Assembly: GCA_009928005.1 (NCBI GenBank)
Contig: RFVO01000007.1
Coordinates: 1-43,788, forward strand
From: Chitinophagia bacterium
GTDB lineage: Bacteria > Bacteroidota > Bacteroidia > Chitinophagales > Chitinophagaceae
Length of the DNA stretch: 43,788 nt
Direction of reading: 5' to 3'
A model generated the notes under the pieces. The model saw nothing but the letters and a program-made list of their open reading frames with translations, made no database searches and had not been told where the DNA came from. The position numbers and the translations under genes were made by a program. Below are positions 1-43,788 of this stretch, piece by piece; positions within the stretch are counted from its first letter, which is position 1; each line of letters begins with the position of its first letter.

Positions 1-38
1 CATCGGGGGCCTTTTCCAATAGAACAATACAATTTTGA

Positions 39-989
39 CTATTTCTTAGTCTCAGTATATGAAGCCGCTATTTGCGCTCCGTTATAATAGCTATTTTCTC
101 TTTCAATTTGACCTTGATCATTAAATGTATGTGATAATGTCAAAGCAATTTTAAACTTCTTATTGGTCTTTTTATTTCTTAAACGCATAGACCACCAAGA
201 ATCAACCACAGAGCTTGGACCCTCATGGTCTAACATATCAGGATACCCTATTTCATCAATTCCCTCAATTTCAATATCTTGTAATAAAGCAGAAATTTCT
301 TTTTTATTCTCTTCTACTGAAGTTGATACACCATAAGCATAGTTAATATCAAAACATCTTGCACTAGGTGCAAAATCTGCGTAAATACCATCTACATTAC
401 CTAAAGAAAAATTAGCAATCATTTTTCTTACTTTTACAATATTTGGATGATTCTTATATAAAATACCATTGGTTAATGTTTGTTCAGATTCTGTATTCTT
501 TAACAACATTGCTGTATTCATATAAAAATTCATTCTTTTAATTTTGGTACCCTCTGCATTAAATATAAAACTACAGTCATAAGGTGATTCAATTTTAAAC
601 CCAGATTTTTTATTAATAGCGAAGAACACATTATAGGTGTATACCCAAATACCGTCTTTCTTATACTCTAAAGCATCAGGATAAGAGGCTCCTCTTTTGG
701 TGATAGAGAAATTAGTGTAATTATTAGCATAATTTTGAGCATTGCGAATACAAGTTGCCAAATCTTGCCCTTTATAATCCCAGTTAGTGTTCATGGCATT
801 GAAGGCCTTGAAATCGTCTGTTGTTAAACTAGTCATAGTGACTGCATCGCCCTTCACAAAGGCTTTCATAAAGCTTTCTACCACATCTATAGCAGGATGC
901 TTGTCATAAATAACCCCATTCGCATTTTTTTGCGCATTCACTCCCATTATTATACAAAATAACATGAGTGTAGAAAATAATTTTTTCAT
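39..989 (-). CDS. Secreted protein with two tandem NTF2/SnoaL-like repeats
   Basis: Signal peptide MKKLFSTLMLFCIIMGVNAQ; internal repeat NGVIYDKHPAIDVVESFMKAF... / NGILYKNHPNIVKVRKMIANF... Confidence 0.6.
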   Translation of the reverse strand: MKKLFSTLMLFCIIMGVNAQKNANGVIYDKHPAIDVVESFMKAFVKGDAVTMTSLTTDDFKAFNAMNTNWDYKGQDLATCIRNAQNYANNYTNFSITKRGASYPDALEYKKDGIWVYTYNVFFAINKKSGFKIESPYDCSFIFNAEGTKIKRMNFYMNTAMLLKNTESEQTLTNGILYKNHPNIVKVRKMIANFSLGNVDGIYADFAPSARCFDINYAYGVSTSVEENKKEISALLQDIEIEGIDEIGYPDMLDHEGPSSVVDSWWSMRLRNKKTNKKFKIALTLSHTFNDQGQIERENSYYNGAQIAASYTETKK

Positions 990-1075
990 ATGAATTTTAA
1001 TTTTAGTGATTATTAAAGTTAAGTGATTACTTTTAAAAACAAAGTAAAATAATTGTTACTTACTCATAAAAGACA

Positions 1076-1108
1076 AAACCCTTACAAATACGAGATTTAC
1101 AAGGGTTT
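1076..1108 (-). terminator. Candidate terminator hairpin downstream of the lipoprotein gene
   Basis: AAACCCTT...AAGGGTTT with an inner AAAT/ATTT stem; weak U-tract. Confidence 0.45.
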
Positions 1109-1130
1109 ATAAAAATTTAGAATAATAAAA

Positions 1131-1568
1131 TTATTTAGCCGCTATTTTGAATGTTTTGGTAGCTGAGTTGGTGCTTTTTGTTTTTGAAGTAACAACCACT
1201 GTGGCGGTAGATAAAACGCCTGGTGATAAACTACTTATAGAAATTGTATTAGTGGCAGCCGTAGTGCTTGAAATATTTTTATTAAATACAGCAGTGTTAT
1301 CTGCATCCTTAGTCACTTTCACATCAATGGTAACACCATCTTTTGGTAAGGCAGAAGTTACATTAATATTAATGTCTTGCGATCCCCCAACAGCTCCATA
1401 AATTTTTGTATAATCAATTTCAGTATTTGCAGGAATTTCCACTTTAAAGGTAATATCTGCTTCTGCTACCACAACTGGAGGTGTTACAGGAGCAGGCGAA
1501 TCGCCCCCTTTACTACAAGCAAAGAGAACAAATGATGCAGATACAATTAAAATTTTATAATTTCTCAT
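1131..1568 (-). CDS. Hypothetical lipoprotein
   Basis: Lipobox-like ...VLFACSKGG; proline-rich linker; 145 aa ORF. Confidence 0.6.
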   Translation of the reverse strand: MRNYKILIVSASFVLFACSKGGDSPAPVTPPVVVAEADITFKVEIPANTEIDYTKIYGAVGGSQDININVTSALPKDGVTIDVKVTKDADNTAVFNKNISSTTAATNTISISSLSPGVLSTATVVVTSKTKSTNSATKTFKIAAK

Positions 1569-1695
1569 ATTGAAACAAATTAATAATGATATTATTAAGA
1601 ATAAAGGTAATATTTTACTAAATTAGTACAAAATGAATTCCTTATGAATTTTAAATAGGTTTGCTTAGCTTTAACTTCAATTCATACATACTGCC

Positions 1696-2247
1696 ATGAT
1701 TATAGTTAATACCCTAAATTTTTCATTGAATAACCCCATTTTAGATATAATTCTTCGCACACTAGCAGTTTATATATTCATGATACTTGCCATTCGACTA
1801 TTTGGGAAAAAAGAACTTGCACAATTATCTGTTATTGACTTGGTTTTCATACTCTTAATAAGCAACTCGGTTCAAAATGCAATGGTAGGCCCAGACACCA
1901 CTCTATCTGGAGGCTTAATTGCGGCAGGTGCACTATTTTTAGCCAATTACACACTTAAACATCTTTTTTATAGAAGTCAAAGCTTTAGCAAAATGGTACA
2001 AGGAGAGTCGCTACTCTTAATTTATGAGGGAGTAGCCAATATGGAAAACTGCAAAAAAGCAGAAATTACCATTGAGGAATTAGAGGCTGCCGTTAGAGAA
2101 CATGGGGCGAGAGATATTCAAAAAGTAGACCTTGCCATTTTAGAAGTAGATGGAAATATTAGTGTCATTAGTAGTGAATTCCAATCAAGATCAAAGGTAT
2201 CCCACCCTAGAAAGCATAAGTTCAAAGGACGACTGAACCAAAACTAG
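1696..2247 (+). CDS. DUF421/YetF-family membrane protein
   Basis: ILRTLAVYIFMILAIRLFGKKELAQLSVIDLVFILLISNSVQNAMVGPD is typical of YetF/DUF421. Confidence 0.85.
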   Translation: MIIVNTLNFSLNNPILDIILRTLAVYIFMILAIRLFGKKELAQLSVIDLVFILLISNSVQNAMVGPDTTLSGGLIAAGALFLANYTLKHLFYRSQSFSKMVQGESLLLIYEGVANMENCKKAEITIEELEAAVREHGARDIQKVDLAILEVDGNISVISSEFQSRSKVSHPRKHKFKGRLNQN

Positions 2248-2249
2248 GT

Positions 2250-2435
2250 CTATAACTGTTTACGATACCCATTCCCAATGGTATCTTTTACATTACCAGT
2301 TCTTTTGATTGCCTTAAAGAAAACATACATCATTAACCAACTATAAATTAAACGCTGAGGCACTAACGAAATTAATTTAGCTGGATTTTCTTTTTCAAAA
2401 GCAAAAGCAGTAGCCACCAAAAGGCGTCTAAATGT
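2250..2435 (-). pseudogene. C-terminal relic of a family-2 glycosyltransferase-like protein
   Basis: Open frame with no start codon, bounded upstream by an in-frame stop at 2436-2438: TFRRLLVATAFAFEKENPAKLISLVPQRLIYSWLMMYVFFKAIKRTGNVKDTIGNGYRKQL*. Confidence 0.45.
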
Positions 2436-2528
2436 TTAAGAACCATAATACAAAAATACTGACTTTATATGATGCATTGTTATAGCAAACTAAGTTGTAA
2501 CTTTAATTATTATCCTATCTAATTTAGT

Positions 2529-3977
2529 ATGACAGCTACCCTGCTTTTATTAATCATAATAGGCTACTTTGTACTTTTAATGCTTATTGCTAGGCTTACC
2601 TCCAGGCATAATAAAGAAAACAGCTTCTTTGATGGCGACAAATCTTCTCCTTGGTTTTTAGTTTCTTTTGGCATGATTGGCTCTGGTATCTCTGCTGTTT
2701 CATTAGTTTCTATACCTGGCAATGTGGGTAATAATAACCTCTATTACTTTCAATTCATACTGGGTACAATTGTTGGCTACTTATTTATTGCTTTTGTATT
2801 AACACCAATTTATTATAAGTTGAAATTAGTTTCTATCTACTCATATTTGAATATACGTTTTGGGATTATTTCTTATAAAACCGGTTCCACATTTTTTTTA
2901 GTATCACAATCCTTTGGCGCTGCACTTCGCTTATTACTTTCAGTAAAAATTTTACAATTTGCTTTTTTTGATGATTTGCAAATACCCTATTATCTAACAA
3001 TCTTAATCTTATTATTATTAATTTGGTTATATACAAATAAATCCGGTATTAAAACAATTGTATGGACCGACGCAGTTCAATCATTTTTTCTAATAAGTGT
3101 TATCATCATTTCAATAATTTCAATAAAAAATTCATTACATTATACCAATAATGAATTACTAAGACAAGTCATACATCACCCTTATGCCAAAATTTTCAAT
3201 TGGGATTGGCATGCGGGTTCAAATTTCTTTAAACAATTTATAGCAGGTTTATTAATTACAGTTGCCTTAGTAGGACTTGACCAAAGCATGATGCAAAAAA
3301 CTTTAACCATTAATAATAGTCAATCAGCAAAAAAAAATGTACTTACTTTCAGCTTTTTTATTGCAGCTGCACAAACTTTGTTTTTAGGTTTAGGTATTTT
3401 ACTTTATTTATTTGCAGCAAAAAATGGTGTTACCCTTCAGCAACAAGATGGTCAGTATTTAAATACGGATGGGCTATATCCATTACTTACCATGAATTAT
3501 TTTGGCAAGATTGGTACAATTGCTTTTTTTGTTGGAGTAGTTGCCTCCACTTTTGCAAGTATCGACTCCTGTATTGCTGCCCTTACCACTTCATTTAGTT
3601 ACGATTTTATGGATATCGATAGCAAGCCTCTTATCCAAAAGAAGAAAATAAAAAATCAAGTTTTACTAGGCGTGAATGTTATTATGTTCTTAATTGTAAT
3701 GGCTTTTTGGAATAGTCAAGGTGCCATTATTAATACCATATTTGTAATTGCTGGGTATACATATGGACCTTTACTAGGATTGTATTTAACAGGCTTGTTT
3801 AGTAAAATTCAACTCCATGAAAAATGGGTACCATTTGCTTGTGTAAGTGCTGCCATTATAACCTACTTACTAAATAACTATTGTATAAAAGCATATAGTT
3901 TTGACTTTGGATTTATGAATATTTTAGTAAACGCTGTATTAACCATTATTTTTTTACTCCTCATTAAGAAAAAATAA
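2529..3977 (+). CDS. Sodium:solute symporter (SSS family), possible MurT-like MurNAc transporter
   Basis: Multi-TM protein; SSS-type motifs (GMIGSGISAVSLVSIPGNV, GLDQSMMQKTLT); murQ-linked context. Confidence 0.85.
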   Translation: MTATLLLLIIIGYFVLLMLIARLTSRHNKENSFFDGDKSSPWFLVSFGMIGSGISAVSLVSIPGNVGNNNLYYFQFILGTIVGYLFIAFVLTPIYYKLKLVSIYSYLNIRFGIISYKTGSTFFLVSQSFGAALRLLLSVKILQFAFFDDLQIPYYLTILILLLLIWLYTNKSGIKTIVWTDAVQSFFLISVIIISIISIKNSLHYTNNELLRQVIHHPYAKIFNWDWHAGSNFFKQFIAGLLITVALVGLDQSMMQKTLTINNSQSAKKNVLTFSFFIAAAQTLFLGLGILLYLFAAKNGVTLQQQDGQYLNTDGLYPLLTMNYFGKIGTIAFFVGVVASTFASIDSCIAALTTSFSYDFMDIDSKPLIQKKKIKNQVLLGVNVIMFLIVMAFWNSQGAIINTIFVIAGYTYGPLLGLYLTGLFSKIQLHEKWVPFACVSAAIITYLLNNYCIKAYSFDFGFMNILVNAVLTIIFLLLIKKK

Positions 3978-3978
3978 A

Positions 3979-4455
3979 ATGAACTATAACATTCAATTAA
4001 GTCAAGATAAAAAAGCATTTGCAATGGCTGCTGCATTGATGTCAATTTCAGAGCCTTGGATAACATTGAAAATGGATAAAGATCAATGTATAAAGGCTTT
4101 TGAAGGAGAGTTCAAAGAAGTTTATTTATTGCATGTCGAAGCAGAGTTTGCAGGTTTTATTATACTTCAAACGCAAGGTAGTTTTAAAGGTTATATTCAA
4201 ACAATTTGCATTCACCCCTCCTATAGAGGAAAAGGTTTTGGTACTAAACTATTTGAATTCTGCGAAGCTATTATTTTAAAATACTCACCTAACATTTTTA
4301 TTTGTGTTTCATCCTTTAATAAAGAAGCATTTAAACTTTACAATAAATTAGGTTTCATAAAAGTGGGCGAACTACCCAATTTTGTTAAGCAGGGTTACAC
4401 AGAAATTTTATTAAGAAAAACAATAGGACCCATACTTGGCTATACTTCAAAATAA
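3979..4455 (+). CDS. GNAT-family N-acetyltransferase
   Basis: IQTICIHPSYRGKGFGTKLFEFCE (acetyl-CoA binding motif A); starts 1 nt after the symporter stop. Confidence 0.85.
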   Translation: MNYNIQLSQDKKAFAMAAALMSISEPWITLKMDKDQCIKAFEGEFKEVYLLHVEAEFAGFIILQTQGSFKGYIQTICIHPSYRGKGFGTKLFEFCEAIILKYSPNIFICVSSFNKEAFKLYNKLGFIKVGELPNFVKQGYTEILLRKTIGPILGYTSK

Positions 4456-4457
4456 AT

Positions 4458-5696
4458 ATGAAAAAAGCATACATCTCACTTATCTTTCTTGCCTCATTTT
4501 TAATAGGCATAAATTCAATTCAAGCACAAAAAGAACTTCTCATTCAAAAAGTAGATAGTGTTTTTGTAAGCCAGATTAAAAATTTAAAAATTCCAGGAGG
4601 CATTGTACAAATTAAAAAAAGTGGCAAAATAATATACTCAAATGCATATGGTGTAGCTCAAAAATATAATGACCAACATGAACTCATTCAAAATCCAACA
4701 AAATTAAGTACTGACTATTTATATGACATTGCTTCTCTCACCAAGGTAGTGGGTACTACTACTTCCATAATGTATTTAGTAGATAAAGGTTTACTGAATA
4801 TAAACGATCCGGTAAGCAAATATATTCCAGCTTTTAATCAGCCTCATAAAGACTCTATAACTATTCGTAATTTACTTACACATACTGCTGGCATTTTAGA
4901 ATGGTACCCATTGTATTATAGATCCTCCAATAAACAAAATACATTTTCTTTAATAGCAGAACTCCCTTTAGCATTTCCAGTAGGTAAACAAAGGAAATAT
5001 AGCGACTTAGGATTTACTATTCTTGGACAAATTATTGAAAATATATCTGGCCTACCCTTAGATATATTTATGGAAAAAAATATATTTATTCCATTGGGTA
5101 TGTACCGGACAATGTATAACCCCCTTCAAAAAAATAAAAATTTAAAAATTGCTCCTACATCTATTGGAAATCCTTATGAAAAAAGAATGGTCTATGATTC
5201 TAGCTTGGGTTTTATATTTAAAGAAATTAAGCCTAGTCAATGGGATAAATGGCGTCACTATACTTTAGTAGGTGAAGTGAATGATGGCAATGCTTGGTAT
5301 GCAAATGGAGGTGTGAGTGGAGCTGCTGGTATTTTTTCAGATATACACGATCTACAAATCCTAGTAGATATGTTATTGCAAAAGGGTAAAGTGAATAATG
5401 AAAACTTTATCTCTGAAAAAACTATATCTACATTTCTTACTAAAGATAGTTTTAACAACGGTCTAGGCTGGATGATGGATCCTATCAATTCTTTTATGAA
5501 AAATGCTCCTGAAGGAAGTTTTGGCCATACAGGTTTTACTGGCACAAGTATTTCTGTAATACCAAGCCAGGAACTTTCTATAATAATCTTGATTAATAGA
5601 CAGCAAATGGGTCTTTTACCGAGTAATGAATACTATAATGTCAATCCAATTAGGCTAGAAATATTCAAAATTGTACAAGAATCCCTCGCCCAATAA
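4458..5696 (+). CDS. Serine hydrolase, class C beta-lactamase/PBP4B (YfeW)-like
   Basis: SxxK = SLTK, YxN-type = YSD, HTG motif; signal peptide. Confidence 0.85.
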   Translation: MKKAYISLIFLASFLIGINSIQAQKELLIQKVDSVFVSQIKNLKIPGGIVQIKKSGKIIYSNAYGVAQKYNDQHELIQNPTKLSTDYLYDIASLTKVVGTTTSIMYLVDKGLLNINDPVSKYIPAFNQPHKDSITIRNLLTHTAGILEWYPLYYRSSNKQNTFSLIAELPLAFPVGKQRKYSDLGFTILGQIIENISGLPLDIFMEKNIFIPLGMYRTMYNPLQKNKNLKIAPTSIGNPYEKRMVYDSSLGFIFKEIKPSQWDKWRHYTLVGEVNDGNAWYANGGVSGAAGIFSDIHDLQILVDMLLQKGKVNNENFISEKTISTFLTKDSFNNGLGWMMDPINSFMKNAPEGSFGHTGFTGTSISVIPSQELSIIILINRQQMGLLPSNEYYNVNPIRLEIFKIVQESLAQ

Positions 5697-5801
5697 ACCT
5701 TTATATATAATCAGTTACCAATAATCCATCTTTATTTTGTCATAAGCGAAAAAAGTAGGAAATTAACTGCCACAAACGATTCATTCACAACGCTTAAATA
5801 C

Positions 5802-7928
5802 ATGAAAAAAACAAACCGTTTTCCCCTTAAAAACATCACATTATTTTGCTTATTGTTAATAACAATTGCTTCTTGTAGTAGTAAAAGAAGTAGCAAGCCC
5901 ACAATTTTGGTTTTCTCTAAAACAGGAGGTTATTACCATGAGTCTATACCTATAGGCGTAAAAGCTATTCAAGACCTTGGTGAAAAAAATGGTTTTAATG
6001 TTGACACAACTACCAATGCAAATAAGTTTGCAGAAGATAGTTTAAAAAAATATGCTGCCTTAGTTTTCTTAAGCAGCACAGGTGAATTATTAACTGGCAA
6101 CCAAGAAATTGCACTTGAAAGGTACATGCAAGCTGGAGGAGGTTTTGTGGGAATTCACGCTGCAGCCGATGCTGAATATGACTGGAACTGGTATGTGAAA
6201 ATGATTGGTGCTTCTTTCAAAAGTCATCCTGCACAACAAGATGCTACCTTAATTGTTAACGATAAAAATCATCCTTCAACCGATAGCCTACCTTCCACTT
6301 GGACTAGAAAAGACGAGTGGTATAATTTTAAAAATTTAAACCCGGATGTTAAAGTTCTTATAAGTATTGATGAAAAATCATACCAAGGTGGAGAGAATGG
6401 CGATAAGCACCCAATGGCTTGGTACCATAATTTTGATGGTGGTAGAGTATTTTATACTGAGTTAGGTCATACCAATGAATCTTATTCAGACCCTATGTAT
6501 TTAAAACATATTTTAGGCGGTATTCAATATGCTATAGGAAATAATACATCTGACTATAGTAAGGCGCACAGTGTATTTGCACCTGATGAATCTCATTTCA
6601 CTAAAACCGATTTAGTTACAGGCACTTTCTTTGAACCCACTGAACTTTCAGTACTTCCTAATTTAGATGTACTAGTGGTTCAGCGTCGTGGAGAAATATA
6701 TTTATATAATAATAGTTCTAAAAAAATTAAACAAGCTGGATTTTTAAATGTGTATTGGAAAACGAATGCACCAGGTGTGAATTCTGAAGAAGGTTTATTA
6801 GGTGTAAAAGCCGATCCCGATTTTGCAAAAAATCATTTTGTATACATGTACTATTCTGCGCCAGATTCTCCTGTAAATAGACTATCTCGTTTTACTTTAG
6901 AAAATGATACAATTTTAAATAGTTCTGAAAAAGTAATCTTACAATTTTATGAGCAACGAGATATTTGTTGCCATACGGGTGGTTCTATTGCATTTGGTCC
7001 GGATAAATCATTATTTGTTTCTACAGGCGACAACACCACTCCTTTTGATGAGCCAAAACAAAAATATGTAAGTCATGGCTATGCACCTTTAGATGATCGT
7101 CCAGGTCATCTTCAATATGATGAGCGTCGTGGGGCAGGTAATACTAATGACTTAAGAGGAAAAATTTTACGCATCAAAATAAAAGCAGATGGTACTTATG
7201 AAATACCAGATGGAAATTTATTCCCAAAAGGCACCGATAAAACAAGACCAGAAATTTATGTAATGGGAGATCGTAATCCTTATCGTATTTCTGTAGATCC
7301 CAAAAATGGTTATTTGTATTGGGGTGAAGTAGGTCCAGATGCGAATGTGGATAGTTTAGAAACAAGAGGTCCTCGTGGATATGATGAAGTAAACCAAGCG
7401 CGTAAGGCTGGTTTCTTTGGATGGCCTTTCTTTATAGGTAATAATTATCCTTACCATATTTATGATTATGCAACAGGTAAATCGGGTGAAGCATTTGATC
7501 CTGCAAAACCTATTAATAATTCAAGAAACAATACTGGTTTAACTGAACTTCCTCCAGCACAACCTGCCTTTATATGGTATCCGTATGGTGTTTCAACCAT
7601 GGACTTCCCTTCTTTAGGCGCAGGTGGACGCACTGCTATGGCAGGTCCAGTTTATTATAGCGACTTATATCCAAAAGAAACGAGATATCCTTCTTATTAT
7701 GATGGTAAGTTCTTTTTCAATGAATGGATGCGTGGTTATATTAAAGCAGTGACCATGAAGTCTAATGGAGACTATGATAGAATGGAACCTTTTATGCCGA
7801 ATACTAAATTTCATTCTGCTATTGATATTGAAGTAGGTCCTGATGGTCGTTTCTATGTATTAGAATATGGAACTGGATGGTTTAGCAAAAATGCAGATGC
7901 AGGCTTATCAAGAATAGATTATAAATGA
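5802..7928 (+). CDS. ThuA domain fused to PQQ-dependent glucose/sorbosone dehydrogenase-like domain, lipoprotein
   Basis: N-terminal KTGGYYHESIPIGVKAI.../GGGFVGIHAAADAEYDW (ThuA); C-terminal CCHTGGSIAFGPDKSLFVSTGDN and EIYVMGDRNPYRISVDP (GSDH). Confidence 0.85.
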   Translation: MKKTNRFPLKNITLFCLLLITIASCSSKRSSKPTILVFSKTGGYYHESIPIGVKAIQDLGEKNGFNVDTTTNANKFAEDSLKKYAALVFLSSTGELLTGNQEIALERYMQAGGGFVGIHAAADAEYDWNWYVKMIGASFKSHPAQQDATLIVNDKNHPSTDSLPSTWTRKDEWYNFKNLNPDVKVLISIDEKSYQGGENGDKHPMAWYHNFDGGRVFYTELGHTNESYSDPMYLKHILGGIQYAIGNNTSDYSKAHSVFAPDESHFTKTDLVTGTFFEPTELSVLPNLDVLVVQRRGEIYLYNNSSKKIKQAGFLNVYWKTNAPGVNSEEGLLGVKADPDFAKNHFVYMYYSAPDSPVNRLSRFTLENDTILNSSEKVILQFYEQRDICCHTGGSIAFGPDKSLFVSTGDNTTPFDEPKQKYVSHGYAPLDDRPGHLQYDERRGAGNTNDLRGKILRIKIKADGTYEIPDGNLFPKGTDKTRPEIYVMGDRNPYRISVDPKNGYLYWGEVGPDANVDSLETRGPRGYDEVNQARKAGFFGWPFFIGNNYPYHIYDYATGKSGEAFDPAKPINNSRNNTGLTELPPAQPAFIWYPYGVSTMDFPSLGAGGRTAMAGPVYYSDLYPKETRYPSYYDGKFFFNEWMRGYIKAVTMKSNGDYDRMEPFMPNTKFHSAIDIEVGPDGRFYVLEYGTGWFSKNADAGLSRIDYK

Positions 7929-7936
7929 TCCCATAA

Positions 7937-7980
7937 TTAATGTAAGTCCTATAAAATTTTTTGAATAGGACTTACATTAA
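7937..7980. repeat. Perfect 16-bp inverted repeat (stem-loop) between genes
   Basis: TTAATGTAAGTCCTAT (7937-7952) and ATAGGACTTACATTAA (7965-7980), 12-nt loop. Confidence 0.85.
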
Positions 7981-8009
7981 AATATAGAATTACACTAAAA
8001 TCTTATAAT

Positions 8010-9275
8010 ATGAATAAACGTCAATTTATTAAAGACATAGTTTTAACAAGTATTGCTACCCCATTGGGTATAGCTGGTATGGCAAAAAGTTTTGAACAAA
8101 AAGCTCATTTGCCGGCAACTATATTAGCTAAAGACGAAGATTTTTGGACAGGTATTCGTAATCAATATTTGTTAAAACCAGACTATATTAATTTAGAGAA
8201 TGGCTATTATAATTTTTTACCGCAGCCCATTTTAAATAAATTTATAGAGCATATTAAAGAAGTGAATTATCAGGGTTCTTATTATATGAGAACTGTTCAA
8301 TTTGAAAATAAAAAAAACATAGCTGCAAGATTAGCAGGCATTGCAGGCTGCTTACCAGAAGAACTAGTTATTACTAGAAACACTACAGAATCTTTAGACT
8401 TAGTTATAGGTGGTTTCGACTGGAAAGCGGGTGATGAAGCCATTATGGCCGTCCAAGATTATGGTGCCATGTTAGATATGTTTGATCAAATTCATAACAG
8501 ATATGGCGTGGTGAATATAAAATTATCGGTACCTAATCATCCAAAAAATGATGAGGAAATTGTGAATTTATATGCAAGTGCCATTACCCCTAAAACTAAA
8601 GTTATTTTTGTAAGTCATATGATTAACATAACGGGGCAGGTTTTACCAATTCGTAAAATTTGTGATATGGCTCATACCAAGGGTGTACAAGTTATTGTAG
8701 ACGGTGCGCATGCATTTGCACATGTTAAATTTCGAATTGATGAATTAGACTGCGATTATTATGCTGCTGCTTTACATAAATGGTTAAGCACTCCATTAGG
8801 CGCAGGTTTATTATACGTTAAAAAAAATAATGTCAAAAATTTGTGGCCTTTACTTGCAGATGGCGAAAAAGATATTAATAAAATAAATAGACTCAACCAT
8901 ATTGGAACCCACCCTGTTCATACCGACCTTACTATTAATGATTGCATGGACTACTATGAAATGATAGGCGCTGAGCGTAAAGAAGCTAGAATGTACTTTT
9001 TACAAAACTACTGGACAAGTAAAGTAAGAAACCTACCTAAAATAATTATTAATACTCCAGCAGAAGCAAATAGAAGTTGTGGTATTGCCAATGTAGGTAT
9101 TGAGGGCATACTACCTGCCGACTTAGCCAAGAGATTAATGACAGAGCATAAGATATTTACAGTTGCCATAGATTATGCTAATGTCCGCGGCTGCAGAATT
9201 ACCCCAAATTTATACACTACCACCCAGGAACTAGATAGCTTTGTGCTAGCACTGAAAACTCTGGCTAAGGCCTAA
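8010..9275 (+). CDS. Class V aminotransferase-fold PLP enzyme (isopenicillin-N-epimerase-like)
   Basis: VIVDGAHAFAHVKFRIDELDCDYYAAALHKWLSTPLGAGLLYV (PLP-Lys context); N-terminal signal-like segment. Confidence 0.85.
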   Translation: MNKRQFIKDIVLTSIATPLGIAGMAKSFEQKAHLPATILAKDEDFWTGIRNQYLLKPDYINLENGYYNFLPQPILNKFIEHIKEVNYQGSYYMRTVQFENKKNIAARLAGIAGCLPEELVITRNTTESLDLVIGGFDWKAGDEAIMAVQDYGAMLDMFDQIHNRYGVVNIKLSVPNHPKNDEEIVNLYASAITPKTKVIFVSHMINITGQVLPIRKICDMAHTKGVQVIVDGAHAFAHVKFRIDELDCDYYAAALHKWLSTPLGAGLLYVKKNNVKNLWPLLADGEKDINKINRLNHIGTHPVHTDLTINDCMDYYEMIGAERKEARMYFLQNYWTSKVRNLPKIIINTPAEANRSCGIANVGIEGILPADLAKRLMTEHKIFTVAIDYANVRGCRITPNLYTTTQELDSFVLALKTLAKA

Positions 9276-9313
9276 AATTCACAAATTTGCCTAAATTATT
9301 AACACATGTTCGC

Positions 9314-9356
9314 TTTTGCGGTTTTTTGCATACATTGTAAGCGTAAAACCGCAAAA
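9314..9356. promoter_or_regulatory. Operator-like inverted repeat at the start of the DeoR-family gene
   Basis: TTTTGCGGTTTT (9314-9325) / AAAACCGCAAAA (9345-9356), 19-nt spacer, second arm ends on the A of the ATG. Confidence 0.55.
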
Positions 9357-10102
9357 TGCTTAAAGAAGAGCGACTAGAATATATATTACATGAGTTAAAT
9401 CTGCATAACAAAGTTTTATCTGCGGATTTAAGCAATAAAATGGGTGTATCAGATGATACAGTTAGAAGAGATTTGCAAGAGCTTTCAACAGACAATAAAT
9501 TAATAAAAGTACATGGAGGAGCATTGAGTAAATCCTTTCATACTGCTTTTGACAGAGAGATGGTTTATGAAATAGAGAATAAAAATATCATTGCTAAAAA
9601 AGCAGCCGCACTTGTACAAAGTGGAATGTATATTTTAACTTCTGGTGGAACTTCTATGTTAGAATTTGCAAAAGCATTAGACCCTCATTTAAATGCTAGT
9701 TTTTTTACCTGTAGTTTAAATGCAGCTATTGAGTTCTCTCATCATCCTAGTATTGAAGTGGTCATGATTGGAGATAAAGTTTCTAAAGACTCTATGCTTA
9801 CAACAGGAGCCAATGCTGTTCAAGCGATTGAATCTATACAAGCCGACTTATGTATTCTTGGAATTAACTCCTTAGATACACAATTTGGCTTAAGTGAAAA
9901 CGACTGGGAAGTAGTACAAATAAAAAAAGCAATGATTAAGGCTTCTAAAAAAGTGGTCTGTATTGGTATTTCAGAAAAATTAAATTCTCAACAAAAAATA
10001 AAAGTGGCTGACATCAAAGACATTGATATTTTAATAACAGAGTTAGACCCCAATGATCCCCTATTAGACCCCTATAAAAAACATGAAATTCTCATCTATT
10101 AA
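9356..10102 (+). CDS. DeoR/GlpR-family transcriptional regulator
   Basis: N-terminal HTH (LSADLSNKMGVSDDTVRRDLQEL) and DeoR-type sugar-phosphate sensor domain. Confidence 0.92.
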   Translation: MLKEERLEYILHELNLHNKVLSADLSNKMGVSDDTVRRDLQELSTDNKLIKVHGGALSKSFHTAFDREMVYEIENKNIIAKKAAALVQSGMYILTSGGTSMLEFAKALDPHLNASFFTCSLNAAIEFSHHPSIEVVMIGDKVSKDSMLTTGANAVQAIESIQADLCILGINSLDTQFGLSENDWEVVQIKKAMIKASKKVVCIGISEKLNSQQKIKVADIKDIDILITELDPNDPLLDPYKKHEILIY

Positions 10103-10118
10103 TAATTAAAAAACAGTT

Positions 10119-13100
10119 ATGAAACTACAAAAAACAAAAAAGCCTTATTTAAGTAGGCTTATGATGGTTTTAGTACTGTTGTCAGGTATAACAGTTACCA
10201 GCTTTGCACAAGTTGTAATAAGCGGTAAAGTTACCAACCAAAAAGACAATAGTGCTATTGAGGGAATATCGATTGTTATCAAAGGCACCAACAAAGGTGT
10301 CAATACCGATAATAATGGTACTTTCTCTATTACACACAACGCAAGTGGTGTGATTACTTTAAACGCTTCAGGCGTTGGATTCAAAAGTCAAGATATTACA
10401 GTAGATACCAAGGGTACTACTAAGAATATCAATATTGTTTTAGTAGAACAATATTCAAAATTAGACGAAGTAGTGGTTACGGGTACTTCAGCAGGAACTA
10501 CCAAAAGACAATTAGGTAGCTATGTAAGTACCGTATCTGCAAATGAACTTAGTACAAGTGGTTCTTCCAATGTACTAGCTGCCTTACAAGGTAAAACAGC
10601 AGGTGCCCAAATTAGTCAAAATAGTGGCGACCCTGCAGGCGGTGTTTCTGTAAGATTAAGAGGTACTAGCTCAGTATTATCTTCTTCAGAACCATTATAC
10701 ATTGTTGATGGTGTTATCATTAATAATGCGACTAACAGAGTTACCAATACTTCAGGCAACTATGATGGTAATAACTTTGTAGGAAGTATTGGTCAAAACA
10801 GAATGGTAGATATTAATCCTGCCGATATTGACCATATAGAGGTTTTGAATGGTGCAGCAGCAGCAGCTACTTATGGAAGTAGAGCGAATGCGGGTGTAAT
10901 TCAAATTTTTACAAAAAGAGGTAAAACAGGTGCTCCAAAAGTTAGCTTCTCTTCTTCTTATTTAAATAGTTCTTTAAGAAAAAAATTAGAGGTTAACCAA
11001 TCACCTACTAAATTTGGTGGACCTACAGATGGTCCTGGTGCCTTAACACAAGACGTTATCGCTGCTCCTTTAGCTACTACCACTACTGCAGTTACAAGAT
11101 ATGATTATCAAGATTATATTTTCAGAAATGCCGCTGGAACAGACAATACCATTTCAATAAGTGGTGGTACTGATAAAACTAAATACTACTTTGGTGGTTC
11201 TTATTTCTTCAATCAAGGTATTATCAACAATACCGATTTCCAAAGATTTAGTTTCAGAACCAATATTGACCAAACAGTTAATAAATGGATAAGCATGAAC
11301 TTAGGTATAAACTATACCAATTCAGCTGCGAATGAAAAACCAGATGGTCAATCATTTTTCTCTCCTACTAACTCTATCACTATTATTGGAAACTTCCATA
11401 ATATTTGGGAAAGAGATGCCAACGGTAATATAAAAGCCATTGGTGAAAGAGGTAGAGTAAACCCAGTTTCTGTTATGGAAGATATTAAGCAAAAACAAGC
11501 CACCAACAGAGTTATCTCTAATTTTGGTATTAAATTAAAACCCATCAAACATTTATCTGTTGATTACTTAATGGGGGTTGATAACTATTCACAAAATGGT
11601 ACTACTTACATCCCTCCTTATGCTTATAATGCAAGCACTGGATTTTACGGTGGTGGAGCAACTTTAGATCCTACACAAAATGGTTATGCAAGTACAGCTA
11701 GCAATAGTTTCTTCCAAATTAACCATGATTTAAATGCAAACTACAATATTGATATCACTCGAGATATCAATTCAACTACACAGGTTGGTTTTTCTCAACA
11801 ATATGAGAAAAATAATTACATCTTATTCCAAGGAAGAGGATTTGCTCCTTTCATTCAAACAGTAAATGGTGCTAGTACTATTTTACCTGGCGTGGATGAT
11901 AGAAGTGAAATTTCAGTTTCTGGTACTTATATTCAACAAAACTTTAAATACAGAAACTACTTATTCTTAACTGGCGCCATTAGAAATGATGGTTCAAGTG
12001 TATTTGGTGCTAACCAACGCAATCAAACTTACAAAAAAGGAAGTTTGAGTTTTGTAGTATCTAGTACAGATACTTGGAATAGTTTAGGTATTTCAAAAGT
12101 GATTGATTTATTTAAAGTAAGAGCTGCCTATGGTGAAAGTGGAAACTTAACAGGAATTGGTGCTTATTCAAGATTCAACTCTTATAGCTCTAATTCATTC
12201 TTAGGCCGTAGTGCTTTAAACTCAAGCTCTACACTTGCCAATGAAAATGTAAAACCAGAAAGACAAGCTGAAACAGAATTTGGATTGGATTTAGGTGCAT
12301 TTAATAACAGAGTAGGTTTAACAGTAAACGTGTATAATAAAAAAGTTACCGATTTATTAATTAACAGACAGTTATCTCCTACCAATGGTTTTTCTAGTGT
12401 ACTAGATAACTTTGGTTCATTAGAAAATAAAGGATATGAGTTAATGTTAAGTTTAACACCCGTTCAAACAAAAGATTTGAAATGGGAAATGACAACAATT
12501 TATAACCACAATGAAAACAAAGCTTTAAAAATTGGTCAAGCCTTAACATTATTAAGTACCAATGCGGGAGCGCCAGTGGCTATTATTGAAGGTCAACCTA
12601 TTGGTGTATTCTATGGTACTTATTTTGCTAGAAATGCTGATGGATCTTATTTAACTAATACAGCAGGTATTCCACAAACAGCAAAAGGAACTCAAACTAC
12701 TGTTACGAATCCAACAGAATCTAAGGATGCTAATGGCTTACCAACTGGAACAGTTCTTAGAAAAGTAATTGGCAATCCTAATCCTGATTTCACAGGAAGC
12801 ATAGTTAATGAAGTAACTTATAAAAAGTTATCATTAAGGGCACAAGTTGATTTCGTAAAAGGCGTGAATGTATTTAATGCAGACTTTAGAACTCGCCAAG
12901 GTGTAGGAAACGGTAAAGTTGCAGAACAAGAGCAAAGAGGAACAATTCCTAGAGGCTTTATTACAGGCGTTTACGCGATTGAAGAATGGAGAGTTGATAA
13001 AGGAGACTACGTTAAGTTACGTGAGTTATCATTAAGCTATAATTTAGGTAAAGTAGCCTTTGCCAATAATTTAAGTATCAACTTTAGTGGAAGAAATCTA

Positions 13101-13235
13101 ATTTCTTGGGATGACTATAAAGGATACGATCCAGAAGTAAACGCAGCAGGTCAAAGTACTTTATTAAGAGGTATTGACTTTGGATCTACACCTATCCCTC
13201 GTTCATTCAGTTTCGGAATAAAAGCTGATTTCTAA
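10119..13235 (+). CDS. SusC/RagA-family TonB-linked outer membrane protein
   Basis: Carboxypeptidase-D-like regulatory domain, plug domain with VVVTGTSAG and SSSEPLYIVDGVIINN, C-terminal beta barrel. Confidence 0.96.
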   Translation: MKLQKTKKPYLSRLMMVLVLLSGITVTSFAQVVISGKVTNQKDNSAIEGISIVIKGTNKGVNTDNNGTFSITHNASGVITLNASGVGFKSQDITVDTKGTTKNINIVLVEQYSKLDEVVVTGTSAGTTKRQLGSYVSTVSANELSTSGSSNVLAALQGKTAGAQISQNSGDPAGGVSVRLRGTSSVLSSSEPLYIVDGVIINNATNRVTNTSGNYDGNNFVGSIGQNRMVDINPADIDHIEVLNGAAAAATYGSRANAGVIQIFTKRGKTGAPKVSFSSSYLNSSLRKKLEVNQSPTKFGGPTDGPGALTQDVIAAPLATTTTAVTRYDYQDYIFRNAAGTDNTISISGGTDKTKYYFGGSYFFNQGIINNTDFQRFSFRTNIDQTVNKWISMNLGINYTNSAANEKPDGQSFFSPTNSITIIGNFHNIWERDANGNIKAIGERGRVNPVSVMEDIKQKQATNRVISNFGIKLKPIKHLSVDYLMGVDNYSQNGTTYIPPYAYNASTGFYGGGATLDPTQNGYASTASNSFFQINHDLNANYNIDITRDINSTTQVGFSQQYEKNNYILFQGRGFAPFIQTVNGASTILPGVDDRSEISVSGTYIQQNFKYRNYLFLTGAIRNDGSSVFGANQRNQTYKKGSLSFVVSSTDTWNSLGISKVIDLFKVRAAYGESGNLTGIGAYSRFNSYSSNSFLGRSALNSSSTLANENVKPERQAETEFGLDLGAFNNRVGLTVNVYNKKVTDLLINRQLSPTNGFSSVLDNFGSLENKGYELMLSLTPVQTKDLKWEMTTIYNHNENKALKIGQALTLLSTNAGAPVAIIEGQPIGVFYGTYFARNADGSYLTNTAGIPQTAKGTQTTVTNPTESKDANGLPTGTVLRKVIGNPNPDFTGSIVNEVTYKKLSLRAQVDFVKGVNVFNADFRTRQGVGNGKVAEQEQRGTIPRGFITGVYAIEEWRVDKGDYVKLRELSLSYNLGKVAFANNLSINFSGRNLISWDDYKGYDPEVNAAGQSTLLRGIDFGSTPIPRSFSFGIKADF

Positions 13236-13260
13236 TTCTACATTAAAAAAAATAATTGAC

Positions 13261-14553
13261 ATGAAAAAGATTCAATATATCATACAAACCACTTTCTTGC
13301 TGGGGATTATTTCCCTTACAAGTTGTAAGAAAGATTTCGTTAACCCTAATGCCCCTACAACTGACCAAGTATTTAGTTCGTCTAGAGGTTTAGTAGGTGT
13401 TAATATTGGTAACCAAAAAACCTATTCATTAGGGGGCGCTTCAGTAATATATAGCGTGGTAACTACCAACGCTTTTGCTACCAATGAAGTTATCTTAATG
13501 AACTCTGGTAATACCGCAGAATTCCAATTTAGTAAAGGTGGATCTTCAGTAGACGCCACTAATACTGTATTAGCTAATGCATGGACAAATGCAAATAAAG
13601 TTATTTATGATGCTAACTCAGTAATCAAAGCTGCAGCATCTTTAAATGATAAAGCCTATGCAAGTGGTCTGATTGCACACGCTTCTATCTTAAAAGCATT
13701 AGCGATGGGTAGTTTATCCATGTTATGGGAGAAAGTTCCTGATAGCATTGGTGTAAATGTTACCTTCTCAGATAGAATGGTGGGTTATACAAGAGCTATT
13801 GCTGTTTTAGACAATGCTATTGCAACCGTAAAAGCTAATCCTATAAGCGCTAGCTATAGTTCTGATGCTATTGCAGGTCTTGACTATTTAAATACATTGT
13901 ATGCATTAAAAGCAAGATATTCTACATTCTCAGGTAAATATAGCGATGCATTAGCTGCTGCTAATTTAGTAGACCTTACAAAAAAATCTACTTTTAATTA
14001 TGATGCAGTAAGTACAAATCCAATTTTCACTACCGTAACTTCCACTAATAACGTTTATCAAGCAATTGACTCAACACTAGGCTTACCTTCTTCTTTAGCA
14101 CCTTCAGCAGGTGATGGTAGAATTGCATTTTATACTTCTATCAATACAACTATTAATCCAAGATTTAGAATTAATGGATTTTATAATGCAACAACTACAG
14201 GTATTCCTGTTTACTTGCCAAGTGAAATGACATTAATTAAAGCAGAAGCCTATGCTAGAGCAAATGATTTAACAAATGCATTAACAGAATTAAATAAAGT
14301 AGTCACTAAAACAGCTGCTTCTGATCCATTTAAAATTGGTGCAAATCTCGCTGCCTCTACAGCTTCTACTCAAGAAGCTTTACTAACAGAGATATACAAG
14401 AATCGTTGTATAGAATTGTATATGTCAGGTTTGAAAATAGAGGATATGCGTAGATTCGGAAGACCCACTAGTGAAATGAAACGTAAATTCTTCCCTTATC
14501 CATTCAAGGAAAGAGATGGTAATACCAATACGCCTACAGATCCTAGTTTTTAA
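13261..14553 (+). CDS. SusD/RagB-family nutrient-binding outer membrane lipoprotein
   Basis: Lipobox LTSCKKDF; directly follows susC; C-terminal ...EIYKNRCIELYMSGLKIEDMRRFGRP. Confidence 0.93.
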   Translation: MKKIQYIIQTTFLLGIISLTSCKKDFVNPNAPTTDQVFSSSRGLVGVNIGNQKTYSLGGASVIYSVVTTNAFATNEVILMNSGNTAEFQFSKGGSSVDATNTVLANAWTNANKVIYDANSVIKAAASLNDKAYASGLIAHASILKALAMGSLSMLWEKVPDSIGVNVTFSDRMVGYTRAIAVLDNAIATVKANPISASYSSDAIAGLDYLNTLYALKARYSTFSGKYSDALAAANLVDLTKKSTFNYDAVSTNPIFTTVTSTNNVYQAIDSTLGLPSSLAPSAGDGRIAFYTSINTTINPRFRINGFYNATTTGIPVYLPSEMTLIKAEAYARANDLTNALTELNKVVTKTAASDPFKIGANLAASTASTQEALLTEIYKNRCIELYMSGLKIEDMRRFGRPTSEMKRKFFPYPFKERDGNTNTPTDPSF

Positions 14554-14567
14554 TGAACTTAAAATAA

Positions 14568-15308
14568 ATGAATATGCCTAACACTTTTAAAAGGACAACC
14601 GAAGAGTCTTCACTTTATAATAATATTGAAAATTTATCTACACATGAGATATTGACTAATATTAATAAAGAAGATCAAAAGGTAGCCTATGAAGTCGAAA
14701 AAGTGATTCAACCTATTCAATTATTAGTTGATGCAGTAACTGAAAAGTTAAGAGTTGGAGGAAGATTATTTTATATTGGAGCAGGCACTAGTGGTAGACT
14801 TGGGCTAGTGGATGCAAGTGAATGCCCCCCCACTTTTGGTGTACCAAGTGATTTAGTAATAGGTGTAATTGCTGGAGGACATCAAGTAGTGGTGGGTATC
14901 GCAGCAAGTGGTACCACACCCTATGTCATAGGTGGATTAAGAAAATGCAGAGCCGCAGGTATAACCACTGGTAGCATAAGTTGTAATAAAAATTGTCCTG
15001 TTTCTAAAGAAGCTGATTTCCCTATTGAAGTGGTAGTAGGTCCAGAATTTATAACTGGAAGTACTAGAATGAAAAGCGGAACTGCACAAAAAATGGTTTT
15101 AAATATGCTTTCCACTTCTGTAATGATTAAGCTTGGAAGAATAAAAGGCAATAAAATGGTCAACATGCAATTAACCAATCAAAAACTTTTCGAAAGAGGA
15201 GTGAAAATGATTATGGAAGAAATTGAAACATGTGATAAACAAAAAGCCACTGACTTATTAACTAAGTATGGTTCTGTAAAAAAATCCATTGAAATGGCGA
15301 AAACTTAA
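14568..15308 (+). CDS. murQ: N-acetylmuramic acid 6-phosphate etherase homologue with internal deletion
   Basis: YIGAGTSGRLGLVDASECPPTFGVP, VVVGIAASGTTPYV, GSTRMKSGTAQKMVLNMLST; region between IAGG and VVVGIAASG is only 2 residues. Confidence 0.9.
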   Translation: MNMPNTFKRTTEESSLYNNIENLSTHEILTNINKEDQKVAYEVEKVIQPIQLLVDAVTEKLRVGGRLFYIGAGTSGRLGLVDASECPPTFGVPSDLVIGVIAGGHQVVVGIAASGTTPYVIGGLRKCRAAGITTGSISCNKNCPVSKEADFPIEVVVGPEFITGSTRMKSGTAQKMVLNMLSTSVMIKLGRIKGNKMVNMQLTNQKLFERGVKMIMEEIETCDKQKATDLLTKYGSVKKSIEMAKT

Positions 15309-15354
15309 AATTTAGACTAGTCGCATAGTATAAATAGATGTTTAAAACATCTTA

Positions 15355-15381
15355 AAGGCCTGCTTTAGCGGGCCTTTTTTT
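15355..15381 (+). terminator. Rho-independent terminator after murQ (convergent with anmK)
   Basis: AAGGCCTGC-TTTA-GCGGGCCTT followed by TTTTT; preceded by AGATGTTTAAAACATCT palindrome (15336-15352). Confidence 0.85.
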
Positions 15382-15393
15382 GTATATCTGAAG

Positions 15394-16629
15394 TTATTGC
15401 GGAAGACTTATTTTACCCATAGATACTGGAATTTTAGTAGCATAGCCTCCTGCTAACATGGGACTGCCTGCAACAGCTTCATTGGCAAGTACTGCAAATA
15501 AAATAGCTTCTTTCGCATCTGGCTGAATACCTATATGCTCAGAACTTTCAATGGAAATATTTGGTAGTAGTGATTTTATATGTTCTATTACATGCAAATT
15601 ATGTATTCCTCCCCCGCTAGCATATATAGTATAAGTATCTTTACTCGGAACAAGCCTATTGATAGCATCTACAATGGTTTCTGCAGTTAATCTATTGAGA
15701 GTAGCCATAATATCTTCAGGTGAAATAGTTGTATTATTTGATACCAGTTGCGCTTTTTCAATAAAGGTTAAATTAAAAAGTTCAGGTCCAATTGTTTTAG
15801 GAAATCCTAATTCAAAAAATGAGTCTTGTTTCATTGCCTTTAATAACTCATTATTGATCACTCCATTTTTAGCTATTTCTCCATCCTTATCGAATGCTTT
15901 ATTATAATGAGCTCTCATAAATGAATCCATGAGTGTATTACCAGGACCAGTATCTGTAGAGAATACTTGTTCAAATGCCCCATTAGCTGGCAAATATGTA
16001 AAATTAGCAATACCTCCAATATTCAATAATAGCCTATTCTCTTTAGTGTCTGTCGCAATTAGGTAATCTCCATAAACTGCTAAAGGAGCTCCTTCTCCAC
16101 CAGCAGCAATATGTTTTTGTCTGAAATCACTTATAGTAATTATTCCAGTATGCACTGCTAAATGATCTCCATCGCCAATTTGTAAAGTAGCTGGACCAAA
16201 GGAATCTAAGGGATGTAAAGATTTTGGTGCATGATAAACAGTTTGACCATGACTTGCAATTAAGTCTATGGATGAAGCAACTATTCCCCAATCTGCCAAT
16301 GTATTATTAATCATTTTTGCATTTTCAATAGCTATCCATGGGTTCAATAAAGTTAATTTCTCTAATGAAACCATTTGTTTAGAAAAAATAGATAAAATTT
16401 CTTGCTTCATTGAATCAGAATAGGGAACGGTCGTGAATTTCAATAAAGAGAAACTAGTGTTCTTCCCAGAACCTTTCATTTCACATAATGCAATATCAAG
16501 GCCATCTAAAGAGGTTCCACTCATCAATCCCAAAATTTTTCGACTTGGTTTTTGAGCTATTTCATATAATTTTTGGATACAGGGATGCATATTCCTAAAG
16601 ATACGAAATGGGCTTGTAAATAAGACCAA
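15394..16629 (-). CDS. anmK: Anhydro-N-acetylmuramic acid kinase (start may be the internal Met at 16590)
   Basis: KILGLMSGTSLDGLDIALCE, SHGQTVYHAP, LLLNIGGIANFTYLP, DTGPGNTLMD. Confidence 0.93.
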   Translation of the reverse strand: MVLFTSPFRIFRNMHPCIQKLYEIAQKPSRKILGLMSGTSLDGLDIALCEMKGSGKNTSFSLLKFTTVPYSDSMKQEILSIFSKQMVSLEKLTLLNPWIAIENAKMINNTLADWGIVASSIDLIASHGQTVYHAPKSLHPLDSFGPATLQIGDGDHLAVHTGIITISDFRQKHIAAGGEGAPLAVYGDYLIATDTKENRLLLNIGGIANFTYLPANGAFEQVFSTDTGPGNTLMDSFMRAHYNKAFDKDGEIAKNGVINNELLKAMKQDSFFELGFPKTIGPELFNLTFIEKAQLVSNNTTISPEDIMATLNRLTAETIVDAINRLVPSKDTYTIYASGGGIHNLHVIEHIKSLLPNISIESSEHIGIQPDAKEAILFAVLANEAVAGSPMLAGGYATKIPVSMGKISLPQ

Positions 16630-16714
16630 TTAACAGCAATCTGCCAATTTTCCACACCCTGCTAAAAGCATTCAAATTCAATACCTTATAGTGTAACTTT
16701 ACTAATAATAAATA

Positions 16715-17740
16715 ATGACTATGCTTAAAGTGGGCGTGTTTGGAGTGGGACATTTAGGAAAATACCATTTGAATAACTGGAAAGAAATTCCAGAAGTAAG
16801 TATAGTGGGGTTTTTTGACCCTAATAATAATAATGCAAAAGAAGTAGAGAAAACCTATGGATTAAAAAGATACATGGACGAAGAGGCCTTAATTGCTGCA
16901 TGCGATATCATTGATATAGTAACCCCTACCCAATATCATTTTTCAGTTTGTGAAATGGCCATTAAAATGGGTAAAAATGTTTTTGTAGAAAAACCAATGG
17001 CTAATACAATTGAAGAAGGTAAGGCTATTGTAAATATGGTGAAAGAAGCCAATGTAAAATTACAAGTTGGTCATGTAGAAAGATTCAACCCCGCTTACAC
17101 TGCTTTAAAAAATGCTTCCCTAAACCCATTGTTTATAGAAGTGCACCGCTTAGCACAGTTTAATCCTAGAGGCACTGAGGTAAGTGTCATTTTTGATTTA
17201 ATGATTCACGATATTGATATTATTTTAAGTATTGTAAAAAGTGATATCAAAAATATTTCAGCTAGTGGTGTGGCAGTGCTTACTGACACGCCTGATATTG
17301 CCAACGTAAGAATAGAATTTAATAATGGTTGTGTAGCAAATTTAACTAGCTCTAGAATTAGCATGAAAAAAATGCGTAAAATAAGGCTATTCCAAAAAGA
17401 TGCTTATATCGGTATTGATTTTTTAGAAAAGAATACAGAAGTTATTAAGCTTAAAAAGCCAGAAGACCCTGAAACCTTTTCTTTTGATATAGAGACACAT
17501 CAGGGTACAAAAACTATATCTATTGAAAATCCAATTATTGAGCATGGCAATGCAATAAAAGCTGAGCTCAGTAGTTTTGTAAATTCAATTAAAAATAACG
17601 AAACCCCATTGGTTAGTGAAATAGATGGTTTTCTAGCCATGGAAGTAGCACATCAGATTTTAGAAAAAATTGGGAAAAGTAGTTCTATTTTAAAGCAAGG
17701 TGGGGAAGCATCCAATGACCCTATGCCACTGGAAGATTAA
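16715..17740 (+). CDS. Gfo/Idh/MocA-family oxidoreductase
   Basis: N-terminal Rossmann GVFGVGHLGKYHLNNW; FVEKPMANTIEEGKAIV. Confidence 0.93.
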   Translation: MTMLKVGVFGVGHLGKYHLNNWKEIPEVSIVGFFDPNNNNAKEVEKTYGLKRYMDEEALIAACDIIDIVTPTQYHFSVCEMAIKMGKNVFVEKPMANTIEEGKAIVNMVKEANVKLQVGHVERFNPAYTALKNASLNPLFIEVHRLAQFNPRGTEVSVIFDLMIHDIDIILSIVKSDIKNISASGVAVLTDTPDIANVRIEFNNGCVANLTSSRISMKKMRKIRLFQKDAYIGIDFLEKNTEVIKLKKPEDPETFSFDIETHQGTKTISIENPIIEHGNAIKAELSSFVNSIKNNETPLVSEIDGFLAMEVAHQILEKIGKSSSILKQGGEASNDPMPLED

Positions 17741-17761
17741 TTGAATCTAATTAAAATTTAA

Positions 17762-18442
17762 TTAAGCAAAACGCTTCGTTAAAATATAATTCGCAATGGC
17801 CATGTCTAGGGGCCTAGTAATTTTAATATTTTCAAATTCTCCTTCTACTAAAAATACAGGCACTCCACTTGCCTCCACCACATTGGCCTCATCTGTAAAA
17901 GAATCTTGATAATTTTGTTCAAATGCTTTTAACAAAATTTCAGACTGAAAGGTTTGAGGTGTTTGAATAAGCATGACATCCTCTCTATTAATTAAATGAT
18001 GCTTTTCGCCTTTCATAAGACGAATAGTATCAGTAGCGGACACTGCAGGAATAGCAGAACCTTTTTCTAATGCTTGTTGATAACATCTCTGAACTAATGC
18101 CGGTGTAAGTAAACACCTTACTGCATCATGTACAAATACAATAGAACTTTTACTAATTTTTGAAAGGCCGTTTTTCACTGACTGAAAACGAGTTTCCCCT
18201 CCAACTACAAAATGAAAAGTATTTTTAAACTTATTTTTTTCAATTATTTTTTTTCCTTCATTGATATATACTTCAGGAAGTACAATAACTAATTCAATAT
18301 CTGAAAAAGCAGTAACAAACTGGTCAATTGTATGTAATAATATAGCCTTATGCTCAATTTCTAAAAATTGTTTAGGTACCACAGAGCCCATTCTCTGACC
18401 AGTTCCACCTGCAACAATAATGGCTATTTTTTTGGAATACAT
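17762..18442 (-). CDS. ispD: 2-C-methyl-D-erythritol 4-phosphate cytidylyltransferase
   Basis: IVAGGTGQRMGSVVPKQFLEI, VHDAVRCL, TDEANVVE. Confidence 0.93.
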   Translation of the reverse strand: MYSKKIAIIVAGGTGQRMGSVVPKQFLEIEHKAILLHTIDQFVTAFSDIELVIVLPEVYINEGKKIIEKNKFKNTFHFVVGGETRFQSVKNGLSKISKSSIVFVHDAVRCLLTPALVQRCYQQALEKGSAIPAVSATDTIRLMKGEKHHLINREDVMLIQTPQTFQSEILLKAFEQNYQDSFTDEANVVEASGVPVFLVEGEFENIKITRPLDMAIANYILTKRFA

Positions 18443-18453
18443 AGAGAAGTATA

Positions 18454-19452
18454 TTATTTAGCTAATAACTTTATCGCTTCTTCTTCTAAGTCTTTCTTAT
18501 TAATGGGTGCTGTACCCACAAGTTCACAAACCATACCTCCTGCAATGTTAGAGATTTCAGCAGCTAAGCTCATATCCTTTGTAGCTGCATACACTAAACT
18601 TGCTACAGCGATGACTGTGTCTCCAGCACCACTTACATCGGCAATATTTCGAATATGTGTAGGAATTAATTGATGCTTATTTGCTGTCTCATAAAATACC
18701 CCATGCTCAGATAAAGTAATAAACGAAACTTCATGTGCTAATTTTTCATGAAGTGCCTTATGCACTTGGCGCATATTTTTTTCATCAACGCTATCAATTG
18801 TTATTTTTAAACCTTCTTTAACTTCTTTTAAATTAGGTTTAAAAATAGTACAGCCTTTATAAGATAAGAAGTTTTTTTGTTTTGGATCTACTGCTGTTGC
18901 AATTCCTTGGCTCTTACAATAATCAATGACAGTAGTAATAATTCTTTCAGTCAATACCCCTTTATTATAATCTTCTAAAATTATTAAAGAAGGCTTTTCT
19001 TTATTAACATATTCAATGAAATTAGCTAAAAGTTGATCTTCTTCTTTAGTATTAATGTCATTGGTATGTTCATGGTCTAAGCGCATCATTTGTTGATTAC
19101 GTCCCATTACCCTAACTTTATTGGTAGTAACCCTTGTTTCTGTAGCAATAATATAATTAGTATTAATGCCTTGCTTTTTTAATAATTGTTGTAAGTCAGA
19201 TCCTTCAGCATCCTTACCAATAACAGCAAATAAAGTAGTAGGTGCTCCTAAAGAGCCTAGGTTTAAAGCTACATTGGCTGCTCCTCCAACTCTTATCTCT
19301 TTTCTTTGAAGTGATACAATAGGCACAGGTGCTTCAGGTGAAATTCGGTCTACAAATCCCCACCAATAAGTATCAAGCATAATATCGCCGATAACTCCAA
19401 TTTTGGTGTTAGCTAAATTCGTAAATAACTGCTTTATTTCTTTTGCTTCCAT
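18454..19452 (-). CDS. rfaE1: D-glycero-beta-D-manno-heptose-7-phosphate kinase-type PfkB carbohydrate kinase
   Basis: GDIMLDTYWWGFVDRISPEAPVPIV, VGGAANVALNLGSLGA, DVSGAGDTVIAV. Confidence 0.88.
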   Translation of the reverse strand: MEAKEIKQLFTNLANTKIGVIGDIMLDTYWWGFVDRISPEAPVPIVSLQRKEIRVGGAANVALNLGSLGAPTTLFAVIGKDAEGSDLQQLLKKQGINTNYIIATETRVTTNKVRVMGRNQQMMRLDHEHTNDINTKEEDQLLANFIEYVNKEKPSLIILEDYNKGVLTERIITTVIDYCKSQGIATAVDPKQKNFLSYKGCTIFKPNLKEVKEGLKITIDSVDEKNMRQVHKALHEKLAHEVSFITLSEHGVFYETANKHQLIPTHIRNIADVSGAGDTVIAVASLVYAATKDMSLAAEISNIAGGMVCELVGTAPINKKDLEEEAIKLLAK

Positions 19453-19457
19453 GGATA

Positions 19458-20894
19458 TTATTCCGCTTTATGATTTCGTAATGCGATATAATACAAAGGT
19501 ATACCGATAAGCGTAATTACCAAGCCCCATAATGAATAGAATGGCTTCGTATAAACTAAACCTATACAGAATACCGTAGCCATTACAATGTAAATAGCTG
19601 GTAAAAATGGATAACCAAAGGCTTTATAAGGACGGTGCAAATTAGGCTCCTTTTTTCTTAGGATAAATATACCAATAATGGTAAGTACATAAAATATTAC
19701 CACAATAAAAGAAACCATGGTTAATAAGTCGCCGTATTTTCCACTTAAACATAATAAACTTGCTACTAAGGCTTGTATCCATAATCCATAGGCTGGAACT
19801 TCATTCTTATTCAAGGTGCCTGCTTTTTTAAAGAATAAGCCATCCTTTGCCATGGTATAATAAACTCTCGAACCAGCAAGAATTAATCCATTATTACATC
19901 CAAAAGTAGAAATCATAATCATAACAGCTATAACAATTGTTCCCATATTTCCTAAAACTACATTAGCAGCTGTAATGGCTACTCTATCGTTTTCAGCAAA
20001 GGCCATATCGTTTAAAGGAAGTACATATAAATACATCAAATTCGCACTTATATAAATTAAAGTAACAATACTTGTTCCTAAAAATAAACTCAAGCCAATA
20101 TTGCGCTGGGGATTTTTAATTTCTCCTGCAATAAAAGTAACATTGTTCCAAGAGTCACTACTAAAAATAGAACCCACCATGGCAGCTGCCATAAGACCTA
20201 TTAAGGCTGCGCCTCCCACAGGCATCCAATTATTGGTAACGGTACCATCTGAGGCAGTAGTAGCAATATTTTGCTTAGCTGCAAATGCATTTGTCCAATT
20301 AATATCCCAATAATTATTTTTAGCAAATAAAAAACCAACTATAATTAATCCAAATAAAGAAATGAGCTTAGTAAATGTAAATGTGTTTTGTATAATTTTA
20401 CCTTCCTTTACCCCTCTCGTATTGGTATAGGTTAAAAATAGAATTAAACAAATAGCTAATATTTGTGCTGCCGATACTTTAATAAAGCCTAAATCGGCAA
20501 TTATATTAGACTCTCCTACAGAAGGAATTAAATAAGCAGTAAACTTACTAAAGGCCACTGCTACAGCTGCAATAGTTGCTGTTTGTATTACAGAAAAAAA
20601 ACTCCAACCAAATAAAAAGGCTACTAAAGGGTTATAGGCTTTTTGTAGATATACATATTGCCCTCCAGCTTTTGGATACATGGCACTTAACTCACCATAA
20701 CTAACTGCAGCTGTTATAGTCATAAAGCCTGTGATTAACCAAGCTGTAATTAACCAGCCTGCACTACCCACATATCTTGTAATTTCACTACTTACAATGA
20801 ATATTCCAGAACCTATCATACCTCCTGCAACGATCATCGTAGCATCTAAAGCTCCTAGTCTTGGTTTAAATTCGGTTGTTTCAGCTGTTGACAT
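19458..20894 (-). CDS. APC-family amino acid permease
   Basis: 12-TM-like; GGMIGSGIFIVSSEI, SYGELSAMYPKAGGQYVYL. Confidence 0.92.
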   Translation of the reverse strand: MSTAETTEFKPRLGALDATMIVAGGMIGSGIFIVSSEITRYVGSAGWLITAWLITGFMTITAAVSYGELSAMYPKAGGQYVYLQKAYNPLVAFLFGWSFFSVIQTATIAAVAVAFSKFTAYLIPSVGESNIIADLGFIKVSAAQILAICLILFLTYTNTRGVKEGKIIQNTFTFTKLISLFGLIIVGFLFAKNNYWDINWTNAFAAKQNIATTASDGTVTNNWMPVGGAALIGLMAAAMVGSIFSSDSWNNVTFIAGEIKNPQRNIGLSLFLGTSIVTLIYISANLMYLYVLPLNDMAFAENDRVAITAANVVLGNMGTIVIAVMIMISTFGCNNGLILAGSRVYYTMAKDGLFFKKAGTLNKNEVPAYGLWIQALVASLLCLSGKYGDLLTMVSFIVVIFYVLTIIGIFILRKKEPNLHRPYKAFGYPFLPAIYIVMATVFCIGLVYTKPFYSLWGLVITLIGIPLYYIALRNHKAE

Positions 20895-20918
20895 AATTAA
20901 ATAGTTATTATTGTAATT

Positions 20919-20950
20919 AAAAATCCTTCCAGAGACAACGGGAAGGATTT
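20919..20950 (-). terminator. Terminator downstream of the OmpH/Skp gene
   Basis: AAATCCTTCC...GGAAGGATTT; T-run on the minus strand. Confidence 0.75.
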
Positions 20951-20956
20951 GAAATG

Positions 20957-21532
20957 TTATTTTTTTGAAATATACTCCGAATTAAGTCCTTTAATAATAT
21001 CGGATGTAATATCATAAGCCGTGTCTTTGTAATACATTAAATCGGCATTGCTTGAAAATATATAAGCAAACTCTTTATTCTTATTATACTTTTCTAAAAA
21101 GACTTCAATTTTCTTTTTTACTTCTTGCAAACGTTTAAAACTTTCTTCTTGTAGTTCTTGAGATAATTGTTGCTCTCTATTAGTATAGTTTTTTTCTAAT
21201 TGAGCCAATTCTTGTTGACGATTTGCAATTTCTGCTTGAGATAAACTACGGCCATTTTTTTGTAAGTCTTGGTATTTAGCAGCAAAAGAATTTTTTAACG
21301 CAGTTAATTCTTTTGCATTTTCCATATCCTTTAGCTGTAAAGACGATTTTACTTCTTTAAAAAACTCATAACTATTTTGAATTGAGTCAATTTCAAAGTA
21401 AGCAACCTTGGTACCAGTGCCCCCAACTGCGGAAGCTTTAATAGGTGTAGTACTACTGGTAAAATGTAGGATATATAAAATAACTACCCCTACAGCTAGA
21501 ACACCATTGAAGATCCAATTATTTGATTTCAT
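20957..21532 (-). CDS. OmpH/Skp-family periplasmic chaperone-like protein
   Basis: N-terminal TM, VAYFEIDSIQNSYEFFKEVKSSL, long coiled-coil. Confidence 0.82.
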   Translation of the reverse strand: MKSNNWIFNGVLAVGVVILYILHFTSSTTPIKASAVGGTGTKVAYFEIDSIQNSYEFFKEVKSSLQLKDMENAKELTALKNSFAAKYQDLQKNGRSLSQAEIANRQQELAQLEKNYTNREQQLSQELQEESFKRLQEVKKKIEVFLEKYNKNKEFAYIFSSNADLMYYKDTAYDITSDIIKGLNSEYISKK

Positions 21533-21627
21533 TTGAAATTTTTAAAAATTTAGGAAGATAGAAAATCACCAATTCTCTACCCTATAAAAATAGGTAAAAT
21601 TATAAATCTAGCTATCAAAAATGACAT

Positions 21628-21663
21628 AAAAAAAGCAGGAAAAGTTGCCTAATCCTGCTTTTT
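21628..21663 (-). terminator. Terminator after rpoC
   Basis: AAAAAGCAGGA...TCCTGCTTTTT hairpin with flanking T/A run. Confidence 0.8.
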
Positions 21664-21684
21664 AACAAATAGTATACCTACTAA

Positions 21685-24600
21685 TTATTCGTCGTCATCA
21701 AAGCTCATTGCTTCGCGTGTTGTAGCCAATACTTCGTATTCTTCTTTGCTACCAACGATTAATTTTTCGAACTCTTTTTGACCTGTACCTGCAGGGATTA
21801 AATGACCTGTAATAACGTTCTCTTTTAATCCTAACATCAAGTCCACTTTACCTTGTATAGCCGCTTGGCTTAATACTTTAGTCGTTTCTTGGAATGATGC
21901 CGCAGAAATCCAGCTTTGAACACCTAATGAAGCCTTAGTAATACCTAATAATACCGGACGAGCTGTAGCAGGTTTTGCATCACGCACTTCTACTACTTTT
22001 TTGTCGGCACGACGTAAGATAGAATTCTCTTCTCTTAATTCACGCACTGTTACTATTTGACCTGCTTTTAGCTTAGTACTTTCGCCTGCATCAGTTACTA
22101 CTTTCTTATCGTAGATACGATCGTTCTCTTCAATAAAATCAAAGCGATCTTCTAAATCTTCTTCTAAAAACTTAGTGTCACCAGCATCAACGATTTCAAC
22201 TTTCTTCATCATTTGACGCACAATAACTTCTATATGCTTATCATTAATTTTTACACCTTGTAAACGATATACCTCTTGTATCTCATTCACTACATACTCT
22301 TGAACGGCATAAGGACCTCTAATAGCTAAGATATCAGCAGGTGCAATTTGACCATCAGATAATGGAGCTCCTGCTTTTACGAAGTCGCTATCTTGAACCA
22401 AGATTTGACGAGTTAAAGGAACTAAGTATTTCTTTACCATTCCATCTTTAGACTCAACAATAATTTCTCTATTACCACGCTTAATGTTACCAAAAGCAAC
22501 GATACCATCGATTTCACAAACAATTGCAGGATTACCTGGATTACGTGCTTCGAATAATTCAGTTACACGTGGTAAACCTCCAGTGATATCTCTTAATTTT
22601 CCTAATACTCTTGGAATTTTAACAAGTACATGACCAGACTTTACTTCAACACCTTCTTCAATAACGATATGTGAACCTACTGGCAAGTTGTAGTTTTTGT
22701 TGTCCTTAGAACCTTCTAAAACAATAGTAGGAATTTTTGTTTTATCCTTTGATTCAATAACCACTTTTTCACGGTGACCAGTTTGCTCATCCGCTTCATC
22801 ACGGTAAGTAAATCCTTCTATAATATTTTCAAATTTAATTTTACCATTTTGTTCAGCAACTACAACATTGTTGAATGGATCCCATGTACAAATAACATCT
22901 CCTTTTTTCACAGTAGCGCCATCTTTTACTGCTAATAAAGCACCATAAGGAACGTTATTGGTAATCATTAAACGATCATTTTTCACATCCATAATTCTTA
23001 CTTCACCTGTACGACCAATAACTACTTTCACTTTATTACCTTCATTATTTACAGTATCAACTGTACGCAATCCATCAAATTGAATAGTACCATCAAACTT
23101 AGCAATTAAGCTTGACTCAACAGATGATGATCCTGCAACACCCCCTACGTGGAAAGTACGTAATGTTAACTGTGTACCTGGTTCACCAATTGATTGTGCA
23201 GCAATAATACCCACTGCATCCCCTTTTTGAGTGACATAACCAGTAGCTAAATTTCTACCATAACAGCTTACACAAACACCACGCTTCGATTCGCAAGTTA
23301 ATACCGAACGAATGTCAACAGTTTCGATACCTGCGTCTTCAATAGCTCTTGCTACATCAATCATAATTTCTTCACCTGCAGCTACCATTAATTCATTGGT
23401 TAAAGGATTGAATACATCATGTAATGAAGTACGACCTTCAATTCTATCTGCCAAAGGCTCAATAATATCTTCGTTATCTTTTAAGGCACTTGTTGCAATA
23501 CCACGTAATGTGCCACAATCTTCTTCAGAAATAACAACGTCTTGAGATACATCAACTAAACGACGTGTTAAGTAACCAGCATCTGCAGTTTTTAAAGCTG
23601 TATCCGCCAAACCTTTACGCGCACCGTGTGTAGAAATAAAGTAATCTAGTACGTTCAACCCACCTTTAAAGTTTGATAAGATTGGGTTTTCAATAACCTC
23701 AGATCCTGTGCTACCACTCTTACGAGGTTTAGCCATCAATCCACGAATACCAACTAACTGCTTTACCTGTGTTTTACTACCTCTCGCACCAGAATCCAAC
23801 ATCATGTATACTGAATTGAAACCTTGTTTGTCAATCGCCATCTCACGAATTAATGTTTCAGTGATACGCGTATCGACACGGCTCCAAATATCAATTACTT
23901 GGTTGTAACGCTCGTTATTGGTAATTAAACCCATGTTATAGTTTTCCCAAACCTCTTCTACTTCAACTTTAGCCCCATCTAATAATGCTTGTCTTGTTTC
24001 AGGAACTACTAAGTCGTTCACGTTGAAAGACAAACCACCACGGAAGGCCATTCTAAATCCTAATGTTTTAATATCATCTAAGAATTTAGCAGTGGTAGGA
24101 ACGTCAGTGATTTTAATAATATCACCAATAATTTCTCTTAAACTTTTCTTAGTTAATAATTGATTTACAAAACCTACTGGCTTTGGAGTATGTTGATTAA
24201 ATAAAACACGACCTACAGTTGTTTCAATTAATTTATTTACTAATACACCGTTCTCACGAACATTGGTTTTTACTCTAATATTTGCGTGTAAATCTATTTT
24301 GTCTTCGTTATAAGCAATGATAACCTCATCTAAATTATAAAACGCTTTACCTTCACCTCTTACTACTAAATCTCCCATAGATTTTTTACCCTTTGTAATA
24401 TAGTATAAACCCAAAACCATGTCCTGAGAAGGAAGTGTAATTGGGGTACCATTTTGTGGGTTCAAAATGTTATGAGAAGACAACATTAATAATTGTGCTT
24501 CCAAAATAGCCGCATGGCTTAATGGAACGTGCACGGCCATTTGGTCACCATCAAAATCGGCGTTGAACGCTGAAGTAACCAAGGGATGTAATTGAATAGC

Positions 24601-25971
24601 TTTGCCTTCTACCAATTTAGGTTGGAAAGCTTGAATTGATAAACGGTGCAATGTTGGGGCACGGTTTAACATGACTGGATGTCCTTTCAATATATTTTCT
24701 AAGATATCCCAAATAACAGCTTCTTTTTTATCTACTAATTTCTTGGCAGACTTCACTGTTTTTACAATACCTCTTTCAATTAATTTACGAATAATAAATG
24801 GCTTAAATAATTCAGCAGACATGTCTTTTGGTAATCCGCACTCATGCATTTTTAATTCAGGTCCTACCACAATTACAGAACGACCAGAATAATCGACACG
24901 CTTACCTAATAAGTTTTGACGGAAACGACCTTGCTTACCTTTTAATACATCTGATAAAGATTTTAATGCACGACCACCTTCCGCTTTTACCGCATTTGAT
25001 TTACGAGAGTTATCGAATAAAGAATCGATTGCCTCTTGTAACATACGTTTCTCATTACGCAAGATAACTTCTGGTGCTTTAATTTCTAACAAACGCTTTA
25101 AACGGTTGTTACGAATAATTACACGACGATATAAATCGTTTAAATCAGAACTTGCGAAACGACCACCATCCAAAGGAACCAATGGACGTAATTCAGGTGG
25201 GATAACAGGAATATATTTCATTACCATCCACTCTGGGCGGTTGGTAATATGTGTTTGTGCTTCACGGAATGATTCTACCACACTCAAACGTTTTAAGGCA
25301 TCGGCCTTACGTTGTTGAGATGTTTCGTTAGCTGCTGCATTACGTAAAGAGAAACTTAATTCATCTAAATCTAATAAACCTAATAAATCGTGTACCGCAT
25401 CGGCACCCATTTTGGCAACGAATTTTTGAGGATCGTCGTCAGGTAAATATTGATTTTCTTTTGGTAATGTATCTAATAAGTCTAAGTACTCCTCTTCAGT
25501 TAATAAATCGGCTACTTTGAATTCAGTTTTAATACCTGGTTGAATAACTACATAACGCTCATAGTAAATGATGGTTTCTAATTTCTTAGAACTCATTCCT
25601 AACAAGTATCCTATTTTATTAGGTAAAGATTTAAAGTACCAAATGTGCACTACAGGTACCACTAATTTAATGTGGCCCATACGCTCACGACGTACTTTTT
25701 TCTCTGTTACTTCTACACCACATCTATCACAAACAATACCCTTGTAACGGATACGCTTATATTTACCACAAGCACACTCGTAATCCTTTACCGGACCAAA
25801 GATACGCTCGCAGAAAAGTCCATCGCGCTCTGGTTTATAAGTACGATAGTTAATGGTTTCAGGTTTTAAGACTTCTCCGAAACTTCTTTCCAAAATATTG
25901 TCTGGTGATGCCAAACTAATAGTGATTTGCGAAAAAGCGGGACGTTGTCTATTCTCTTTTTTGAATGCCAT
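21685..25971 (-). CDS. rpoC: DNA-directed RNA polymerase subunit beta'
   Basis: [16 protein letters not shown]; Zn-binding [23 protein letters not shown]. Confidence 0.99.
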
Positions 25972-26026
25972 ATTATATTATTAAGAAAGGGTGTTAATGA
26001 ATTAATTCGTTTTCTGTTATGCTTAA

Positions 26027-29000
26027 TTATTCAAATTTTAAATCTAAACCTAAGCCTCTCAATTCATGTACTAATACATTGAAAGATTCAGGGATACCAG
26101 CTTTAGGAATATTCTCGCCTTTTACAATGGCTTCATATGTCTTAGCTCTACCGATGATATCATCAGATTTAAGTGTTAATAATTCTTGTAGGATGTTAGA
26201 TGCACCATAAGCTTCTAAAGCCCATACCTCCATCTCACCAAAACGTTGACCACCAAACTGCGCTTTACCGCCTAATGGTTGTTGAGTGATTAAGCTGTAT
26301 GGTCCGATAGAACGAGCATGCATTTTATCATCCACCATATGGTGAAGTTTGATCATGTAGATCACACCCACTGATGTTTTTTGGTGGAAGCGTTCTCCTG
26401 TTTCTCCATCATATAAATAAGTATGTCCATTATTAGGAATTTTTGCCTTATCACATAACTCTTCAATTTCTGTAGTGCTGGCGCCATCAAAAATGGGCGT
26501 TGCAAATTTCACACCTAACTTCTTACCTGTCCATCCTAAAATGGTTTCATAGATTTGACCCAAGTTCATACGAGAAGGCACCCCTAATGGATTCAATACA
26601 ATATCCACTGGTGTTCCATCTTCCATGAATGGCATATCTTCTGCACGAACAATTTTAGCAACAATACCTTTGTTACCGTGACGGCCTGCCATCTTATCAC
26701 CCACTTTCAACTTACGCTTCACTGCTAAATAAACTTTAGCTAGTTTTAATACACCTGCTGGTAATTCATCACCAATAGAAATATTAAATTTCTCACGCTT
26801 ATAACGACCTAATTCTTCGTTGTATTTAATACTGAAGTTGTGTAATAATGTGTTGATTAAATCATCTGTCTTCTTATCACCTGTCCAACCTAATGGGTTA
26901 ACGTTTTGGAAATCGATTGTTGCTAAATTCTTTGCATTAAATTTGCTTCCTTTAGAAATTAAAGTTTCTCCAAAATTGTTTACCACACCTGGTGTTGTGT
27001 GATCTTTTAAAAGTGTTTGTAATTTTTCAATTAACAATTCTTTTAATGAAGTGAAGTTTTGCTCGTGTTGCTTCTCCACTTTATCTAACAATGCCTTCTC
27101 ACGTACTTTACCACTTTTATCTTTCTTCGCACGTTGGAATAATTTTTTATCAATTACAACACCCTCTGTTCCGTTCGGCGCTTTTAAAGAAGCATCTTTT
27201 GCATCACCTGCTTTGTCACCAAAGATAGCACGCAATAATTTTTCTTCTGGAGTTGGATCCGATTCTCCTTTAGGAGTAATCTTACCAATTAATATATCTC
27301 CTTCTTTAACTGTAGCACCAATACGAATAATACCATGCTCATCTAAGTCCTTAGTAGCCTCTTCAGAAACGTTGGGTATATCAGATGTTAATTCTTCTTC
27401 TCCTAATTTGGTATCGCGAACTTCTAATTCATATTCATCAATATGTATAGATGTAAATAAATCTTCACGCACTACCTTTTCACTAATTACGATAGCATCC
27501 TCAAAGTTGTAACCCTTCCATGGCATGAAGGCCACTTGTAAGTTACGACCTAAAGCAACTTCACCGTCTTTAGTTGCATAACCTTCCGTTAAGAAATCTC
27601 CCTTCTTCACTTTTTGTCCTTTCTTCACAGCAGGACGCAAGTTGATACAAGTAGATTGGTTGGTCTTAATGAACTTTGTTAACTTATAAATAATTAAGTC
27701 TTCGTTGAAACTAACTAAACGATCTATGTCATTTCTATTGTAACGAACATGAATTTCATTTGCGTCAACAAATTCAATAACACCATCACCTTCAGAATGT
27801 AATTGAATACGTGCATCACGCGCAGCTTTTCCTTCTAATCCAGTTCCTACTATAGGAACTTCAGGACGAATTAATGGTACCGCTTGACGTTGCATGTTTG
27901 ATCCCATCAAAGCACGGTTTGCATCATCATGCTCTAAGAATGGAATTAAAGAAGCACTCAAACCAACAATTTGGTTAGGTGCTACATCCATAAACTCAAC
28001 ATCTGTTTTATCTAAGATTGGGAAGTCTCCTGTTTCACGAGAAGGTACTTTATCTTCAGAAAATTCATTCTTGTCATTTAATGGAACATTACTTTGAGCA
28101 ATTTTTGCTGAATCTTCTTCTTCTGCACTCAAATAAGTTAAATGCTTTAAGCTCACTTTACCATTGTCTACTTTACGGTAAGGTGTTTCAATAAAGCCCA
28201 TATCGTTAATCTTTGCGTGTACACACAAAGTTGAAATCAAACCAATGTTGGGTCCTTCTGGTGTTTCAATCGTACACAAACGACCATAGTGTGAGTAGTG
28301 TACGTCACGCACCTCGAAACCTGCACGCTCACGACTTAAACCGCCGGGTCCTAGAGCGGAGATACGACGCTTGTGCGTGATCTCACTTAAAGGATTGGTT
28401 TGGTCTAAGAACTGAGACAATTGAGAAGTTCCAAAGAAAGAGTTGATAACAGAAGATAAAGTTCTCGCATTGATTAAATCCACTGGAGTAAATACTTCGT
28501 TATCACGTACGTTCATACGCTCACGAATTGTACGCGCCATTCGCGCTAAACCTACACCGAACTGAGCATACAATTGCTCTCCTACTGTACGCACACGACG
28601 ATTACTTAAATGATCGATATCGTCAATCTCTGCTTTCGCATTGGTTAAACGCACTAAATATTTAACAATCTCAATAATATCGTTCTTCGTTAATACTTTT
28701 TTCTCTTGTGTTAAATCATGACCTAATTTTTTGTTGATCTTGTAACGACCTACTTCTCCTAAATCGTAGCGTTTATCAGAGAAGAATAATTTGTCAATGA
28801 TTCCACGTGCCGTTTCATTATCTGGGGCATCTGCTCCACGTAATTGACGGTAAATATGTTGAACCGCTTCTAATTCTGAGTTAGAAGTATCTTTGTTTAA
28901 AGTGTTGTATATGATTGCATAATCACCACCCACGTCTTCTTTCTGGATAAATACACTCTTTGCACCCATTTCAACGATAAGGTTTACCGCATCTTGGTCT

Positions 29001-29830
29001 AAAACTGTATCACGTTCTAAAACGATTTCGTTACGCTCTATACTTACCACCTCACCTGTATCCTCATCTACAAAATCTTCAACCCATGTTCTTAAAACAC
29101 GTGCAGCTAATTTGCGTCCAATTTGATTACTTAAAGTTTTCTTATCTGCTTTTACTTCATCCGCCATTCCAAATAATTCCAAAATGTCTTTATCGGTTTC
29201 ATAACCAATAGAACGAAGTAAAGTAGTAACTGGGAATTTTTTCTTACGATCGATATACGCGAACATTACGTTGTTGATATCGGTTGCAAATTCCATCCAT
29301 GCTCCTTTGAAAGGAATAACACGAGCAGAATATATTTTTGTTCCGTTTGGATGTGTTGATTGACCAAAGAATACGCCTGGTGAACGATGTAATTGTGATA
29401 CCACAACACGCTCCGCTCCGTTAATAACGAATGTACCTCTTGGTGTCATGTAAGGAATGTTTCCTAAGAATACATCTTGCACGATTGTCTGAAAGTCAAC
29501 GTGCTCCTCGTCGTTACAACTTAAACGCAATTTTGCTTTTAAGGGCACTGCGTAAGTTAAACCACGTTCCATACACTCATCAATTGTGTAGCGTGGTGGA
29601 TCGATAAAATAATCCAAGAATTCTAAAACGAAAATGTTTCGTGTATCTGTGATAGGAAAATTTTCCTTAAACACACGAAACAAACCTTCCACATTTCTGC
29701 GATCAGGTGTTGTTTCTAACTGAAAGAATTCTTTGAAAGATTCTAACTGAATGTCAAGTAAGTCTGGTGCTTCGGCAACGTGTTTAATTTTACCAAAGTT
29801 GACTCTGTTGTTCAAGTTTGTTGTAGACAT
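26027..29830 (-). CDS. rpoB: DNA-directed RNA polymerase subunit beta
   Basis: [45 protein letters not shown]. Confidence 0.99.
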
Positions 29831-29956
29831 ACGGTATAAACCAGGTTTTATTGAAGTATAATTTTTGGTAGAATATTCTCAAGTATAAAAAAGAATAAAA
29901 ACTATTTGTCGCCAAACAGTTAGTACACTAGACTATACGCCCAAAATAAAGGATTG

Positions 29957-29964
29957 CAAAGTTA
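29957..29964 (-). promoter_or_regulatory. Candidate rpoBC promoter -7 element
   Basis: TAACTTTG (TAnnTTTG) on the minus strand, with a TTTG about 24 nt upstream (spacer longer than ideal). Confidence 0.4.
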
Positions 29965-30184
29965 AGCAAAGAGGAGCACTTTTAAAAACAAATTTTATAC
30001 CAAAAGCATTGATTTTGAGGATTTTTTGAGAAAAAATGCCAAAATAAGCAATTATGTCATATTTATTTATTTATAATTTGTATTTATTTGTTTTATAATA
30101 TATAGAATATAAATAAATTATAATATATAACATCCTTATTTTACCCTCTTTGGCGAATCTTATGCTTTTTTTAACAAGCGGGCA

Positions 30185-30218
30185 TAAAAAACCCTCCTAT
30201 GATTGCTCGAAGGAGGGT
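30185..30218 (-). terminator. Terminator after rplL
   Basis: ACCCTCCT-tcgagcaatcat-AGGAGGGT then TTTTTT on the minus strand. Confidence 0.85.
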
Positions 30219-30246
30219 ATTATTTTTAGGACCTAAGTCTTGTAAA

Positions 30247-30618
30247 TTACTTTACTTCAACCTCTGCACCCGCTTCTTTTAATTTACCTGCAATTTCATC
30301 AGCTTCTGCTCTAGATACGCCTTCTTTAACTGCTTTAGGAGCGCCATCTACTAAATCTTTAGCTTCTTTCAAGCCAAGACCTGTTAAATCTTTAACGATT
30401 TTCACAATGTTCAATTTGCTTGCACCTGCATTAGTTAAGATTACATCAAAAGCTGTTTTTTCAGCTGCTGCTTCAGCACCACCACCACCTGCTACTGCTA
30501 CTGCTGCAGCTGCTGCTGGTTCGATACCGTAATCTGCTTTTAATACATCTGCTAACTCTTGAACTTCTTTCACTGTTAAGCCTACTAATTGTTCGGCTAT
30601 TTTTTTTACGTCTGCCAT
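30247..30618 (-). CDS. rplL: 50S ribosomal protein L7/L12
   Basis: [50 protein letters not shown]. Confidence 0.98.
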
Positions 30619-30792
30619 GTTGTTTCAATTTTTTCCGCTTTCAAAGCAAAAGCTCCAGCGGAAGGTTTAAAAAAATTATTATAACAATATAAAAACAGAA
30701 ACTCATTCGAGTCTTCTGAGATTAAAATTTTTGGTTGATGAAAAAGTTGACTCTTTCATCAGTTGCATTTTCAACTTCTTATCAGAAAACGC

Positions 30793-31383
30793 CTATGCGT
30801 TTTCTTCTGGTGCTGCTGCTTCAGCTGCTGGAGCTTCTGCAACTGCTACTTCAACCGCTGCGGCTACTACTTCAGTTTCAGATTTAGTAGAACCATTTTC
30901 AGCGTGATTTAACAATGCTGCAATAACACGCTTAGCTGGAGATTGTAACAATCCAATAACCTCACCAATCAATTCATTCTTAGTCTTGATTTTAGTTAAG
31001 GCAGCTAAAGAGTTGTCACCTACGAAAATATCTCCGTTGATGAATGCCGCTTTTAAAGTAGGTCTATCTCCTGCGTTTTCTTTTCTAAATGCACTAATAA
31101 TAACAGCTGGATCTTTTGGATTCTCTGCAAACATCAATGCTGTAACATTGTTTAAACTATCAAATACACCTGCATACTTTTCGCTGTCCAAACTTTCTAA
31201 TGCTTTACGAATTAAAGTGTTTTTAGCCACTTTTACTTCTACTTGCTTATTAAAACAAGTACGACGCAAATTAGAAACTTGTTCTACGCTCAAAGATTCT
31301 GTATCTGTGATATAGAAGTTATTATATTGAGAGAACTTTTCTTTTAAAAGTTCAATCACTTCATTTTTTTGATCTTTGGTCAT
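30793..31383 (-). CDS. rplJ: 50S ribosomal protein L10
   Basis: N-terminal L10 domain (MTKDQKNEVIELLKEKFSQYNNFYITDTESLSVEQVSNLRR); position in rplKAJL. Confidence 0.96.
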   Translation of the reverse strand: MTKDQKNEVIELLKEKFSQYNNFYITDTESLSVEQVSNLRRTCFNKQVEVKVAKNTLIRKALESLDSEKYAGVFDSLNNVTALMFAENPKDPAVIISAFRKENAGDRPTLKAAFINGDIFVGDNSLAALTKIKTKNELIGEVIGLLQSPAKRVIAALLNHAENGSTKSETEVVAAAVEVAVAEAPAAEAAAPEENA

Positions 31384-31432
31384 AACTAATTTTATTTTGT
31401 TACCCGGGTCATTTCCTTGCGGATCACCAGGA

Positions 31433-32125
31433 TTAGTTCATTAATGATTTTGTTTCCAACGAAATACCTGGACTCATTGAAGAGGCCATGCTTACTCCTT
31501 TCAAATAAGTTCCTTTTGAAGAAGAAGGTTTCAATTTGATGATTGCATTTAATAACTCAGAACTGTTTTCTGCTATTTTTTCTGCAGAAAAAGAAACACG
31601 ACCTATTGAAGCATGCACGATACCTGCTTTGTCAACTTTGAAAGCGATCTTACCACCTTTTACTTCGTTTACTGCAGCAGCTACATCGTTTGTAACCGTT
31701 CCTGTTTTTGGATTTGGCATTAAGTTACGAGGTCCTAAAACCTTACCTAATTTACCAATTTTTGGCATTACTGAAGGAGTTGCGATAATAACATCCATAT
31801 CAACCCAACCGCCTTCAATCTTTGTTACAAACTCATCTAATCCAACATAATCAGCACCGGCTTCACGCGCAGCAGCTTCTTTATCTGGAGTACATAATAC
31901 CAATACTTTTTTTGTACGACCTGTTCCATGAGGAAGAGATACTGTTCCGCGCACTTGTTGATCGGCTTTCTTAGGATCTACTCCTAGACGAATGTGTAAA
32001 TCAACAGAGCTATCGAATTTTGTACAATTAATTTCTTTTACAAGTGTGGAAGCATCTTTAAGGGAATAAAATTTATTTTTATCCACCTTCGCTAACGCAA
32101 CTTTTCTTTTTTTAGTCAATGACAT
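31433..32125 (-). CDS. rplA: 50S ribosomal protein L1
   Basis: [40 protein letters not shown]. Confidence 0.98.
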
Positions 32126-32154
32126 TGTTCATTAATATTTGTGGTGAATAAAAT

Positions 32155-32598
32155 TTAGTTTTCCCAAGGTGCTTTACCTTCAACAGTAATACCCATTGAA
32201 CGAGCAGTTCCAGCAACCATGCTCATTGCAGAATTCAAAGTGAAGGCATTTAAGTCTTCCATTTTATCTTTTGCAATTACTTCAACCTGTGCCCAAGTGA
32301 CTTTACCCACTTTATCACGGTTACTTTCTTTAGAACCTTTTTGAATTTTTGCAGCTTCCATTAATTGAACAGGAGCTGGTGCAGTTTTGATAACAAAGTC
32401 AAATGATTTGTCGGTATATACTGTAATTAATACAGGAACGACTTTACCTTGTTTGTCCTGAGTTCTTGCATTGAATTGCTTACAGAACTCCATAATGTTT
32501 ACCCCTTTAGAACCAAGGGCAGGACCTACTGGAGGTGCTGGGTTGGCTTGACCGCCTTTAACCTGCAGCTTCACAAAGCCAGAGATTTCTTTTGCCAT
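32155..32598 (-). CDS. rplK: 50S ribosomal protein L11
   Basis: [38 protein letters not shown]. Confidence 0.98.
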
Positions 32599-32682
32599 TT
32601 TTTTATGTTTTTTTGGTTAAGCGTACCTGCATTAGGCAGATACTCCCAAATACCCACAGTTCGAAAACTGTAAATTGGAGGG

Positions 32683-32714
32683 CAAAGGTAGGAGAATCTT
32701 GGCATTTGGCCAAA
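32683..32714 (-). promoter_or_regulatory. Promoter for rplKAJL
   Basis: TTTG (32711-32714)-N20-TACCTTTG (32683-32690) matches Bacteroidota TTTG/TAnnTTTG. Confidence 0.7.
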
Positions 32715-32750
32715 AAAAATCCCTCCCCGATTGCTCGAGAAGGGACTTTT
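32711..32750 (-). terminator. Terminator after nusG
   Basis: AGTCCCTTCTCGAGCAATCGGGGAGGGA followed by TTTTTTTT on the minus strand. Confidence 0.8.
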
Positions 32751-32765
32751 TTTACCTTTTTCCTT

Positions 32766-33392
32766 CTAACTCAGTTTTTCTACCTGCATGAAACTTAGTT
32801 CCACTGGAGTAGATCGACCGAATATTTTTACGGTCACTTTCAATTTCTTCTTTTCTTCATTCACCTCTTCTATGACACCATTAAAGTCATTGAAAGGTCC
32901 CTCAATTATTTTAACTGTTTCACCCAAAATGAAAGGCTCGCTGATAGAACCACCTATGTCGTTCATCTCATCTACCTTACCTAACATTTTGTTTACTTCA
33001 GATTTTCTTAAACATATAATATTTCCTTTTGACCCTTTACCATCGGTCAAAAAATGCATCACATTACTTACATTACTAATAGACATTACAATGTCATCTG
33101 GTAAACGCCCACCGTTATTGTTATCCAACACTTCCATCATTACATAACCTGGAAAATAGTTTTTTTCGCGCATTACTTTTTTACCATTTTGCACTTTATA
33201 TACTTTCTCCATTGGTAAAAAGACTTGCTTAATAATATTTGTCCAATTATTTCTAACAATGTCTTTATCCAGATATTCTTTAATCTTTTTTTCTTTACCA
33301 CTTACTACACGTAGTACATACCACTTTGTTTCTAGAGCAGCAGCCACAGGGGTTGTAGCAGTATCGACCGAATTTAAAACTTCTGTTTCCAT
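32766..33392 (-). CDS. nusG: Transcription termination/antitermination protein NusG
   Basis: KWYVLRVVSGKEKKIKEYL; GETVKIIEGPFNDFNGVIEEVNEEKKKLKV (KOW). Confidence 0.97.
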   Translation of the reverse strand: METEVLNSVDTATTPVAAALETKWYVLRVVSGKEKKIKEYLDKDIVRNNWTNIIKQVFLPMEKVYKVQNGKKVMREKNYFPGYVMMEVLDNNNGGRLPDDIVMSISNVSNVMHFLTDGKGSKGNIICLRKSEVNKMLGKVDEMNDIGGSISEPFILGETVKIIEGPFNDFNGVIEEVNEEKKKLKVTVKIFGRSTPVELSFMQVEKLS

Positions 33393-33393
33393 C

Positions 33394-33588
33394 TTATTTA
33401 AATAATGAGTATATCAACTTTAATAATTGGTTGCTTGAAAAATCCATCACCCAAACTAAAGCAGTAATGATAATGGTTGCTACCAAAACTATCACTGTGC
33501 TTTGTTGTAAATTAGCCCATGTAGGCCAAGTCACTTTCTCTTGCAACTCGATGTAGCTTTCTTTAAAATAATTAGCAATCTTGTTCAT
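33394..33588 (-). CDS. secE: Preprotein translocase subunit SecE
   Basis: 64 aa, KESYIELQEKVTWPTWANLQQSTVIVLVATIIITALVWVMD. Confidence 0.95.
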   Translation of the reverse strand: MNKIANYFKESYIELQEKVTWPTWANLQQSTVIVLVATIIITALVWVMDFSSNQLLKLIYSLFK

Positions 33589-33620
33589 TCTATTCTATTT
33601 TTTTGTTCAAATTTTCTTCG

Positions 33621-33691
33621 CACGGGCACTAGGATTCGAACCCAGATCAAAGGTTTTGGAGACCCGTATGCTACCGTTGCACCATGCCCGT
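33621..33691 (-). tRNA. tRNA-Trp (CCA)
   Basis: ACGGGCA...TGCCCGT acceptor; loop CTCCAAA; GGTTCGAATC T-loop. Confidence 0.95.
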
Positions 33692-33693
33692 AT

Positions 33694-33739
33694 GAACCAA
33701 AAGTCTTTGGTTCTAGCTAATGCTAAAACCAAAGACTTT
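33694..33739 (-). promoter_or_regulatory. Alternative-pairing stem-loops between tuf and tRNA-Trp
   Basis: AAAGTCTTTGGTT (33700-33712) / AACCAAAGACTTT (33727-33739); competing GAACCAAA (33694-33701) / TTTGGTTC (33706-33713). Confidence 0.55.
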
Positions 33740-33760
33740 CAGTTTATAAATTTAGTTAAA

Positions 33761-34948
33761 TTACTTAATAATCTCAGTAACTTGACCAGCTCCTACAGTT
33801 CTACCACCCTCACGAATAGCGAACTTAAGACCTTTTTCCATCGCGATAGGTTGGATTAACTTTACAGTTAAGCTAACGTTATCACCTGGCATTACCATCT
33901 CAGTTCCTTCTGGTAAAGCACACTCTCCTGTTACATCCGTTGTACGGAAGTAGAATTGAGGACGGTATTTATTAAAGAATGGAGTATGACGTCCACCTTC
34001 TTCTTTTGATAATACGTAAACTTCACATTTGAATTCAGTATGTGGTGTAATAGTTTTTGGTGCACAAATTACCATACCACGACGGATATCTTTTTTCTCA
34101 ATACCACGTAATAATAAACCTGCGTTATCACCAGCTTGACCTTGATCCAATAATTTTTTAAACATCTCAACACCTGTAACAGTTGAGCTCATTGGAGCAT
34201 CCATCAAACCTACAATTTCTACTGCCTCACCAACTTTAACGATACCACGCTCGATACGACCTGTAGCAACAGTTCCACGACCAGTGATCGAGAATACGTC
34301 CTCTACAGACATTAAGAATGGTTGATCGATAGGACGAGGAGGCAAAGGAATATATGTATCTACAGCATTCATTAATTCTGTAACTGCATCTAACCATTTT
34401 GGATCTCCTGCCAATGCACCTGTAGCAGAACCACGGATGATTGGTGTTTTTTCACCATCAAATCCATAAGAAGTTAATAAATCACGAACTTCCATTTCAA
34501 CTAAGTCTAATAATTCAGGATCATCAACTAAGTCTACTTTGTTCATGAATACAACGATTTGAGGAACACCTACTTGACGAGCCAATAAGATGTGCTCTTT
34601 TGTTTGTGGCATAGGACCATCTGTAGCCGCAACTACAAGGATAGCACCATCCATCTGAGCAGCACCAGTAATCATGTTTTTAACATAATCGGCGTGACCT
34701 GGACAGTCAACGTGTGCATAGTGACGAGTGTCAGTTTGGTATTCTACGTGAGCCGTGTTGATAGTGATACCACGCTCTTTCTCTTCGGGTGCACCGTCAA
34801 TTTCATCGTAGTTTTTCTTTGCTGCTAAACCTCTTTTAGATAATACATCTGTGATGGCTGCAGTTAATGTTGTTTTACCATGGTCAACGTGGCCAATAGT
34901 TCCAACGTTCACGTGGGGTTTCTCCCTCTTAAAGGTCTCTTTAGACAT
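33761..34948 (-). CDS. tuf: Elongation factor Tu
   Basis: [46 protein letters not shown]. Confidence 0.99.
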
Positions 34949-35106
34949 CTTTATTTGTTTTTATGTTATTTTTATAATTGCTGTTAATAGACCACCGAGT
35001 CCATCAACCATAGCTTTCAAAATTAAATCAACCTACTCAATTCACCTAGTTCTATTCACTTTTTCTTACTCCTCAGCTCTTTTTCAAGCTTTTTTACTAG
35101 TTTTTG

Positions 35107-35178
<72 letters not shown>

Positions 35179-35220
35179 AATAATCTAACCGGCTTCCATT
35201 GTTCCCATCAACAAACCAAT

Positions 35221-35296
35221 TGGAGCGGGAGACCAGGCTCGAACTGGCCACCTATAGCTTGGAAGGCTATCGCTCTACCAAATGAGCTACTCCCGC
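35221..35296 (-). tRNA. tRNA-Gly (TCC), CCA encoded
   Basis: GCGGGAG...CTCCCGC-TCCA; anticodon loop CTTCCAA. Confidence 0.95.
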
Positions 35297-35374
35297 ATTT
35301 TTAACCCTTTAAAGAACTGTTTATCCATCAAGTCCTCGTTTTTGCATTAAGGAATGCAAAGTTACGAAAAAAAT

Positions 35375-35460
<86 letters not shown>

Positions 35461-35472
35461 CTAATTTTTCTG

Positions 35473-35545
35473 AGCCGGAAATGGGACTCGAACCCGCGAC
35501 CTGCTGATTACAAATCAGCTGCTCTACCAACTGAGCTATTCCGGC
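35473..35545 (-). tRNA. tRNA-Thr (TGT)
   Basis: GCCGGAA...TTCCGGC; loop TTTGTAA. Confidence 0.95.
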
Positions 35546-35580
35546 AAGACATAAAAGAGCTATCCCAATTTTTGGGATGG

Positions 35581-35610
35581 CAAAGGTAATGGAAATCTTT
35601 ATTTATCAAA
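35581..35610 (-). promoter_or_regulatory. Promoter of the tRNA-tuf-secE-nusG transcript
   Basis: TTTG (35607-35610)-N18-TACCTTTG (35581-35588). Confidence 0.7.
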
Positions 35611-35719
35611 ATTTTAGAGCATTATTTTATCTCAAAAACAAGGTAAAAATGAAAATAAGATCCTTTTATTGCCCCGAATAGTTCAAAAGGCTGAAATCCA
35701 ACAAAAAAAATGAAAATAT

Positions 35720-36019
35720 TTAATACGCTAATTTTTCTTTTTTCTTTATTAATTGATTGGTAATTGAGCTGAATGCTTCATCAAAAGCAGTTTGAAAGGT
35801 GCTTGCAGATGATTTTACAAAACAATCTTGCTTGGGAACATGGATTTTAATCTCAACCACTTTTTCTTTAATTGCATGTGCTAGACTTTCTAATTTTAAA
35901 TACACTTCTACCCTAGTTATTCGATCATGAAAGGTTTGTAATTTATCCAATTTTTTTTGAACGGATTCTAAGAGTTTTTTGTCGGCATCAAAGTGCACAG
36001 CTTGAATACTAATGTTCAT
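35720..36019 (-). CDS. hpf: Ribosome hibernation promoting factor / RaiA family (short form)
   Basis: MNISIQAVHFDADKKLLESVQKKLDKLQTFHDRITRVEVYLKLE; about 99 aa. Confidence 0.85.
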   Translation of the reverse strand: MNISIQAVHFDADKKLLESVQKKLDKLQTFHDRITRVEVYLKLESLAHAIKEKVVEIKIHVPKQDCFVKSSASTFQTAFDEAFSSITNQLIKKKEKLAY

Positions 36020-36208
36020 GGTATAAAATTTTAATGAATAAAAAATAAGAAATTATAGATATATAAAATCCTTTTAGCTACTGTAGTAAGTTACGACATT
36101 TATTAAAATAAAACAAGCATAAAAATGATTTAAGAAAACTTTATGATTAGATACGATATCAATCATTTTTTGAGACTCATCCAATAATAAATAATTGAAA
36201 TTCGAAGC

Positions 36209-37108
36209 TTAAGCCTTAGGATGCGCTTTTGCAAATACTTCCTTTAATTTCTCAATGGTGTTATGGGTGTATACCTGCGTGGCTGCTAGGCTGCTGTGGC
36301 CTAGCAATTCCTTGACTGCATTGAGGTCAGCCCCATTATTCATTAGATGTGTAGCAAAGCTATGTCTTAAAACGTGCGGACTTTTCTTTTGCAAAGTTGT
36401 TACCTGAGATAAATAAAATTTAACAAAAGAATACACCGCTTTGGGTTGTAAGGTCTTGCCTTTTTCAGTAACGAACAAGGAAGAATTTCCCAAGGCTTCT
36501 TTAGGTTTTTCGGCTATATATTTTTTTAGTTCTAAAGCTAATTCAGGACTAATAGGAAGCATTCTTTCTTTATTCCCTTTTCCTAAAACTTTTATAGTTC
36601 TTTTAGAAAGGTCTACTTGATTTTCTTTACAATTTATAAGTTCACTTAAACGCATCCCAGTTGCATAAAAAACATGTATAACCATTTTTTCGGTATACCC
36701 CTTCCAACCTTCGGCAAAAGACAAATTAACAAATAATTGTTCCATATCATTTTCAGCAACAAAGCTGGGCAATCGCTTACTAATTTTAGGACTTATGACT
36801 GTCTCCATCGGGCTCTTTGTAATTTTACCTTGCTGGATTTGATATTTATAAAATGATTTTAAAGAAGATATCTTTCTATTTAAACTCTTACCCGTCATTT
36901 CTTCTTCTTTCAAGTTTGCCAACCAAGAGCGAACTATAGTGCCAGTAATTTGATCATAGCCAAGGCCTTCATACTGTGTTTCCACAAAATCAAAGAACTG
37001 AATAAGGTCGTTGGAATAGGCAGTAATAGTATGCTGGGAATAACGCTTCTCAAATTGGAGATAAGCCAGAAAGGCATTTAAGGGAGTATAGCGGGTTTGA
37101 AAATTCAT
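36209..37108 (-). CDS. xerC: Tyrosine recombinase XerC/XerD-like (start moved from the TTG at 37162, which lies in a terminator)
   Basis: GTGMRLSEL, SPHVLRHSFATHLMNNGADLNAVKELLGHSSLAATQVYTHN. Confidence 0.85.
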   Translation of the reverse strand: MNFQTRYTPLNAFLAYLQFEKRYSQHTITAYSNDLIQFFDFVETQYEGLGYDQITGTIVRSWLANLKEEEMTGKSLNRKISSLKSFYKYQIQQGKITKSPMETVISPKISKRLPSFVAENDMEQLFVNLSFAEGWKGYTEKMVIHVFYATGMRLSELINCKENQVDLSKRTIKVLGKGNKERMLPISPELALELKKYIAEKPKEALGNSSLFVTEKGKTLQPKAVYSFVKFYLSQVTTLQKKSPHVLRHSFATHLMNNGADLNAVKELLGHSSLAATQVYTHNTIEKLKEVFAKAHPKA

Positions 37109-37161
37109 TGCCTTATAAAGGTAAGGCATGTAGGGGGAATCTGAAAGAGGGATAAAAAACA

Positions 37162-37195
37162 AAATCCCAAACTAGGTGAACCTGGTTTGGGATTT
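37162..37195 (-). terminator. Terminator after rpsU
   Basis: About 15-bp stem AAATCCCAAACTAGG-tgaa-CCTGGTTTGGGATTT then TTGTTTTTT on the minus strand. Confidence 0.85.
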
Positions 37196-37228
37196 AATAA
37201 CATTATTTAATATCAATAGATTAAAGTA

Positions 37229-37426
37229 TTACCCCTCTATCTTACCGCTGAAAATTTGTTGCTTATAGACAGCTTTCAACACTTCGAAACGACGTTTAAC
37301 CGATGGTTTCACAAATGCTTGACGTGCACGTAAGTTTAATAAAGTCTTGCTTTTTTCAAACTTCTTTTTGTACTTTTTTAACGCTTTGTCAATGTTTTCG
37401 CAGTCTTTTGAATCAATTATTAACAT
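37229..37426 (-). CDS. rpsU: 30S ribosomal protein S21
   Basis: 65 aa, ENIDKALKKYKKKFEKSKTLLNLRARQAFVKPSVKRRFEVLKAVYKQ. Confidence 0.95.
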   Translation of the reverse strand: MLIIDSKDCENIDKALKKYKKKFEKSKTLLNLRARQAFVKPSVKRRFEVLKAVYKQQIFSGKIEG

Positions 37427-37436
37427 AATATATATA

Positions 37437-37442
37437 CCTCCT
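37437..37442 (-). promoter_or_regulatory. Strong Shine-Dalgarno before rpsU
   Basis: CACCTGAGGAGGTATATATATTATG: AGGAGG 10 nt upstream of the ATG. Confidence 0.85.
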
Positions 37443-37470
37443 CAGGTGTTTTAAAATAAAAATTGGAAGG

Positions 37471-37501
37471 CAAAGATAAGCTTCCTTTTGAAAATACCAA
37501 A
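37471..37501 (-). promoter_or_regulatory. rpsU promoter
   Basis: TTTG (37498-37501)-N19-TATCTTTG (37471-37478). Confidence 0.7.
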
Positions 37502-37505
37502 TTTA

Positions 37506-39371
37506 CTAGAGGTTTTTATCGTCTATTCCCCTCCCTTTTAGGGCACCAGAGATGGCCTGATCCATGACTCTTTCTGCAAAAGGACGAGTTAAGTCATTCA
37601 AGGCCTCAGTTTTCTCCTGAATTAAGTTCTTATCGGCCATAGTTATAGCTAGTTGTAAGGCTTGCATTGCATTCGCAGTGGCGGTCATCTCCTCCTTAGA
37701 TAATAAGGCAGCATTTTTCATCATGAATTTTTCTGTAACTGAAAGCATTTGCTCTGCCTCAGTACTAGCTTCTACTAATGCGCGAGTGGCAATATCTTCT
37801 TTAGCAAAGGTTAAGCTTTCTAGAAGTCTTTTTTCTACTTCTTCATCGGTCAAACCATATTGAGGTTTGATGTCGATACTTTGGTTAACCCCACTTCTTA
37901 ATTCTTTCGCACTAACTTGTAAAATGCCATCGGCATTAATTAAAAAACTTACTTCTACTTTTGGAAGACCCGCTGGCATAGCTGGAATACCCGATAATGT
38001 AAAAGCGCCTAATTGTCGATTGTCTTTTACTAAATCTCTTTCACCTTGATACACTGAAATATTCATCCCAGATTGAGCATCTTTTTGAGTGGTGTATTGT
38101 CTTGAAGTTTTTGTTGGAATTTTTGAATTGCGAGGAAGCAGCACATCCATTAAACCACCCATAGTTTCAATACCTAAACTTAATGGAGTAATATCCAATA
38201 ACAACATACTTTGATTATTGCCCGATAAAATATCGGCCTGTACTGCAGCACCTAATGCCACTACTTCATCTGGATTTACAGAATCATTCACAGCTTGATT
38301 AAAAAAGGTAGCCACTGTTTTTTTCACAAGTGGGACACGTGTACTTCCCCCTACCATTAATACGGTATTAATATCTTTTATATCAAGTGCAGCATCTTTC
38401 ATGGCCAACTTACATAGTTCAATTGTTTTTTGAATAGTAGGCTCAATTAGTTTTTCAAACACTTCTTTAGTAATAGAAATTTTTGCTCCTGCAAATTCTG
38501 ATTCGAAATAGTCACTGTTTGATAAAATAATTTTTGCTTTCTCAGCAGCAAGTCTTAATTCTTGTTTTAAATTTTTATGTTCTTCTAAATTATCTACGCC
38601 CATTTCTTTCATCCAATATTCAATAATAGCACGATCTAAATCATCTCCACCTAAATAGGTATCACCATTGGTGCTAAGCACTTCAAAAATACCATTTGAA
38701 ATTTTTAAAATTGAAATATCAAAAGTACCTCCACCTAAATCATAAACTGCAATTGTTTTATCTTCTGCAGGGTTTAAACCTAATCCGTAAGCTAAGCTTG
38801 CAGCAGTTGGCTCGTTAATAATTCGCAGAACATCTAGACCTGCTAATTTACCAGCATCACGTGTGGCTTGTCTTTGTGTATCATTAAAATAAGCAGGAAC
38901 AGTAATAACTGCTTTGGTAACAGGCGTTTTTAAAATATGTTCAGCACGTTTTTTTAATTCTACTAGTATATAAGATGATAAATCAATAGGAGAATAAAAA
39001 GTATTACCCACTTGTACTTTAACTAAACTATCTCTATTGTCATCAATAATTTTGTAGGCAAAAAAGTCTTGGTGAGCGCGAATGTCTTTATAACTTTTCC
39101 CCATTAAACGCTTCGCACTAAAAATAGTATTTGTAGGATCAGATTCTAAATAAGGTTTTGCATTCGCTCCTACTTCTGCATTCCCATAAGTATCAAAATG
39201 TACAACACTAGGCACAATACTACTACCATCAAATTCTTTAAGTGCAGTAGGTAATTTTGTTTCAGGATGAATAATGGCCACTAAACTATTGGTGGTACCT
39301 AAATCAATACCTACTATAATTTCAGCTTGTTGTAAACTACCCGTAGCAATATTAATTCCAATCTTAGCCAT
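37506..39371 (-). CDS. hscA: Hsp70-family Fe-S assembly chaperone HscA-like
   Basis: [42 protein letters not shown], 621 aa. Confidence 0.85.
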
Positions 39372-39467
39372 TTAAAAAATTTTACAAATGTACAATGCCA
39401 GCTTATTTATACCTTATGATTTGAGGAAAGATTTACAACTTAGCCCATACCCCTTCAATTTAAAATT

Positions 39468-39863
39468 CTAGTTTGCTGCTGCAACTAATTTTGTTTTTGA
39501 AAAGGTATCATGAAAAGGCTGGCCATTCCAAGCCAGTCCAAACATGGATATGATAGTGCAGTGTATGGTTGTTCTTAGAAAAATTTGAAAAATATTAGGT
39601 CTTTTACCATTTTCACCTACCACCTTTGTGCCTGTCATCCATTTGGCGGGAGTTCGCAAAAAGATAAACTCAAATAAAAAAATATACACCCACATAGTTG
39701 CAAAAAAGAAGGGCCCATAACGAATGGGTGTAAAGTTCCAATACATTACATAAAAATTCCACCAGCCATATAATAAATAGGTAAGAATAGCAACAATAAT
39801 AGTGTCTACTAAAAAGTGTAAAATTCTAGTTCCGTCACCAATTGTGGGAGTTGTTGGGTTCAT
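39468..39863 (-). CDS. RDD-family membrane protein
   Basis: RILHFLVDTIIVAILTYLLYGWW; TPAKWMTGTKVVGENGKRPNIFQIFLRT. Confidence 0.8.
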   Translation of the reverse strand: MNPTTPTIGDGTRILHFLVDTIIVAILTYLLYGWWNFYVMYWNFTPIRYGPFFFATMWVYIFLFEFIFLRTPAKWMTGTKVVGENGKRPNIFQIFLRTTIHCTIISMFGLAWNGQPFHDTFSKTKLVAAAN

Positions 39864-39890
39864 GATGCGAAATTATTGCATTTTAGTAGT

Positions 39891-39898
39891 TATTTTTG
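39891..39898 (+). promoter_or_regulatory. Candidate -7 element of tyrS
   Basis: TATTTTTG (TAnnTTTG), 17 nt before the ATG; no clear -33. Confidence 0.4.
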
Positions 39899-39915
39899 CC
39901 TAAAGTATCTAGAAT

Positions 39916-41199
39916 ATGACTTTAATACAAGAACTACGTTGGAGAGGTATGATCCAAGATATTATGCCAGGAACAGAGGAACTGTTTGAAAAAGAACAAG
40001 TTTCTGGATATATCGGCTTTGATCCAACTTCTGATAGTTTACATATTGGTAGTTTAGTGCCTATTTTATTATTAGTGCATTTACAAAGAGCAGGACATAA
40101 ACCTGTTGCCCTAGTGGGTGGTGCTACAGGTATGGTGGGTGACCCTAGTGGAAAAAGTGAAGAGCGTAATTTATTAAGCGAAGAAACTTTACAATTTAAT
40201 TTAGCAGGTGTTCAAAAACAATTAGCACATTTTTTAAATTTTGATCCAAGCCTTCCCAATGCCGCTGAAATGGTTAATAACTATGATTGGTTCAAGAATT
40301 TTAATTTCTTAGATTTTATTAGAGATGTAGGTAAGCATATTACTGTGAACTATATGATGGCTAAAGATAGTGTGAAAAAAAGAATTGATGGAGATACCGG
40401 GATGAGCTTTACAGAATTCACTTATCAATTAGTACAGGGTTATGATTTTTATTGGTTGTATAAAAATAAAAATTGCAAAGTACAAATGGGTGGCAGTGAC
40501 CAGTGGGGCAATATTACTACAGGCACTGAATTAGTGAGACGCAAGATGGGCGGTGAAGCTTTTGCTTTTACTTGCCCTTTAATTACAAAGGCCGATGGTG
40601 GTAAGTTTGGAAAAACAGAAAAAGGAAATATTTGGTTAGATGCTAGTAAAACATCTCCTTACCAATTTTATCAATTCTGGTTAAATGCTAGCGATGAAGA
40701 TGCAAAAAAATGGATTAAGATTTTTACTCTTCTTCCTTTTGCTACTATTGATAAACTAATTGCTGACCACGAACTAGCGCCACAAGAAAGAATTTTACAA
40801 AAAAACTTAGCTGCTGAATTAACTAAATTGGTGCATAGTGAAGAAGATTTAAATTTTGCTATTCGTGCCACTGAAATTTTATTTGGTAACGCTACTACTG
40901 AAGTTTTAAAATCTTTGAATGAAGCGCAATTATTACAAGTTATGGAAGGCGTACCTAATGTGAATGTAAAACTCGATCAACTTACAGAAGGTTATGATTT
41001 AATTAGCTTACTAGCAGACACAAAAATATTCCCAAGTAAGGGTGAAGCCCGTAAAATGTGGCAGAGCGGAGGCATAAGCATAAATAAAGAAAAAATAGGT
41101 GCCGATTTTACGACTGTTACTAAGGCTCAACTATTACAACACAAATATATTCTACTACAAAAAGGAAAGAAGAATTATTATTTAGTGATTGCTAGTTAA
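39916..41199 (+). CDS. tyrS: Tyrosyl-tRNA synthetase
   Basis: [19 protein letters not shown] (HIGH-like), [17 protein letters not shown] (KMSKS-like). Confidence 0.98.
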
Positions 41200-41200
41200 A

Positions 41201-41872
41201 TTATTGCAAGGCCTTCCACATTTCTTCTGCAACTAAGGCGTTTCCCTTTTCATTCAAGTGCACTCCATCGTTGGTTAAAATACCTTTGGCTACATTCTCA
41301 GGATTATGCATTAGGCTGTATTCATGAAAAATGCTTCTTAAGTCGACAAGGCCAAGTCCATTTGTTTTTGCATATTTTCTAATCCAGCTGCTATAAGCAT
41401 TTAAATCACCATCTTGGGAATTAGAAAAATCGTTTTTTTCTCCAATGGCAGCGGGTGTCACTACTATTACTTTAGCACCTGTAGCTTGAATTTTTTTAAC
41501 CACTGCATCATAAAAACCACCGAACTTATCAAAATCGGTACCTGTTCCAAAGCTTGATTTATGCCAAACATCGTTTACCCCTACCCAAATTACCACTATA
41601 TCTGGCTTCTTTTCAAGAACATCTTTTTCCATTCTTAAATACAAATCATAAATTTTATTACCTCCAATACCTGCACCATTTAATTCAAACTTTTCAGCAG
41701 CTCCTTTTGAAGTAATTATATTCTGTAAAACGTCTATATAACCTCCTTTTTCTATACCCGCTTGAGTAATTGAGTCACCAAAAAAGACCACTTTCTTTTT
41801 CTTTTCCCCTCTAAATGACATCAAAAATAAACAAGCGAAAAATGCGCTTAAAAGTGTTAATTTAATTCCCAT
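41201..41872 (-). CDS. GDSL/SGNH-family lipase/esterase
   Basis: VVFFGDSITQAG, WVGVNDVW, DGVHLNEKG. Confidence 0.92.
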   Translation of the reverse strand: MGIKLTLLSAFFACLFLMSFRGEKKKKVVFFGDSITQAGIEKGGYIDVLQNIITSKGAAEKFELNGAGIGGNKIYDLYLRMEKDVLEKKPDIVVIWVGVNDVWHKSSFGTGTDFDKFGGFYDAVVKKIQATGAKVIVVTPAAIGEKNDFSNSQDGDLNAYSSWIRKYAKTNGLGLVDLRSIFHEYSLMHNPENVAKGILTNDGVHLNEKGNALVAEEMWKALQ

Positions 41873-41955
41873 AAAATGCTGTTATTGGTTAAAAAATGTA
41901 TTTGAATGCTTAAGTTAAGCCAAATTCATAATAATGGCTTGAAATGGCATTATTA

Positions 41956-41987
41956 TTTGGTAAATTTTACGCCGAACCCTATTTTTG
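41956..41987 (+). promoter_or_regulatory. tRNA-Gln promoter
   Basis: TTTG (41956-41959)-N20-TATTTTTG (41980-41987). Confidence 0.75.
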
Positions 41988-42014
41988 CAGTCCATTCTTA
42001 GAATGGCATAGGAT

Positions 42015-42088
42015 TGCCTGATAGTATAATGGTAGTACGACTGTTTTTGGTGCAGTTTGTCTTGGTTCGAATCCAGGTCGGGCAACCA
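42015..42088 (+). tRNA. tRNA-Gln (TTG), CCA encoded
   Basis: TGCCTGA...TCGGGCA-ACCA acceptor; anticodon loop TTTTGGT; TTCGAAT T-loop. Confidence 0.95.
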
Positions 42089-42101
42089 AAGAAAAAAGAA
42101 G

Positions 42102-42130
42102 CCGTCCCGATTTTTCGGGGCGGTTTTTTT
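42102..42130 (+). terminator. tRNA-Gln terminator
   Basis: CCGTCCCGA-TTTT-TCGGGGCGG followed by TTTTTTT. Confidence 0.88.
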
Positions 42131-42299
42131 ATTTCATAGGCACCATGGACATTTGCGATTGCAGATAGTATACGTAGATGGGTATCACAGAACTTAAAAT
42201 TACGGAAGCCTCCATTTTAATAGCAAGCTCTACTCCTTTTTTTATAACAAGTTCTGAGGATTCACTTAAATCAACTGCAATGAGTATTGTATTTTTCAT
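42129..42299 (-). pseudogene. Truncated universal stress protein (UspA) N-terminus
   Basis: MKNTILIAVDLSESSELVIKKGVELAIKMEASVILSSVIPIYVYYLQSQMSMVPMK*; UspA-like beta1-alpha1-beta2 then stop inside the tRNA-Gln terminator T-run. Confidence 0.55.
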
Positions 42300-42367
42300 G
42301 GCTTTACATTCTTATAAAGCTAGAAAATCAAAACACTAATACATATGATTTTGGTCAGAAAATAAAC

Positions 42368-42778
42368 TTACTCTTCACTTTCAACAATAGTTCCATAATC
42401 AACAAGCAGCTCTTCGCCGTTAGCTATATCCCTTATAGCCTCAAACTCCTCCCCGTCATTTAAAGAAATCACATTTGGGGTTTCTGAATGGTTTAAATAA
42501 ATTACTAAATCCACTAATTTAAAACCATAGTCTGGTATAAAATAAAAATCTTCATCAAATAAACAATGATTCTCAATGAGGTCTTTGGAATGTTGCGGCA
42601 AGGCTTCTACTTCTTCTTTGCTTACTTTTATCCAATCTCCTACGCCTTTTGAAAAAATATTTTTAGTGCCTTTGGGAATATCTCTAATTGCAAATACACC
42701 AATTCCATGAAGTGGAGAAGGCTTAATCATCACATAGGTAGTGTTCGCTAATTCTTTTAGAAGAGCTTCTTTATTCAT
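42368..42778 (-). CDS. SET-domain-containing protein
   Basis: LHGIGVFAIRDIPKGT, YLNHSETPNV, NGEELLVDYG. Confidence 0.82.
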   Translation of the reverse strand: MNKEALLKELANTTYVMIKPSPLHGIGVFAIRDIPKGTKNIFSKGVGDWIKVSKEEVEALPQHSKDLIENHCLFDEDFYFIPDYGFKLVDLVIYLNHSETPNVISLNDGEEFEAIRDIANGEELLVDYGTIVESEE

Positions 42779-42782
42779 AAAA

Positions 42783-43646
42783 TTAGCTCAATTTATTAAT
42801 GCATTCTACTAAAGAAGTTTCCCAATGAGGAATAGTAAGCGATAATTCTTTTTCAATTTTTTCAGTGTCTAATACTGAATATCCTGGCCTTTTAGCAGGT
42901 GTAGGAAAATCGACAGTAAGTATTGAATTTACTTGACATGTTAATCCCACAATAGATTGTATTTTTTTACAATAGTCATACCAAGTTGTTTCACCTTTAT
43001 TTGCATAATGATAAATGCCTTTTATTGCTTTACCATTATCTAATGCTACAATCATTTTCATGGTAGCTTCTGCTAAGTCTTTAGCGTAGGTTGGTCGCCC
43101 TTTTTGATCTGAAACTATATTTAATACATCTCTTTCCTTCATAAAACGAATCATAGACTTCACAAAATTATTTCCATGTGTACTAAATACCCAAGAGGTT
43201 CTAATAATAATGGTATTAGGATTTGCTGCTATTGCTAAACGCTCTCCGTCTGCTTTGGTAGATCCATAAAAGTTTAAGGGTGCTAATGCAGTTTCAGTGG
43301 TGTAGGGTGTTGTAGCGTTTCCTGTAAATACATAGTCTGTAGAAAAAGTAATAAAAGGAATTTTTATTTCAAAAGCAATGGATGCCATTTTTTCAACAGA
43401 TTGTACATTTACAGCTTGTGCTAATTCTTTTTCCGATTCTGCTTTATCTACTGCTGTATAAGCTGCAGTATTAATAATGGCATCGGGTGCAATATTTTTT
43501 ATAATTGCTGCAAGTGTATCAGGTTTAGATAAATCTAAAACAGATCTATCTGTAAAAATAAACTCATATTGTGGAAAGCTTGCTGCCAATTGACCTAATT
43601 CCCAACCCAACTGACCATTTGCGCCAGTAACTAAAATTTTTCGCAT
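42783..43646 (-). CDS. rmlD: dTDP-4-dehydrorhamnose reductase
   Basis: ILVTGANGQLGWELGQLA, AYTAVDKAE, STDYVFTG, YGSTKADGE. Confidence 0.94.
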   Translation of the reverse strand: MRKILVTGANGQLGWELGQLAASFPQYEFIFTDRSVLDLSKPDTLAAIIKNIAPDAIINTAAYTAVDKAESEKELAQAVNVQSVEKMASIAFEIKIPFITFSTDYVFTGNATTPYTTETALAPLNFYGSTKADGERLAIAANPNTIIIRTSWVFSTHGNNFVKSMIRFMKERDVLNIVSDQKGRPTYAKDLAEATMKMIVALDNGKAIKGIYHYANKGETTWYDYCKKIQSIVGLTCQVNSILTVDFPTPAKRPGYSVLDTEKIEKELSLTIPHWETSLVECINKLS

Positions 43647-43651
43647 GTACT

Positions 43652-43788
43652 TTATTTAGAAATAAACTCCTTTGGTAATTTTGTCCACTCTGAAGGTGGC
43701 AAGGATTTAAAATAATCGTAAGTTTTTTTCAACCCTTCTGCACGATCTACTTTTGGCTCCCAACCTAATAATTTTTTTGCCTTCGTAA
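43652..43788 (-). CDS. C-terminal part of an NAD-dependent sugar-nucleotide epimerase/dehydratase (runs off the window)
   Basis: TKAKKLLGWEPKVDRAEGLKKTYDYFKSLPPSEWTKLPKEFISK*, typical SDR epimerase C-terminus. Confidence 0.75.
   Translation of the reverse strand, partial: TKAKKLLGWEPKVDRAEGLKKTYDYFKSLPPSEWTKLPKEFISK

Follow-up and report, generated by a model that had tools for sequence, protein, structure and literature searches.

The murQ gene of the window, which here denotes the whole 43,788-nt stretch of a Chitinophagia bacterium contig (genome G000) that was analysed, is probably an ordinary, syntenic Bacteroidota murQ in which one recent and clean in-frame deletion of 87 bp has produced what is now a loss-of-function allele. 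Its product is most probably a dead enzyme. The reading frame is still open, and automatic annotation would hence continue to label the gene an etherase, which stands as a caution. The features on which this reading draws are collected in Table 1.

Table 1. Features of the murQ locus, in window coordinates.
Feature	Position	Strand	Remarks and basis
DeoR-family regulator	9356..10102	+	Head of the susC-susD-murQ run
SusC-like TonB-dependent outer-membrane receptor	10119..13235	+	
SusD/RagB-family lipoprotein	13261..14553	+	Directly upstream of murQ; same order in G012
murQ	14568..15308	+	246 aa, stop-free ORF
Codon of E85 in DASE (E. coli Glu83 equivalent), kept	14820..14822	+	Alignment: L068 E83 = window E85
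His105-Gln106, sole residues between IAGG and VVVGIAASG	14880..14885	+	Sequence, alignment
Deletion junction CATCAAG/TAGTGG; 87 bp of G012 (L082) absent	14886..14887	+	Alignment to G012
GC-rich hairpin and T run between convergent murQ and anmK, likely terminator	15354..15381	+	Sequence; similar stem in G012
anmK (anhydro-N-acetylmuramic acid kinase), intact	15394..16590	-	Makes the MurQ substrate

Both NCBIfam models and solved relatives identify the open reading frame as MurQ. The protein scores 316 bits against PRK05441 (cut-off 168) and 280 bits against PRK12570 (cut-off 255), which places it in the MurQ sequence family, and stays below the cut-off of the TIGR00274 equivalog (277 against 302). 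All three models match it in two stretches, because the block in the middle is absent. Its likeness to the family extends over the whole sequence length and takes in the SIS phosphate-binding motifs, the Glu of DASE and the C-terminal part; what sets it apart is the lack of 29 residues between β2 and β3, among them the equivalents of Glu114 and Asp115 and the connecting helices. The gene neighbourhood, with anmK and SusCD, is also common to the murQ of sister species: in the window, murQ is the last gene of a DeoR-susC-susD-murQ run, and an intact anmK converges on it from the far side of a terminator-like hairpin. The anmK frame was listed as 15394-16629, with a TTG start at 16629, but the ATG at 16590 (398 aa) fits G090 and G143 better. 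The upstream genes between 2529 and 10102 (a sodium:solute symporter, a beta-lactamase-family serine hydrolase, a ThuA/GSDH protein, a class-V aminotransferase and the DeoR regulator) possibly constitute one locus for the use of amino sugars or peptidoglycan fragments. In broad terms, the arrangement of the DeoR-susC-susD-murQ run and anmK resembles that of the genes with which Tannerella forsythia takes up and uses MurNAc (PMC5790795).

The interval between IAGG and VVVGIAASG spans approximately 31 residues in intact relatives and only two in the window MurQ. The sister species G012, with an intact MurQ of 275 aa, served as reference for the deletion, and its alignment to the window reveals a single clean gap of 87 bp, with GGACATCAAG (to 14886) joined directly to TAGTGGTGGG (from 14887) and with flanks that are 92% and 91% identical in DNA. 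The net loss is 29 residues, in frame. This alignment bears out an earlier note on the same DNA, which had described an in-frame loss of about 29 residues that leaves only HQ in the interval, and an open frame whose 246 codons amount to a normal MurQ minus the block; the E. coli features that it had cited (a 31-residue interval, AVEGAED, Glu114 and the Glu of DASE, which is Glu83 in E. coli) agree with the alignment of relatives as well. Among the approximately 80 relatives that were read directly, the interval is full length in all, the window alone excepted. In-frame murQ genes devoid of the block were found in no genome other than G000 among 147 of the genus (129 with a murQ match) and in none of 399 genomes of the family, and a search of 396 genomes of the phylum with the block-less pattern, written with an ATT-coded Ile only, returned no other match. 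The exact junction sequence matched no viral contig. The second full-length murQ for which the earlier note had suggested a search is not present in G000, where the gene is single-copy, and no copy of the missing block was found elsewhere in that genome, ruling out its relocation.

The lost block contains AVENAED and the helical connection between β2 and β3. Numbered according to the intact relative L068, whose numbering coincides with that of E. coli at the catalytic sites, block residues A105, V110, E111, A113, E114, D115 and D133 are invariant in 49 intact relatives. The acidic pair of AVExAED, which corresponds to Glu114 and Asp115 of E. coli, is absent from the window, where E114 and D115 of L068 align to gaps, and the removal of the Glu114 region proposed from the letters alone is thereby confirmed. 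The two catalytic glutamates of E. coli MurQ are Glu83 and Glu114. The first of these is retained in the window as E85, invariant across the 50 alignment rows, and GAGTSGR, AASG and the C-terminal motifs are also kept, as had been claimed for the DASE Glu and the sugar-phosphate motifs. The earlier note had allowed for an equivalent Glu elsewhere in the protein; no substitute for E114 lies close to the break, and the next downstream Glu is at about residue 148. An otherwise orthologous gene has hence lost invariant active-site residues, in the manner of a pseudogene or loss-of-function allele.

The predicted structures point in the same direction. The AlphaFold model of the intact control L068 (pLDDT 91.9, pTM 0.86) places helices 102-106 and 119-125 between a strand at 95-99 and another at 134-138, so that the lost block corresponds to the crossover connecting one strand of the SIS sheet to another. 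In the model of the window protein (pLDDT 84.9, pTM 0.80), segments 86-94 and 96-103 fall below 50 pLDDT, β2 is gone, and the helix at 71-83 that carries the phosphate loop and DASE is replaced by a three-residue strand. Foldseek comparison to MurQ crystal chains yielded TM scores of up to 0.94 for L068, with an rmsd of 1.3-1.5 Å for most chains, and of 0.73-0.81 for the window protein, with an rmsd of 4.3-5.3 Å. The window protein is thus predicted to lack a complete SIS α/β fold, by a method not designed to judge the effect of deletions. The geometry of the fold suggests that a two-residue link is too short to bridge the crossover from one parallel strand to the other, and the shortness of this link, together with the predicted damage to the fold, makes loss of activity the likeliest outcome. 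Of the four options put forward in the earlier note, inactivation is therefore favoured by the invariant residues that were lost and by the predicted loss of β2 and of the phosphate-loop/DASE helix, whereas no positive evidence emerged for a sensor or for changed chemistry.

The suggestion that sister strains be searched for the same deletion had a mixed outcome: no second in-frame case was seen in the genus, but the same block is missing from the murQ of G056 (L103/L123, G056:C22:10693-11413), the single other block loss among the 129 genomes of the genus that match murQ. In this genome 89 bp are lost, out of frame, and GGTGGTCAAAA is followed directly by TAGTCATAGGG in a frameshifted gene. 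G056 shares about 73% DNA identity with the window, its closest relative being G030 (about 90%), and the two losses are independent events, since the block is present in closer relatives of each genome and the sequence around each junction is that of its own lineage. The recurrence of the loss indicates that murQ may be prone to deletion at this site. A stronger version of this idea, which invokes a genuine hotspot of deletion or a specific excision mechanism at the block, would explain both losses and is compatible with loss of function, yet it is doubtful at present. The right breakpoints fall on the same base and the left ones 2-3 nt apart, an unexpected agreement between species with this DNA identity, with a probability of about 1.6e-4 in a simulation of uniform deletions, although this is a post hoc test on two events. 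Direct repeats flank the block in relatives at homologous Gln codons (ATCAAG in G078, G055 and G090 and CCAAG in G009, both with a spacing of 84, and GTCA in G030 with a spacing of 87), but 44-64 six-base repeat pairs per gene occur at spacings of 30-200, making such repeats unremarkable, and the precise junctions (87 and 89 bp) do not follow from them, so that they are a weak candidate as sole cause. Hairpin-driven deletion was rejected, as folding at the block is unremarkable (z about 0), and so was a systematic tendency toward small deletions in G056, whose two other gaps relative to G030 are intergenic. The near-identical second deletion poses a small, testable question, namely what causes murQ to lose this stretch.

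Several observations weigh against loss of function. Only one third of random deletions keep the frame, as the window deletion does, and the remainder of the gene shows no decay, with constrained substitutions and no stops. Furthermore, the adjoining uptake genes and anmK are still constrained, which suits a working pathway and hence an intact allele in the population. On the branch leading to the window since its split from G012, murQ has accumulated 23 synonymous and four non-synonymous changes, like its constrained neighbour genes, and the deletion must therefore be recent or the assembly unrepresentative of the population. These counts show no relaxation of constraint after the event, which may be too young for any to be visible. 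The second alternative, an unrepresentative assembly, is unlikely but has to be taken seriously: the assembler may have erred or chosen a variant present in a minority of the population, the gene being intact in most real cells. G000 is a draft in 213 contigs, probably a metagenome-assembled genome, and other drafts also have trouble in the conserved core of murQ, with a break in G065 and a duplicated segment resembling a chimera in G125; the absence of the same stretch from G056, another draft, could hint at a shared artefact. The junction, however, has no overlap with G012 as reference, and no more than a single base with G078-like alleles; a join based on k-mers or overlaps would therefore require reads already carrying it. 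Both flanks match G012 to an equal degree, which excludes a species chimera at the window junction, and identity is likewise smooth across the junction in G056; other window genes with complete G012 counterparts have the same lengths as in that species. The G125 gene (L119, G125:C57:20300-22000), in which a divergent GAGTSGRLG...DASECPPT segment is duplicated and a frameshift is present, has the appearance of contigs from two strains fused into a chimera within the conserved core.

It is improbable that the short protein has been retained as a MurNAc-6P binder, be it a GCKR-like sensor or a dominant-negative partner, or as an etherase with altered chemistry. The open frame, the conservation of Glu85, GAGTSGR, AASG and the C-terminal motifs, and the paucity of non-synonymous changes on the window branch would fit such a role, and MurQ relatives that are not etherases exist in GCKR and NagS. 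GCKR (GKRP) is a distant, non-catalytic homologue that binds phosphosugars, but it has two complete SIS domains, whereas the one SIS domain of the window protein is incomplete: without the β2-β3 connection, it is no longer an intact phosphosugar-binding domain. NagS, the GlcNAc-6P dehydratase of Streptomyces, is a MurQ-related SIS protein with different chemistry, but it belongs to a separate clade with an intact active site of its own (PMC12680351), whereas the window protein, apart from the missing block, is directly orthologous to neighbouring MurQs. The predicted damage, moreover, falls on the part that binds the sugar phosphate, with β2 lost and the phosphate-loop helix and DASE region predicted to be disordered; no other species among the genomes searched has an in-frame block-less form, and the parallel loss in G056 is frameshifted. 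Least probable of all is a combination of both ideas, in which a specific mechanism repeatedly excises the block in the genus and this lineage has retained the in-frame product, devoid of catalysis, to tune the use of cell-wall sugars in response to MurNAc-6P.

Under the favoured reading of a recent loss of function, an 87-bp in-frame deletion would have struck an intact murQ not long ago, leaving as product a misfolded remnant at best. MurNAc-6P would no longer be cleaved in vivo, and that made by AnmK would accumulate or drain by another route. Mutants of murQ in E. coli, S. aureus and B. subtilis build up MurNAc-6P, and those of S. aureus and B. subtilis show no growth defect in rich medium (PMC5061867). 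An intact anmK beside a broken murQ would, if true, amount to a natural experiment in incomplete peptidoglycan recycling, in which MurNAc-6P should build up. The murQ/anmK pathway is dispensable in the genus, given that murQ is absent from four of the 93 good-quality genomes and that three of those four are also devoid of anmK. The genomes in question are G058, G133, G135 and G094, the last of which keeps only a partial match (241 residues); murQ and anmK, an adjacent pair, tend to disappear together.
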